Below, piece after piece: positions 1 through 64,000 of a stretch of DNA of 64,000 bases; position 1 is the first letter of the stretch, and the number at the start of each line of letters is the position of its first letter. Both the position numbers and the translations under genes were made by a program. The notes under the pieces were generated by a model. That model did not search any database, had not been told where the DNA came from, and worked only from the letters and a program-made list of their open reading frames with translations. The DNA is from Nakaseomyces glabratus (Eukaryota; Ascomycota; Saccharomycetes; Saccharomycetales; Saccharomycetaceae), in assembly GCF_010111755.1 (NCBI RefSeq), contig NC_088963.1, forward strand, positions 558,001-622,000. The letters are read 5' to 3'.

Positions 1-648
1 GATAACTGTACTGACATCACCGCTATTGAATGGACTTATAACCACGGTGTTGTTTTGGGTGGGTTAGCTTATATGTACAATGCAACCAATGGTTCCTCTG
101 TATGGCAGTCTAGATTGACTTCAGTTCTTGGCGGTGCTACTGCATATTTCTTCCAAGATGATATTATGTATGAGAGTGCCTGTCAACCATATAAGACATG
201 TAACAACGATCAAAGATGTTTCAAGAGTATTTTCTCAAGAATGTTAGGTTTCACTAGTGTGTTAGCGCCATTTACTAGTGACACAATCGATCCATTGTTA
301 AAAGCTAGTGCTATGGCAGCTGCAGGTTCCTGTGATGGTGGTACAGATGGTCATACTTGTGGTCTAGATTGGCAATTAAAGACAAATGATGGTTACTATG
401 GTCTTGGAGAACAGATGAGTGCACTCGAAGTAATACAGCAACTGCTTATCCATGAGAGACCTGCCCCATACCGGGCTGATAATGGTGGAACTTCAGTTGG
501 TGATGCAGCTGCTGGTTTAAACTCAACAACAACAAATGTTCTAAAGAATAACTTGAAAATCACTGGTGGTGACCGTGCTGGTGCGGCAATTGTAACAACC
601 ATTGTGTTAGGTATAATAATTGGAGGTGCTGCCTGGATGATGTTTTAA
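1..648 (+). CDS. DFG5: GPI-anchored GH76 cell-wall mannosidase-like protein, 3' part
   Basis: This is the C-terminal 215 codons of a Dfg5/Dcw1-family protein (glycoside hydrolase family 76). The frame is open from base 1, so the N-terminal part lies outside the window. Visible family features are the WTYNHG motif encoded by bases 31-48, the following GLAYMYNATNG stretch, and several cysteines. The protein ends with a Gly/Ala spacer and a hydrophobic tail (AAIVTTIVLGIIIGGAAWMMF-like), which is a GPI-attachment signal. The family is thought to act outside the plasma membrane, linking GPI-mannoproteins to wall glucan. S. cerevisiae has two paralogues, DFG5 and DCW1. I chose DFG5 because RNT1 and CUS1, its S. 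cerevisiae neighbours, follow in the same order and orientation. Confidence 0.9.
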   Translation, partial: DNCTDITAIEWTYNHGVVLGGLAYMYNATNGSSVWQSRLTSVLGGATAYFFQDDIMYESACQPYKTCNNDQRCFKSIFSRMLGFTSVLAPFTSDTIDPLLKASAMAAAGSCDGGTDGHTCGLDWQLKTNDGYYGLGEQMSALEVIQQLLIHERPAPYRADNGGTSVGDAAAGLNSTTTNVLKNNLKITGGDRAGAAIVTTIVLGIIIGGAAWMMF

Positions 649-877
649 CATATTTACACCTAACGCCATTTATTCTAAAAAAAAAATATAAACAAATTTT
701 AAATTAATGTACATTATATTAAGTTTTTATTTCTAACGCTAACTTTGGTAAGACTATATCACTAACTCAAAAATATTTATATTATTTGACAGATTATTCC
801 AAATTTCAACATATCTACTGCTTGCCATAACATTCAGATTTACCAACAAAATATAAACTCGAAAAATTAAAAAACTG

Positions 878-884
878 AAAAAAA
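878..884 (-). terminator. Pol III terminator of tRNA-Asp
   Basis: A run of seven T residues on the minus strand, starting 5 nt beyond the 3' end of the tRNA-Asp gene, is a typical RNA polymerase III stop. Confidence 0.7.
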
Positions 885-889
885 TAAAT

Positions 890-961
890 CTCCGCGACGG
901 GGAATTGAACCCCGATCTGGCACGCGACAAGCGCCCATTCTGACCATTAAACTATCGCGGA
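890..961 (-). tRNA. tRNA-Asp (anticodon GUC)
   Basis: A 72-nt intronless tRNA on the minus strand. The acceptor stem TCCGCGA pairs fully with TCGCGGA and a G discriminator follows. The anticodon loop reads CTTGTCGC, giving anticodon GUC. The T arm contains GGTTCAATTCC. As I remember it, the sequence differs from S. cerevisiae tRNA-Asp by only one acceptor-stem base. A CAACA start motif at 972-976 (minus strand) and a T7 terminator make it an independent Pol III unit. Confidence 0.97.
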
Positions 962-1322
962 TTAATGATTTGTTGAGATAAGAAATAAATTTGGCCTTTA
1001 TATTCATATACATGACAAACCAAAAATGGCGAGTGAGTCGCTTAACATCTAGATTAATAGATGTATATCCTTTGCAGTCAAAAGTCTCTAATACAACAAT
1101 CCATGAAGTATAACAAACTTGTTGGAGTTGCCACATAATAATTGAGTACGCCTACAATTTCGAATTAGTACGCTGTCACATAAAAAAATACCTCATACAA
1201 TGACAGTATCTCTCTAAATAAAGTAAAGTAAACCACTTATCCTGAACACAATAATCAATTGAATCATTAATTGCAACTTTAACTTGCCATTTACCTCAGA
1301 GTAAAATGAACCAAAAAAAAAG
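962..1322. other. Spacer between tRNA-Arg and tRNA-Asp
   Basis: This 361-bp AT-rich spacer has no recognisable gene. It holds the CAACA Pol III start motif for tRNA-Asp (972-976, minus strand) and the T9 terminator of tRNA-Arg. The 89-codon open frame crossing it overlaps tRNA-Asp and looks like chance. I could not match it to the Ty5-like LTR seen nearby. In S. cerevisiae the equivalent tRNA-Arg/tRNA-Asp pair has only a spacer of about 10 bp. Confidence 0.6.
1313..1321 (-). terminator. Pol III terminator of tRNA-Arg
   Basis: A run of nine T residues on the minus strand, 1 nt past the tRNA-Arg 3' end. It should end transcription before the downstream tRNA-Asp. Confidence 0.75.
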
Positions 1323-1394
1323 CACTCACGATGGGGGTCGAACCCATAATCTTCTGATTAGAAGTCAGACGCGTTGCCATTACGCCACGCGAGC
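1323..1394 (-). tRNA. tRNA-Arg (anticodon UCU)
   Basis: A 72-nt intronless tRNA on the minus strand. The acceptor arms are GCTCGCG and CGTGAGT with a G discriminator, the anticodon loop reads ACTTCTAAT (UCU), and the T arm has GGTTCGACCC. It matches S. cerevisiae tRNA-Arg(UCU) as I remember it. A CAACA Pol III start motif lies at 1404-1408 (minus strand), 10-14 nt upstream. A Ty5-like element begins 29 bp upstream of its 5' end. Confidence 0.97.
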
Positions 1395-1423
1395 ATCTTA
1401 ACTTGTTGTGACTGAAAAAAATT

Positions 1424-1811
1424 TGTTGATCATAGATTACTTATTGCCTATGTAAGTGATAATAGGTCTCACGTGACTCATGGTAATGAATATATATGAA
1501 ATTGGAGAATGTAGAGATACTTTTGAGGATACACTTTTAAGTTGTGGTGTACTCTTCTGAAATTAAGACACAATCCCAAAAGTATATAACGGAGATTATT
1601 CTTTAAGTAACTATCTAGATCATATTACTCTCTCTGAACATTGTTGTATTTGCTATTAAAATTTCATAAGAGAGGAACCAACAATTATTTAAATACCCTT
1701 ACTTAATTTTATTTCTTATAGTATATTTGCTAGATAATTCACCATGGAACTTGTTTATCCTTTGTTGTGTCAAACTATAGCTAATGGTGAATTGGCTTCC
1801 CTAAAGCAACA
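1424..1811 (+). repeat. Left LTR of the Ty5-like element
   Basis: A 388-bp direct repeat of 3040-3429, about 96% identical by eye (roughly 15 differences plus a 2-bp indel). It contains a CACGTG E-box (1470-1475) overlapping a TGACTCA Gcn4-type site (1474-1480), a TATATAA box (1583-1589), and the first 22 codons of gag from 1744. It ends in CAACA directly before the primer-binding site. Confidence 0.95.
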
Positions 1812-3045
1812 GGTTATGAGCCTTGCCGCAAACACCTATGATGCAAGCACAACTATTAAACTAACTGAAGTTGGGGACTATAAAAAATGGATACAAATGT
1901 TAGAATCCACTTTAACCATGGCTCATTCAGCATGGTCTGAATTCTATCATGCAGGACCTTATGATGTGAAGACTATAAGTGATCCTACAGTTAAAATCCA
2001 ACTTTCATTCCTGAACGATGCATTGGTTTGCTTAATTAAGAAAAGGGTATCTGACGATGCGGTTAAAAATATTAATAAAATAATATTATCCCTCACTAAT
2101 TTCTCGAACTCAGCCTTCAAGATACTAGATTACCTTAAAGGAAGATATGACAGAAATAACAGCAGAACATCATTTAAACAGAATTATGGGTGGATTACAA
2201 ACTACCAATCAATGACCCATGAAGATTTATTTCGTGAGATCACTTCAATGATGGAAGCTCTGTTAAATTACGATGAGTATGAACTAGCATTGTTAAACAC
2301 CATACCCAAAGATGATCAAGCCAAATTCATAGTAAGAAAAGAGAATCTAATCAAACAATCTGCAGCAGGTATGATGCTCGGATATTTACCAGAACATCTC
2401 AGAGAAGGATATTTTAAACAATGGGGACATACAGCAGAGTTTCAGACTTACGAAATTGTAGACATTGTAGTTGGTTCCAATGTCAACAATTCTCAGTCGG
2501 TTAACCATGGTTCCTTAGCAAATGCAGAAAATAAAAACTATAAGAAACAAAACAGAGACAAAAAACCACATTTCCGCAAACAAAAAACTAAGCCCAAGTG
2601 CCTATACTGCGGAAAACCGCATAAGCTCAGTGAGTGTAAAATACTATTCCAAGATAATCCTGATGCCGAAGTATTCAAAACTTTCGGTCCTCCAAGCATC
2701 GATGAGGAGCTATCCGGTGCGTATGAATACACGATCCAAGAGAAACCTGAGACATTGATATGGAATTCTGGGGCCAGTACTCACATGTGCTGCAATAAAC
2801 AATTCTTCATTGAATATAAGGATTTGAAAGCACATACAAGTGAAATATCACAATATCCGACAACAAGTTGCCGCGAAGCACGTGAGGCTTCAATACATGC
2901 CTACAAAGAACCAGCTAGCCGACATCATGACCAAGACCATACCCAGAACCCAGCACGAGGCCTTAAGGAACTCGATTCTGTAGCCATTATAAAGTCTGGG
3001 GGGAGTACCACTTACTCAGTTCAAGCGGTATGGAGGGGATGTTGA
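1744..3045 (+). CDS. Gag and truncated protease of the Ty5-like element
   Basis: The 433-codon frame starts inside the left LTR and stops within the first bases of the right LTR. The N-terminal LKQQVMS segment is encoded across the primer-binding site, as in Ty5. Residues 286-298 form a CX2CX3HX4C zinc knuckle (C286, C289, H293, C298) after a Lys/Arg-rich stretch, as expected for nucleocapsid. At 340-349 the WNSGASTHMC motif is the start of a copia-type protease, but the catalytic Asp of D(S/T)GA is Asn341, so protease should be dead. From about residue 362 the frame reads through deleted pol sequence out of frame, so the last 70 residues are probably meaningless. Gag itself is uninterrupted and could still assemble or interfere with relatives (inference). 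Confidence 0.88.
   Translation: MELVYPLLCQTIANGELASLKQQVMSLAANTYDASTTIKLTEVGDYKKWIQMLESTLTMAHSAWSEFYHAGPYDVKTISDPTVKIQLSFLNDALVCLIKKRVSDDAVKNINKIILSLTNFSNSAFKILDYLKGRYDRNNSRTSFKQNYGWITNYQSMTHEDLFREITSMMEALLNYDEYELALLNTIPKDDQAKFIVRKENLIKQSAAGMMLGYLPEHLREGYFKQWGHTAEFQTYEIVDIVVGSNVNNSQSVNHGSLANAENKNYKKQNRDKKPHFRKQKTKPKCLYCGKPHKLSECKILFQDNPDAEVFKTFGPPSIDEELSGAYEYTIQEKPETLIWNSGASTHMCCNKQFFIEYKDLKAHTSEISQYPTTSCREAREASIHAYKEPASRHHDQDHTQNPARGLKELDSVAIIKSGGSTTYSVQAVWRGC
1812..1822 (+). other. Half-tRNA primer-binding site (initiator Met anticodon loop)
   Basis: GGTTATGAGCC lies directly after the left LTR. Its complement GGCTCATAACC equals the anticodon stem-loop of yeast initiator tRNA-Met, including the CAT anticodon. 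Ty5 and Drosophila copia prime from this internal tRNA fragment; Ty1 and Ty3 use the tRNA 3' end. Confidence 0.9.
2828..2983 (+). pseudogene. RNase H C-terminal remnant of the Ty5-like pol
   Basis: In the frame +1 to gag, bases 2828-2983 encode about 51 residues beginning KHIQVKYHNIRQQVAAKHV and containing YMPTKNQLADIMTK before a TAG stop. This is the conserved end of Ty1/copia RNase H. It has no start codon of its own and joins the protease part out of frame, which marks the internal deletion junction at about 2825-2835. Confidence 0.9.
3031..3039 (+). other. Polypurine tract
   Basis: TGGAGGGGA directly precedes the right LTR, where plus-strand DNA synthesis is primed in LTR retrotransposons. 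Confidence 0.8.
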
Positions 3046-3429
3046 ACATAGATTACTTATTGCCTATGTAAGTGATAATAGGTCTCACGTGACTCATGGT
3101 AATGAATATATATGATATTGGAGAATATAGAGATACTTTTGAGGATACACTTTTAAGTTGTGGTGCACTCTAATATAAAATGAAGACACAATCCCAAAAG
3201 TATATAACGGAGATTCTTCTTCAAGTAACTAGCTATCTCATATTACTCTCTCTGAACATTGTTGTATTTGCTATTAAAATTTCATAAGAGAGGAACCAAC
3301 AATTATTTAAATACCCTTACTTAATTTTATTTCTTATAGTATATTTGCTAGATAATTCACCATGGAACTTGTTTATCCTTTGTTGTGTCAAACTATAGCT
3401 AATGGTGAATTAGCTTCCCTAAAGCAACA
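3040..3429 (+). repeat. Right LTR of the Ty5-like element
   Basis: A 390-bp copy of the left LTR, TGTTG to CAACA. It keeps the CACGTG/TGACTCA pair (3086-3096), the TATA box and the truncated gag start at 3362. The imperfect target repeat TAATT follows. Confidence 0.95.
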
Positions 3430-3957
3430 TAATTAGCTTCTTATTACGGAGAGGGAGAGAAAGAGATATGATCTATTCAATAGCGTTAAGATATGAAATT
3501 GCATAGCTACATAGCATTAATAAATGAGAGTGAAAAATGTTATCTTAGCAAGCTCTTTATTTAAAAACTATGCTGCAAGAGCTAACCACTAAAGTACAAT
3601 TTAATGCGCTGGTGCCTGTAATTCGCTTCAATTTAGACACATCATAGAGAACGTGCTTGAAATACCCAAAATGACAACAGTAGCAACTATTAATTATAAC
3701 TTTAATGTTGGGATATCAAAAGTACATAAGAACACTACACATTGTTTTTGATCTGTTACACGTAACAAACATACTTTTAATGGTAAGGCTTACTTCCTTC
3801 ACATTTTCCTCATTGACTTATGAAATTAATACTTTAAAAATTGCCACGTTCATCCATTATTATAGGACCATAAAATCAGCTAGGTACTGACCGTATAAGT
3901 TAGATAGAACTTACCTAACAATATTTTGATACATGAATCTAAATATTTCCCATCATT
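3430..3957. other. Spacer between the retroelement and the IBTK-like gene
   Basis: 528 bp, AT-rich, presumably the promoter and 5' UTR of the IBTK-like gene. The 61-codon frame at 3705-3890 resembles nothing I know. No RNA gene is seen. Confidence 0.5.
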
Positions 3958-6900
3958 ATGCCAAAAAGCTACAATGAAAATGATATATGGAAGATAAGAG
4001 ATGTATTTGGTAGAGATCTATCATATATTTCAAGTTGCCTCCCATCATTGGAGGATTATAAGCAAATCAATTTGAATAGCAGCGATTTAGAAAGCGGATA
4101 TTCCCCTTTACATGTAACTCTGAGAGAAAGATTATTACAGAAGAGTTTTCTGCTCTACAAGAGGTGGGTTGACGATGAGAAACAGATGAGTTATAAAATT
4201 GGACAGCACATTTTGGCTCGAAAGGATAGAGAGGGTCTTACACCTATGGATCTATACAATATCGAATTCCAAAGAGCCCTGAAAGTTAAACCACAATTAT
4301 TAGAATACACAATTGATAATGGGAATTTAAAGCCAAAGGTTATTTTTGAAAAAGTTAATCATTTGGATAGTGAAGGTATAGCCACTACTAAAAGTTGTAG
4401 CAATAATGAGCTGCTAAGAAGTACATCTTTTCTAGAAATACCTCAAAATTATAGTGACATGGCCAAAATACGAAATTTAGGTGGATCTCATTTATTAACT
4501 TTCGGCTCAAATGTTAACGCCCAATTAGGTACAGGAAATAAAGATGATAGACAGCATTTTCACGAAACAGACTACCAACAACTTGGCGGAGATTTACCAC
4601 TAGACCCGAAAAAATTTTCTATAAAAGAGGTCCTTATGTCAAGATACCATTGTTTAGTAATTAATTCTTTTGGAGAAGTTTTCACGTGTGGGAATAGTAA
4701 TAGAGGTAGACTTGGTAACGGTGAAACTAACACAACAGTATCTGTTTTTACAAAAATTGCAACGTTTGAGACGGGTGTCAGACATGTTTCCATAAGCAAT
4801 CATCATAACCTTTTAGTAGATGGGAATGGCTATATTTATTCTTGGGGGTGGAACCAATATTATCAATTAGGCTATACATCTAGTAATAAACAGGGCGATT
4901 CAAAACATACGCTATGTAAATCATCACCAAAAAGAATTCCATATTTTGATAATATTAATATCAAGTATGTGGCGTGTTCAAAAGTACATTCATGTGCTCT
5001 AAGTCAGGATAATAAATTGTATTTATGGGGACTAAATCTTGGTCAGATGGGAAATAAAAAGCCATTACATGTTAATCTTGATATTTCTCATGACCATAAC
5101 AATGGATACATTATTGAAAGTCCACTAGTAATTGATTTGTCACATCTACAGGTTGAACAGGTCTTAGCTCTAGAGCTTGTGACTTTTATAAGATGTTCCG
5201 GAAACACGCTAATTGTTCTCACTGATTTTTGTATGAGGACTTTTAAGATATCTACCCCAAAACCTAAAAATCCTACTAGAATTGATATATTCTCACATTA
5301 TACACCAAAAACGATATCGGCTGACGTTGTTGACATGAAGTGCTCTAATAAGGTTGGAAATCATCTTTTTTTCAAATATGCTTCTGGCAGAGTCGGATAC
5401 TTGTCCCTCAAAAAGGAGAACGTGGAGTCGTGGTCAAAATTATCGAATGAGCTGCCAATATCATTTTCTTGGAAGCCAAATTTTGCAAGAAACAATTGTA
5501 CAGATTTTGCAGTTGGCTACAATGGAGATATCATAATTTGCACCTATGGAGGGGAAATATTTATATCTAGAAACCATGCGGAATTTGAAAGAATTTACAG
5601 TAACAAATTAATCACCGGTAGGGCTGTTAAGATTTCGAGTGATACATCACTCGGCTCCGTTGCAATTATAAAACAGGATTATCTATTTATGCCCGCCAAA
5701 TATTTAAAAGATACGTTTGATTTTGATCTGGCTATTTATTCACCAATTTACCAAAACGTCGGTGACACATTATCTTTAGGATCATTAGGTCTCCAATGTC
5801 ATGTTAAGGAAACTGACAGTCAACTCTTCCTGTCTTCAAAGTCTAATATATCTAACTTGCGCTACTCAGAAATTAATGGGTCTAGTGTAAATGAAAACCA
5901 AATCAAATGCTCCTCATATGACGTTATTTTGAATAATGATAGGGGCATTATAGAATGCTATTCGTTCAAATCACTATTTTCTCTTCGTTGTTCCAAGTTC
6001 CTTAATGCTATTTTAAATGATGGTAAATTTACAGTAAATAATGAACTTTTTTTTACCGCTAATGAAACAGCAAATGGCATATTACAGATAAAAACCCATG
6101 ATTTAACCACATCAGCTGTCTACTATAAAATTTCAGTTGATCTTGTTCATTTTCTACTAACTGATGTTAAACCTGCAAACCAACAGAGGTCAATAGCCAT
6201 ATTATCCATAACAGACAATTATGCACATGGTACTACATTGAGAAATGCACTCAGTTCGTACTTACTGGGTATGCTAACAAATGATACTGATGAAAATAGA
6301 ATAAAATCGCCCGGTAACCATCTGCTGGGAGATACCATACTAAGACTTAAAGATAAAACTCTAATCGTCGACTCATTCCTACTGTCAGCAAGAAGCAATT
6401 ACTTCAAAGGGTTACTTTCAAATAGTGTTTTTTGTGAAAAAGATAATGACGGAAAGTATTTGATTAATTTGGAAATTTATTCCTATAAACAGTTTGATAT
6501 TATATTAAAGTACTTATACGGTGTTGATTTTTCTGATCTGCACCCTCACTATGAGAGTGAAGATGGCGGACTCACTAATTTTCTTGAAAGTCTAGTTCTG
6601 GCCGATGAGCTATGTCTAGAACCATTAAAATGCTATATGCAGGTGCTTTTAAGCCAATTTATTGACGGAAATTCAATTATTCCATTATTTATATATTCCG
6701 TGAGGAGTAATGCAGAAATGCTATGTCTATTATGCTCCACATTCATTGCTATACATATCGGCGTTTTGTTTGTCAAGGATAACGTACAACTCATATCACA
6801 GAATTTTGATGATTCTCATTGGAAAATACTACAAAACAATATATCGTATATTACTTCTGAGCAATTGAATCACGAGCTGTGGTATAACAACTCAACTGAT

Positions 6901-8013
6901 AACTGGAGATCTTTGTTCAAGAATGATATCAATAAATTCAATAGCAAGTTCATTTCCCCCAAAGATAAATTTAGTCCTATTTTTGATATTAAAGATACTT
7001 TGGAAGTTTCAAGCAAAAAGACTTCTACTGATAGGAGGAGGTCATCCACATCGACTAGACCAATTAAATTTAAAAACACAACAATGAATAATACTTCTGA
7101 CAACCCGCATAGAAGACAAAGTAATGGCTCTGTCAGTATAGCTGAAAAGCTGTCAGCATCTAATTCATCTGATGAGGACTCACAATTTATAGAAGTTACA
7201 AGAAAACCGAAGAGGAAGAGTGTTTCTAATATACAGGAATCGCAGACTCCGGTGCCCAAGCTACATCCTCCAAAACCAAATATTCTTATCCATAGGAAAC
7301 TTTCTGGTGACGAGAAACTACTACCATCCTTGATATCGAATGAACCAATTGTGGAAATACCTAATCAGAAAAAAAACCAATCAGAAATAGGCCCAAAAAA
7401 ACCTATTTCATTTAAAAAAACCTCTCAAAAGGAAAGAATTAAAACTACAACACAAGCAGATAAGCAGAAAGAGAACAAAACGAAAGAATCTGCTTGGACT
7501 AATCAGAAACAAAACAGTAGTTTATCAAACCCAAAAGACAATCAAACCTCGAAATTAGCTGCATTGCCATCTTTAAACGATAGCAAATTACAGAAACAGG
7601 ACTTGAAACCAAACAAAAAGAGCAAAAAGAAAGCGAACAACAAACAATCAGCCGAATTCATTAGCAGCGGTAATTTTGCCGGTTTAACTCCCTACCTAAG
7701 CACAGTACACAAAGAGAGCGTCACTACTGATACCACACCCTCATGGACAGCCTCTACTGTATCCGATTTCAAACAAAAAGTTGAAGCACAAGAATTTGAA
7801 AAGTGGTTTCAAGAAGAGAGCAAAAGAGTTCAATTGGAATTGGAAAGAAGGGGGTCTTCTCATCATGACGAATTAAAGGTTCTCTATGATAGTTCACAAA
7901 ACATACCGGGCTTTGTCATAGATTCTAATGTTAAGAAAGCAGGTAGAAAAATCAAAGGAAAGTTCAAAGCAAAATTAAAAAATAAAGACGAGAATATAAA
8001 TAGTATACAGTAA
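3958..8013 (+). CDS. IBTK-like protein: ankyrin, RCC1 repeats, BTB domain
   Basis: A 1351-residue protein. Residues about 45-110 look like degenerate ankyrin repeats (SGYSPLHVTL, DREGLTPMDLYN). Residues about 174-390 contain RCC1 blades (LLTFGSNVNAQLGTG, VFTCGNSNRGRLGNG, IYSWGWNQYYQLGY, LYLWGLNLGQMGN). Residues about 790-930 form a BTB fold (GDTILRLKD, VDSFLLSARSNYFKGLLS, ILKYLYGVDF). The last 330 residues are Lys/Ser/Asn-rich, with a charged helix near the end. This order, and the length, match animal IBTK and fungal relatives; BTB proteins of this kind are Cul3 ubiquitin-ligase adaptors (family knowledge). Activity here is inferred. S. cerevisiae has no counterpart between DFG5 and RNT1 and, as far as I know, none elsewhere. 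The start at 3958 is the first ATG of the frame. Confidence 0.85.
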   Translation: MPKSYNENDIWKIRDVFGRDLSYISSCLPSLEDYKQINLNSSDLESGYSPLHVTLRERLLQKSFLLYKRWVDDEKQMSYKIGQHILARKDREGLTPMDLYNIEFQRALKVKPQLLEYTIDNGNLKPKVIFEKVNHLDSEGIATTKSCSNNELLRSTSFLEIPQNYSDMAKIRNLGGSHLLTFGSNVNAQLGTGNKDDRQHFHETDYQQLGGDLPLDPKKFSIKEVLMSRYHCLVINSFGEVFTCGNSNRGRLGNGETNTTVSVFTKIATFETGVRHVSISNHHNLLVDGNGYIYSWGWNQYYQLGYTSSNKQGDSKHTLCKSSPKRIPYFDNINIKYVACSKVHSCALSQDNKLYLWGLNLGQMGNKKPLHVNLDISHDHNNGYIIESPLVIDLSHLQVEQVLALELVTFIRCSGNTLIVLTDFCMRTFKISTPKPKNPTRIDIFSHYTPKTISADVVDMKCSNKVGNHLFFKYASGRVGYLSLKKENVESWSKLSNELPISFSWKPNFARNNCTDFAVGYNGDIIICTYGGEIFISRNHAEFERIYSNKLITGRAVKISSDTSLGSVAIIKQDYLFMPAKYLKDTFDFDLAIYSPIYQNVGDTLSLGSLGLQCHVKETDSQLFLSSKSNISNLRYSEINGSSVNENQIKCSSYDVILNNDRGIIECYSFKSLFSLRCSKFLNAILNDGKFTVNNELFFTANETANGILQIKTHDLTTSAVYYKISVDLVHFLLTDVKPANQQRSIAILSITDNYAHGTTLRNALSSYLLGMLTNDTDENRIKSPGNHLLGDTILRLKDKTLIVDSFLLSARSNYFKGLLSNSVFCEKDNDGKYLINLEIYSYKQFDIILKYLYGVDFSDLHPHYESEDGGLTNFLESLVLADELCLEPLKCYMQVLLSQFIDGNSIIPLFIYSVRSNAEMLCLLCSTFIAIHIGVLFVKDNVQLISQNFDDSHWKILQNNISYITSEQLNHELWYNNSTDNWRSLFKNDINKFNSKFISPKDKFSPIFDIKDTLEVSSKKTSTDRRRSSTSTRPIKFKNTTMNNTSDNPHRRQSNGSVSIAEKLSASNSSDEDSQFIEVTRKPKRKSVSNIQESQTPVPKLHPPKPNILIHRKLSGDEKLLPSLISNEPIVEIPNQKKNQSEIGPKKPISFKKTSQKERIKTTTQADKQKENKTKESAWTNQKQNSSLSNPKDNQTSKLAALPSLNDSKLQKQDLKPNKKSKKKANNKQSAEFISSGNFAGLTPYLSTVHKESVTTDTTPSWTASTVSDFKQKVEAQEFEKWFQEESKRVQLELERRGSSHHDELKVLYDSSQNIPGFVIDSNVKKAGRKIKGKFKAKLKNKDENINSIQ

Positions 8014-8144
8014 GTACAATTGTATCATATAAGTTCATAACGTACGTGAAAGAGATGCCTAAAAATCGAACAAAAAGACCAAGGTAAAACAAGTAAAAAC
8101 GAGAATATTATTTATTTATGCTGGATTCTAAGATCAACTCACGT

Positions 8145-9494
8145 CTAACCCGATAGCTCGCATATATCCTTTTCTCCTTGCTCTTTATTTGTCGTTCTGG
8201 GCTGCTCGTTTTTGGAAACTGATTGCTCTCTGGGAATGGATGCACGAAGTTTAGCATATTTCTCTATAACATCTTCCTTTCTCAGAACATCCTCAGCAGC
8301 CTTCACACCGGCCAGTTTAATATTTCTCGCCTTACCAACCCCAAGTATAGTACCATCTCCAGTTCTGCATTGTACAATTGTCACTGGATTTTCATTAGTG
8401 GGTCTCTGTACTGTATGATAATGTAGTTTTAAAGCTGCATAACCAATCAATGAATATAGCTTTCTCTTGGCATTCATGTCTAAATTGTTTGTTGGCTCGA
8501 GTTGAATACTTGTTTTCATTGCTTCTTCGATCTTCGGCTTCGCAAGCTTCTTTAGCCACTTTCTTATTTTGACTAAGTTGGTCTTTGGATCGTCCTCCAT
8601 TAATCCTCCAATATAGGCCTCAAAAATATCGGCGGACGTCTTGGAAGTACTTAGATCGACATCGGGAGACAAGTTACTTTTCAGCTGTTTTGGAAGCTCG
8701 TACAATTCCGACCACTCTCTCAAGGTCTCATTTTTAACAAGTTTTTTCCTCAATTCTGTCAAGTTACCTTCATTTAATGACGGGAACTTGTTATAGATAA
8801 TCATAGTCATTACTGTGTTTAGGATAGAGTCACCCAAAAACTCCAATCTTTCGTTATTAGATTTGATAATATCACTTTCATTCAAATATACCTTATCATT
8901 CACCAGTGACTTGTGCATGAAAACTCTGGCTCTAATTACATGGTCCTTGATCTCTGGCATCTCCGGTGGCCATTTCGAGGATTTCTCCTTTGAAGTGATA
9001 CACTCAGAGGATTCGCTACTCTTGGCCACAGACAAATCCAGGTCTAGCCGTCCGATATCGTCATCCTCCAAATCTTGTAAATCACTGAGTTCCAAATCAC
9101 CCAGCACCGGCTCCCTATTAGAAGCATCGAACTTCGCCTCATACCCACTAATATCGTCCAGCAGAGTGGACTTGTTGAGATCATGTAGTGTCTTAATCTC
9201 AGCGGCCAACTTCAATGGATACCTGGTAAACAAAGAGATTAGCTGCGGTGGCACTTTCTCAGGGTCAGACAGCGAGTTCAAAGTCTCATAATACTGGACT
9301 ATATTCGGGGACAGCTTCAGAATACGCTGGTAAGCCTCCACCAATTTATGCACCGCATGCTCTATCTGGATAGCATTAGAGTATTGGTAAGTACCAACTT
9401 GCTCAGTCGAATTCTTCTCATACAAGTCAACCAACTCAGACGTTAATCGGGATTTCTTCTTGGAAGCTTTCCCAACTTTCCCAATTTTACCCAT
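8145..9494 (-). CDS. RNT1: Ribonuclease III
   Basis: 449 residues; the S. cerevisiae protein is slightly longer. Rnt1 is the nuclear double-strand RNase that cuts tetraloop-capped stems in pre-rRNA, snRNAs, snoRNAs and some mRNAs. The RNase III signature [10 protein letters not shown] lies at about residues 212-222, and the second acidic cluster ([11 protein letters not shown]) follows at about residue 290. The double-stranded RNA-binding domain spans about 338-408 ([14 protein letters not shown] to KAAEDVLR). The N-terminal yeast-specific dimerisation region precedes these, and a short Lys/Glu-rich tail follows. A PAC motif at 9582-9591, 88 bp upstream of the ATG, suggests control with the ribosome-biogenesis genes. 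Confidence 0.97.
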
Positions 9495-10223
9495 CGCTCG
9501 CTAATACAACTCCTAGTAGTATACAATTTTGCCCTTATGTAACTGATAAAAACAACAAGCGTTCTTATACTCCCAATAGAAGCGATGAGCTGAGCTTTAT
9601 TTTTTTTTTTTTTCACTGCAGAATTTTATTTTTTTTTTTTTCGTTCAGTTTTTCAGTTCTTTTTTTTCTTCCCACAGCTTGTTCCCTCCCTGTCACGCAG
9701 AAGGAAAAGAAAGGGCTTAGATAATGGTAATGATTGCGCCAGAGATATACTTCTTGTCCTTGACATACAATCTATTTAATCCTGGGGTTTGGGTTTGTCC
9801 TTTACATACCTCCATCTGCCATTTCCATCTTTTGCTAGTTGCAAAGTGTAAAAAATTCCATAACACCGAATCACTTTCCTAATCGGGAAAATCGAAGCTT
9901 TTCCCATTTCATCCCAAAAATCTATTTGGAACCTTCGCTTCGGTCCAACCTTAATTCACCTCCTTTAGAAAAGCCCGCATAGAGGATCAGCTATTTCCCC
10001 ATTTGATATTCTATGCTCTCTCTGAAGCACAGAAACATTCGATTGTTGGATCTCGCATCTCGTGCTTTTGTACGTACATCTCTGTGTGTCTGTGTGTCTC
10101 TGTGTTTCTCTGAATGTTTACTGTGTCTCTCCGTGTGTTTCTCTGTGAGTGCGGGGGAGGGGCGGGAAGCCAGAGAAGAGTGGGAAGCATACACATTGTT
10201 AAATGAAAGGCTTTCTATTAGAA
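9495..10223. other. RNT1 promoter and CUS1 3' region
   Basis: 729 bp. It contains the RNT1 PAC motif, two long T tracts (9600-9645) and a low-complexity stretch of TCTGTGTG-type repeats (about 10078-10150). Short frames here are repeat-driven. No gene is recognised. Confidence 0.6.
9582..9591. promoter_or_regulatory. PAC motif upstream of RNT1
   Basis: GCGATGAGCT matches the PAC element (GCGATGAG) bound by Dot6/Tod6 and typical of rRNA-processing and Pol I/III genes. It lies 88 bp upstream of the RNT1 ATG, within the usual PAC distance. Confidence 0.7.
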
Positions 10224-11489
10224 TCAGAACTTGTAATTGGCCAACTCATCCTGTGCAGACTCGACATTGTCCTGAATTCCCCCGTGTTCGACAGATCCAC
10301 GGATGGTGTTGACTGGCTTCGCACTATGTGATTCTGGTATAGACGTCACTGGCTCTGGCTTCTTTACTTCTTCTGGTACTGGTACTTCTGGTACTGGTAC
10401 TTCTACTTCAACTTCTACTTCTGGTACTTCTACTTCTGGTGCCTGTTGATGGTCGTCAAATTGGAGAATCGCGCCAAACAGTGGGGTGTTTGTCCAGTTG
10501 CTCTTGCTCACCTTTCCGTACTTGTTGTCCTTGAAGTTGCTTATATCCCAATTTAGACCAGCTATTTTCATGTTTGGGTAGCTCGGAGGCATGCCAAGAT
10601 CCTTCATCCTTAGACACCACGGTGGTAACTGACCCGGCTGCAGGCCTAGCGCATGCCTCAAGTCATCGCTGAGCCTGCCTGGTATCCTGTCCTTGACTAG
10701 CTTGCGCCATCTGGCTTCACCTTGCAGGTTTCTGTTCTCATAGTATACATCACCGTACGGTAACATCGTGTCAGGCTTCCACTTCTTTCCTAGCTTGAAA
10801 AACACATCGTAAAGCTTCTTGTAATCCAGATCTAGCTTTCCAAGCTTGGGTCGTACCGCGTTTCTCGTTTGCTCCTTCAGTTTCTCTTGCTCTTCATCCT
10901 CAGGGAGCGTATTCCTCATGGAGTCCACACCTGTCTGCTTGATCAGGTCTGGCAGCTCAAACGGCTTCTTCTCCAGCAGCGACCGCCCAGATAGATAGTC
11001 CCGCTTCGATTGCCAATGGCTCGGCACTTGTACAACGTTAAACGACGTCTTTACAGAAGCCAAAAAATAAGGCTCCTTGGCATCACAGTCGTGCTTCTCT
11101 ATCAGCTGTGGTGTCAGCACAGAGCTTTTCAACTCAGCAAGCGTCGGTTTGTTCATTAACCTTGCCTTTCTGTTTGAAAGCGGCTGTGGGATGGCATCTG
11201 CACTTTTAGCATCTGCACTTTTAGCATCTGCACTTTTAGCATCTGCAACATGATCATCGCGTAAAGTAGGTTCATGGCTCGCTACCTTAGGATTCCTGTC
11301 TTCTTCCACATCCCGTTCTTCAACGCCATTGAACTTCTTGAATAACTCCCGGTACTCTGACTCGAGGTTAGGTGTCGCATTCACACGCTTCTTCTTCTTG
11401 GCAGGCTGCTTATGCGTGGTCTCTATCGCGTCTATTATACTGGCCTTAACATCCGACACACCCGATCTCTTACGCTTGCTTCTGGCCAT
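10224..11489 (-). CDS. CUS1: U2 snRNP SF3b subunit Cus1 (SF3B2 homologue)
   Basis: 421 residues. Cus1 is the yeast SF3b145/SF3B2 protein that stabilises U2 snRNP on the branch site during pre-mRNA splicing, with Hsh49. The basic N-terminus is followed by the conserved DUF382 region (about 110-260: NKPTLAELKS, KRDYLSGRSLLEKKPFELPDLI, RPKLGKLDLDYKKLYDVFFK). The PSP proline-rich motif lies at about 266-310 (PGRLSDDLRHALGL, LPPWCLRMKDLGMPPSYP). Two low-complexity tracts stand out: an AKSAD repeat near residues 80-97 and a PEVEV/PVPEV repeat near the C-terminus. RNT1-CUS1 order and orientation match S. cerevisiae YMR239C-YMR240C. Confidence 0.96.
   Translation of the reverse strand: MARSKRKRSGVSDVKASIIDAIETTHKQPAKKKKRVNATPNLESEYRELFKKFNGVEERDVEEDRNPKVASHEPTLRDDHVADAKSADAKSADAKSADAIPQPLSNRKARLMNKPTLAELKSSVLTPQLIEKHDCDAKEPYFLASVKTSFNVVQVPSHWQSKRDYLSGRSLLEKKPFELPDLIKQTGVDSMRNTLPEDEEQEKLKEQTRNAVRPKLGKLDLDYKKLYDVFFKLGKKWKPDTMLPYGDVYYENRNLQGEARWRKLVKDRIPGRLSDDLRHALGLQPGQLPPWCLRMKDLGMPPSYPNMKIAGLNWDISNFKDNKYGKVSKSNWTNTPLFGAILQFDDHQQAPEVEVPEVEVEVEVPVPEVPVPEEVKKPEPVTSIPESHSAKPVNTIRGSVEHGGIQDNVESAQDELANYKF
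11194..11248. repeat. 15-bp minisatellite inside CUS1
   Basis: GCATCTGCACTTTTA is repeated three times in full (11194-11238) plus a partial copy. The unit is a multiple of three and encodes the AKSAD pentapeptide repeat of Cus1. Confidence 0.95.
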
Positions 11490-11583
11490 CCTTGTTGCAA
11501 CGCCCTATCGGTATGATACACACTGCCTTTACACACTGAATACTATATACGCTCCGGTTGCAGTTTTTATTACTTTGCAGCTA

Positions 11584-11593
11584 AGCTCATCGC
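11584..11593. promoter_or_regulatory. PAC motif upstream of CUS1
   Basis: AGCTCATCGC is the reverse complement of GCGATGAGCT. It lies 95 bp upstream of the CUS1 ATG and about 525 bp upstream of RRN3, so it more likely serves CUS1. Confidence 0.55.
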
Positions 11594-11907
11594 AACTTAT
11601 CCACTGCGCATGTGCAAAGTGATAACAGTTACCTGGTTTCATCAAACTTGGATATACTCATTGGCAGAACAATTGAAGAAGTTATGCCAGGATTTGATAC
11701 CTACATGCTGATAGTAAACTGAGGCAAATATGTGGGAACTTGGGTGTCCCCAAAAGCAATACTGCAAAAGGTTATACAACCTTCCCATGCAATACTCTTG
11801 TTATCACGTTGTATATCACCTAAAATGTACTCTGTACTTCACATCCCACAATTTCCACATTGTCTTTCCTTAAAGGAATTTCAATTGTTTGAATTGAAGG
11901 GGGTGAT

Positions 11908-11966
11908 GCTCATCGCTTTTAAATTTTTCAAAAATTTTCAGCTTTTTTTTTTTTGAAATTTTTCAG
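11908..11966. promoter_or_regulatory. PAC plus RRPE module upstream of RRN3
   Basis: GCTCATCGC (PAC, reverse) at 11908-11916 is followed within 5-15 bp by AAATTTTTCA and AAAATTTTCA (11921-11940), and then by TTGAAATTTTTCAG (11953-11966). The AAAATTTT cores match the RRPE element. The PAC-RRPE pairing is the classic signature of ribosome-biogenesis promoters, which fits the Pol I factor RRN3 about 150-210 bp downstream. Confidence 0.75.
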
Positions 11967-12118
11967 TTTATATAATATTATTAAGTAAAGATAGTTTCAA
12001 CAGTGTGATATCTGAGCGGTCCTGCAGCTGGTGAGATAATATCGTTGATATCAAGTTAGTGGACACTGGTGTTGCTTTTCGGGTTTACGTTTGGCAATCT
12101 ATTAGTGAACGTGGAAAG

Positions 12119-14292
12119 ATGATGGTGTTTGAAAGCAATAACAAACGTCCTGCTACTGAGGAACTACCGGATATAGAATCGAAGAAACCCAGGGTTGATA
12201 TCGTGGGTTCTACAGAGATATACGTGGAAGCTGGTAATGATGCTCATTTCTCAGATGAAATGTATAGAAAATTTATAAAAAATGCTCTTGATGAACTAGA
12301 AAAGGTATGTTATAGCCCTCAAAGACAGAATTGAAAAAAAAATATAAAGTGTTACTGGATAGAAGCTTGTCAATTTTAACTTTGATGTAGCTTGTCCAGA
12401 TACACTTTGTGGATTTCTAATTTAACCGGATATTTGTTTTTACTAACATTGCTCTCCATTACACAAACATCAACAATAAAAATTATTAGAAATAACAACA
12501 GAACGAAGAATATAGAGACAACTTAAATGAAAAAAATGAAACTACCTATGGTCAACATTTCTTACAATATTTCTCTGTTTCAGTTTTATTGCTGTTTCTT
12601 CTAATTTTGAGTGATATTTGATGGGTATATTCCACACAGAATGATCCAATGCAAATAAATGCCATAACGAGTCAGATATCCCTGTCAGCGAAGAATCCTG
12701 ATAGAATTAGTACAAAGAATTTTACTATCCTTCTGGAAGTACTTTCAAACAATATAAACAAAGTGGATTCTTCCAAGGGTTTGCCTCTGATTCAATGTAT
12801 CATAAATTTCGAAAAATGGTGGGAACTTCCTGATCCTGCCTTAGGTAAATATATATTTTTCATTAAGGTACTTTGTTCAAGTATACCTAAATGGTGGCAA
12901 GATGTGGCTATGATAATGATATCCAGCTTCATCTTGAGTTCTGAAAAGACTACACAACACCATGAATTACTGAAGTACTTCTTACGCATGATACCTTCCT
13001 CTATGAGTTATATCGACTCATACCTGATAAGGTATTTCCCTAACAAAAATGACTCCAAGAAGAACATAGTCAACTACATATCGAATGTCTTGATGCTGAC
13101 TAGCTATTGTCAAGAACTGAAGTTTCAAGCTTGGTCCTTGATCATGGAAAGAGTCATCTCAATTGATGTTGAGCTACAAAATGAACTAGACGAGTTGGAT
13201 GATGATATAGATGATGAAATGGTAGACGATGATGGCGACGACAGTGATGAAGATGAAGATGATGAGGATGAAGATCATAGTGGCGCTGAAGATGATGCGG
13301 AAGATGATGAGGATGAAGATGACGGTGATGATTTCGATGACGCCGATGGCCAAGAAGAGTACAATATTGATCTCACTCAAGGTATCAAGGAACTGTCAAA
13401 TAAGCTTGATGCCATTCTATCTTTATTGAGTTCGGAGATTATCAAAGACATGACACCAGAGAAGCTTGAGAGTGGTGAAGGTATTGGAACATTCAATACT
13501 CTGACCACTTTGTTCAAAACTCACATTCTACCAACATACTATACCCGTTCAGTGCAATATATCATGTTCCATCTCTCACAACAACAACTCGAATTGATGG
13601 ATTCATATCTCGTCACATTGATAGATATTTCTTTTGCTGCAAACGAGACATCAGAAAAGAGGATCAAATCTTTACAATACCTGGGATCATATATTGCTAG
13701 AGCCAAGAAGTTGTCAAGAACACAAATAGTCTTTGTTGCAAGCTACTTGACATCTTGGTTAAACCGTTACGTGATAGAAAGAGAAGAGGAAGTTAACCAA
13801 CCTGGAGGTATGGACAGGTTCAAGCATTTTTATGCAGCTTTCCAAGCTCTATGTTACATCTTTTGTTTCAGACATAAAGATTTGCGGGATGTGGACGGTA
13901 GCTGGGAATGTGAACTGGACAAGTTCTTCACGAGAATGGTTATTTCCAAATTCAATCCGTTGAAGTACTGCAATGAGAACGTTATGCTAATGTTTGCAAG
14001 AATTGCCCAAGAGGAAGACGTCGCATATTGTTTCAGCATCATTGAAAACAACAACAACGAATTGCTAAGAGGTATTATGGGTAAAGCGGACTCCTCTAGA
14101 GGTGGTACTCCTACACCAATGGGACCAGCAACATCTTGGTCCTTGGCCACTAGGCAACAATTTATAGATTTACAAAGCTACTTCCCATATGATCCATTGT
14201 TCCTAAAGAATTACAAGAACATGATGAAGGAGTATTACATCGAGTGGAGCGAAGCAGGCGGAGAATATGAAAGCGATGGATCAGACGAGTGA
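12119..14292 (+). CDS. RRN3: RNA polymerase I initiation factor Rrn3 (two exons)
   Basis: Rrn3 (TIF-IA) binds Pol I and makes it competent to start rRNA transcription. Exon 1 is 12119-12304 and exon 2 is 12640-14292; joined they give 612 residues, close to the S. cerevisiae protein. Exon 1 ends in frame at DELEK and exon 2 resumes NDPMQINAI, which restores the family block around MY-x-KF-x-K-ALDELEK. I start at MMVFESNNKRP (12119), which matches the yeast N-terminus; an in-frame ATG at 12059 would add 20 unrelated residues. Exon 2 has the conserved HEAT-like body (INFEKWWELP, IPKWWQDV, SYLTSWLNRYVIEREEEV, ATRQQFIDLQSYFPYDPLFLKNY) and an acidic tract at about 243-300. S. cerevisiae RRN3 (YKL125W) has no intron as far as I know. 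Confidence 0.93.
12305..12639 (+). other. Spliceosomal intron in RRN3
   Basis: 335-nt phase-0 intron. The 5' site is GTATGT (12305-12310), the branch site is a perfect TACTAAC (12441-12447), and the 3' site is CACACAG ending at 12639. Without splicing, translation stops after nine extra codons. The branch-to-3' site distance (about 193 nt) is long. A stronger-looking TTTCAG ends at 12583, but using it gives a stop after six codons, so CACACAG is the only acceptor I found that restores the Rrn3 frame. Confidence 0.9.
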
Positions 14293-14960
14293 TTGTTTGA
14301 CTTTTTATCAATATTCACACAAATCTCCCAGAAGCATATCAATACCAATGGCATTATTTTATTCTACAATTTTTTTTCTCTACATTATTGATTTTTTTAC
14401 TACATTATATTTTCTTTCTTCTGCAAAATGGAGAAAGAGCGGTGCATTATAGATTTTTCATCCTTAAGTTTCTTTATCTTAAATCCAAACCTCATATTAA
14501 TACCAAAAGTACATCTCTCAAGAGACATACTCTATATTATTTCTCTGTATTTAATATATACAATCCCCAGCAAATACATTCTAAACTTCGCAATATAGTT
14601 GCTTACGTTAACTGCAATGGCTCTGCCAAAATTTTCTCTGACAAAAATTGCCAAAATAACGTCTTTCCTGAAGAACATCCTGCAGTAAAACATTGAACAA
14701 AATTCAATGTCAAAGTCATGGTTTGCCAGGTTTTTGACATAGACTGGCATTCCAAGGAAGGTTACAGTAAATTGTTATTGATCTGAATCCCAAAGTCAAA
14801 TCTTGACATTGCAAGCAGTGAAAGGCTTGCAGATATATTCCTGACTTGGAGGTGGACAGTAACCAGCAAAGATATTGATCAATAAAGGACGGCTAAGTAC
14901 TGCCAACGTAATCAAATTAATATACACAGGAGGACAGCAATTGATAGAGGAAGTACTAAG
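14293..14960. other. Spacer between RRN3 and RIM2
   Basis: 668 bp. The small frames at 14267-14750 overlap on both strands and resemble nothing known. No gene or RNA is recognised; it presumably contains the RIM2 promoter. It is also a synteny breakpoint (chromosome XI-like gene next to a chromosome II-like block). Confidence 0.5.
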
Positions 14961-16106
14961 ATGCCTAAGCGGACTTTGGAAGAATGGGAAGAGGATGCTA
15001 TGGAGTCGGTGCCGTACCTGGCCAGTGATGAGAAAGGGTCAAACTACAGAGAGGCTACTCAACCGGTGATTCTTGAGGATTCTAAAATTGTTCAACCTAA
15101 ATTGGAAGTTCATAAAACAGTGAAGCCATGGGTACATTTTTTAGCTGGTGGTATAGGTGGTATGGCAGGAGCTGTAGTGACGTGCCCATTTGATTTAGTG
15201 AAAACTAGGCTGCAAAGTGACATATACCAGAACATGTACAAGAGTCAAGCTGAAGCTTTGATGATGAATACCACAAGACCTAGAATTGTGAATTTGACCT
15301 TACAAGCTGCAACACATTTCAAAGAGACAGTTAGCATTATTGGAAATGTGTATCGCCAAGAAGGTTTTAGAAGTTTGTTTAAAGGTTTAGGTCCCAACTT
15401 AGTTGGCGTAATTCCGGCAAGAAGTATTAATTTTTTCACCTATGGTACTACAAAGGACATATACTCCAAGGCCTTCAACAATGGACAAGAAGCACCTTGG
15501 ATCCATTTGATGGCTGCTGCCACAGCAGGCTGGGCAACTGCAACAGCTACCAATCCTATATGGATGGTGAAGACCAGAGTTCAACTTGATAAAGCTGGGA
15601 AAACAAGGACATACAAAAATTCATATGACTGTTTGAAAAGTATTTTGAGAAATGAGGGTATATATGGACTTTACAGAGGTTTGAGTGCGTCATATCTTGG
15701 CTCAGTCGAAGGTATCTTACAGTGGCTACTATACGAGCAACTAAAACATTTAATAAAGAAAAGATCCATAGAGAAATTTGGAGCTCATGATGAAAGCACC
15801 ATGACTACAACAGATAAGATAAAACAATGGTGCCAGAGATCGGGGGGTGCAGGCCTTGCAAAATTTATGGCTAGTATAGTAACTTATCCCCACGAAGTTG
15901 TGAGAACCAGATTAAGACAATCGCCATTAGAGAATGGTAAAGTAAAATATACTGGACTTGTACAAAGCTTCAGAGTTATCATCAAGGAGGAAGGCTTAGC
16001 ATCCATGTATAGTGGTCTGACTCCTCATTTAATGAGAACTGTTCCAAATAGTATTATTATGTTTGGTACTTGGGAGGTTGTGATAAAATTGCTTTCTGAT
16101 ATTTGA
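14961..16106 (+). CDS. RIM2: Mitochondrial pyrimidine nucleotide carrier
   Basis: 381 residues. Rim2 exchanges pyrimidine nucleotides across the inner mitochondrial membrane and is needed for mtDNA upkeep. Three mitochondrial-carrier repeats are visible with their signatures: CPFDLVKTRLQ (about 74), NPIWMVKTRVQ (about 196) and YPHEVVRTRLRQ (about 307). The N-terminal segment KRTLEEWEEDAMESVPYL and the body FVKGLGPNLVGVIPARSINFF-like region match yeast Rim2 closely. The ATG at 14961 opens with MPKRTLEEWEED, as in S. cerevisiae. It starts the long block collinear with YBR192W-YBR208C. Confidence 0.97.
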   Translation: MPKRTLEEWEEDAMESVPYLASDEKGSNYREATQPVILEDSKIVQPKLEVHKTVKPWVHFLAGGIGGMAGAVVTCPFDLVKTRLQSDIYQNMYKSQAEALMMNTTRPRIVNLTLQAATHFKETVSIIGNVYRQEGFRSLFKGLGPNLVGVIPARSINFFTYGTTKDIYSKAFNNGQEAPWIHLMAAATAGWATATATNPIWMVKTRVQLDKAGKTRTYKNSYDCLKSILRNEGIYGLYRGLSASYLGSVEGILQWLLYEQLKHLIKKRSIEKFGAHDESTMTTTDKIKQWCQRSGGAGLAKFMASIVTYPHEVVRTRLRQSPLENGKVKYTGLVQSFRVIIKEEGLASMYSGLTPHLMRTVPNSIIMFGTWEVVIKLLSDI

Positions 16107-16577
16107 ATACCTTAATGCGATCATGTGAGCACACACTTGAGTGTTGAAAGCTATATCTGATGTTTTGATGACCTTCTTAACGATAAATACCCAAATTTGC
16201 TTCGGGAATAATTCAAATACCATAGTTCATGCGATCGAATATACGAGGCACCTAAGTTCCCGTTAACTAATATTTATTGTTTCACGATTTTTGTTCCATT
16301 TTCATTGTTATTAATTTATGTTTTTGTTTCGTGATTTCATCCTCTAAAACTGTCCATATAAGCAGCGAAGAATAACGCAATCATTGTCTTGTGAATATCA
16401 AACCTACATAATACACCTAATAGAATATTTTGAAATTAAATTGCATCATTAAAAATGTATATATGTTATTGCTAATCAGAGGTAAACTAACCACATTCAA
16501 CTAAGATAGTTCAACTATTTCATCATGAAATATAATTACTTAAAGTATCACTGTATAGTAACTTGGCATGAAATTGA
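16107..16577. other. 3' intergenic region between convergent RIM2 and MED8
   Basis: 471 bp, AT-rich, between two gene ends. No gene or RNA is recognised. Confidence 0.5.
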
Positions 16578-17288
16578 TTAATCTGCCATAATGATGTCTT
16601 TGTCACCAGATTGTTCGTTATTTGTAGAAAGTCCTTCCTGCGAACTGCTACCACGATCAACTTCTCCTCTTGACATATATTTTAGGACATCTTCGACTTG
16701 GAATGGACTCTGTGCTCTTTGTCGTACTGACGTCTTCACAGGTTTTAATGCATTCCCCAACACGTCTAAGTCGTCAGCGGTATCCCCATTAGATTCACGC
16801 TTTTCAAACTCCTTGGCAAATACTTCTAAAGCCCATTTAGAGTCCTCGTTGTTCTTTTCCAGTATTTTCTCAATTTCATCATCACGCATCATATTCGTAT
16901 CCACACCTGAAGCTTCAATGGCATCTTTAATCCATTCCTCTACTTCAGGTATGTTCTTTTTTCTTAGTAATGTAGTCAGTAGACTTTCATGAGATGTAGT
17001 AGGGAACTTTGGTAAAGGGTATACTATTGTTGAGTCCAGTGTATCTTCGAAATGTTGTAATGTAGATGTCACAGACATAAGCTGCGATAATGTCACATTG
17101 ATCTGAGACTGCAGAGAATACCACTGAGTCAAATCAGCTCTTGAAAGATCGTCTCGGATACGACGCAACGAGTGTGTCAACTGGGCGAGTCTCATCCTCA
17201 CCGAGTCCAATGCAGGACCGGGTACTCCACTATAATCGGGCTTTATATCTTCCACTAATGCTCCATTTATTCCAGACATGGTCCCCAC
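16578..17288 (-). CDS. MED8: Mediator head subunit Med8
   Basis: 236 residues. Med8 belongs to the Mediator head module, which bridges activators and RNA polymerase II, and anchors Med18/Med20. The conserved N-terminal helices are clear (SGVPGPALDSVRMRLAQLTHSLRRIRDDLSRADL, then QWYSLQSQINVTLSQLMSVTSTLQHF). They are followed by VYPLPKFPTTSHESLLTTLLRKKNIPEVEEW, and a short FQVEDVLKYMSRG helix near the C-terminus corresponds to the Med18-binding helix. The start could be 17288 or the in-frame ATG at 17279. Position next to RIM2 matches YBR193C. Confidence 0.95.
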   Translation of the reverse strand: MGTMSGINGALVEDIKPDYSGVPGPALDSVRMRLAQLTHSLRRIRDDLSRADLTQWYSLQSQINVTLSQLMSVTSTLQHFEDTLDSTIVYPLPKFPTTSHESLLTTLLRKKNIPEVEEWIKDAIEASGVDTNMMRDDEIEKILEKNNEDSKWALEVFAKEFEKRESNGDTADDLDVLGNALKPVKTSVRQRAQSPFQVEDVLKYMSRGEVDRGSSSQEGLSTNNEQSGDKDIIMAD

Positions 17289-17449
17289 TAGTTATGCAAT
17301 TAATCTATGTTAACCACCGTCAAAGTACTGTAGTGTAATTTTCAAAGAGGTTGCTCTATTATATGTTACCGTTGTGCTAAGAGTTGTCCAAGAATTCGCA
17401 GTTTCAATTTAACTCGCCTTTTTCTCACTGAAGCTTTATGAAAAATAGT

Positions 17450-17467
17450 TGCGATGAGCTCATCGCA
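17450..17467. promoter_or_regulatory. Perfect 18-bp palindrome of two PAC motifs
   Basis: TGCGATGAGCTCATCGCA reads identically on both strands and fuses two PAC cores head to head. It lies between divergent MED8 (162 bp from its ATG) and AIM4 (103 bp from its ATG). Confidence 0.7.
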
Positions 17468-17569
17468 TAATAAAGGCTAGAAATAGTTTCAATTGATTCA
17501 ACCCATTGATACTCTAGATACTATCAATAAGCAACTGAAAGATAATTTTAATTAGCTTTTGACTAATAA

Positions 17570-17968
17570 ATGGTGCATTCTGATAATAATATCATTAAGG
17601 ACCCGAAGAGGAATGGCGAGAAACCGGTGGAGATGATTCTGAATGGTAACAGGAAAGAATCAAAACGCTACAATGAACAGCTGTCGTCATTAGAAGAAAG
17701 AAAGCAAAAGAAGAAACTAAAAGTAGTCCAGGAAGACTCAGCTTATATGGACCAGAGTGCCAATCAAACTAGCTCTGCCGGTTTAGACAAAGATACCAAT
17801 GAATTAGGACCGAAGAGTATATTTTATGACCCTGACTGGAATCCCAAAGGAGAAGCACCTGATGGTTTCAGAAACGTACCTTATAATCCCAAGACATTCA
17901 AAAGGCTGCATAATCAAATAGAGGAGGATTTAGGTTCTTTATCAGGTAAGTTAAAGTATCCTGAGTAA
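17570..17968 (+). CDS. AIM4: Small Aim4/Soy1-like protein
   Basis: 132 residues, with no membrane segment or signal peptide. The N-terminal half is Lys/Glu/Asn-rich. The conserved part is the end: [33 protein letters not shown]. Position between MED8 and MSI1, orientation and length match S. cerevisiae YBR194W (AIM4/SOY1), a protein of unclear molecular function linked by genetics to mitochondrial inheritance. The assignment rests mainly on synteny and this C-terminal motif. Confidence 0.8.
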
Positions 17969-18047
17969 CGAAGTGTGATGAAACACTCCCTACATGCAAA
18001 TTATTAAATGACTATATCTATATATGTCCCATAATGGTAACCAAGCT

Positions 18048-19307
18048 TTAAGATGGTTTAGAAACAATATTCTTAGCAGGCCTCCATATTTGTATGGTGT
18101 TATCATTACTTACACTTGCCATTAGCCAAGGATCGTGCATATCCCATGATATATCGTTCACGCCTAACATATGACCTCCATGTACAAATATTTCCTTCCC
18201 AACAGATGCATCCCATAATTTAACAAGGCCATCTTCTTGACCGGCGGATGCGAAAACAACTCCAATGTTGGGGTTCCATTCTATTGTGGAGATTGATGAG
18301 CCATGCTGCATGGTGCTGATCGGTTCCTGATCAAGTTTCCGTATATCCCAAAGGTTTATTCTCCCACAAGTATCAGCTGATGCCACCAATAAACTATTCC
18401 CCGGATTAAACTTACAAGTATTTATCCCATCTTCATGTTTATAATTAGATATACTGTTCACCTCTTTCTCTCCATTTAATCTCATATCAAATAAACCAAG
18501 TTTGTTGCTCTCACCACATGCAATAAACATTGAGTCATGCATTGGCATCCAATCCAAATCATTACATCCGTTAGAATCAAAAGTGACTGTGAGTTCAGGT
18601 TGAGAAATTAGAATATTTGACCTAGAAAACTTCTTGACGTCCCATATGTTGCATTGCCCTTGTGAATAGCTTACTCCTAAAATGCCTTCTTTATGTTTGT
18701 TCCAAGATAGAGATACGGCTTCATTAAAATTGTCGAGGTTTTGTGCATCGTGGCTCCCTGAAAATAAACGGGCTTGGAAATCATCAGAAGACTTCGATCT
18801 TAGAACTGAATTACCATGCTTAGTCTTGTTAAAAATATAGACAGAACCATCAGAAGATGCTGCTGCTATCAAATCGGGATTCTGAGGTAAATATCTAGAT
18901 CTATTACAGTCTCCGTTAGGAAATCGAATTGAAACTTCTGTAGTTAAGTTTTTTGGCGGGAGTTTAACCGATGGATCAGGCTTGAACTCCATCTCATCCA
19001 TATCGAAATTATTTAAAGAGGACCAGTTCAGGTGCTTCAGGGTAGATATCTTGGAAATGTACACTGATTCATCCTCTGGTAATTGAGATGATGTAAATGA
19101 TGAGAGTAACAGTCTATGTTGATCTGAACTAGTATCCAAATCAGGAAAAAACTGACATGTTAAGGAGGGCCATTTGGTGGAATTTGTGTTCAGATAATCA
19201 TACAGTAATTTAGTATTCTTTTTCCAGTGTATATATCTCGTTTGAACATCCTCTGGAATTGTACTAACTGGCTGTTCCTCAATGTCTTCTATATTATCAG
19301 CGTCCAT
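18048..19307 (-). CDS. MSI1: CAF-1 subunit p50, WD-repeat histone chaperone
   Basis: 419 residues. Msi1 (Cac3) is the RbAp48-like subunit of chromatin assembly factor 1, which places H3-H4 on newly made DNA; it was also found as a negative regulator of Ras/cAMP. The N-terminal helix HWKKNTKLLYDYLNTNSTKWPSLTCQF is the hallmark of the RbAp family. WD repeats follow (SSDGSVYIFN, GQCNIWDVKKF, NKLGLFDMRL, CGRINLWDIRKL, GLVKLWDASVG, NTIQIWRP). The acidic start MDADNIEDIEEQP fits. Matches YBR195C in place and strand. In S. cerevisiae PGI1 comes next; here it is absent. Confidence 0.96.
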   Translation of the reverse strand: MDADNIEDIEEQPVSTIPEDVQTRYIHWKKNTKLLYDYLNTNSTKWPSLTCQFFPDLDTSSDQHRLLLSSFTSSQLPEDESVYISKISTLKHLNWSSLNNFDMDEMEFKPDPSVKLPPKNLTTEVSIRFPNGDCNRSRYLPQNPDLIAAASSDGSVYIFNKTKHGNSVLRSKSSDDFQARLFSGSHDAQNLDNFNEAVSLSWNKHKEGILGVSYSQGQCNIWDVKKFSRSNILISQPELTVTFDSNGCNDLDWMPMHDSMFIACGESNKLGLFDMRLNGEKEVNSISNYKHEDGINTCKFNPGNSLLVASADTCGRINLWDIRKLDQEPISTMQHGSSISTIEWNPNIGVVFASAGQEDGLVKLWDASVGKEIFVHGGHMLGVNDISWDMHDPWLMASVSNDNTIQIWRPAKNIVSKPS

Positions 19308-19703
19308 TCTTCAGACCAGCTATCTATCACCTGCGTATTTGCTCAATTCACTTGGAAGTTCACTTATGACCTAACTGAATTTGTCTACTAGCCAAAGATA
19401 TGCTAATAAAGTTTCAAGAACTTCTATATGACTTCATCCATTGATACCAATGTATTCATGCATCACTTATGGCTATGATATGACAATGACAATGCCAATA
19501 TTCAACCGAATTGGCTTTCGCGTCGTCTCTTCGAAGCCCATCGCGATGCGATGGGAACTTAAAGCGAAAATCACGTGACACATAAATCAGTAGAAATGCA
19601 ACGTAAGAGTTACCTAATGATACCCATATTTCAGTTGACTGTACCTCGAAATGAAGGTGAAGCAACTATTTGGCAAGTCTATCTAACGCATTTCTGATGT
19701 TGT
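19308..19703. other. Spacer between MSI1 and the YBR197C homologue
   Basis: 396 bp, MSI1 promoter plus 3' end of the next gene. S. cerevisiae has PGI1 here; no trace of it is seen. It contains a GCGATG-rich near-palindrome (19543-19561) and CACGTGAC near 19573. Confidence 0.55.
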
Positions 19704-20444
19704 CTATCTTAAACTACTAATAGTATCAATTATCTCTTTGACATACGCCTTCTCTTCCTGCTTGGTACTTTCCAGCTCATCTTGATCGAACGGTTCCATA
19801 CCCTCATCCTCCACATGTGACTGACTTCTAGTATCTACATGGGATGCACGTATTGTCCTTCTCTTAGTCTTGGCGAGTTTTTCATTACGATCTCTCATGA
19901 TTTGAAACAGTTTCGCTTGGGACATCCTATTCTTAGTTAGATTTTCTTCAAATTCCTCAGGGAAACCACCCTCAAAGAATTTATCTTTGGCCATTCTTCT
20001 AACATCATCCAACATATCTATCTCTGTCCATTTTGAATCCGGCTTATGCGATTGTCTAGATTGTAAATCTCCGCGACTACTTAATGAGTTATTAAAAAAT
20101 GGTGGACTACCGCTACGATGACTGGAAGTCTGATCCTCCATGTTACCTCTTCTGTTTGAAAACCCATGTATTGTTGAGTAGGAAGTAGCAGTACTCAGCG
20201 TTGGCTGGTCTATTCGCTTCGCTCTATCCTTATCTTTATGTTTCAATTTCTTGGTCTTCCCTTTGAGCTTTTTCTTTAGATCAGCAACCATAGCAGCATC
20301 TGCTTCAGCTGCTATATTCTTTAAGTCAGGAAAACTTTTCACTGGCGCATGGAACTCGTTCTTTACATCTTCCGGTTGTTTTGCAGCCCTCTCTAAATCC
20401 TCCGATTTACTTGGCTTCAACGGACTACCAAATTCAATGTCCAT
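19704..20444 (-). CDS. Uncharacterised protein, YBR197C/YPL077C family
   Basis: 246 residues, no signal peptide or membrane segment. A basic, Lys-rich stretch (KKKLKGKTKKLKHKDKDRAKR, about 54-76) is followed by a Ser/Gly/Asn-rich linker. A conserved-looking C-terminal half contains WTEIDMLDDVRRMAKDKFFEGGFPEEFEENLTKNRMSQAKLFQIMRDRNEKL and ends in a short acidic helix. Function is unknown. I assign it to the YBR197C family from its place between MSI1 and TAF5 and its orientation. The basic tract could be a nuclear signal (inference). Confidence 0.75.
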   Translation of the reverse strand: MDIEFGSPLKPSKSEDLERAAKQPEDVKNEFHAPVKSFPDLKNIAAEADAAMVADLKKKLKGKTKKLKHKDKDRAKRIDQPTLSTATSYSTIHGFSNRRGNMEDQTSSHRSGSPPFFNNSLSSRGDLQSRQSHKPDSKWTEIDMLDDVRRMAKDKFFEGGFPEEFEENLTKNRMSQAKLFQIMRDRNEKLAKTKRRTIRASHVDTRSQSHVEDEGMEPFDQDELESTKQEEKAYVKEIIDTISSLR

Positions 20445-20929
20445 AATTGGTGGTAGACCCTAAAATCAGTTGCCCTATTAATCAGTATTAACAATTCATA
20501 TATTTAGGTAGGACCCGTCTTTAATACTAAGTCCCAATCTTGCAATGACTACTATGCCTCTATATCATGTTCATATTCCTGCTTTGTCGGGTAAAAGTTT
20601 AGAAGCCGATCACCTGACTTTATAAAATACATAATGATTAAAATTAAATGCTGGCGATTTCAATCATTAAATACATGATTTTAAGTTTTAACTAATTATT
20701 TAAATACTGTATCTGAGTATTCAGCCCGTATTTTTATTAGCCTGAGTTATTTATCATATGGCAGTGTTAATAAAGACACTTTAATCGTCTTTGGAAAAGA
20801 TGCAATGGCTTTATCCGTATGATTTGCAATTAAACAAGAAGAGAGAAAAATCATGGCAATATACTTCTTCTTTGTTTAACAAAAAAACAACACGGAATAA
20901 TATTGTTACAAAATTAGTGTTCCTCCAAA
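20445..20929. other. Spacer between TAF5 and the YBR197C homologue
   Basis: 485 bp, AT-rich. No gene, RNA or clear motif is recognised. Confidence 0.5.
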
Positions 20930-23350
20930 TCACTCTCTGATTGCACCACCAGCTAAAGCCAAGTTACTTCTAGTGAACTTTACTTTGAATACTGGACTTC
21001 TCTTAGTGTAGAAAGAAGCAACCAAGTCATTTGTGGGTATTATTGTTCTTCTTCTTCCGTAATCTTTGATATCTTGATTAATTGATGCTGTTATGTCGCC
21101 TACGTGTGCGTTAAATGGCTGTTCTGGTTCTGGCCCTTGTTCAGTGGTACCGTGTTTGACATCCCAAACACGTACTGAGTGGTCTGCACCTCCACTTATC
21201 AAAACATTTCCCTCTTTATTAAAGGATAACGAATGAACTGCATTCTTACCGTGTCCACGCATTTGCTTGATTCTCTTACCAGTACCGATATCCCATAGAC
21301 ATATCACACCATCTTCACTACCAGTAGCCAACCATCTACCATCTGGAGATACTTGTGTGGATAATACAGGAGCAGTGTGGCCTAAGAATAATCTCACGGA
21401 ATCACCAGTACTTACATCCCACATTCTACATGTCTTGTCACTGGAACCTGTAAATACGTAGCAACCGTTTGGATGGAAGGAAACTGTATCAACATCATTT
21501 GTATGCCCTGCAAAGATTCTTAATGGATAGATATGATCACAGGCCCATAGTCTGGCCGTTTGATCGTGTGAGGCAGATGCAAAATAATGGCCTAAAGGTG
21601 AGAATTTAACATCCCAAACTGGGTGATTATGTCCTTTATAATTCACTAACGCAGTATGCGTATCCATAGACCATAATTTCACCGTCTTATCCTCTGAACC
21701 GGAAACTAAATACATGTTATCAGGGCTGAAACTAGTTGAGTAAACTGTACCACTATGGCCAACTAATGTTGAACAAGTGTTATCCTGAGAAAATCTATCA
21801 AATTGAGAGGAACTATACTTCGGATTTATCAATGAGGACCCATCTAAGGACCAGATTTTAATATAGCTATCTTGGAACCCAGCAGCAGCCAACCTACAAT
21901 CATCACTGAATTCCAAAGATGTCATATCCCTATTGGTGTTGTGAAATGTGTACATACAAACACTGGGTAGTGCTGCTTGTAGATTGTCCAGTTTAATAGC
22001 GTCTCTAGATTCCTTGACCTTTTGAATCTCAATTTTGATATCAAGAGCCGTCTTAGGAGGTAAAGGTAAAGTATCCTTCGAAGGAGAACTCATCATGGCT
22101 GCTACTTCCTCAGTTTTTACCACAGCAACAGCTGTTTTCTTATCTTCTGACTTGACCTTAGTGGAGTCTCCGCTTTTTCCATCCTGTTTATCAGCTGCAG
22201 CATCAGATTCCTCCTGAGGAGTTGCTGAAGATTCATCACCGTTCATTTTTCTATATTCTTGGAGTAGAGTTGGTCTATCGTTTGTATCATCAAGGTCTGC
22301 GGTCGGTTCTTTGGCGACGTCTTCTGATGCTACGGAGCCTTCCTTTGAGCCGTCCCCTTTCTTCGATTGTTCTATTTGTTTCTTCTCTTGGTCATCTTTG
22401 ATCTTCAACTCAGTCTCTATTTCCTTTACGAATTCCTCATCCTTTGGGAATGGTCCCAATGTCACAGGTGCGTTATTTATCTCAGCCAGACCGTCTGTAC
22501 CAGCTGTGTCGGCTGCAATCTCTACACCGTCCGAGATTCTGTCCTTGGACCTCACTGTGTCCATTACGTTAGGCTGTATGTGATCGTTTATTATACCTAT
22601 TATCAATGAGCCCCCTACGCCTTCATTGTCTGTGAGGAAGTATAGCATTAAGTAAAAGGCCGCGCGGCTGATGGTCACTCTATACCGGTTGCCGTTGAAC
22701 GCCTTTGCGACTTCATTTTCCTTTATATGATCGACGGAGTTTACACTGAACAACCTGTTAATCTCAGAGCCGTGCTTGACTCTAAAGTCCGAGGAGAATT
22801 TGTCAAAGAATCTCCTTGCGTATATCGGGTCCTTAGAGACCAAGTACAGGAATAGGTATATGAACACCGGGTACATGATATAGCTCAGCTCGGAGCGGTA
22901 TATATCCAGGGAGGAGTCCACCCAGTTCTTCAGCATTGTGTAGGCCCTTATGTAGTGTTCGGGAGACATGTCCTGCCTGACCTTGTCCTTCAGCACCACT
23001 TCACCCGATGCGTCACGCTTCGCACTCGCAGAGTCCACAGGATTGCTCACGGGCTTAGCGTTCGCATCCTGTGCAGGCGGCACTGTGGAAGGCTCAGGCA
23101 AGCTCCCGTCCTTGGTGTTCGCAGGCGAGTTCTTGTTCACCGGCGTAGCGGTCCGCGAACTCTCAGCCCTCAGCATCGCCTCGGTACGGTGGTACCCTTT
23201 CTTGTTCAAGTACTCCAGCACAATCCTGTTCAGATCAGACGCGGAGAACTGCCCGCTCGGCCTAGAACCATTGGCAGGCGCCTTCGCACCACTCTTAGCA
23301 CCCGCAGCTGCACCTTTCACATTCTTCTGATCTTTCTCTTTACCAGACAT
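20930..23350 (-). CDS. TAF5: TFIID and SAGA subunit Taf5
   Basis: 806 residues. Taf5 is a scaffold shared by TFIID and SAGA. After a low-complexity N-terminus, a LisH motif (SASDLNRIVLEYLNKKGYHRTEAMLRAE) lies at about 37-66. The TAF5 NTD2 domain follows (about 125-270: YIRAYTMLKNWVDSSLDIYRSELSYIMYPVFIYLFLYL, YARRFFDKFSSDF), then a charged linker. A WD40 propeller occupies about 460-760 (LVGHSGTVYSTSFSPDNMYLVSGSEDKTVKLWS and repeats). The tail SFYTKRSPVFKVKFTRSNLALAGGA is also typical. Matches YBR198C. Confidence 0.98.
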   Translation of the reverse strand: MSGKEKDQKNVKGAAAGAKSGAKAPANGSRPSGQFSASDLNRIVLEYLNKKGYHRTEAMLRAESSRTATPVNKNSPANTKDGSLPEPSTVPPAQDANAKPVSNPVDSASAKRDASGEVVLKDKVRQDMSPEHYIRAYTMLKNWVDSSLDIYRSELSYIMYPVFIYLFLYLVSKDPIYARRFFDKFSSDFRVKHGSEINRLFSVNSVDHIKENEVAKAFNGNRYRVTISRAAFYLMLYFLTDNEGVGGSLIIGIINDHIQPNVMDTVRSKDRISDGVEIAADTAGTDGLAEINNAPVTLGPFPKDEEFVKEIETELKIKDDQEKKQIEQSKKGDGSKEGSVASEDVAKEPTADLDDTNDRPTLLQEYRKMNGDESSATPQEESDAAADKQDGKSGDSTKVKSEDKKTAVAVVKTEEVAAMMSSPSKDTLPLPPKTALDIKIEIQKVKESRDAIKLDNLQAALPSVCMYTFHNTNRDMTSLEFSDDCRLAAAGFQDSYIKIWSLDGSSLINPKYSSSQFDRFSQDNTCSTLVGHSGTVYSTSFSPDNMYLVSGSEDKTVKLWSMDTHTALVNYKGHNHPVWDVKFSPLGHYFASASHDQTARLWACDHIYPLRIFAGHTNDVDTVSFHPNGCYVFTGSSDKTCRMWDVSTGDSVRLFLGHTAPVLSTQVSPDGRWLATGSEDGVICLWDIGTGKRIKQMRGHGKNAVHSLSFNKEGNVLISGGADHSVRVWDVKHGTTEQGPEPEQPFNAHVGDITASINQDIKDYGRRRTIIPTNDLVASFYTKRSPVFKVKFTRSNLALAGGAIRE

Positions 23351-24106
23351 AACCGCAAGAAGATTTTATAATCCAAAACAAACCCCAGTTTACTTACCAG
23401 ATGAGTAATTGAGTCGCTAGCCAATGTCACAGCCAAATTACCAACTTCTGAGCGCCTAGTCCTTGTATATCCAATATAAATCAAGGTGGGTGGCTTCAGC
23501 ATTGGTAGTTAGAAACCACTTCATCGAAACTGTCTCTTGCAGAAATGCGATTGTTAGGCCAGAGAGTAATGAGAGTATCGACAGATTGAGAGAGACGAAA
23601 TTGAGATGAAAGAAAATACAGATTAGGGCCGGGTAACATCACGTTCACAAGAATTTAATTTCGTGAAACATGCTCACTACATATACCTGAATACGTACAT
23701 CATATGACTAGTACGTATATAGTGTTATAATATCATATATAACGTGAAACAACACATGATGTACGTCTAAATGTACAATGTTAGATATACCGTATACTAT
23801 TACAATTTTGTTGTGTCTCTCTTGTTCTTGCTGTCTCTCTGTCACTTGGAATGGCATAAGCCAGAAGGTTGCGAGCGGGCTTATATATGTCAGACAGAGC
23901 CTTGCACAGGATACTTACCTATCTTAGACCAGGTTCCTGACATACAACCTGGAGAGATATATTGAAAGAGTGGGAGTTATATATACACACACAGACACAG
24001 ACAGACAGACACAGACAGACACACACACACACAGATTGAGTGATAGTAGAAACTTAAGAGAGCGTGAAGAAGAGACTCGGAGTTATTTTGGATTTGTGCT
24101 AAAACA
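23351..24106. other. Divergent promoter region, TAF5 and BEM1
   Basis: 756 bp. S. cerevisiae has KTR4 here; it is absent. A CA/GACA microsatellite (23983-24034) lies just upstream of BEM1. Other frames look like chance. Confidence 0.55.
23983..24034. repeat. CA/CAGA microsatellite upstream of BEM1
   Basis: About 52 bp of alternating CACA and CAGA units ending 72 bp before the BEM1 ATG, so probably in its 5' leader. Confidence 0.9.
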
Positions 24107-25780
24107 ATGTTAAAGAACTTCAAGCTGGGGAAGGAGAAGCACAGTAGGATTACGTCTGCGGATATATCTACGCCGCGCCAGGACGGTAACAATGTCATCA
24201 AGCATGTGAAGACGGTGCCAGTGCAGGTGTTGAACCAGCGGTCGACACCGTCGAGACACGCCAGCAACAGCAGCAGGCCACAGATGCAGTCGCCGGAGAA
24301 AGTTATCAAAGCCAGAGATAGTTACAAGGCCAAGCGCGCCAATGAGCTGTCCTTTAACAAAGGCGAGTTCTTCTACGTTACGGGCGAAGACACCTCGTAC
24401 TACAAAGCCTCGGACCCTTCCGCTGGAAAGAACGGTGTGGTGCCTAAATCCCATTTTGACGTGATCGATAGGACTAGACCTTCCTCTAGCGATGCACTTG
24501 GCAGATCGGTGTCCACTTCAAGTCGTAACGGGGAAAAAATGGGCACTTTGTATGCCATTGTGCTCTATGATTTCAAAGCTGAGAAATCCGATGAGTTGGA
24601 CACATTTGTTGGGGAAAATCTGTTCATCTGCGCTCACCACAACTACGAATGGTTTATCGCAAAACCAATTGGAAGACTTGGTGGTCCAGGGCTGGTTCCC
24701 GTCGGGTTTGTTAGTATAATTGACATTGGAACAGGCTACGCTACTGGAAATGATGTCAAGGAAGACATTGCATCAGTAAACTTGCCCACAGTTCAGGAAT
24801 GGAAGAGCAATATAGCTAAGTACAAGGCAAGTAATATCAATTTGGGTGCTGTCGAAGTCCCACCAAATGGAGAATTTGGAACACGACAGAAGATCCAGCA
24901 ACAGATAATGGAAGAAGAGAGATTGAGGCAACAACAAATAGAGGCTCAAATGACTCCCAAGGTTCCTGAACCACCAGAGATTATTTACGCCTCTGTGGAT
25001 GCATATGGCTTAGAAAACGAGAAGTATTGGTACACAGTTTCATGTATATTGGACAATGGCAGAGCTAGAAGACTAAAAAGATATTATCAAGACTTCTATG
25101 ATCTACAAGTGCAACTACTAGACGCTTTCCCTGCAGAATCTGGAAAATTGAGAGATGCCAATGGTAATTGGACTAGACGTATTATGCCTTACATTCCGGG
25201 TCCTGTTCCGTATGTGACCGACACTATTACTAAGAAGAGAAGAGAAGACTTGAACATTTATGTTGCAGACTTAATCAGGTTGCCTAAATATATCACATCA
25301 TCCAGAATGATTCAAAACATCTTCAGAGTCAAGAATAACGGATATGATACTGAGTTTGACAAGAAGGATGCCTCAATACACACCGATAACTCATCGACAC
25401 ATTCGAAATCTAGGACAAGTAAGATTCATGATAAGGATAGCACATTGACGGGAGAAGAATTAAATCTTTACGAAAAGATGTCTGAACTATCTGTATCCAC
25501 TCCAGGCTCAAGACCACACTCAAGACCACCAAGTTCTTTACCCCCTCAACTAAAATCAATCAAAGTGAAATTTTATTACAAGGACGATATTTTTGCATTA
25601 ATGTTACCTCAGCATATATCCTTAGATGAACTCAAAAATAAGATAGGTCCTAGAATTGATACAGAGGATTTCATACTGAACATTAAGCTAAAGGATGGCT
25701 TAGGAGAAGAGATAAAGACCGATGACCAAGTTAGCTATATTATTCAATCAAAACAAAAAATTGCTGTCACTGACGCTTAG
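24107..25780 (+). CDS. BEM1: Polarity scaffold Bem1
   Basis: 557 residues. Bem1 holds Cdc42, its exchange factor Cdc24 and PAK kinases together at the bud site. Domain order is complete: SH3-1 (about 66-125: [26 protein letters not shown]), SH3-2 (about 145-205: [40 protein letters not shown]), PX (about 288-425, with [22 protein letters not shown] and [18 protein letters not shown]), and PB1 (about 483-557: [17 protein letters not shown] and [20 protein letters not shown]). The N-terminus [23 protein letters not shown] matches the yeast protein, fixing the start. Collinear with YBR200W. Confidence 0.98.
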
Positions 25781-26549
25781 AAGTTTGAACTCAACCAATA
25801 AATACGATATTCATAAAACTGGCATTTTTGTATCACCCACACACAATCGCATTAATTTGGCTTTCCTAATTTGGGTCAAAGAGAGTACTTTAATTCATCT
25901 CTGGTATATTCCAACATTCTATTTTATTCCTTTTTTGCAGTTACATGTCCAACTCGATGCCTGCATATATTAACTATCCAAACAACATTGATATTTTGCA
26001 TTCTCTCTGCCCCAAATAAAGCTTTTTAACCTTTACATGCATTCACCACTCCTTTTGAGTGCATGGTTGTATCCATTTACATTTACACTATTGAATTTTT
26101 TTTTACTATATACTTTCTAGTACTACAACTTTACCATGGGAGCATCATATCATTATGATCTATATTACATTAACCTATATACTGGTAAATCGTAAGAATA
26201 TGTTCCTTTTCAACAACTATGCATATATTGCTCACTAAATAATATAGTAGTCGACCGATCTCTGCAATGACGTAATTTGTGAGAAAGGTGATCGACGCAG
26301 GGACAAACTGGACTTTCCCTTAACGACTGAAATTTGAAGTTACTATAATAGAGCTTCAGGACAAACTTAAAAGATGTCCACTCCATTTTGTTCAATAGTG
26401 TTCAAGCTAGAGAAGCAAGAATTTCAAATTGGTGTGTAACGGTTTAGATAGATAGCTCGCCAATTTTCTGCGTTATATTTTGGTTAGTATCTTTTGAGAG
26501 GGCAAGTGTGGTTATATATTCAGAAGCACAGGATTTTACATTGAAAGTG
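25781..26549. other. Spacer between BEM1 and DER1
   Basis: 769 bp, BEM1 3' region and DER1 promoter. Small frames at 25722-25973 and 26210-26395 look like chance. No RNA gene is recognised. Confidence 0.5.
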
Positions 26550-27188
26550 ATGGATGCGGTATTATTGAACATAGTCAATGATGTTCCAGTGGTGACGCGG
26601 TATTGGACGATGGGCTGCATAGCTGTGTCGGCCCTGGTACGATTTAACATGATAAACTCCATCAAGATGCTGTACTCGTATGAGATAGTGTTTCAGAAGG
26701 GCCATTACGAGCGGATACTGTACTCACTGTTTGACTACGGTTTATTTAATTGGATGTCGCTGATGAATATAGTGATAGCGGCGAACCATTTGAGTTTCTT
26801 GGAGAACTCATTCAGCCTCAAGAGGCGGTATGTGTGGATATTGTTCCTGACGTTGTGCTCTTTGCTCGGGATGTCGTATTTTGGCCAACCGGTGGCCTCA
26901 TTGGGTGTGCTGCTGCAGGAGAACCTGTCGTACTACTATCTGAAGAAGAACAATGAACAGATGAACATAAGGTTATTTGGAAACATCGCGGTGTCGCCAC
27001 TGCTTGTTCCGTTTTACTTGAATTGCCTTTTGCTGTTTGTGTACCACATGGACGTAGTCGAAGTAGCGATGTTTTTCCTGCCAGGACACATAATGTTCTA
27101 CATGGATGACATGCTGAAGAGGATATACGGCGTCGATCTCACGAAGACGCCATACGATTGGTGGCTGGGCCTCAAGGAGACGCAGTAG
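26550..27188 (+). CDS. DER1: Derlin Der1, ER-associated degradation
   Basis: 212 residues. Der1 is an ER membrane rhomboid-like pseudoprotease that works with Hrd1 to export misfolded lumenal proteins for degradation. The start MDAVLLNIVNDVPVVTRYWTMGCIAVSAL at 26550 matches yeast Der1; an upstream in-frame ATG at 26508 would add 14 unrelated residues. Visible features are several hydrophobic segments, the YSYEIVFQKGHYERILYSLFDYG region, NHLSFLENSFSLKRRYVWILFL, SLGVLLQENLSYYYLKKN, and the end PGHIMFYMDDMLKRIYGVDLTKTPYDWW. Matches YBR201W in place and strand. Confidence 0.96.
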   Translation: MDAVLLNIVNDVPVVTRYWTMGCIAVSALVRFNMINSIKMLYSYEIVFQKGHYERILYSLFDYGLFNWMSLMNIVIAANHLSFLENSFSLKRRYVWILFLTLCSLLGMSYFGQPVASLGVLLQENLSYYYLKKNNEQMNIRLFGNIAVSPLLVPFYLNCLLLFVYHMDVVEVAMFFLPGHIMFYMDDMLKRIYGVDLTKTPYDWWLGLKETQ

Positions 27189-27537
27189 TCTGACGGTGGC
27201 GGCATATCGAGCAAAAAGCAATGAGAAAAGCATAAAGACGAAAAAAACCATGATACGAATCTATTAAAAATATTCTAAATAAGTAAACTTTGACATTATA
27301 GAAGGGCGAGTCCTGTTCCAATCAATGGAGTACTAGAATCCGCGGTGTGCGAAATTGTTGCGTTTCTGTGATGTAAGGGTCGTGCATACATGTGGGGATG
27401 TATATAAGAAAATGTGCAAACCATATAGATATATAAGGGACATTCTTTTTTTCTTTCTTTCATTCCTGTAACGATATAGCGAAAGCCGCTAGTCTAGACG
27501 TTGAACCGGTGGGTCAATTGATGCTGGGCATGCTCAT
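27189..27537. other. 3' region between convergent DER1 and the YBR201C-A-like gene
   Basis: 349 bp between two gene ends. A short CTTT-rich tract lies near 27445. No gene or RNA is recognised. Confidence 0.5.
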
Positions 27538-27750
27538 TTACCGAAAATAAGCTCTTGGGTGTCTTTTCCCTTTCACCAACGAGTGGGAATTCATGTGGTC
27601 TTCGCTAAGCAGTGATTTACTCAGAGCCAGGAACCCAGTGTTGGCCTGCTTGGCAGGCATCATGAAGGGACCCACGAGACATAGGCCGAGGTATGTGAAT
27701 TGTAGCGCTGTTTGGAGTTTTTGGTTTGCGGAGAATTTCAGTAGGCTCAT
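27538..27750 (-). CDS. Small conserved protein, YBR201C-A-like
   Basis: 70 residues if it starts at the internal ATG (MSLLKFSANQKLQTALQF); an upstream in-frame ATG at 27825 would add 25 residues. The core QTALQFTYLGLCLVGPFMMPAKQANTG contains one hydrophobic stretch that could be a membrane segment, and the tail is basic (LVKGKRHPRAYFR). Position between DER1 and MCM7 on the minus strand matches the small S. cerevisiae ORF YBR201C-A, which is why I accept it. Function is unknown. Confidence 0.7.
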   Translation of the reverse strand: MSLLKFSANQKLQTALQFTYLGLCLVGPFMMPAKQANTGFLALSKSLLSEDHMNSHSLVKGKRHPRAYFR

Positions 27751-28253
27751 TATGGGAATATATAATTGTGTAATTGTTAGTGGATGAATTGTTGTGGCTA
27801 TGTTATGGGACAAGAACTGGGACAAGAAGCAGGTCAGAGATGTTCAAGAGACTTTACGACCTCTTTATATATGTTTTGTAATGTAGTCAATTACAATTTA
27901 ATTAATTGTGCTATTAGCATTAGATAACTATATTAGGGGAAAATTTGCATAGCTTCTCAAATGCTATTATAATTCGCAATTGAATAGGAAAAAACGATCT
28001 ACTTGTGGGCAATGTGGAGTAGCAAAAGACACAATCTAGGCAAAGGGCTCATGTGGAGAGAAGAGGATAAGGCTAGGGTGCAAGGTTGGTAGAGAAAAGC
28101 CATCTTGCCCAAAAATATACAATATACATTACAACCATTGTGTTGAGCACATGAAGCATGGAAGAAAAATGCACCTGCTCCATCCTCAGGACAGGCCAGA
28201 ACTCCCCTGGGGCTTGTCCTCCATTGTTTATATATTTCGCAATTTGCCAAAAA

Positions 28254-28304
28254 ACGCGTAAACAATAATACAAGAGAGAAAGAGGAGGAGAGAAGCAAAC
28301 GCGT
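28254..28304. promoter_or_regulatory. Two MCB elements
   Basis: ACGCGT occurs at 28254-28259 and 28299-28304, 45 bp apart. This is the MBF binding core of G1/S replication genes. They lie about 590-640 bp upstream of MCM7 and about 500 bp upstream of the small minus-strand gene, so the target is uncertain. Confidence 0.5.
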
Positions 28305-28675
28305 GAATAGTGGAATCCCAAGCAAACAATGGCAACATTCCATATCGAAGTTTTCCGTCTTGCAAATTACGTAAAATGTAAAATTGTAATATCGCATTCG
28401 TATACTTGACATCTAAACGAGTTCCATATTGGGTGCAGTAGGGTCCATGGTACAAGTACATGGGACACATAGAAAAATGGAGCATTTAGAGGTAGATGGA
28501 CACTCTTTTGACAAGATAAGACCTTGTCCAAACCAGCCATTAGAGAACCGGAGACACAGACACACACATGCTAGAGCTCACCACTATCACAGTGCTACCA
28601 CCCATAGCAGAGACATGCTGGGAGGAAAGCTAGGAGAGGTCACATGACCCAAACCCCAAAGAGACGGCAATTATA

Positions 28676-28692
28676 TTTCCTAAACGGGTAAT
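28676..28692. promoter_or_regulatory. ECB / Mcm1 site upstream of MCM7
   Basis: TTTCCTAAACGGGTAAT fits the Mcm1 core CC-N6-GG within the early cell cycle box (TTWCC-N6-GGWAA). It lies about 200 bp upstream of the ATG. S. cerevisiae MCM7 (CDC47) is a known ECB gene, expressed at M/G1. Confidence 0.8.
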
Positions 28693-28894
28693 TGACACAA
28701 CAATCGCGTGGTACGGCAGTGTCAAAGGACCAAAAAAATAGTTGGCGAACTGCTGGAAAAAGTTCACTTCCTGGCGGGAACACATAGTGTGAAGTATAAA
28801 GATGGGCAGGAGAGAGAAAGATAAAGAGAGAGAGAGACCAGGAACAGGCTCTGGACGAAGGAGTGTGACTATACTGAAGAGGAATCAATAAGAA

Positions 28895-31333
28895 ATGAGC
28901 ACTGCGTTGCCTTCTATACAATTGTCTGTGGATTACCAGACGCTGCTGAGCGAGATCAGCGATTTCTTGCAGCACTTCAAAGTGGACGAGGTTGGTGCCG
29001 CCGATGACTCTGCCACTATTGACGCGGATGTGAACATTGACGATGCGGAGGAACTGATGAAGCGCGGGCCCAAGTACATGTACCTGCTGCAGCAGATCGC
29101 GAACAGGGAGCGGGATACCATAGAGATCGAGCTGAATGACGTGCTGAGGTTCCAGAACGAGAAGTTCTTGGAGGGCGGGGTTGCGCAGGATCTTGTGGCG
29201 CTGATCCAGAAGAATGCGAACCACTTCATTGACCTATTTTCGCGCTGTATTGACAGTGTGATGCCTCTGCCCACCAAGGAGATAAGCTACAAAGACGATG
29301 TCCTGGACGTGATACTGAACCAGAGGCGATTGAGGAATGAAAGAATGCTTTCGGACAGAACTAACGAGATCAGAAGCGAGATGGACACTGACACCACGTC
29401 AAACGATATCATGAGAGAGTTGGCGCAGGACGAAACAGAGACTTTCCCCGCAAACTTGACCAGAAGATACACTGTGTACTTCAGACCGCTGACCAGATCC
29501 TACGCAGTACGTTACAATAGCAAGAAATATCTGACAGGGTCAATCCCACTCTCAGTTAGACAGATCAAAGGTGAACTCCTTGGTGAATTAATAACAGTAA
29601 GAGGTATCATCACAAGAGTCTCAGATGTCAAACCGGCAGTAACAGTTATAGCTTACACTTGTGACCAATGTGGTTACGAAATTTTCCAAGAAGTGAACTC
29701 AAAGACGTTCACACCTTTAGTCGAGTGTACTTCAAGAGAGTGTTCCCAAAATCAAACCAAGGGTCAATTATTTATGAGTACGAGAGCTTCCAAGTTTAAT
29801 GCTTTCCAAGAATGTAAGATTCAGGAACTATCACAACAAGTGCCAGTAGGCCATATCCCAAGATCATTAACAATACACGTCAACGGTCCACTGGTGAGAA
29901 GCGTTACGCCCGGTGATATTGTTGACATAGCTGGTATCTTTTTACCTTCTCCATACACAGGTTTCAAAGCATTAAAAGCAGGTCTATTAACTGAAACCTA
30001 CCTGGAAGCACACCATGTTCGTCAACACAAGAAGAAATTTGCATCTTTCCAAATGACTCCTCAGGTTCGTTCCAACGTCGACGCCCTTGCCCAATCTGGA
30101 AATGTCTATGAGAGACTGGCAAAGTCCATTGCACCAGAAATTTACGGTAATTTAGATGTCAAGAAAGCTCTACTGCTTCTACTGGTTGGTGGTGTCGATA
30201 AAAGAGTCGGAGATGGTATGAAAATCAGAGGTGACATTAACATCTGTTTGATGGGTGATCCGGGTGTTGCTAAATCCCAACTTCTAAAGGCAATTTGTAA
30301 AATTACCCCAAGAGGTGTCTACACTACTGGTAAGGGTTCCTCAGGTGTTGGTTTAACTGCAGCTGTCATGAAAGATCCTGTAACAGACGAAATGATCCTA
30401 GAAGGTGGTGCTTTAGTTCTAGCAGATAACGGTATCTGTTGTATTGATGAGTTCGACAAGATGGACGAAAGTGATAGGACAGCAATCCATGAAGTCATGG
30501 AACAACAAACCATCTCCATTTCGAAAGCAGGTATTAACACCACTTTGAATGCCAGAACCTCCATCTTGGCCGCTGCCAATCCACTTTATGGTAGATACAA
30601 TCCAAGACTATCGCCACTAGAGAATATTAATCTGCCTGCTGCACTATTGTCTAGATTCGATGTTATGTTTTTGCTACTAGATACTCCAAACAGAGAGAAC
30701 GACGAACAACTGGCGAACCACGTCGCCTATGTGCACATGTATAATAAACAACCGGACTTGGACTTCGAACCAATTGAACCAACTATGATGAGAGAATTCA
30801 TCGCTTATGCTAGAACCATGAGACCGGTAATGACTGCTGAGATCAACGATCATGTTGTATCCGCATACATTCGTCTGAGACAAGACTCAAAGAGAGAAAT
30901 GGACTCTAAGTTTTCTTTTGGGCAAGCTACTCCCAGAACATTACTTGCCATTATTAGATTATCACAAGCCCTTGCTAAATTAAGATTGTCGGAAACTGTA
31001 GATATTGATGATGTTGAAGAAGCATTGAGACTAATCAGAGTATCAAAGGAATCTCTATATCAAGAGAATCGTAAAAGGGACGAGGACTCCAACCCTACCA
31101 CTAAAATTTTCACCATCATTAAGAAAATGTCTCAAGAAGGTGACTACAAGGGCTCTCTTCCTTATGATAGCATTGTAAAGACCGTTAGATCAAGAGGTTT
31201 CACAATGTTACAATTGAACAACTGTATCCAGGAATACTCTTTCCTAAATGTTTGGCATTTAATTAATGAAGGTAACACATTGAAATTTGTTGACGACGAG
31301 GATCAATCTTCGCAGGACATCGAAATGGCATAG
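28895..31333 (+). CDS. MCM7: Replicative helicase subunit Mcm7
   Basis: 812 residues. Mcm7 (Cdc47) is one of the six MCM2-7 helicase subunits loaded at origins. The N-terminal domain has a C4 zinc finger at about 256-280 (CDQCGYE and CTSRECSQ). The AAA+ core carries Walker A GDPGVAKSQ (about 454), Walker B CCIDEFDKM (about 514), the sensor 1 region AAANPLYGRYNP and the arginine-finger motif LLSRFD (about 585). A winged-helix C-terminus follows. The N-terminus MSTALPSIQLSVDYQTL matches the yeast protein. Collinear with YBR202W. Confidence 0.99.
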   Translation: MSTALPSIQLSVDYQTLLSEISDFLQHFKVDEVGAADDSATIDADVNIDDAEELMKRGPKYMYLLQQIANRERDTIEIELNDVLRFQNEKFLEGGVAQDLVALIQKNANHFIDLFSRCIDSVMPLPTKEISYKDDVLDVILNQRRLRNERMLSDRTNEIRSEMDTDTTSNDIMRELAQDETETFPANLTRRYTVYFRPLTRSYAVRYNSKKYLTGSIPLSVRQIKGELLGELITVRGIITRVSDVKPAVTVIAYTCDQCGYEIFQEVNSKTFTPLVECTSRECSQNQTKGQLFMSTRASKFNAFQECKIQELSQQVPVGHIPRSLTIHVNGPLVRSVTPGDIVDIAGIFLPSPYTGFKALKAGLLTETYLEAHHVRQHKKKFASFQMTPQVRSNVDALAQSGNVYERLAKSIAPEIYGNLDVKKALLLLLVGGVDKRVGDGMKIRGDINICLMGDPGVAKSQLLKAICKITPRGVYTTGKGSSGVGLTAAVMKDPVTDEMILEGGALVLADNGICCIDEFDKMDESDRTAIHEVMEQQTISISKAGINTTLNARTSILAAANPLYGRYNPRLSPLENINLPAALLSRFDVMFLLLDTPNRENDEQLANHVAYVHMYNKQPDLDFEPIEPTMMREFIAYARTMRPVMTAEINDHVVSAYIRLRQDSKREMDSKFSFGQATPRTLLAIIRLSQALAKLRLSETVDIDDVEEALRLIRVSKESLYQENRKRDEDSNPTTKIFTIIKKMSQEGDYKGSLPYDSIVKTVRSRGFTMLQLNNCIQEYSFLNVWHLINEGNTLKFVDDEDQSSQDIEMA

Positions 31334-32445
31334 AGATAAAATTTCCCAAAACATCGACCCCCCAATTTCATTTGAAACTAATTTTTTCTTCCATCTAATC
31401 CCTTCTTTAGCTTTACTTTTTTATTGACCGTCTTTTCTTATTTCCCTAATTGCTAAAAGTAAAGAGCAACTCCGGAACTTCATAATCTTGTTCACAGAAC
31501 AACATGTAACATTACTACAAGACCTCTATATAGCACCCAAGAATATAATATTATATTATTACATTCACTTATCTTTTCGGATGAAAACTCACCCAATCAG
31601 TTTCGTAATTACTATGTTCTAGAATCCATCCTTCGGAATATAAGGGATTTCAATCCCCTCATTCTCATTGAACAGTAATAGTTTTGAGAATCATACCTCA
31701 CCCCAAAAAACGTTAAAAACACAAATCAGAGGTATAGTCCCCCGGACCAAGAGAGAAATTCTCCCTTATCACTCTAATATCCCTCTAATATCACTTTAAT
31801 TTCCATATATCCCTTAACATAGAATACAGTTTCTCGGGTATAGTAAATTAACCCAACAGAACAGAAACTCGAGAAGTGCAGAAAGCAATGAAGCACAGCT
31901 GAGAAAGTATAGAATCCTCTTGAAAATAGCAGATTCGAAGCAAAGATCATAGCTGCATCACTACTAGCAGACACTACACCCCACTCTTATTTTATTTTTT
32001 TTTTCACTATTATCCAGTCTAAGAAACGATCCATCGCCCTGCGATACTTTCACTACCCCTCACTTTTTTCTAAAGCATTGTCAAAAAGTGGATCAAGATG
32101 ACTTCTTGGAAACTGACTGAGCTATCCTAAATGGTAATAGAAACCGTCTACCCCAGTAACGAACTCAGTATGTTGAAGCTGTCTTCTTTTGGCAATTTAG
32201 GGATTATCAGTAGGAAGTACCTCTGCTTTTCATCCCCCCATTCTCTTTCTTTCTTTTCTTTTCAGCATCTCTTGTTTGTAAAATCTTGCATATTATCCAA
32301 TCTCCCTGTCAGGCATCTCTCATTACCATATCATAGACATACTCATATATATTCACATATATATGTGCCTGTTAAAAGGATATCGGATGCTTAGATTAGT
32401 TTCTGTCGATCTAGCCCGAGAACTGGTAACCAAATACTTCGAATA
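31334..32445. other. Long spacer between MCM7 and COS111
   Basis: 1112 bp, CT-rich in places, MCM7 3' region and COS111 promoter. An 87-codon frame at 32131-32394 has ordinary leader composition and no similarity I know; if transcribed it would act as an upstream ORF. No RNA gene is recognised. Confidence 0.5.
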
Positions 32446-35244
32446 ATGCAGAGTGTTAACATTGTGAGCACTAACTATTCCAGATATGGGGTTTCTGTCT
32501 ATGACAGATTATACCGGAAGGATAAGAACGTTTCTGCTAAACATAGGCCTTCCTCTACTGGTGTTTATGGGCACGATGCAAGTACTGTGGATCATGCCAG
32601 TAGGTCTAACAATAATTTGAACTTGACAAGGTCCACTTCTGCCATTTCAGAATCCGATGACGTTGCTACTATTTCTACGAATAACTCCAGAAGGTCAGTG
32701 ATCAAGCGGAAATATAAGTCGCTGATAACTGCATCCTCAAAGAAATTAATCACGAAGCTATATGAACATGGTTCCAACAGTGATTCCTTTTCCATATTCT
32801 CGCATAAGACTTCGCAATCACACCATCCGGCCCAACGATTGGGAACAGAGGAAGATTTAATCATAAATGACTTATTCAAACGGAAGGAAATATCAGACTT
32901 GCCTGATGAAGTCCTGAGGAATATCTTGAGTAATGTTAAAGACGACCAAAGAACCTTGGTCAACTGCCTTTATGTGAATAAAGCGTTCTATAATGCTACA
33001 AAACCAACTCTATATGAGCGTCCTAAGTTTACTTCAACATATCGAGTTGCTCAGTTTGTTACCTCCATTAGAACTAATCCACAGAATGGTCTCTATGTGA
33101 GGGAATTAGATTTATCTAAACTGAAAAACGGATCCCTAAATGGGAAAAGCACCTCCAATACTGGTGTAGTAGCAGATTCTCCGGATGTGGATGAATACAA
33201 TCCTATGCGTACTAGGACGGGCTCGGTGACAAGTTTTACCTCTGTTACCTCCACTGCTAATTCAAACACTGCTCTATCGATCACGACCAATAATAAGGAT
33301 GTCGCATTAGCTGGATGGAGAGATTGGAGATACAGACACGATCCATTGTACTCGTCACCAGTACTTAACAGCTACAACGCCAAGAGAACTGTGTCTAGAG
33401 CACCTTCTATAAAGTCTTCACACTCAAGCTCATCATTAACTCTATTTCCGGGCTTGAAGTCTAAGGAAAGCTTCGCACAACTTTCCGAAGGTAAAAGTTC
33501 TGACAATGGGAACAATGGCAAAAGACAACGCTCTAACAGCTCTGTATCATCGATTACAAACAGTTTAATGTCCTCTTTGTACAATGGGTCACATATCTCT
33601 TTAAATACCACTCTCTCAGGCTCCGACAACAATAGCAGCAAAACACAATCAAAAGGGAAATCCTCATCATCACCTGGAAATCCTAATGATTCCTCTGGGG
33701 AGCAAGATAGTATTATATCAAGCAGTTCTCAAATTGATACTAACACCTTTGGCATGACTTCTAGCAAAAGTACAAGTTCAACTTCAAACTGGTTCAGAAT
33801 GAAATTACATGGCAACGGTACCAGAAAGTTGAGATTGAGAAGCAACAAGGCAATAAGCTCTAAGAAAGATGAACAACAAAACGAAGAATCTGCTCAGACA
33901 GCACAAAAAATTGAGACTCCAATTATAAAGAGAACAGAACCCTTCTCAACGCCACATCCGTACACAAATAAGTTCCTGCTGAAATATGCACAATACAAAG
34001 ATTTACCACTTGGGTATATTTTACATATTTTAGATCACTGCCCATACCTATACATACTGGACCTTTCAAATTTGACGTTGTGCACAGATTTTGAGATAAT
34101 TGAAGGACGCCGTTATAAGGGAAGGAAACAGAGGTTTGGTTCATCCAGAGCTCTTCCTGTTGTTCAAGAATCAGTGATTTCTACCGATGTCCCTAATGAT
34201 CTCGACGTTATCTACTTGACCGATTCGAGCAAAACATACGAGTATTATGACCGCCTTAGAAATACAAACAAACATAAGCGCTCATCTAGCTCAAATAATC
34301 TATGGTCGATACCCAATCAAGGATGGTCTGATGCTCCAGCCCCTATAGGATCCCATAAAAATGATCTAAGAAGAACACATTCGCAAACAATTGGCAGATC
34401 AAATGTAGAGCTACGAAAGCTAAATGCCTCAGAAATTTTTGAGCATATCGCAACAAATCAAAAATCGGCGTACAACACACATTTGCGTGTATATATGAAA
34501 AACGTTTTGTGGTGCACCCAAGATATGGTAAAGAGCTTTGTATTAGAAAACTTTGATCAACAAGCTGAAAATTTAGGTGAAGACAAATCATCTGAAATGT
34601 TCATTCATGACATGAATTTCAGTTTTGAAAACTCTGGTTTAAATAGGAATTTTGTTTGGACCTGTGAAGGTAATCTTCAAGAATTTATCGCAATGGTGGT
34701 GCTGGATGAAGTAAATAGAAAAGATGATCTTGAGATAGAAAATTTATTCAATATAAAAGCTGAACGAATTTTGACTCCTACCAATGGACCAGAGAGAGCT
34801 CCCGAAGTTCATTATATCTCAAATGTATTTACTGTTTCATATGGATTTCAAAGTAATAAGAAAAGGGAAATGAAGTTCAGGGTCACTATTCTGAAGACAG
34901 ATACTCCGATGTATTTTAGTATCAAGAAACTCGCTGACGATTATACTTCTGTTGTGATCAAGCTTCAGACAAATAAAAATGTTGCACTACATGGATCTGA
35001 AACTGCAGATATAATTACTACAGATCAGGGCAGTGTTCTACCAGAAGATGTACCAGAGGATAACAATGCGGATGATACAAATAATGGTGAAAACACAATT
35101 GCCCAACCCTTTTCCAACGATCCCAAAGAAAGGATTGAAAGAATCACACAAGAAATTGTTGCTAGGCTGAAGGATTTAAGAGGATCGGACTTGAGAAGGA
35201 ATATAGGTGAGAACAATTATGTGAGAGAGAGATTTCTCTTGTAG
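32446..35244 (+). CDS. COS111: Cos111-like F-box protein
   Basis: 932 residues, close to S. cerevisiae Cos111, which was found through resistance to ciclopirox olamine. An F-box-like motif lies at about 148-200 (ISDLPDEVLRNILSNVKDDQRTLVNCLYVNKAFYNATKPTLYERP), followed by TSTYRVAQFVTSIRTNPQNGLYVRELDLSKL. This suggests an SCF ubiquitin-ligase adaptor (inference). The middle (about 250-480) is Ser/Asn-rich low complexity. Further conserved-looking blocks follow (LKYAQYKDLPLGYILHILDHCPYLYILDLSNLTL), and the C-terminal quarter has a folded region ending in an acidic linker and a short basic helix. Collinear with YBR203W. Confidence 0.88.
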   Translation: MQSVNIVSTNYSRYGVSVYDRLYRKDKNVSAKHRPSSTGVYGHDASTVDHASRSNNNLNLTRSTSAISESDDVATISTNNSRRSVIKRKYKSLITASSKKLITKLYEHGSNSDSFSIFSHKTSQSHHPAQRLGTEEDLIINDLFKRKEISDLPDEVLRNILSNVKDDQRTLVNCLYVNKAFYNATKPTLYERPKFTSTYRVAQFVTSIRTNPQNGLYVRELDLSKLKNGSLNGKSTSNTGVVADSPDVDEYNPMRTRTGSVTSFTSVTSTANSNTALSITTNNKDVALAGWRDWRYRHDPLYSSPVLNSYNAKRTVSRAPSIKSSHSSSSLTLFPGLKSKESFAQLSEGKSSDNGNNGKRQRSNSSVSSITNSLMSSLYNGSHISLNTTLSGSDNNSSKTQSKGKSSSSPGNPNDSSGEQDSIISSSSQIDTNTFGMTSSKSTSSTSNWFRMKLHGNGTRKLRLRSNKAISSKKDEQQNEESAQTAQKIETPIIKRTEPFSTPHPYTNKFLLKYAQYKDLPLGYILHILDHCPYLYILDLSNLTLCTDFEIIEGRRYKGRKQRFGSSRALPVVQESVISTDVPNDLDVIYLTDSSKTYEYYDRLRNTNKHKRSSSSNNLWSIPNQGWSDAPAPIGSHKNDLRRTHSQTIGRSNVELRKLNASEIFEHIATNQKSAYNTHLRVYMKNVLWCTQDMVKSFVLENFDQQAENLGEDKSSEMFIHDMNFSFENSGLNRNFVWTCEGNLQEFIAMVVLDEVNRKDDLEIENLFNIKAERILTPTNGPERAPEVHYISNVFTVSYGFQSNKKREMKFRVTILKTDTPMYFSIKKLADDYTSVVIKLQTNKNVALHGSETADIITTDQGSVLPEDVPEDNNADDTNNGENTIAQPFSNDPKERIERITQEIVARLKDLRGSDLRRNIGENNYVRERFLL

Positions 35245-35519
35245 TATTTCTCCCCACCAATAAATTTTGCATGATATAAAATACTATTATATCAATATTT
35301 GTAATTGCCGGATTTTAGTACAATTATATAATTGATACTACATTTATCCATTTTGATGACTATAACGATTTTATTCAATTATTTGTACTGTATAATACTA
35401 CTTAAACAGGATATATAATCTCTAAATATTATGTATATCAGGAAATTTTCTACAGTATCAACTCAGCAAATTGATTAGTCATGATTGAATCACATATATA
35501 ATAAACGATAAATTAGCAT

Positions 35520-36584
35520 TTAAAACACTTGTTCCTGAAATAATTTGCAAGCCTTCTCAGGACAATTGAAAAAAATATTATGACCACAGTTAGTAATCTC
35601 CAGAAGTTTCTTTTTAGTAGCGGCAACATTTTTAAAAGCGTCAAAGATCAGCTGTGCGTCCTGTTTTGGAGTGATCTTATCGTGCTCGGCATATATCACC
35701 ACCAATTCTACATTATTCGTATTAATGATATTATCCAAATCCTCCCAATCCGGGAATTTCCAACCCAAAAAGTAGGAGAAAATTGTAGAAGTATCAATTT
35801 TTATATTGTTGGAGAATTGCCAGAGCTTTCTGAACTTCAAATTCTTGTTCTCCGTTTCTTCGTCCTGGAAAGTTTCTGTATTGGCACTGAAGAAATTCAT
35901 AATTCCAGAACTGTTCAGACCCTTGCTTTGATCAAACCACACTCTATATATGTTGAAGATAAAAGGTGCCCACATAAGCCCTCTCATTGCCATCTTCATA
36001 ATATAGTTGTCCTGTCTTAGTGTGCTGATGCTAGGAGGTGGGGGGCATGTTAGAACCAGTTTATCAATATTGTATTCCTCGTGGTACATCTGCACAAAAT
36101 GAGAAGCTATATAACATCCCATGGAATGACCCACAACTTTAAAATCAATATCTGTCTTGTTCTCTATGTTATTGTCTACAACTTTCTTAACCACCGAAGT
36201 AACATATAACATGTCATAACCGTTAGTACTTGAACCACTTTGACCAAAACCAGGCAAATCAAGAGCAATCACTCTATATTTCAACAAAGTCAACAGTTTC
36301 ATCAAGGGTTGGAACTGGTCCATAGATCCTCCCAGCCCATGTATGAGGAGAAATACCGAATCTCTGCGTTCCCCATCCCTAATATTATCAAAACATCTCA
36401 TATCAATACCATCAAGTGTAACCACTCGCGTTCTTTCTTTCAGGAACCGCACTTCAAAATCCCTACTGTCAATTACCCGTGAAAGCTCCCGCTGTGGAAC
36501 TTGCTCATACTTGGCAAGTATGTCATCCACCCGACCATTAACAAGTTCACCTTCCAAGGAGCACGCCTCTCTCAAAACTTCCAT
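35520..36584 (-). CDS. LDH1: Lipid-droplet serine hydrolase
   Basis: 354 residues, an alpha/beta hydrolase. S. cerevisiae Ldh1 (YBR204C) is an esterase with weak triacylglycerol lipase activity at lipid droplets. Visible features are the oxyanion-hole region LIHGLGGSMDQF (about 78), the nucleophile elbow GHSMG (Ser about 153), a probable acid in VVIYAEHDKITP and a probable catalytic His in TNCGHNIFF near the end. No membrane segment is seen, and the C-terminal EQVF is not a peroxisomal signal. Position after COS111 on the minus strand matches YBR204C. Confidence 0.92.
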   Translation of the reverse strand: MEVLREACSLEGELVNGRVDDILAKYEQVPQRELSRVIDSRDFEVRFLKERTRVVTLDGIDMRCFDNIRDGERRDSVFLLIHGLGGSMDQFQPLMKLLTLLKYRVIALDLPGFGQSGSSTNGYDMLYVTSVVKKVVDNNIENKTDIDFKVVGHSMGCYIASHFVQMYHEEYNIDKLVLTCPPPPSISTLRQDNYIMKMAMRGLMWAPFIFNIYRVWFDQSKGLNSSGIMNFFSANTETFQDEETENKNLKFRKLWQFSNNIKIDTSTIFSYFLGWKFPDWEDLDNIINTNNVELVVIYAEHDKITPKQDAQLIFDAFKNVAATKKKLLEITNCGHNIFFNCPEKACKLFQEQVF

Positions 36585-37189
36585 GGCCGACTAAGTTATT
36601 CCAATGCCCTATAAACAGCAACAAATGAGAATTGAGCGCTGCATGGGAAACGTTTCAACCAACCGACTCCAACTTGCGGCCAGTAGTCATACCATACCTG
36701 CAATTTATTGCTGCAAGAAGGTAGCTGATGTCCTGGCTCATCAACCTTAAAACTTGGAAATTTGAGATTTTTCCTAAACAGGAAATGTAATGGAAGAGTC
36801 ACGTGAACATTCGATTTATGAAGAAATTGTTTTAATGTTCCTATAGTTGAGATGTCCAAAGTATTTAGACCTGTAACTATCCAAAAGTTAGATATAATCT
36901 AATATTTGCCCAGGACACCTTTCAATTACCATGATAGTATGCATAGGGAATATCTATGTTCGTGGCTTCTTCAACTATCCTGCAGGGATTTCTGTGTATT
37001 TATCTTATTTCTAAGTGATTTTCGCAAAAGAAAAATTTCTTCGAAACTTGACAGCTTGGTGGACCTACGAAAGCGAAGAAACACACTTATAATAGCAATT
37101 GAGAAGAATGAGCGCTATATTACAGAAAAGCTAAGTAGTCTTCAATTGAGTTTGTGCAGTTAATAGGGCAATAGAAAGGCGAACTCACG
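36585..37189. other. Divergent promoter region, LDH1 and KTR3
   Basis: 605 bp. Frames at 36596-36859 and 36906-37163 are not recognised and lack a conserved position. No RNA gene is seen. Confidence 0.5.
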
Positions 37190-38470
37190 ATGGGAGCTGT
37201 TAAGAAGAAGCTTATGCCGAAGTCGGCGATGTTTGTAAGGAAGTATGAAAAGACCATTCGTGTTGGGTTTGCATCTTTCCTTATGGCGCTGACTGTTCTA
37301 TTTCTGATGCACAAGCCCGATGCGGGCACTACTGCGATGGCACCCCAGCAGACAATGGCTGGTTTCACTAGCGTTGTTAAGAATGGCCAGCCTGGGTATG
37401 TGATTCCTGCCTCTGATCTACTGCAGGACGTCAAGGAACATCCTCTGGATGATGGTGTCAAGGAAAAGGCTGCATTTATCACTCTGGCTAGAAATGGTGA
37501 CTTGTGGTCTTTGGTAAATACAATAAGACATGTCGAGGACAGATTGAACCATCGTTATCACTATGATTGGGTATTCCTGAATGACAAAGGTTTCACCGAT
37601 GAGTTTATCCGCTTGACATCTGCATTGGTCTCTGGTAAAGCTAAGTACGGTAAAGTTCCTAAAGAACATTGGGAAGTTCCATCTCACATTGACAAGGAGA
37701 AATATGAAATCTCTAGGCGTAAAATGGTCCTAGACAAAGTTCCATACGGTGATTCGACACCATACAGACACATGTGCCGTTACCAATCAGGTCTTTTCTA
37801 TAGACATGAACTTGTGCAAGAGTACGACTATTACTGGAGAGTTGACACAGACATCACTGTTTTTTGTAATTTCCAATACGACATCTTCAAGTTCTTGAGA
37901 CAGAACAAGAAGAAGTACGGGTTCGTAATTTCATTGACAGAATACGAGGAGACCATTCCAACGTTGTGGGCTACTGTGAAGGAATTCATGAAGAAATACC
38001 CACAACACATTCATAAGAATAACTTCTTGAACTTTATCAGTGACGATGGCGGTGAGACATACAATGGCTGCCATTTCTGGACAAATTTCGAAGTCGGTGA
38101 CTTGAACTTCTGGAGGTCACAAGCTTACACGGATTTCTTCAATTTCTTGGATCAGAAGGGTGGTTTCTATTACGAAAGATGGGGTGATGCGCCTGTTCAT
38201 TCCATTGCTGCAGCACTGCTGTTAGACAAGGATGAGATTCATTTCTTTGACGGTTTCGGTTACCACCACCCAGATTTCCAATCTTGTCCACATGAAGAAG
38301 AAGTCAGACTACAGAACAAATGTACCTGTAATTTTAGCAAGGATAAGATTTGGATGACGTACTACTTCTGCAATCTGCGTTACTTTGAAGCTAAAGAAAT
38401 CGGTCTACCACCAAAAATTGAAGCCAACTTAGACGAAGAATACAAGAAGAAATTGAAGGTTTCTAGCTAA
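37190..38470 (+). CDS. KTR3: Golgi alpha-1,2-mannosyltransferase Ktr3
   Basis: 426 residues, KRE2/MNT1 family (GT15). Ktr3 adds alpha-1,2-mannose to O-linked and N-linked glycans in the Golgi. It is a type II membrane protein: a short basic cytosolic tail (KKKLMPKSAMFVRKYEKTIR), then one signal anchor (VGFASFLMALTVLFLM), a stem and the catalytic domain. Family motifs are clear: TLARNGDLWSLVNTIRHVEDRLNHRYHYDWVFLND, YYWRVDTDITVFC (a DTD in place of the EPD of Kre2, as in yeast Ktr3), CHFWTNFEVGDLNFWRS and GGFYYERWGDAPVHSIAAALLL. Collinear with YBR205W. Confidence 0.96.
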   Translation: MGAVKKKLMPKSAMFVRKYEKTIRVGFASFLMALTVLFLMHKPDAGTTAMAPQQTMAGFTSVVKNGQPGYVIPASDLLQDVKEHPLDDGVKEKAAFITLARNGDLWSLVNTIRHVEDRLNHRYHYDWVFLNDKGFTDEFIRLTSALVSGKAKYGKVPKEHWEVPSHIDKEKYEISRRKMVLDKVPYGDSTPYRHMCRYQSGLFYRHELVQEYDYYWRVDTDITVFCNFQYDIFKFLRQNKKKYGFVISLTEYEETIPTLWATVKEFMKKYPQHIHKNNFLNFISDDGGETYNGCHFWTNFEVGDLNFWRSQAYTDFFNFLDQKGGFYYERWGDAPVHSIAAALLLDKDEIHFFDGFGYHHPDFQSCPHEEEVRLQNKCTCNFSKDKIWMTYYFCNLRYFEAKEIGLPPKIEANLDEEYKKKLKVSS

Positions 38471-38999
38471 ACTCAATGAACTGTCCTGTAAATGTTACCT
38501 TATACTAAACGCTTGGTTCTAATTTTATTCATTTAATTATTTTCCATATCACCATTTTTTTTCTACGTTATAAACCCGCTTAATATTAAGTGGATAATGA
38601 AAAGCCAGTAATACTAATCTATACAAGCAATACTTGTGTAACATGTAAAGATCATAGGTTATGATTGTACTCTTCGTTGGTGCTTAATATTCATTAGCAT
38701 TTTGTAGAAATCCATATTAGCATTAGTCACATGAATCTCGCAGGAAGTGAGTCTAATTTACACCCACTTTCATGCGGAAACACAACACAAAAAGTAGTAT
38801 TGGTAACGTCAAAACTTGATAAGAATCACATTTGCTATAAGATGGGTATATATATTGCAGACATTACTGTGAAATAATCTAATTATATTGCAACTATAGG
38901 ATCCGTGCGCACAAGTGTTTATCCAAGAAGCTGTTCTATAAGTAACTTTCAAAGACAAACTTAAGGGAAGGTCATCGCAAATCGAAAGCAATAAACAAC
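38471..38999. other. FTH1 promoter region
   Basis: 529 bp between KTR3 and FTH1. It holds an Aft1-type site at 38759. Nothing else is recognised. Confidence 0.55.
38759..38766 (+). promoter_or_regulatory. Aft1/Aft2-type iron-response site
   Basis: TACACCCA matches the Aft1 consensus YRCACCCR exactly and lies 234 bp upstream of the iron transporter FTH1, a known iron-regulon gene in S. cerevisiae. Confidence 0.6.
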
Positions 39000-40307
39000 A
39001 TGGCTTTCGAAGACTATTTCTCATTCCAAGTGTTTTTCATATTCCTCCGGGAGTCTCTAGAGATTGCCGTTATTATTTCTATTCTTTTAACCATTGTCAA
39101 GCAAGGTTTATCTGTCGGTGATGACTCTGAAGATACAGGGAATCAAATCAGCCATGGTATCGATGATGGCATTCCAATAAATGATGTAAATGCAGAACGT
39201 ATACCTTTAACAGTTGAAGAAGAGGAAGAAGCATTCAATATTGAGGGTGAATCAATGGTTCCATCAACTGACGAATCACTTTCATATGCAGATAACTTAA
39301 AACTTTACAAAAAACTAAAAATTCAAATTGTATCCGGGGGTGCTCTGGGTCTAATAATATGTGCCTTTATTGGTGGTGCTTTTATTGCGGTCTTTTATCA
39401 TATCGGTACCGATCTTTGGACTATGAGTGAGCACTATTACGAAGGTATATTGAGTCTTGTGGCCTCGGTGATCATTTCGGTAATGGGCTTGTTCTTCTTA
39501 AGAATGGGTAAATTAAGAGAGAAATTCAGGGTCAAACTTGCGTCTATCATATATTCTGACCGTGGTGGAATGATCTCTAAAGTAAATTCGAGTAAAGCAG
39601 TGAGCTTTAGTGAGAAATATGCATTTTTTATCTTACCGTTTGTTACATCATTACGTGAAGGTTTGGAAGCTGTTGTGTTTATTGGTGGTGTAGGCCTCGA
39701 TCAACCAATGAGCGCTATTATGGTTTCTATGGCTTGTGCAGTCTGTATTAGTGGCGTGTTTGGTGTATTTTTCTTCCGCTACTCTAGTTCGCTATCTCTT
39801 AAAATCTGTCTTGTTGTTACTACCTGCTTCATGTACCTGATTGCATCAGGATTATTCTCAAAAGGTGTATGGCAACTGGAGTTACAAGATTATGTTAATA
39901 AATGTAATGGACAAGATATGAGTGAAGTTGGAAGTGGACCTGGATCCTACGATATCTCACGCTCAGTCTGGCATGTAAACTGTTGTAATGGCGAAACTGA
40001 TGGTGGATGGATGATTCTAACAGCTATCTTTGGATGGACAAATAGTGCCACATATGGCTCTGTTTTAAGTTACATTATATACTGGCTAATTTTAATTGGC
40101 TGCCTGAAATTACTTACTCTGGAAGAGCAATACGGTTACATTCCTGGGTTGCCAGTTTCATGGCAAAAGAAGAGGATAATAAAAAGGCTGAAAATTGCCC
40201 ATGCTTCACTAAAACTAAAACAAAATATTGGTTCTACCTCTATGAGTAATGGTGTTCAATCACAGCGTGTTTCAAAGGATAGCACTACCCCACTAATAAG
40301 TCACTGA
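39000..40307 (+). CDS. FTH1: Vacuolar high-affinity iron permease Fth1
   Basis: 435 residues, Ftr1/Fth1 family. Fth1 works with the multicopper oxidase Fet5 to release iron from the vacuole. Both iron-binding motifs of the family are present: RESLE (about 17) in the first membrane segment and REGLE (about 219). About seven hydrophobic segments are visible. Between the first two lies an acidic soluble loop (about 38-95) typical of Fth1 and absent from Ftr1. Collinear with YBR207W, which supports FTH1 over FTR1. Confidence 0.95.
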   Translation: MAFEDYFSFQVFFIFLRESLEIAVIISILLTIVKQGLSVGDDSEDTGNQISHGIDDGIPINDVNAERIPLTVEEEEEAFNIEGESMVPSTDESLSYADNLKLYKKLKIQIVSGGALGLIICAFIGGAFIAVFYHIGTDLWTMSEHYYEGILSLVASVIISVMGLFFLRMGKLREKFRVKLASIIYSDRGGMISKVNSSKAVSFSEKYAFFILPFVTSLREGLEAVVFIGGVGLDQPMSAIMVSMACAVCISGVFGVFFFRYSSSLSLKICLVVTTCFMYLIASGLFSKGVWQLELQDYVNKCNGQDMSEVGSGPGSYDISRSVWHVNCCNGETDGGWMILTAIFGWTNSATYGSVLSYIIYWLILIGCLKLLTLEEQYGYIPGLPVSWQKKRIIKRLKIAHASLKLKQNIGSTSMSNGVQSQRVSKDSTTPLISH

Positions 40308-40464
40308 AACATCAGAAAGCTAATGTCATTTCCATGTAAGTAATTTATGTTATCATGCTTTTATATTAATAAAAATTCTTCTCCATTGTTGTTATGTTAA
40401 TTGAGATTTTCATTTTATTTCTTTTATAAAAATAAGCTATACTATAGAATTATATCCGATTCTT
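40308..40464. terminator. Shared 3' region of convergent FTH1 and DUR1,2
   Basis: 157 bp, very AT-rich, between two converging gene ends. It contains TTATATTAATAAAA- and TTTTATAAAAATAA-type sequences suitable for polyadenylation on either strand. Confidence 0.4.
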
Positions 40465-43400
40465 TTACAAGCATTGAATTATTGCCACAGGATCACCGGC
40501 ATCAACCATGTCTCCATTTTTGAATAAGAATTTTTTCAGTTTTCCAACCACAGATGATGAAACTATCATCTCCGTTTTCATAGCCTCAATCACAGCAACA
40601 CCTTGGTCTTTCTCTATGCTTGCTCCAATCTCTACTATAGGTTTCCAGAATCTGCCTGCATATTCAGAGAAAATATATTCGCAGTCATCTTCTAATATGT
40701 TTTGTTCAATAACTTCAGTTGTGGTTTGTTTCAAATCTGCATTCGCCTCTTGTATTTTTTGGGCAAATTTTGAATAGTTGTCCCCTCTTTGGGCCCTCTG
40801 ATGCTCCTCTATAGCTTCGATATTATCTTGAACCCATTTCAAGTAACTACCATGATCAAAAACAACATCATCTACATCGATTTTGTAATTACCATTGTCC
40901 CACTCATCGGTATATTCATCAATTTGTTCCTCTGAGACAGGGTAAAATTCAATTTGATCAAATGGGGACAATAACCATGGCTCATCTTTCTTTGATTGTA
41001 ACATCAATCTATCCCAAATAGGGATTGTTCTGCCAACCAATTGATACCCGCCGGGACTATCCGCGGCATAAATACACATATAGGATCCACCTATTCCAAC
41101 TACTCCTCTTTTAGTAAAAGTTCTAGAAGGGTTGTACTTGCTACCTAGTAATCTATTCCGTGGATCCAAGGGTATGGCACACGGTGATCCTAAAAATACA
41201 TCTCCAACACCAAGTACCATGTATCTCGTTGTGTATATTAGCTGACGGATATCATCATGTGTCAAGTTGTTAACTTCGGCAACAAAGTCTACATTATTTG
41301 GTAGCCATGGTGCTTTAGAGCGTATTGTCTCTTGGTATCTCTTCACACATGCAAGAGTTTCTTTATCTTCAAAAGCCATTGGTAGTCTGAATATTCTTGA
41401 TTTCACCGACCAGTTTTTTTCTTGGGGTAATTGCTCTTCATATGCGATTAACGTCTTAAGTAATTCTTTCTGCGAAATTTCATAGCCGTCATATTCAACC
41501 AATACTGATCTAACACCCTGTGACATCTCCTTGATCCCTTTTGTATTTCTTTGGGATATAATATCTATCAAAGATTTTATTCTGTAGCACAAGTTCAATT
41601 CAAAAATGTCATCTCCATATTCAATCAGGATGTATCTGTCCCCAGCTTGTCTGTAAACTACTTTAGGCGATTGCAATTCTTGACCATCTTTTTGGAAAAG
41701 TATCGGGTCTTCTGGTGATTTAAGTAGTGGTTGATCACTTAGCTTCTGAAGCGCACACGAGGACATATCATTGATAATAACATCTTGATTTTCTTTCAAG
41801 TTTCTAGCGCTTTGCCAATCTATTGGGGTAAAATTAATTGTATCACCTGGCTTCAATTGTCCAACCTTCCACATCTCTGCTTCACTGACGACAGCTTGGC
41901 ATACAAATCCACCGAGAGAAGGTCCATCACAAGTAATTATAACAGGTTCATCTCCAGTAAAATTGATAGCACCAAGCGAGTAAACGTAATCATGAGTATT
42001 AGAAGGATGAAGACCTCCTTCACCACCGTCAGTACGGGACCATTTAGGCTTTGGTCCAATCAGTCTTACACCAAATCTATTAGAATTGTAATGAACTTTC
42101 CACTCGGATTTGAAGAACTCCATCATACCTTCGGATTCGAAAATATCAGGTGCGCCATGAGGACCAGCTAGAACACCAATAGTCCAGACGCCATCATTTG
42201 GTATATCAGGTCTAACATATATAGGAGCTTTTTCTGGTGAAAAGCATGGTGATGGAATACCGTGTTCAGAGTCAAACTGCTGAGGAAGAGACAAGACATC
42301 ACCTCTTTTCAATGCTCGACCATTAAATCCTCCTAAATTACCCATAGTGAAGGTGGAAAACGATCCCATGTATTTGGGTACATCGATACCTCCCCTAATG
42401 GCTAGGTATGCTCGACTGCCTTTTACAATTTTACCAATTGAAAGAACGGACCCAGTTTTGACAGATATAGGCTCAAACATTGGTATTTTCTTTTCATCCA
42501 ATTTACAACATACCTCACCACCTGCTATGGATACTAAACTATCAGAGTAAAACTTTATAGTAGGACCTGTTAAAGTTATTTCGATGCCTGGTGTTCTTTC
42601 ATCATTACCTACAATTCTATTAGCCAATCTGAATGAATAATTGTCCATAGGACCACATGGAGGAACGCCAATTCTCCAATAGTTGACCCTGCCAGGGTAG
42701 TCCTGAATAGTGGTTAGCGCGCCAGGTTCAATTATCTCGACTGCTGATGGACTATATTCATAGGTGTTAAGATAGTTGGTTGATAACTGCGCATTCCTGA
42801 ACATCTCTGAAGAGATCAGACTTTTTAAGTAGTCGACATTTGTAACACATCCATATATTTTGGTTTCATTCAATGCTTTCTTCATTTTTAAAATAGCCTC
42901 ATTTCTATCTTTGCCATGAACAATTATTTTAGCCAATGTAGGATCAAACTCAGGGGAGATTTTGGTTCCCTTCTTAACCCAAGTATCCACTCGGCAGTCG
43001 TTTGGAAACTGTACATCGACAAGCTCTCCTGGAGATGGTCTAAAATCTTTTAAAGGATTTTCTGCATATACACGTACTTCTATTGAAGCTCCATTTTGTG
43101 AAATGTTAAATTCATCGAGAGAAGGCATTACACCGGCAGATATTTTAATCATCCATTCAACCAAATCAAGGCCTGTTACCATTTCAGTGATAGGATGTTC
43201 GACTTGCAATCTGGTGTTGACTTCTAAGAAGTAAAATTGATCTCTCTGTTCGTCGTAAATAAACTCAACAGTTCCTGCACCTCTATAATTTAGGTATGCT
43301 CCTAATCGCTCTGCAGCTGTTAGCATTTTTTGTCTAGTCTCTCTAGGAAGGTTAGGAGCCGGTGTTTCTTCTATTACTTTTTGATTCCTACGCTGTAATG

Positions 43401-45969
43401 AGCAATCACGTTCACCTAGAGCAAGTGTCTTGCCCTTACCATCCCCCATAATTTGGACCTCAACATGTCTTGCGTTATCAATGAATTTTTCCATAAAAAC
43501 TCCTGAGTCACCGAAATAGGATGATCCCTGATGCTTAACAGTCTCAAATGCTTTTCTCATGTCTTGCTCATTATCAACTTTTTGTAACCCAATTCCACCT
43601 CCACCAGCGGTTGATTTCACCATAACTGGGTATCCAATGTTTTTTGCAATCGTAAAGGCCTCATCAGCGTTCTTGACTAGTGGAGAACCAGGCACTAGCG
43701 GTACTCCAGCACTTTTAGCAACTTCTCTTGCGGAATGCTTTAGACCTAATTTTCTAATTGTTTCACCCCTAGGCCCAATAAATTGTATACCTTCTTGTTC
43801 ACATCTATCGGCAAAGGATGCATTCTCAGATAAGAAACCATAGCCGGGAATTATAGCATCGACGTCATATTTCTTTGCTATCGAAATAATCTTTTCAACA
43901 TGCAAATATGTTTCTTCCACTGTATGTCCATCAAGAGCTTGAGCCATATCGACATCAAGAACATGTTGAGAGTATTTATCTGTCGCAGAGTAAATGGCTA
44001 GTGATTTGATTTGCATTGATTTCAGTGTTTTTATAATACGCACAGCTATTTCTCCTCTATTTGCAACTAATACTGTCTTGAAGTGTCCTTTTTTTGATTC
44101 ATTAGATGGTATTATACTCTCAATGTAAGCCCTAAAGCCGCCGTAATGAGAAATGTCTATAGAACCTGTACTGTTATAACCACTTTCTTCACATATAAAA
44201 GACTTAACCCATTTTCCATTTTCCAGTTCCACCGACCCTATTCCTAGTGGTTCTGGAACAAAAGAAATAAATTCACCAAACTTTTCTTTAGGAACACTAT
44301 ATAATTCAAGTTCGATTTGAGAACCTGTTCCACTTGTAATTCTTCTCAAACCTGGTTTCAAAACAGGGCCGTTTTTTGGCAATGCGTATAGTTCATATTT
44401 TTTGGCTGTTTTTGTCGAGCAAATAAATGTAGCATTAACTTTCTCCAATTGCCAATGAAGTGGTAATCCTCTTAAATGGGCACCCACAACAGCTAAAACT
44501 ATAGAATCATCAGAGCTTACAATTGGTCCTTCTAAAGAGTCATCTTTCAATCCGACATATCTGTCTAAAAACATTCCATATGGTCTGGTACCACTTGGAT
44601 ATAGCTGAGCTAAAAACCGTTTTGCCAGTTGAAGTAAAGCATAGTCCTCAAATTTTTTGGCTATTAGTGTTACACCATTAGGCAATCCATCAGAACGGAA
44701 TCCTACGGGTATTGCTAAAGCTGATAGATCAGCTAAGTTAACAAAATTAGTCCATGTTCCTTGCCTTGAGTTGACTAGTATTGGCTCTTTGTCAACTTCT
44801 TCAAAGGATGGGTTTAGTGGGCAGGTCGGTACACATAGGACATCGATATCTTGCAGTAAGACCTCCACTTTTCTCAGTATACCTTGGCGTTTGTATTCGT
44901 ATTCAAAAGCATCTGCAGCATCAAATTTAGTTGCACTTTTGATGATACCATAAACAACTGGATCAAGAGTACTCTGTTGGGGGGATGTTTCTAGAAACTT
45001 CCTTGTAGCAGCATATCTTTCTGCTACCCAAGTTCCCTCATAAAGACAACGGGCAAGTTCTAAAAGTGGCTCGAAATCAATAATTTTTATCTGTGCTCCT
45101 AATTGCTTGAAATTATCGATGGCCCTATCATATAAGAGTGGGTTCTCTTTTTCACCATACCACATAACATTCTTAGGAATAGCGACAGTGAGATTCTTGT
45201 TAAAGCTTTGAAGAGGATTAGCTGGAAATGATCTTGAATATTCATCATTTTCAATATCAAGTTTGGTCATGATTTTAAGACATTTCTCAGCATCTGAAAG
45301 ATTCATTGAAAAGACAGAAACACAATCCAATGATTTACAGGCTGGGACAACACCGCTACAAGAGAATATTCCTCTTGTAGGCTTTAAGCCAATAATATTA
45401 TTAAGTGCCGCAGGAACTCTTCCCGAGCCTGCAGTATCTGTCCCTAATGCGATGGGAACAATTCCTCTAGCTACAACAGACGCAGAACCCGCTGAAGAGC
45501 CCCCAGAAACATGCTTATCACTGAAAACACAAGGAGTGCGGCCATATGGCGATCTAGTTCCGACAAGACCTGTAGCAAATTGATCTAAATTAGTCTTACC
45601 AATAATGATAGCTCCAGCCTGCTTCAACAATTCTACAACAGTACTGTCTCTTGTTGGCATATAAGAGAAGGATGGGCAAGCTGCTGTTGTAGGGAAACCC
45701 TTTGCATCGATGTTATCCTTTACTGCAATAGGAACACCGTAAAGTGGTAATTTCTCTTTCTCGTGTCTACTTTGCAACAACTGCCATTGTTGCTCTAGCA
45801 ATGATTCGGTTGCCACACTGATCCATGCTGGGTCCTCTGGTGCAATTCTTTGATTCTTCACTAACTCAAGAAGAGATTCATATGAATCCTTAGGGGTGGA
45901 TTTGAAGTGAAAGTCTATCCAATCCTGGATAGACCAGCCTATTGAAGGGCAAATATTAGTAGCAGTCAT
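40465..45969 (-). CDS. DUR1,2: Urea amidolyase (urea carboxylase plus allophanate hydrolase)
   Basis: 1834 residues, bifunctional. Urea is carboxylated to allophanate by the biotin-dependent C-terminal part and hydrolysed to ammonia and CO2 by the N-terminal part. Amidase domain: AVKDNIDAKG (catalytic Lys), GGSSAGSASVVARG and DTAGSGRVPAA (catalytic serines), followed by the allophanate-hydrolase C domain to about 600. Biotin carboxylase starts at about 630 (VLVANRGEIAVRIIKTL), with the ATP-grasp loop GGGGIGLQKV and EVNTRLQVEHPITE. KipA/KipI-like carboxyltransferase domains occupy about 1100-1700. The C-terminal biotinyl domain carries the biotin lysine in EAMKTEM (about 1799). All domains look intact. 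GATA sites lie upstream. Collinear with YBR208C. Confidence 0.98.
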   Translation of the reverse strand: MTATNICPSIGWSIQDWIDFHFKSTPKDSYESLLELVKNQRIAPEDPAWISVATESLLEQQWQLLQSRHEKEKLPLYGVPIAVKDNIDAKGFPTTAACPSFSYMPTRDSTVVELLKQAGAIIIGKTNLDQFATGLVGTRSPYGRTPCVFSDKHVSGGSSAGSASVVARGIVPIALGTDTAGSGRVPAALNNIIGLKPTRGIFSCSGVVPACKSLDCVSVFSMNLSDAEKCLKIMTKLDIENDEYSRSFPANPLQSFNKNLTVAIPKNVMWYGEKENPLLYDRAIDNFKQLGAQIKIIDFEPLLELARCLYEGTWVAERYAATRKFLETSPQQSTLDPVVYGIIKSATKFDAADAFEYEYKRQGILRKVEVLLQDIDVLCVPTCPLNPSFEEVDKEPILVNSRQGTWTNFVNLADLSALAIPVGFRSDGLPNGVTLIAKKFEDYALLQLAKRFLAQLYPSGTRPYGMFLDRYVGLKDDSLEGPIVSSDDSIVLAVVGAHLRGLPLHWQLEKVNATFICSTKTAKKYELYALPKNGPVLKPGLRRITSGTGSQIELELYSVPKEKFGEFISFVPEPLGIGSVELENGKWVKSFICEESGYNSTGSIDISHYGGFRAYIESIIPSNESKKGHFKTVLVANRGEIAVRIIKTLKSMQIKSLAIYSATDKYSQHVLDVDMAQALDGHTVEETYLHVEKIISIAKKYDVDAIIPGYGFLSENASFADRCEQEGIQFIGPRGETIRKLGLKHSAREVAKSAGVPLVPGSPLVKNADEAFTIAKNIGYPVMVKSTAGGGGIGLQKVDNEQDMRKAFETVKHQGSSYFGDSGVFMEKFIDNARHVEVQIMGDGKGKTLALGERDCSLQRRNQKVIEETPAPNLPRETRQKMLTAAERLGAYLNYRGAGTVEFIYDEQRDQFYFLEVNTRLQVEHPITEMVTGLDLVEWMIKISAGVMPSLDEFNISQNGASIEVRVYAENPLKDFRPSPGELVDVQFPNDCRVDTWVKKGTKISPEFDPTLAKIIVHGKDRNEAILKMKKALNETKIYGCVTNVDYLKSLISSEMFRNAQLSTNYLNTYEYSPSAVEIIEPGALTTIQDYPGRVNYWRIGVPPCGPMDNYSFRLANRIVGNDERTPGIEITLTGPTIKFYSDSLVSIAGGEVCCKLDEKKIPMFEPISVKTGSVLSIGKIVKGSRAYLAIRGGIDVPKYMGSFSTFTMGNLGGFNGRALKRGDVLSLPQQFDSEHGIPSPCFSPEKAPIYVRPDIPNDGVWTIGVLAGPHGAPDIFESEGMMEFFKSEWKVHYNSNRFGVRLIGPKPKWSRTDGGEGGLHPSNTHDYVYSLGAINFTGDEPVIITCDGPSLGGFVCQAVVSEAEMWKVGQLKPGDTINFTPIDWQSARNLKENQDVIINDMSSCALQKLSDQPLLKSPEDPILFQKDGQELQSPKVVYRQAGDRYILIEYGDDIFELNLCYRIKSLIDIISQRNTKGIKEMSQGVRSVLVEYDGYEISQKELLKTLIAYEEQLPQEKNWSVKSRIFRLPMAFEDKETLACVKRYQETIRSKAPWLPNNVDFVAEVNNLTHDDIRQLIYTTRYMVLGVGDVFLGSPCAIPLDPRNRLLGSKYNPSRTFTKRGVVGIGGSYMCIYAADSPGGYQLVGRTIPIWDRLMLQSKKDEPWLLSPFDQIEFYPVSEEQIDEYTDEWDNGNYKIDVDDVVFDHGSYLKWVQDNIEAIEEHQRAQRGDNYSKFAQKIQEANADLKQTTTEVIEQNILEDDCEYIFSEYAGRFWKPIVEIGASIEKDQGVAVIEAMKTEMIVSSSVVGKLKKFLFKNGDMVDAGDPVAIIQCL

Positions 45970-46601
45970 TATAATCTTTTAATGAATGCCTGAACTTGTT
46001 TGATTAAGTTTTATCCTACTAGTAAAAAAAATATGAAGGAGAGTGTCATATAAGAACCTCTTTAAAAACGTATAATGTTTCAACTGGTTTCGATGTATTC
46101 CTCAAACTTCCAGCCTTTTTATATGTAGCAGTCCTCATTTTTGTATTAGACAGCACAAAAGTGAAATATAATAACCTTTGGACCTAGGTTTACTGTTAAA
46201 GATTGACAATAATCTAATATAGACGAATTCTAAAACGCAATTTCTTGATCCGCAATACTGGAATTAATCTATGGAGAGCGCAAATTTCAATTTCAACTGC
46301 ATAGGAAATTGTATATGTGCATACATAGACTAGGATGCACAATTAAAGTTTTCCAAACAAAATTATTGTGAATTTCCCTTATCTCGACGCAATTTCCAGC
46401 CAAAATACGCTTGATGTCAAGGATTTTCCAAATGTATAACTTTCAGATGTTGTTGATCAGATCGAAAACTATCCGAATACCAAAAAATAAAAAAAAAAAG
46501 CAGGGGTTCCATACAAATAACTATTACCTGTCGATTATAGTTACTTGTTGTTTCTCATTGTTAGTTAGCCATGAACAAAAAACCATTGGAAGATTCAAAA
46601 A

Positions 46602-46689
46602 GATAAGTCTATCTTATCTTATCGGTGACTAAGATAGCCAAATAGGGTAACTCTTATCGGCTGATAAAAGCAGATATGTCAATAGATAA
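46602..46689. promoter_or_regulatory. GATA-factor site cluster upstream of DUR1,2
   Basis: Within 88 bp there are GATAAG at 46602, CTTATC at 46613, 46618 and 46653, and GATAA at 46663 and 46685. A further CTTATC lies at 46378. GATAAG is the core bound by Gln3, Gat1, Dal80 and Gzf3 in nitrogen catabolite repression. The cluster starts 633 bp upstream of the DUR1,2 ATG, and DUR1,2 is a classic target. Confidence 0.75.
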
Positions 46690-47123
46690 ACACCTATTCG
46701 TGATCAATGCTATGTATTTCAAATGATGAGGACTTTTTACCATCACGTGATTCTACACCAGTGTTTTCCCACACAGAAGATGTGAAATATGAATTTCACT
46801 ACGGAAAGCAAAAACGCATTTTTGTGTATGGGATTGGAACAGATGATGTAAATACTCAAGCGTGGGACAGCACAAATTTGCGTTTTTGTTTTCTATCGTG
46901 GAATACAGTACAGAGTTTTATGATTTTAAGTAGCTAACATAGGTAAAGAGCTCTTACAAATTTGCGTTATTTTTTTTTTCCAATATCTATTTGATTTTTA
47001 TAGTAGTAATTATAACTGGAGTTTATTGTTCACACCAAATATTATGGTATTGGTGTTGTTGTTTTCACTAGACTAACCTGAATTTACCGCTAGAAAGTTA
47101 AACCCATCGTTCCTTTACCAGCC

Positions 47124-47153
47124 GATTTGTATTGATTTGTATTGATTTGTATC
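47124..47153. repeat. Three tandem 10-bp units
   Basis: GATTTGTATT, GATTTGTATT, GATTTGTATC in direct tandem, in noncoding DNA. Confidence 0.9.
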
Positions 47154-47462
47154 TTTTTGAAATTGGCGATATTGGGGAGAATGTAGATGACCATTATGCG
47201 TTATGTAGTGCAATAATTTAATGAAAAGCTCAAGTATAAGTGCGATTTGTTGTTAGTAACAATAACAATAACAAAAAAACTACCAATGGCAATTATACTG
47301 AATCTTTATTTTAGTGCTCGAATGAAGACAGTGTCAACTAGTTCTGATATTGGAACTCTTTGGTTAGTTACCATTACGATAGCTAGGTATTTAAGTAACG
47401 TAATTAGTGCATATGTTGACCAAAACGTAAAAACTATGAAACTTGCATAATAGAGCATAAAC

Positions 47463-47470
47463 AAAAAAAA
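47463..47470 (-). terminator. Pol III terminator of tRNA-Cys
   Basis: T8 on the minus strand, 5 nt past the tRNA 3' end. Confidence 0.7.
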
Positions 47471-47474
47471 TAAG

Positions 47475-47546
47475 AGCTCGCACTCAGGTTCGAACTAAGG
47501 ACCAACAGATTTGCAATCTGCTGCGCTACCACTGCGCCATACGAGC
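47475..47546 (-). tRNA. tRNA-Cys (anticodon GCA)
   Basis: A 72-nt intronless tRNA. The acceptor GCTCGTA pairs with TGCGAGC with a T discriminator, and the anticodon loop reads GATTGCAAATC (GCA). It matches S. cerevisiae tRNA-Cys except in the T loop (GTTCGAACC for GTTCGATCC, from memory). A CAACA start motif lies 13-17 nt upstream (47559-47563, minus strand). It sits at the junction between the YBR208C and YBR163W synteny blocks. Confidence 0.97.
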
Positions 47547-47993
47547 ATCTTAAAACTTGTTGATACTGAATTAACCGCTATGTGTTTTATGCTCTGTATA
47601 TATACTTTTACCCCAATACAACAAACACCTCAAGGAAGCTCCAATATCAAATAGTGAATGCGATCATATGAAACATTCACTGTGAAATTAATCATTGTAG
47701 CCCCTAACACTGATAAAAATTCCACATGGGTTTATAGTTTGCTTTCATCGCAAGCAAACTAAGTGAAATCTCTAATGACATTCGGGCAGTTTTCACACAT
47801 TTTGTATTGCCAGTTTATTATTAGGTTGTGTTCGATGCTCGTGGGTGGAAAATATTCAGCTACTATAACTGATGCCATACACAAGGATATTAACAATGAA
47901 TAACCCGGATTAGGTATTCGTCAACCTGTTTAGTGATCATAAAATAAAACTCCTTTTGAATGAGATATGCAATATTGAGGTGCTCTACATTAA
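47547..47993. other. Spacer between tRNA-Cys and EXO5
   Basis: 447 bp, AT-rich; the tRNA-Cys start motif and the EXO5 3' region. Nothing else is recognised. Confidence 0.5.
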
Positions 47994-49589
47994 TTAAATA
48001 TTATGGATTCTTCTAGCAATCTGAGTCAACTCATCTCCAAGCTTAGTACTTTTAGCAAGGCTATCTTTTATCCATGCACAATGATCTCGATAGTCGCAGT
48101 GCTTACAATACTGATTGTAATTGAAAGTTGTAGCTTCTACGGGTTCAATGGCCCTTTTGCCAAACCAAAAACTACTTGCACTCCTGCAACTTTCACCTAA
48201 GCTTTTCTTATCATTAACGAACTCAACTTCCTGGAAACACTCGTTATTATGATAGTATTCTACCTTTAGTTTTTCTGAGATCAATGGAGTCAACATACTG
48301 TACATTTGTGCAAGTCTCATGGCAAAATACCTTAACGTAATAGGCTTAGCAAAAGTACCGTTCAAGAGTTGACCAGCCAGTTCATGAGAGTTTATATTTT
48401 GGAGGAATTGATGATGCTTGGCATCCGCTAGTGTGAACGAATGAGATATTGGAGCGTTATCAAATTTAGGAAATTGAAACCCATCACCGTTTTGCAATTT
48501 GACAAAGTCTCCAACAAATCCGTCCATCTGTATCATTATTAACAAACAGTTAGCAGGGTTTAATGGCTGATCTACATCCACACCTCGTATTCTTGCATTG
48601 TACAACAACATCTCATAAGTATTGTCTGAGTCGGTGCCTAGACTTAGTAAAAAATGTCTATAGTACATCAATTGTAATTTAGTGGCATTTTGAACCGATT
48701 CCTGAGGCGGTATAAATTTCCTTGTCCTTGTTTTGACATCACTTATTTGAATAGTCAAGCCGTTTTTAGCAAATTCATTACGAGTATTCTTAAGTTTGGC
48801 AATGGAGTCGTCGATTGATCTATGGTGATTGTTTAATGGAAGATTTCCGTTTTTTGAGGTGAGCGTCAAATGATCGATAATGCCGCTAATCAAGATATGT
48901 TGTGATGGGTCCCAAACTTCTGTTTCCATAGGATCATAGAGTTGGTTTGTTTCTTTATTCAGGTACCCATGACACAGTATTTCTCTTGCGTCTCCACTTG
49001 AGAAAAGGTGTATAAGCCTAGTGATAGTTTCTGCCCAGGAGGCCGCCAACACATGCAAGTCATCCTCTACTATTTCCACTGTTTCTGAGAATTGCGGTAT
49101 GTCCTGAGGTCTGATCACTGGAGTATGCTCGGAGTTCTCCAATTTTTGGTGTGTGCGTTCACCGGCGGCCAAGTGTGCTTCTCTAAACAGAGGTAGCCTT
49201 GAGTATAGATCGTAAGCGAAGCGCAACTCGCACCACGATTTGGTCAAAAGCTTAGTAACCGACAATCTATGGGTCTTTAAGTCTCCGGGGTCGTACAGAT
49301 CGTGGTATGGATTCATTCCATCACGCTGCCACAAGAGATCGCCTTTGCCATCTGTGCCGAACTGTGATTTGACATTGTCGATCTTCTGAAACAAGTACTG
49401 GGTTTTTCTACTGGCGTGGGGAGGTTTCGCACGGAGAATGGGTTGCTGGTTTCGGAATATCTTTAACCGCCATAGCCTCAGCTTCTCAACATCCCGAAGA
49501 GTCATATGCGAGTTACAGGATTGTTTCTGTGATATATGAGCTGTTCTTTTCCAAGATGTTTTGTAATTTTTTTCAATCTGTCTTTGCAA
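47994..49589 (-). CDS. EXO5: Exonuclease V (iron-sulfur, mitochondrial)
   Basis: 531 residues. Exo5 is a single-strand DNA exonuclease needed for mitochondrial genome upkeep in yeast. It has a PD-(D/E)XK nuclease core: ISGIIDHLTL (catalytic Asp) and ISDVKTRTRKFIP (Asp and Lys). It also has the four cysteines of the 4Fe-4S staple: one in SWCELRFAYDLY, and three in YCKHCDYRDHCAW near the C-terminus. The N-terminus is basic and lacks acidic residues over the first stretch, fitting a mitochondrial presequence. Length is slightly below the S. cerevisiae protein (YBR163W). The order EXO5-YSY6-TOS1-CSH1 is the YBR163W-YBR161W block, inverted. Confidence 0.95.
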   Translation of the reverse strand: MQRQIEKNYKTSWKRTAHISQKQSCNSHMTLRDVEKLRLWRLKIFRNQQPILRAKPPHASRKTQYLFQKIDNVKSQFGTDGKGDLLWQRDGMNPYHDLYDPGDLKTHRLSVTKLLTKSWCELRFAYDLYSRLPLFREAHLAAGERTHQKLENSEHTPVIRPQDIPQFSETVEIVEDDLHVLAASWAETITRLIHLFSSGDAREILCHGYLNKETNQLYDPMETEVWDPSQHILISGIIDHLTLTSKNGNLPLNNHHRSIDDSIAKLKNTRNEFAKNGLTIQISDVKTRTRKFIPPQESVQNATKLQLMYYRHFLLSLGTDSDNTYEMLLYNARIRGVDVDQPLNPANCLLIMIQMDGFVGDFVKLQNGDGFQFPKFDNAPISHSFTLADAKHHQFLQNINSHELAGQLLNGTFAKPITLRYFAMRLAQMYSMLTPLISEKLKVEYYHNNECFQEVEFVNDKKSLGESCRSASSFWFGKRAIEPVEATTFNYNQYCKHCDYRDHCAWIKDSLAKSTKLGDELTQIARRIHNI

Positions 49590-49830
49590 GTTTCTAGCTC
49601 GGGTAATAATTATTTTTTTTTAAGGGAAATTGAAATAGTAACATTAATTTATTAGAATATTTTTCATCGAAATAGATATACAGATGGCAGTAAATATTAG
49701 TTTTTCCTTTCTCTATGGAGAAAAAAAAATTATGTACAATCAGTGCTATTTTGAGAATAGACAAAGATATCTCTCTAATGGTGGAGAGTTCATTAGTCTA
49801 TTGCTCTAGAACAGACTAAGCAATTTTTTT

Positions 49831-50025
49831 TTAGAACAACAGACTAAACAGCTCTAGAACACCACCACCAATCAACAGGAACAGGATGAAATAGACCCAG
49901 GACTTGGAGATAGGTAGTTCAGTCTTTTGCTTGTCTTGCTTCTTCTTACCGAACTTCCTCTGCTTCTCCACGTTCTTGTTAAACTTCTCGTTAGCCAATC
50001 TTTGCTTAGGTGTCTGAACAGCCAT
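49831..50025 (-). CDS. YSY6: Ysy6, RAMP4-like ER stress protein
   Basis: 64 residues, a small tail-anchored ER protein of the RAMP4/SERP1 family linked to the Sec61 translocon. The N-terminal half is basic (TPKQRLANEKFNKNVEKQRKFGKKK), and one C-terminal membrane segment (VYFILFLLIGGGVLELFSLLF) ends the protein. It sits between EXO5 and TOS1, as YBR162W-A does in S. cerevisiae. Confidence 0.95.
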   Translation of the reverse strand: MAVQTPKQRLANEKFNKNVEKQRKFGKKKQDKQKTELPISKSWVYFILFLLIGGGVLELFSLLF

Positions 50026-51317
50026 TATTAATTAGTTTTGCTATTTTTTTGGTTCCTTTGTAGTCGTACCTCTAAAACATTTTTATGACAAACTATATTA
50101 GGTAGTTTTATATATTGTCAAGGGAAAAAGATTGACACATCATCCGAGTAGACAAGCTTCCAGCACTCGTTTCATCTACTTTTCTCGAAAGGAGGTAAAT
50201 CATACCGTGTACAGTTATCTATCACTTGACCTGTACAATCCATGAATACGAAATGCATGTGATTACACGTATAACGCGTACAGCACGTTGTGGTAGTTAC
50301 GAAATGTCGGCTTTTAACGCGATGGCCGCGAACTTCTGTGCGTGGGCGTGGGGTGGGGGCCCTGTGCCCTTCAGTGTTTGTGTGGTACTGAAACGGCGAA
50401 AGAGCAAGCTGCCCCGGTTTTGTGCTGGGAGGATTTCTCTGTGCGAGCATAGACAGAACCGCGAAAAACTGGAAACGTCCATTTCTGTGTAGGAACGGGA
50501 AAAGGATTTTCGCGTTTGAGAATGTCCACTGCCACTAAGACACACGCAGGAGAGTGTGCAACGGCTTACCGTGTACATGCACCCGATAGAGAAGTCGATG
50601 GGCCAGAGAGACCCCGCACGGGTCCGGGAGTTTCGGTTGGGAAGAGAGAAAAAAGGAAGGCATCGCAACGAACAGAGAAGGGGAGAAAAAAAAAGTGCTG
50701 GTGTTTACCTTGGCGTAGAACATAGCGCAGGTTCAAGTGCAAATGGAAGCTTCTCATTTTCGCGCTGGGCCTCTTGGCTTCCACGATACCTCTCGTAACA
50801 CTAAACACTTGTGCACTGGGGTAACAGAAAAATACACCTGCAAAAAATCAAAGAACGAAATTTGGGATTTTCCCGTTCTTGCTAGCCCCCTCCACCTAGA
50901 AAAAGCCGTGGGTCCAGTCTTTTAAGCAGAACCCAACTGTAAAGTGTAAACAACTTGTAAACACCAATCCTCGAAGCCCAAAAAGTTTCAAGTTTAATCC
51001 AAACTATACTGCATTATAATGGGTTCCACGCAAATGCCAAATAACAAATATCAAAATAAATGAAAGCAAGAAAGAAAAAAAAATGCTGGAATTAGTAGAG
51101 TAAATCACCAATTGGAATAGCTTTGCTGGGATTCTTCAAAAAAAAAAAACAGGAACAAAAGAAAGAACTGGATAGATATAGAAAAAGTATATAAAGTAAA
51201 TACTTGGTAAAAAAACATACTATACTTTGAACAAAGCCCAGAAAAAAAAAAAAGGATTCTTTGAAAACTACAAAACACACATCAAACCACTCTAATAAAA
51301 GGCAAAAAAAGAATACA
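50026..51317. other. Long TOS1 upstream region
   Basis: 1292 bp between divergent YSY6 and TOS1. It is unusually GC-rich around 50320-50660 and carries three SCB-type sites. The last 250 bp are A-rich, probably the 5' leader. Overlapping frames on both strands between 50172 and 50925 have no similarity I know. Confidence 0.6.
50460..50764. promoter_or_regulatory. Three SCB-type SBF sites upstream of TOS1
   Basis: CGCGAAAA at 50460-50467 and TTTTCGCG (its reverse) at 50507-50514 and 50757-50764 match the Swi4/Swi6 (SBF) box CRCGAAA. TOS1 is named as a target of SBF, so this control looks conserved. They lie 550-860 bp upstream of the ATG. Confidence 0.7.
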
Positions 51318-52658
51318 ATGTTTCAGTTGTTGACGTTGTTACTACCGTTGGTCAGCAAAGTTAGTGCTGACTGCCAGATGATTGCTGGTAATTACTACTG
51401 TTCCAAGACAGATGCTGCCATTTACTCGAATGTCGGTTTCTCTGGTTCTTACCAGGATGTGACGTCGATGGATGAACAGAGCTGTGTTTGTTCACAGCAA
51501 CCTTTCTCCTTTGGTGGTGCTTTGGCTCCATTCGATGAAGAGCTCTCTGTTCATTTCAGAGGTCCTCTAAAACTATCACAATTCGCAGTGTACTACCCTG
51601 CTTCTTCTAACTCAAAGAGAGCTGTCGCAGAAGAGGACTGTGACTCCGTGGTCGCTAAACCTGTCCACAAACACAAGCGTGACGTCGCAGTTGAAGTCAT
51701 CGAAGTCACCGAAACAGTATTCATCGATGAAAACGGTAACACTGTCACCGCTTCCGGAACTTCCACTTCCATGTCTACTCCAACTCCATCTAACCCTTCC
51801 CAAGTACAATCTTCCCAAGCTCCTTCCCAAGCTCCTGTTTCTTCCTCCAACAAAGGTACTACAACTCTATCCTCCACTTCAAAGAACACTCCTTCCTCTT
51901 CCTCCTCCTTTCAAGCCGCTTCTTCTTCCGCTGCTCCTATCCAAGACGGTGGTGACTGGAGCCGTGTCGCTTACTTCTCCCCAGGTACTGCCTCTGGCTG
52001 TACTTTCATGAACCACCAAGGTGGTACTGCAGGCTCTGGTGTCTGGTCCTCTTGTTTCGGTAACTCCATCTCTTTCGCCAACTCTGACGGTGTCACTGGT
52101 GCAGGCTCCCCACAACCTCTAGGTGACGTTACCATCAAGTCCGGCCAAGAGTACATGATCTTCTCCTCTACCCAATGTTCCGCAAACAACGCCGAGTGTG
52201 GTTACTACAGAGAAGGTATCCCAGCTTACAAGGGTTTCGGTGGCAACAGAAAGATTTTCTACTTCGAATTCTCCATGCCAAGTGACACTAACGGCAACGG
52301 TTACAACCAAGACATGCCAGCTATTTGGTTACTAAACGCCAAGATTCCAAGAACTTTGCAATATGGTCTATCAACCTGTTCCTGTTGGGCTACCGGCTGT
52401 GGTGAATTGGATCTATTCGAAGTGCTAAGCCCAGGTTCAGACAAGATGATCACTCACATCCACGACGGCCAAGGTGGTGGTACCCAAGATTTCTTCCAAA
52501 GACCAACTGATGGTATCTTCAGAGCTGTTGTTATCTTCAACGCTTCTGACAAGACCATCCACTTGGTTCAAGTCGACAGCGCCCCAGCTGGTGGTCTATC
52601 CAACGACCAAGTCCAACAATGGTTGAACAAGGCCGGCTCCGCTGCTGCTTTGCCATAG
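51318..52658 (+). CDS. TOS1: Secreted cell-wall protein Tos1
   Basis: 446 residues. Tos1 is a covalently bound wall protein of unknown activity with resemblance to glucan-acting enzymes. The start at 51318 gives a clean signal peptide (MFQLLTLLLPLVSKVSA, then DCQMIAGNYYC); an in-frame ATG at 51261 would mask it. Two KR sites (SKR-AVAEE and HKR-DVAVE, about residues 99 and 120) are likely Kex2 cleavage points. A Ser/Thr linker (about 150-210) leads to the conserved C-terminal domain (GDWSRVAYFSPG, VWSSCFGNSISFAN, MPAIWLLNAKIPRT, CSCWATGCGELDLFEVL). Codon choice looks biased towards highly expressed codons. Matches YBR162C. Confidence 0.95.
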   Translation: MFQLLTLLLPLVSKVSADCQMIAGNYYCSKTDAAIYSNVGFSGSYQDVTSMDEQSCVCSQQPFSFGGALAPFDEELSVHFRGPLKLSQFAVYYPASSNSKRAVAEEDCDSVVAKPVHKHKRDVAVEVIEVTETVFIDENGNTVTASGTSTSMSTPTPSNPSQVQSSQAPSQAPVSSSNKGTTTLSSTSKNTPSSSSSFQAASSSAAPIQDGGDWSRVAYFSPGTASGCTFMNHQGGTAGSGVWSSCFGNSISFANSDGVTGAGSPQPLGDVTIKSGQEYMIFSSTQCSANNAECGYYREGIPAYKGFGGNRKIFYFEFSMPSDTNGNGYNQDMPAIWLLNAKIPRTLQYGLSTCSCWATGCGELDLFEVLSPGSDKMITHIHDGQGGGTQDFFQRPTDGIFRAVVIFNASDKTIHLVQVDSAPAGGLSNDQVQQWLNKAGSAAALP

Positions 52659-53738
52659 ACTTATCGATTAAGCATTAATAAGTCTTTTTTTATCAAATTT
52701 CAACCTTTACCCAACTTTTGCATTTTGTTTCATGAAGAGCATTTATAAAAAGGACTACATCTCTAGTCTTTTTTTACAGGTCTTTTAACCAACTTTCCGC
52801 CTAACAATCTAACAAACTTGCCAATAACAAATTTTTTCACAACCAAAACTATTTTTTATTTTGTTTCTTGGATAACTTACTTTCCTTAGCTATTGCCTGG
52901 TTTTTTTCTTTAACTTTTATTTTCCCAACGTTCTCATCCTTTTCTCCCATTTCTGTTTTATGTCATCTATCACCTAAGCATTTCTAGATCAACTATTTGG
53001 AGCCATTTTGAATATTCTTTTTGAACTGCAACATTCTATAAGTGGGAGTTTGCTTCCAAATCAATACCTTCATTTCTGATCTTTTCTTTTGATTATTACT
53101 AACAACTTGGAAGAATTAAATGAAACGTTGCTGTATTATTAGTCAACTTTTACTTTTATATTACTCTATTTATGTGTAATTTTTAATTAAATTCATATTT
53201 TCATCACAATTTATCTCACGGTAACAATAACCTTACGTTCATATTAATGATGGAAGAAAAATAGTGTTATGTGTTACATATCCTGCACGTTAGACGTCTA
53301 GACGCCCTAGCAGATATTGAAAAAAATTCGTAATTATACAAAAACTCATGGAAAAAATTAAATATGTTAAGTTTATAACTTAATGACTGAAGTATATTAA
53401 ATGCATGAATGTGTTCTAGCTATAATGCGTCACGTTTATTTAGGATGCCAACTGTCATGAAAACGATTTACTCTCTCTCACTTAATCAATTGATGAATTA
53501 AGGAACGAAATATCCTTTGAAAGAATATGTTATGGAATTCAATCTGCTTTATCACAACCAATGGCCCGCTACATGTGCAACACAGCATACCAGAACTGAA
53601 GTAGAAAATAAATAAACGAAAATGGCACATTAGTATTGGCCATCTTTGTATGCAAAGTGGTTTATATTGTTTTTCGTTTCTTTTTTTTATTATTTTTGTT
53701 TTACAATATTGTCTATCAACTGTCAAGTACCCGCTTGT
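52659..53738. other. Long 3' region between convergent TOS1 and CSH1
   Basis: 1080 bp between two gene ends, long for a convergent spacer. It is AT-rich with T tracts. The 82-codon frame at 53478-53726 is not recognised. No tRNA or snoRNA signal is seen. Confidence 0.5.
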
Positions 53739-55064
53739 CTAATTCGTTAGGTCCTCCACATTAGGATCAAGTTTCTCTATGTCGGAAAGCAGGAAATTGG
53801 TAAAACGGACGTTAGAGTCCTTACGACTTCTTTTACCCTTAGGCGTGGGGCTGTTAAAATGTACACTGTTCTCCTTTCTTAAGGAATAGTACTCAGCTAC
53901 TGATCTGCTTAGTTTCGGAGTAGAGTATTTCTCTGAAACTGAACAGGCCGATGCCGAAGAAGATGACGATGACGGTACCAGCTTTGTGTATAATGTTGAG
54001 AATAGACTTTTATTTAGTTTTCTCAAAGGGCTAATACTTGTGCCCAAAAAGATTGAGCCGTGACCTTGCTGGTAATATTGACTTCCTTTGTTGTAAATGA
54101 AATCGTCTTCATCATCTTGACTTTCTGCTTCTGGATCATTCGAGGAACCCAACCAAGAGGCACATAACCAACAGTAGAAAACATATTCACCATACAGGAT
54201 GATGAACCCAACAATGAAGCCAGCAACAACACATGACAATATATGGTTCTCCAGAGATTTCATGAAAACTGCGTCATCCATATGCCATGAAGAACCCTTT
54301 GAGATAGAAAAGAATGAGTATGTGTGCTTCTTATAGTCTGCTGGTTGCATTATCCTCACCACACCGTTCTCGGGCACACCCCATCTCTTGTACTGTTTCC
54401 ATATGACACTTACGAAAAGTGGGCCAGTTGAGCCCATGATGGTCAGGTATGGTATAAACCAGTACTTGTCGTAATGTTTTAAAGAGTTGAGCAATTTCAA
54501 ATAGAAAGGATGTCTAGGGACAGAGCCCATCACATTATTCGAGACACCCAACGGCGAGGTCTTTCTAACAAACGCGGGCACTTTCAATAGTGGGTCGAGC
54601 CTTCTTTCACAACCGTCATCCAGGTCAATGTATATACCACCGTAGTGTGACAATATGAAGTATCTGATGGCATCGGCACGCTGTATAGGATACTTGTAGT
54701 TCTCAAATGTGTCAAGGAACCAAGCGTACTCCTCCTTGATGAATTTTAGAGCCATCTCATCTGTCCACAGGATATACTCATAATCTGGATGCAGGTCTAT
54801 ACATTTCTTCTGTGATTCTTTCCATTGCTCGGGTATATCCTCTGTTTTGTAAGTCTGGTGGATAATCTTTGGAATCAACTCAGGTTTCCCATCGTGCACT
54901 TCTAGACCAGTGACCCTGTCTCTAGGTGGATTCAGCTCAAAGTCCAACAGCGCATCTTGGAAAGTATCATCTATACACAACATCAGCAGATCAAACGTAT
55001 AGTACAGGATAAACACCACCAACATAAAGTTGGCGTATATAAGCAACTTTAACTCCTTTTTCAT
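53739..55064 (-). CDS. CSH1: Mannosyl phosphorylinositol ceramide synthase catalytic subunit
   Basis: 441 residues, GT32 family. Csh1 or its paralogue Sur1, with Csg2, adds mannose to inositol phosphorylceramide in the Golgi. An N-terminal membrane segment (IYANFMLVVFILYYTFDLLML) is followed by the catalytic region: PKIIHQTYKTEDIPEQW, the DXD-type motif in RADAIRYFILSHYGGIYIDLDDGCERRLDPLL, and SVPRHPFYLKLLNSLKHYDKYWFIPY. A second hydrophobic stretch (ILSCVVAGFIVGFIILYGEYVFYCWL) comes later. The C-terminal tail is longer than in the S. cerevisiae proteins, with a Ser-rich run (about 370-385). I chose CSH1 over SUR1 from its position beside TOS1 (YBR161W-YBR162C). Confidence 0.92.
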   Translation of the reverse strand: MKKELKLLIYANFMLVVFILYYTFDLLMLCIDDTFQDALLDFELNPPRDRVTGLEVHDGKPELIPKIIHQTYKTEDIPEQWKESQKKCIDLHPDYEYILWTDEMALKFIKEEYAWFLDTFENYKYPIQRADAIRYFILSHYGGIYIDLDDGCERRLDPLLKVPAFVRKTSPLGVSNNVMGSVPRHPFYLKLLNSLKHYDKYWFIPYLTIMGSTGPLFVSVIWKQYKRWGVPENGVVRIMQPADYKKHTYSFFSISKGSSWHMDDAVFMKSLENHILSCVVAGFIVGFIILYGEYVFYCWLCASWLGSSNDPEAESQDDEDDFIYNKGSQYYQQGHGSIFLGTSISPLRKLNKSLFSTLYTKLVPSSSSSSASACSVSEKYSTPKLSRSVAEYYSLRKENSVHFNSPTPKGKRSRKDSNVRFTNFLLSDIEKLDPNVEDLTN

Positions 55065-55716
55065 CCTTAAAAAAAAAAGAGAGCAACGCGGTTGTGTATG
55101 TATTACTGGTCAATTAATCCAATTGGCCAATGAATCAACTAATTTAATAGCCAGGATAAAAAATTATCAAAAACTGTTAATACCATTAAAAAAATATTAT
55201 TCAAAACTACATGCAAACTAACCCTATTTTCATAGTATATTTAGTGATGAGCCAAAATGGCTTGTTGTTGTTTGGCAGCGAAATTTTGAAAAATTTCAGG
55301 AATTCTGTCAGGTATGGTAAACAACAACGTGATGTATACTAGTTAACGGAACGCGAACGCGAAATGTTGCAAAGATGCAGAGTCACATGATATCAATGTA
55401 GCAAGTGACTCAATATTAATCAGAATCTACGAGTTATTCATGTGATTGTAGTCGTACTATACAACAAGATGCTGACAAATATAGGGCCGTTCAGTCAACC
55501 AACATCGCACACACAGAGACTAGAGACATACACAGACAAGCAAACACCGTGCTTGACAGATGGGTGACTTTCTAGAAGCGGAGGGCCACAGCTGTTTGTA
55601 TGTGTAACTGTGGTAGTTACAGGCGATTAGCAAACATTTTATAGGTATATAACAGACACATGGCTCTTTGTATCACTACATAAGCCAAATCAAAGACTTT
55701 ACAACAGTAAAGAACA
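55065..55716. other. Divergent promoter region, CSH1 and YFH1
   Basis: 652 bp. It contains CGCGAACGCGAAA near 55353-55365, an SCB-like direct repeat. The 63-codon frame at 55030-55221 looks like chance. It is a synteny breakpoint. Confidence 0.5.
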
Positions 55717-56247
55717 ATGATCAGGAATATTTTACGCAGAAGCGCTGCCAGAGTCAGGATACCGGTGACTAGTGCAACTTGTGCTAGTCGACTAGTGATG
55801 TCAATAAGATTAGCGACCAGTACAAGGTACTATAGTAATGGTAACGAAGGTGGCCCTGCAATGACGAATGGTGTACAGATTCCCAAGGAAGTGCTAGAGT
55901 TGCCTTTACAGCAGTACCACCAGCATTCTGAGTCATTCCTGGAAGGGCTGTTTGATAACCTGGAGGAACTGAGCGAGAATTACCCTCAACATATTCCCGA
56001 AGTGGAATACAGTCACGGTGTTATGAGCCTTACAGTAGCCGGTGTGGGCACGTATGTGATAAACAAACAGCCACCAAATAAACAGATATGGCTCTCTTCA
56101 CCAAACTCCGGCCCAAACAGATTTGATCTGTATAAGGGAGAATGGATATCCCTACGTAATAACGAGACTTTGCTTTCAGTACTAGACAAAGAGCTACATG
56201 ACGCACTTCCTAATGATGCTGAGTTCAAAGTGGAATCAGATCAGTGA
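55717..56247 (+). CDS. YFH1: Mitochondrial frataxin
   Basis: 176 residues. Frataxin works in the mitochondrial matrix with Isu1, Nfs1 and Isd11 in iron-sulfur cluster assembly. The N-terminal 45 residues are Arg/Ser-rich without acidic residues, a clear presequence. The frataxin fold follows: an acidic first helix (SESFLEGLFDNLEELSE), PEVEYSHGVMSLTVAGVGTYVINKQPPNKQIWLSSPNSGPNRFDLYKGEWISLRNNETLLSVLDKEL. The NKQPPNKQIW and SGPNRFD motifs are intact. Length matches S. cerevisiae Yfh1. Confidence 0.97.
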   Translation: MIRNILRRSAARVRIPVTSATCASRLVMSIRLATSTRYYSNGNEGGPAMTNGVQIPKEVLELPLQQYHQHSESFLEGLFDNLEELSENYPQHIPEVEYSHGVMSLTVAGVGTYVINKQPPNKQIWLSSPNSGPNRFDLYKGEWISLRNNETLLSVLDKELHDALPNDAEFKVESDQ

Positions 56248-56784
56248 GATATTGGTTTCACGCACTTGTATATATTAAAACAATGTGAAGTAATCATCAC
56301 ACGTCTATTCTCCTCCAACTACAAACTATCTATTACTTTATTTCTATATTGCATGAGAAAACGAAGCCATTTTTAATAATTTATTTAGGTCTAATCGATT
56401 AAATACACCTTACTTTGTACTCAGGATAATAAATATAAATTCTTGATTGAAGAAGGATCATGTGACTTCAATATATGCATATGCATAGTAAAGCATCCCA
56501 GGAGTGATGAAACATGTATCTACTCCGTAAGAATGAAATGGATGGCATGCAACTTTGTCATTTTGCATCGCACATCAAAAGGAAATAGTGTGGTGCACCT
56601 CTGTGCAAATGACGTACTCCTTAATATCACTCCTATCCACAAGTCTACCTACTCTAACTTGCTGTCACTTTGTAATACAGAACTAATATAAATACAAGGA
56701 TTGTGCTCTACAGAGGAATATAAGCTACTCAGCACCCCAGAATACCAAGATATACATATTCTAAAAAACACAAATATACGCATA
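56248..56784. other. Spacer between YFH1 and PBI2
   Basis: 537 bp, YFH1 3' end and PBI2 promoter. The 82-codon frame at 56443-56691 is not recognised. Confidence 0.5.
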
Positions 56785-57015
56785 ATGGCCAATTCTTTTA
56801 TCGTTACTTTAAAGAAGTCTGTACCAGAGAGAGAGGTCAAGGAATTTATCGATTCTGTGAACGGAGTTGGTGGCCAAATAGTCCATGAGTTCTCCTTGAT
56901 CAAAGGTTACACCATCAAGATGCCAGAGAAGGTCTCCCTATCAAGCTTCAAAGATAAGCACAACAACGTCATCGAGTCTGTTGAGGAAGACAAGGAGGTT
57001 AAAATTGCCAAATAA
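56785..57015 (+). CDS. PBI2: Proteinase B inhibitor Pbi2
   Basis: 76 residues, I9 (subtilisin propeptide-like) fold. Pbi2 inhibits vacuolar proteinase B in the cytosol and is part of the LMA1 complex that helps vacuole fusion. The whole fold is visible: NSFIVTLKKSVPEREVKEFIDSVNGVGGQIVHEFSLIKGYTIKMP and VIESVEEDKEV. I start at 56785 (MANSFIVTL), which matches the family length; an in-frame ATG-less extension upstream from 56701 is not needed. Confidence 0.96.
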   Translation: MANSFIVTLKKSVPEREVKEFIDSVNGVGGQIVHEFSLIKGYTIKMPEKVSLSSFKDKHNNVIESVEEDKEVKIAK

Positions 57016-57337
57016 GAATTGCATGAGCAATACTATGTGCGATGCTCTTGATCTACTGCAGCTGGAACTGACACTCAATACTTTTTTATTAAATATTCGA
57101 CTTTATCTTTTGCTTTTTTATTGTATTATTGCAATTGTCTATAGCACTCTCTAATATCATAAAATTCAATTTACTACATAGCTCTTACTGGCCCCGCTAT
57201 CTATGCGATGTGCTGATTCGGGCCCGATCAGATGATTAAAGCGATGAGCAATTGCTATAAAGTGGCAAAATATACAAATTAACATTTATAGATCACAAAC
57301 ATCGCAATTACAGTACAAAAAGCATATATAGACAGAA
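57016..57337. other. Spacer between PBI2 and NPY1
   Basis: 322 bp. GCGATGAG (a PAC core) at 57241-57248 lies 97 bp upstream of the NPY1 ATG. Nothing else is recognised. Confidence 0.55.
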
Positions 57338-58450
57338 ATGAGTACCTTTTTTGGTGATGTGGGTTTGAACAGGGTTTCATTCCTTAGAGAGGACACGGAA
57401 TTCATAAAACTAGCATTTACCTCATCTGAAGCCAAATTCATTGTATTTGTCAATGGCGAAGCCTTTTATGACATCAGTTCAGATGGTAAACCACAGCTGC
57501 ATATAGAGACCTCTACTAGCTTAAAAGGAATCATAACGACCTTGAGCCCATTGTTAGAAACGAAGGACTTAAGAGTGGATGTCTCGGGTGTGAGTATTAC
57601 ATTCTTGGGTTTAGATGACCGTATTGATGGGTTCTCATACAAGGGTAAGTACAAAGGTGCCCCATACTTTGGACTTGAGTTTAAAGTAGATGATAAAACG
57701 TTGCTCACGCCAAAGGACATTGAGTTTACCACATCCTTACAAAGAATGGATCGTGAGAGCTTGTTCATGATCGATAATCACAGCGCAACTCTTTATTCTC
57801 ATGCAAAAATGTACTTGGATTGGTTGAACAAATATAAATTTTGTCCTGGTTGTGGTTCTGTTATTTACCCTGTTCATGGTGGTACCAAGCTGCAATGCAG
57901 TTCAGCTCCGGAAGTCAATTGTAATGTAAGAAATGCTAGAGTTAACAATGTATGCTTCCCAAGAAGCGATCCAGTTATTATTATAGCTATGGCAAATGAA
58001 GATTACTCGAAGATATGCCTAGCAAGATCTTTCCGTAAACATGGTAACTTTGTGATGTATTCTACCATCGCCGGCTTTATGGAACCTGGTGAATCGATCG
58101 AGAATGCATGTGCCAGAGAGATTTGGGAAGAAACCGGAGTTCATTGTGATGTGGACAATGTCAAGATAATATCTTCTCAACCATGGCCATACCCAGCCAA
58201 CCTCATGATTGGTTGTCTAGGGATTGTAAAATTCAATAATAAGGATGAGATTATTGATCTTGGTAATGACCCCGAACTAATGGACGCTCAGTGGTTTGAT
58301 ACTAACGAGGTGAGAGCTGCAATGGATAGCTACAAGACTGGCTGGCTCGTTCCCTTTAAGGATGAGATTAACTTCCCTGGAGAAACAGCAATAGCCCACC
58401 ACTTGATCAGACACGTCTGCAAACAGCATCAACGCTTGCAGAAATTATGA
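57338..58450 (+). CDS. NPY1: NADH pyrophosphatase (Nudix), peroxisomal type
   Basis: 370 residues. Npy1 hydrolyses NADH to NMNH and AMP and can also remove NAD caps from RNA (NudC family). A zinc ribbon (CPGCGSVIYPV and LQCSSAPEVNC) precedes the Nudix box GFMEPGESIENACAREIWEETGV. The NADH-type motif SSQPWPYPANLMIGCLG follows. The protein ends QKL; S. cerevisiae Npy1 ends in the peroxisomal signal SHL, so QKL is a weak or lost PTS1. NPY1-SGF73-ALG2-MRH4 order and strands equal YGL067W-YGL064C. Confidence 0.96.
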   Translation: MSTFFGDVGLNRVSFLREDTEFIKLAFTSSEAKFIVFVNGEAFYDISSDGKPQLHIETSTSLKGIITTLSPLLETKDLRVDVSGVSITFLGLDDRIDGFSYKGKYKGAPYFGLEFKVDDKTLLTPKDIEFTTSLQRMDRESLFMIDNHSATLYSHAKMYLDWLNKYKFCPGCGSVIYPVHGGTKLQCSSAPEVNCNVRNARVNNVCFPRSDPVIIIAMANEDYSKICLARSFRKHGNFVMYSTIAGFMEPGESIENACAREIWEETGVHCDVDNVKIISSQPWPYPANLMIGCLGIVKFNNKDEIIDLGNDPELMDAQWFDTNEVRAAMDSYKTGWLVPFKDEINFPGETAIAHHLIRHVCKQHQRLQKL

Positions 58451-59165
58451 ACTGCACGACAAGCTTTCCACATTATTTGCATGAATACGCAGCAACATTA
58501 AATCATATACGCTGTCATATTTATTTATTGTATAGCATAGAATGAAATCATATGTACTGATTACATACTTCAAGCGAGTAGAATATTCTATTTGATAATA
58601 GTACGCATAAAATCATGCTAGTTGAGTTTGAATTGTATTGATCACATGATCACATCATATATAACGTTATGTGTATTTACTGGGAAACTGAAATTCGCAA
58701 GATGGGCACATCCTGGCCAAACGAAACAGGAACAGGAAATAACCGATGACTATGGCGACTGAAGACAATAGGAATATTACTCATTTAGCCGCCGGTGGTT
58801 TGCGTACCTGGGAAGCTTTTGGAATTTTTTTATTGTTTAGGATTTGATAGGTAGCTGTACTTTTCATAGTGGTGATCAGTGAGTTTTTAGAACAGACAAT
58901 AGCCTCAATTCTCCTGGCTTTTGAACCAAGTCAAATATTCAATTTCAAGTACGGATATAGCAATTCTACGATAAACTGCTAATAAATTTTGATGGAATCT
59001 TTTAAACTTCTAATTTAAAGAGCAGATTTATATTTTGTGTTTTGTCCCAAGAAGAAAGGTAGAAAGTAATTTGATATTGGATATCTGGTGTCGAAGTATA
59101 CAACGGAAGAGTATCAGTAGTGACAATATCGATATACTTCAGTTTAGAACATACTGGAACATAAT
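58451..59165. other. Spacer between NPY1 and SGF73
   Basis: 715 bp, NPY1 3' region and SGF73 promoter. An open frame at 59035-59292 overlaps the SGF73 start and is not recognised. No RNA gene is seen. Confidence 0.5.
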
Positions 59166-60776
59166 ATGGAAGTACAAGCACAAATTAAGGGTATTAAGGA
59201 ATCATATATTCGTGACCTCAACAGTGGTACATCCTGGAAAGATCTTATTGACGTTGCCAAGAACAATCCGCAAGAATATTCAAGTGATATAAACTCAGAG
59301 ACTGTATCTAAGTATTTCGAACCAAATACTCGTATTATTATCGACGCACTGGATAAACAAACAAATTTTAGAGTTTGTAAAGGCTGTGGTAAACCTATCC
59401 TATTGGAGGCTATTGTAGATCATATTGAGAATCACTGCTCGAATTCGAGAGACCAAAAGGAAGGAACAGTTGGAGATATGGATTCCTTCTCAGAATCCTT
59501 AATCAATTCACCGACAAACGGATCTATTGATGGTAGTTTACAGACAAAAGAAAATTTAAAGAGATCTTTAGATAATGAAAGTAGTGATATCATGAGCTCT
59601 CCTGGCAAACAGGATGCAAAGAAGATGAAGAGTGAGACTCCTGGAAACTCGAATAGGAAACCAAAGAAGGTGAAACAAAGAAACCCCACCGATAAACATT
59701 TGATTGACTTTGACAAACAATGTGGTGTGAAGTTGCCAGAAGGTGGATATTGTGCGAGATCTCTTACATGTAAATCACACTCAATGGGTGATAAGAGATC
59801 TGTGGTAGGCCGTACTGAACCATTTGACACATTACTAGCCGAATATCATAGAAAACATCAAACCAAGATTGGTGCAGCTGCAGAGAAAAGGGCTAAACAA
59901 CAAGAAATGCAAAAAATGCAGAAGCAAACACAAAGGGATCATAAAGACCAAAAGAAAACAACTCAAACGAAAACTGATAAAAGAAAGAAGGCCTCCACAA
60001 CAACCAATAAAACTGTTAGAGGTACTGGCTCTAATCGTGGAAAGAATTCTTCTACTCAAAATACTATGAATTATCCAGTTTTGACACCGGAAGAAGAAAC
60101 TACCCAGGTATTGAATGGTGTTTCGAGATCATTTCCACTACCATTGGAATCTAGAGTGTTATCTTCCGTCAGGTACAGAACAAAGTACGTTAGAATGAGA
60201 GAAATGTTTGCATCTGCTTTTTCTGTTAAGCCTGGTTTTTCAAATCCAGGCTATGGTGCAATACATTCCAGAGTTGGTTGCATTGATATCGATAGAACTA
60301 CAGATTATAAGTATAGAATACGAACTCCTCAACCCGTGAACCAACAAGGAACTCAAAATCTAACACCTCAACAAATACAGAAAATGCAGCAACAACGGAT
60401 GATACAAAACCAAATGCTCCAGCAAAAGCAGGCACAGAATGCTCAACAAATGGGTTTTAACAATAACAACAATAATAATCAAAATATAGGATCCCCAGGT
60501 GCGAACATGGTAAATTCGCCATCAATCAATAACCAGGACCAACTACTTCGGCAGACGAAGCAAACTAACTCGAATGATCTCAACCATATAGGAGGACAAC
60601 ATCCTATACCGAATGTCCAAGGGCCGAGTTCCCCAGAAAATAATTTAATAAACGGTGTTGGTGTGGGAAGCCCTGTGAATAATCCTCAATCTCCAGGAAT
60701 GGGTAATCTTCAAATGGGTACTCAAATGGTAGGGAAAGATTCCTCACCATCACAATTCGGAGGAAGAGTAAATTAG
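59166..60776 (+). CDS. SGF73: SAGA deubiquitylation-module subunit Sgf73 (ataxin-7 family)
   Basis: 536 residues, shorter than the S. cerevisiae protein. Sgf73 ties the Ubp8 deubiquitylase module to SAGA and activates it, removing ubiquitin from H2B. An N-terminal zinc finger is visible ([22 protein letters not shown], about 75-97). The SCA7 domain lies at about 165-235 ([40 protein letters not shown]). A conserved block at about 300-395 follows ([66 protein letters not shown]). The C-terminus is Gln/Asn-rich. The start [15 protein letters not shown] fits the family. Confidence 0.96.
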
Positions 60777-60957
60777 ACGAGCTTTATTAACTAACTGCCA
60801 TTTTTCAAATTGTAATATTTACGTAATTTTAATGCTTAAGTCATTATGAAGTAAAATAATTGGACTTTTTATAGTCACAACATGGGAGACATTTAAGATG
60901 CATAGTGATTAGCTATATATGTAATATCTATATCTTAATTTATGATGTACTGCTCCA

Positions 60958-62334
60958 TTAGAAAACAAATACTTTGAGCAGTACTGCAAATATTATGGAT
61001 ACAACATATATGATACTTATATTGGAAGTATGCCTTAGCGCTAACTTGATGTTAGTTTCAAATTCTTGCGTCATAGCTTTTCTTGAGAATAGTTCAATAA
61101 CCCTTTTAGGGCCATTATTTTTGAAAAGTTCCGGATTTTGATTCAAAACTTCTTTACTTTCAATCAAAGCCGATGCCCACTCATCAGCGTCAGCTGACCT
61201 CAACCAACCAGTGGTTGATTTCTCATTATCTTCTTTTTGATAGCTTACAACAGTTTCAACTGGTCCACCATTGTTGACAGCTAACACTGGTTTGCCGTAT
61301 TTCATAGCTTCCAATGGTACTATTCCAAAATGTTCATATGAAGGTGTATACAATAATAGTTGCATGTTTTGAATTAGAAATTCCTTCAAAGAAGAAGAAA
61401 TTGATGTCAAAAATATAACCTTTGCACCAAACAACTTTTCAATTTCATTCACAGAATAACTATCCTCAATAAAGTCAGAATAGTGATTAACAGTATAAGA
61501 AAGATCCAATTCTTTGCAAAGGCATGTCAATTCTTGCAAATACTGTACATTTTCGTGTATCCTTGGATCATAACCACCACATACAACCAAATTTGTGTTT
61601 TCAACTGATGCTTTGGCAAACGCTTGTATTGCTAGTTCTATATTCTTTTTCCTCTCATACCTATTGATACTCAAGTAGAAATTTGGACATTTTCCAACCA
61701 AAAGGTTTCCTATTTGCATATCCCTATCGTTAATCAGAGTCTCAGTATCGGTATCAACACATGGATAAATGACGTTTGGGTTTTTCTGTAGGTATTTGAA
61801 GGTTTTTTTATACATGGATTTTGTAAAGTTAGAGTTAACAACAACCTCATCCGAACAGTACATCGTGAATTGCTCTAGTAGATCGAATGGTATACGATAT
61901 AAGCTTTTAATCCAGTTCGTTCTTATAGCTAACAATTGATCTGGAAAATGGCAATAAAACAAAACTTTATTATTTGCTAACTTAAAAAATGGGACACAAG
62001 TTGATAACTGATCAATGATAAACACATCTTTGTCTTTTGATCTTCCTGACAACACCACTTTAGCTGTCAGATACAACTGTCTCAAATTAGCAAAGACAAT
62101 GAAGAATCGTTTACCCAAATCAGTCGGTAGAAAATCACCAAACACTTCAACTTTCAAAGTACCATTTTTGACCTCTTCGAAACAATGTGTCTTGTCACAA
62201 TGACTTGTATATATGATAACTTCATGACCTGCTTCTTGTAAACCAAGTGCTGCATCAACCACTAGTCTTTCTGCTCCACCAATTCCTAAATCGGGATGCA
62301 CAAATGCTATCTTTAACTTCTTCGCAGGCACCAT
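60958..62334 (-). CDS. ALG2: Alpha-1,3/1,6-mannosyltransferase Alg2
   Basis: 458 residues, GT4 (GT-B fold). Alg2 adds the second and third mannoses to the dolichol-linked oligosaccharide on the cytosolic face of the ER. The N-terminus shows KIAFVHPDLGIGGAERLVVDAALGLQ. The nucleotide-sugar region has SINRYERKKNIELAIQAF, and the EX7E-type motif is in YEHFGIVPLEAMKYGKPVLAVNNGGPVETV. A C-terminal hydrophobic segment (ISIIYVVSIIFAVLLKVFVF) anchors it in the ER. Convergent with SGF73 and tandem with MRH4, as in S. cerevisiae YGL065C. Confidence 0.97.
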   Translation of the reverse strand: MVPAKKLKIAFVHPDLGIGGAERLVVDAALGLQEAGHEVIIYTSHCDKTHCFEEVKNGTLKVEVFGDFLPTDLGKRFFIVFANLRQLYLTAKVVLSGRSKDKDVFIIDQLSTCVPFFKLANNKVLFYCHFPDQLLAIRTNWIKSLYRIPFDLLEQFTMYCSDEVVVNSNFTKSMYKKTFKYLQKNPNVIYPCVDTDTETLINDRDMQIGNLLVGKCPNFYLSINRYERKKNIELAIQAFAKASVENTNLVVCGGYDPRIHENVQYLQELTCLCKELDLSYTVNHYSDFIEDSYSVNEIEKLFGAKVIFLTSISSSLKEFLIQNMQLLLYTPSYEHFGIVPLEAMKYGKPVLAVNNGGPVETVVSYQKEDNEKSTTGWLRSADADEWASALIESKEVLNQNPELFKNNGPKRVIELFSRKAMTQEFETNIKLALRHTSNISIIYVVSIIFAVLLKVFVF

Positions 62335-62634
62335 CTCTATCGGTTACTTGTTTGGCTATCCTACCAGAATGCTTATGTTTTATCAACCTATTGGATTAAC
62401 TTAGTCCACTTGCTATGCTTGGATTGTACATATGTACTATTAATGTTATGTTTTTGTACATGTTATTATCTTGTAAAACCTCCACTTACCCGAATTGAGT
62501 GATTCGTAGCTATTCGCGATGCCTTTTAGTGATCAGAATTTAAACATATGGAATAATTTCTATAATGGTCATAAACATATCTCTATTCATATATACAAGT
62601 TTGAATGGGTAAAGTTTATATACTGTAAAGTGCA
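62335..62634. other. ALG2 promoter and MRH4 3' region
   Basis: 300 bp, AT-rich. Nothing further is recognised. Confidence 0.5.
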
Positions 62635-64000
62635 TTAAGTAAGGGCTTTGTTCTTTTTTAAGATAGTTGGTACTGCTTTAGCCCAGGATTGTGTCTTTTT
62701 ATCAATTATCATGAAAACTCTTCCAGATTGCCTCATTCTAGCAGTTCTCCCTGCTCTATGGACCAGATCAATGGCTGTAATTGGCACGTCATATAGTATA
62801 ACATTTCTCACACCTTTGAAATTTAGACCTCTTGCTAGAAGATCAGTAGTAACTAGCACTCGAAGTTTTGGGATGAAGTTAGATGCCTTGTTACTATTTT
62901 CGATGTTACCGATCGATATGTTTGAACCACTGATGTTTACAGTCTCTTGGTCATTAAGATCTTTATCAATTTGTTTTTCTTGTTCAGTTAATTTCTCTGG
63001 TGGAGAGATAAATGGCCTTATTAGTTCCAATCTAGTCCTACCTTCCATATCACCAGTTAAACCAACCACATCATGCCCATATTCATTTCTTAATTTCTGC
63101 ACTACATTATCAACGTTCTTCTTTTCATTAATAAATACAATACAACGCTTCTCAAAGCCTGGGTCTGTACCGTCATATGCAATGGCATACAAGGTCTGAG
63201 CTAATGCTTTAATCTTAGAGCCCTTGTAGGGGCTAACTGCCGCATTAATAATCCTAAAATTAATGCCTTTTGGAAGTTTATGCAATCTAGGTGTAGTTAA
63301 TGGAATAGCATTTGGAAACATCTTAGTCATAGTTCTATCAAACTCATTCGGTATAGTAGCAGAACAGAGAACTAAATGATTGACATCTGACATTGCTTTT
63401 AGGGCCTTATGAGTATCTTCAAGCCAGGATTTATCCAATAACGTATCTGCTTCATCTAAAACCACAAATTCTATCCTTTTCAATATTAAATCCGCTCTAC
63501 TTATCATTCGAACTCTTTGTAAGCTCAAAAGTTTTGAAGGAGTTGTAATCAAAATGTCTGTTCTTGATTTTAAGTTCTCCAGAAGCTGTTGGTAATCGAC
63601 TCCAGTAGTCCACTTATGCACATGAATGCCTAGAGTATCTGGAATACATGTCAATGTAGTATATATCTGATCAACAAGCTCTAAAGTTGGGACTAGTATA
63701 ACAGATCTTATTATCGCTTTGTCTTTTATGGATTCCCATTTCTCTGGTGTTTCGATTTCCTGTCTCTTCAAATAGTCCAATAAAGGTGCACAATAAGCCA
63801 TCGTTTTACCAGATCCTGTTTCAGCAGCTATTGCATGAACTTGAAGTTTGGGTTCCATTAAGTTCTTTGATAATCTTTTTATTGCGATTGTTTGAATAGG
63901 CGAAGGATGGATTTCCTCGGTAGTATTCAATGAATCCTTTTTGATGAGATTAATTACATGTTTACGAACTTCTGGAAGTAGTTTTAGTTCTTCAAATTCT
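62635..64000 (-). CDS. MRH4: Mitochondrial DEAD-box helicase Mrh4, 5' end outside window
   Basis: 455 codons are visible and the frame stays open to the window edge, so the N-terminus and start lie beyond base 64000. Mrh4 is needed for late assembly of the mitochondrial large ribosomal subunit. Helicase motifs in order: Q motif (HPSPIQTIAIKRL), I (AETGSGKT), Ia (PTLELVDQ), Ib (TTPSKLL), II (VLDEADTL, a true DEAD), III (SAT), V (VTTDLLARGLNF) and VI (HRAGRTAR). A charged insertion lies between motifs IV and V (about bases 62900-63000). Position beside ALG2 matches YGL064C. Confidence 0.95.
   Translation of the reverse strand, partial: EFEELKLLPEVRKHVINLIKKDSLNTTEEIHPSPIQTIAIKRLSKNLMEPKLQVHAIAAETGSGKTMAYCAPLLDYLKRQEIETPEKWESIKDKAIIRSVILVPTLELVDQIYTTLTCIPDTLGIHVHKWTTGVDYQQLLENLKSRTDILITTPSKLLSLQRVRMISRADLILKRIEFVVLDEADTLLDKSWLEDTHKALKAMSDVNHLVLCSATIPNEFDRTMTKMFPNAIPLTTPRLHKLPKGINFRIINAAVSPYKGSKIKALAQTLYAIAYDGTDPGFEKRCIVFINEKKNVDNVVQKLRNEYGHDVVGLTGDMEGRTRLELIRPFISPPEKLTEQEKQIDKDLNDQETVNISGSNISIGNIENSNKASNFIPKLRVLVTTDLLARGLNFKGVRNVILYDVPITAIDLVHRAGRTARMRQSGRVFMIIDKKTQSWAKAVPTILKKNKALT

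What the first reader, a model, noticed from the sequence alone, without database searches (positions are those of the whole stretch)
1424..3429. Non-autonomous Ty5-like element that keeps gag but lost pol
Both LTRs, the primer-binding site, the polypurine tract and an uninterrupted gag frame survive. Protease is cut short with its catalytic Asp changed to Asn, and integrase and reverse transcriptase are deleted, with an RNase H tail left out of frame. A gag-only element with all cis signals could be mobilised by full-length relatives. Its Gag could also act as a dominant interferer, as the truncated Ty1 Gag p22 does in copy-number control (analogy only).
Basis: partly seen in the sequence, partly recalled or inferred. 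Interest (0 to 1): 0.85.

Follow-up and report, generated by a model that had tools for sequence, protein, structure and literature searches.

The report
Dead yeast retrotransposon that kept gag
This is an old, internally deleted copy of a yeast jumping element that still has its ends and its particle-protein gene but none of the machinery to move itself, and nothing found here shows that it still does anything.

Summary
The anatomy is right. At 1424-3429 lies a Ty5-family element with two LTRs, an 11-nt primer-binding site for tRNA-Met, a purine tract, a degenerate target duplication and one open frame (1744-3045). That frame holds Gag, a protease start with Asp changed to Asn, then an out-of-frame RNase H end; the rest of pol is deleted. 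The host is taken as Nakaseomyces glabratus (Candida glabrata). The functional idea is weak. It is the only internal copy found in the genome, with two diverged solo LTRs, and no Ty5-type integrase was found to mobilise it. The LTRs differ at 13 of 388 aligned sites, with private changes on both sides. At that age an open gag is expected by chance (no stop: P about 0.43), so it is no evidence of selection. The same deletion appears in a second dataset, and a related coding element survives elsewhere. Best reading: an old, immobile relic. Better candidates for a Gag-derived interferer lie 230 kb away: two head-to-head, LTR-free, capsid-only Ty5-Gag genes (234 and 238 aa, 33% identical), both open and both in N. 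glabratus database records. Their function is untested.

The parts
1419..1423 (.). 5' half of degenerate 5-bp target duplication (AAATT)
   Evidence: 3' partner TAATT, 4 of 5 match
1424..1811 (+). 5' LTR (388 bp), contains the gag start codon
1744..3045 (+). single open frame, 433 aa: Gag, protease start, then 72 out-of-frame codons
   Evidence: Pfam PF17241
1812..1822 (+). primer-binding site, complement of a tRNA-Met anticodon arm, 11 of 11
2599..2637 (+). Gag zinc-knuckle motif CX2CX3HX4C (motif recalled, read from sequence)
2764..2766 (+). protease catalytic position: Asn (AAT) where relative P0002 has Asp
2828..2980 (+). RNase H C-terminal remnant in another frame; deletion junction at or just before its start
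3032..3039 (+). purine tract next to the 3' LTR
3040..3429 (+). 3' LTR (390 bp)
3430..3434 (.). 3' half of degenerate target duplication (TAATT)
1322..1394 (-). host tRNA-Arg(TCT); the element lies 29 bp upstream of its 5' end

Best explanation
An old, single-locus, internally deleted Ty5-family (Pseudoviridae) element in Nakaseomyces glabratus. Shown: it is bounded by LTRs and a near-matching target duplication, and a deletion joins early protease to the end of RNase H. Inferred: it was inserted by an integrase upstream of a tRNA-Arg gene; the deletion arose either during reverse transcription or later in place; it can no longer move by itself and makes no working protease, integrase or reverse transcriptase. 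If it is transcribed from its LTR it would give an unprocessed Gag with a protease stub and a 72-residue foreign tail, with no demonstrated role. It is decaying neutrally.
For: Only internal copy found in the genome; the other DNA matches are two solo LTRs, 83-86% identical in their main pieces. No Ty5-type integrase found. LTRs differ at 13 of 388 sites; read against the two solo LTRs, 7 substitutions and the 2-bp deletion are private to the 5' LTR, 4 substitutions to the 3' LTR, 2 unresolved, as in independent decay. Expected neutral nonsense hits in gag 0.84, P(no stop) 0.43, range 0.23-0.64. Passages of PMC4022208 say C. glabrata carries only a few degenerate element copies.
Against: The cis signals and gag survive. 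The frame stays open past the junction to the LTR, which had chance 0.024 in a base shuffle; that shuffle ignores that another frame was coding. LTR differences cluster (P 0.02), so partial gene conversion may make the LTRs look younger. The same junction is held in a second dataset (P0001, 1 aa change in 277), so the copy has lasted, though perhaps at the same locus. No expression data and no nucleotide relative for a synonymous/non-synonymous test.
Confidence: 0.75

Rival explanations
1. A non-autonomous element that was mobilised, in its deleted form, by full-length relatives not found in this genome but present in other strains.
For: Cis signals kept. P0002 shows a related gag-protease-integrase frame elsewhere (90% identical over the gag part). 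PMC5555451 (abstract and passages) reports a duplicated 'M05115g', described as similar to Ty5-6, in two clinical isolates, a copy on chromosome G lying beside a Ty-like gene and flanked by the same LTR.
Against: One internal copy here. No second locus with this junction shown; P0001 may be the same locus in another strain. No Ty5-type integrase found here.
Confidence: 0.15
2. The Gag of this element acts as a dominant interferer against Ty5-family elements, like Ty1 p22 or Drt2.
Against: Openness is expected by chance. The Gag is nearly whole, with the zinc knuckle, unlike the capsid C-terminal-domain products p22 and Drt2. No target element found in this genome.
Confidence: 0.06
3. Assembly artefact or chimera.
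For: Only one internal copy in the genome held.
Against: P0001, from another source, has the same protein across the junction, 277 aa with one substitution; the 5-bp flanks are coherent.
Confidence: 0.02

Closest known systems
Ty5 (Saccharomyces) and Ty5-like elements of yeasts
   Same: Gag family PF17241; tRNA-iMet anticodon-stem primer site, called diagnostic of the Ty5 family in PMC12711049 (passages); copia-type RNase H remnant; TGTTG...CAACA ends (recalled as typical)
   Different: Internal deletion removes integrase and reverse transcriptase. Two of the three LTR-defined insertions here lie 16-29 bp upstream of tRNA genes, whereas Saccharomyces Ty5 favours silent chromatin (PMC7175516, passages)
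Ty5.L of Wickerhamomyces anomalus
   Same: Non-autonomous Ty5-family element with two LTRs and the tRNA-iMet primer site (PMC12711049, passages)
   Different: Ty5.L has 2.4 kb of non-coding DNA between its LTRs and autonomous partners in its species; this one keeps gag and is single
M05115g in N. glabratus strains
   Same: Described as similar to Ty5-6 and LTR-flanked in PMC5555451 (passages); probably this very ORF, to judge by chromosome letter and description
   Different: Identity not tested by sequence; that paper reports a copy on chromosome G
DRT2 / Ty1 p22
   Same: Gag-derived product at a fixed relic locus (PMC10951436, passages)
   Different: Those are capsid C-terminal-domain proteins with shown restriction; here Gag is nearly whole and no function is shown

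Membership tests
Ty5-family LTR retrotransposon | Ty5-type Gag | tested here: met
   PF17241 142 bits, cut-off 23.5
Ty5-family LTR retrotransposon | Primer site from initiator tRNA-Met anticodon arm | tested here: met
   11 of 11 bases to a tRNA-Met arm; initiator identity recalled
Ty5-family LTR retrotransposon | Paired LTRs and target duplication | tested here: met
   375/388 identical; duplication 4 of 5, degenerate
Ty5-family LTR retrotransposon | Copia-order pol (PR-IN-RT-RH) | tested here: inconclusive
   only the PR start and RH end remain
Non-autonomous mobile element | Copies at several loci with the same deletion | tested here: not met
   one internal copy in this genome; other strains could not be tested by locus
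Gag-derived restriction factor | Selection to keep the ORF | tested here: inconclusive
   P(no stop) 0.43 under neutrality; no dN/dS possible
Gag-derived restriction factor | Lowers mobility of a relative | not testable with these tools
   needs a retromobility assay

The most novel reading that the evidence does not exclude
N. glabratus has domesticated Ty5-type Gag: a head-to-head pair of capsid-only, LTR-free genes on the same chromosome acts as a restriction system that poisons Ty5-family particles, evolved independently of Ty1 p22/Drt2, and the gag-only element in the window is a stranded victim of that restriction.
Probability: 0.12. Interest if true: 0.75.

Novelty: new member of a known kind. 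Interest (0 to 1): 0.35.

Why it matters
As found, it shows a yeast genome in which no Ty5 machinery was found but a gag is still open, and warns that an open gag at a few percent LTR divergence is not evidence of function. The useful by-product is a testable pair of capsid-only Gag genes. If they restrict Ty5-family elements they would be a case of Gag-based control in yeasts outside the Ty1 family.

Tried and rejected
Searches for coding relatives: genome contigs and viral contigs gave none; the capsid pair gave none in viral contigs. I tried to reach the nucleotide contig behind P0002, a yeast-like protein filed under Streptomyces deserti, through the genus Streptomyces: 0 of 2 genomes matched in a first probe and 0 of 392, drawn from a larger group, in the second. 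So the synonymous/non-synonymous test could not be done.

The RVT_2 profile found nothing here, but also nothing in 14 control genomes, so alone shows little. A copia Pol query with reverse transcriptase (P0010) gave two weak matches on C10, within residues 221-265, best E 0.01, not followed; it did not ring the gypsy integrase on C7 that PF00665 found, so it too is a weak test. RNase H tail: no match in Pfam, NCBIfam or solved structures, weak tblastn matches in two plasmid records, clear match to P0013.

I considered the pericentromeric Centroid gene family as kin of the capsid pair and dropped it: PMC9731477 (passages) reports none in C. glabrata and gives no sign of mobile-element origin. 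Paper searches for 'glabrata' with 'DUF5314', for 'CAGL0M05115g', and for 'Tcg3' with 'glabrata' gave 0 papers each. Passages of PMC5499181 and PMC3847288 (no detectable active transposons in the newly sequenced Nakaseomyces species) added no gag locus.

Full report
What is there. Two LTRs of 388 and 390 bp begin TGTTG and end CAACA and align with 375 identities, 13 mismatches and one 2-bp gap. The gag start codon is at 1744, inside the 5' LTR. The primer-binding site at 1812-1822 matches, over 11 of 11 bases, the complement of a tRNA-Met anticodon arm; the arm pattern has four exact matches in the genome, 4 of 4 called tRNA-Met by ARAGORN; that they are the initiator is recalled. A purine tract sits directly before the 3' LTR. 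One frame of 433 codons runs from 1744 to 3045. Its first part is Ty5 Gag (PF17241, 142 bits). The protease motif carries Asn at codon 341 where the relative P0002 has Asp. From 2828 the DNA codes, in another frame, for the last 51 residues of a copia-type RNase H (46% over 46 aa to P0013, E 3e-13). Integrase and reverse transcriptase are missing. The open frame reads 72 foreign codons after the junction.

Which organism. Two other ORFs of this genome match proteins filed as DUF5314 of Nakaseomyces glabratus: P0004 differs from one by 1 of 234 residues, P0003 from the other by 2 of 238. With 13 contigs and 12.7 Mb the host is taken as N. glabratus (Candida glabrata). The ORF in the window is probably the 'M05115g' of PMC5555451, described there as similar to Ty5-6 and duplicated in two clinical isolates (abstract and passages seen). 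That identity is inferred from the chromosome letter and the description, not from sequence; the name CAGL0M05115g occurs in 0 papers searched.

Is it alone. A DNA search of the whole genome with the element gave itself and pieces of two solo LTRs; a search with the LTR alone gave the same places, 83-86% identical in their main pieces, 84 and 95% in short ones. The tool warns that such counts are lower bounds. Gag profile PF17241 gave four places: this element, two intact ORFs 230 kb away on the same contig, and a relic with four stops on C9. The integrase profile rang once, at a Ty3/gypsy-type element on C7. P0002, a related gag-protease-integrase frame, matched only gag pieces and, weakly, that same C7 integrase. 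So no Ty5-type integrase was found. The two reverse-transcriptase searches are weak: RVT_2 was silent in its 14 controls too, and the copia Pol query P0010 did not ring even the C7 integrase. PMC4022208 (passages) says that C. glabrata carries only a few degenerate element copies, which fits.

Age and selection. Compared with the two solo LTRs, 7 substitutions and the 2-bp deletion are private to the 5' LTR, 4 substitutions to the 3' LTR and 2 cannot be placed. Both LTRs have decayed on their own. At that divergence gag should have taken about 19 substitutions and 0.84 nonsense hits; the chance of no stop is 0.43 (0.23-0.64 over the counting error), and at the rate of one indel event in the LTR pair the chance of no frameshift is about 0.3, with a very wide range. 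The open gag is therefore not evidence of selection. LTR differences are clustered (P 0.02), so LTR conversion may have lowered the apparent age. The 72 codons after the junction being open had chance 0.024 in a base shuffle; this may reflect the former coding frame and I do not lean on it.

Other datasets. P0001, from a 1295-base contig of another source, carries the same protein across the junction and differs at 1 of 277 residues; it does not cover the first 156 residues. This argues that the deletion is real and not confined to one assembly; whether it lies at the same locus is unknown. P0002 differs at 29 of 290 aligned gag/protease residues and keeps protease and integrase domains. Its nucleotide contig could not be reached, so no synonymous test was possible.

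Insertion sites. The window element lies 29 bp and the C2 solo LTR 16 bp upstream of the 5' end of a tRNA gene, both with the LTR start facing the tRNA; the third LTR copy lies about 16 kb from the end of C13 with no tRNA within the 9 kb fetched. With 200-300 tRNA genes (recalled count), two of three within 30 bp has chance near 1e-6. All three have near-matching 5-bp flanks, 4 of 5 each. Saccharomyces Ty5 prefers silent chromatin (PMC7175516, passages) and Ty5-like elements of several yeasts cluster at centromeres (PMC12711049, passages), so a tRNA preference in this lineage would be a difference; three copies are few.

Verdict. The anatomy is confirmed; the element is most likely an ordinary old truncated Ty5-family relic, with a low chance of having moved after its deletion and a lower one of acting as an interferer. 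The capsid-only gene pair deserves its own test.

Noticed in passing
L013:4079-4783 (-) and L013:6628-7344 (+) = G000:C13 about 789.1-792.3 kb: Two open, LTR-free, capsid-only Ty5-type Gag genes head to head, 33% identical to each other; filed as DUF5314 in N. glabratus. Candidate domesticated Gags.
   Followed up: partly
window 1322-1424; L016:4447-4962: Two of three LTR-defined Ty5-type insertions lie 29 and 16 bp upstream of tRNA gene starts, unlike Saccharomyces Ty5.
   Followed up: partly
L021 (G000:C7:688001-698000) 3232-9343: A Ty3/gypsy-type element with long reading frames and direct repeats identical over 509 bp (3232-3740 and 8835-9343), near a tRNA-Lys; looks recent.
   Followed up: partly
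L014:4400-5200 (G000:C9): A Ty5-type gag relic with four stops in its matched part, about 0.8 kb upstream of a tRNA-Val gene.
   Followed up: partly
L015:4101-4210: The C13 solo LTR carries an extra stretch of about 110 bp; part of it resembles DNA flanking the C2 solo LTR (by eye), perhaps another element.
   Followed up: no
P0002: A yeast-like Ty5-family protein filed under Streptomyces deserti, probably contamination of that assembly.
   Followed up: partly
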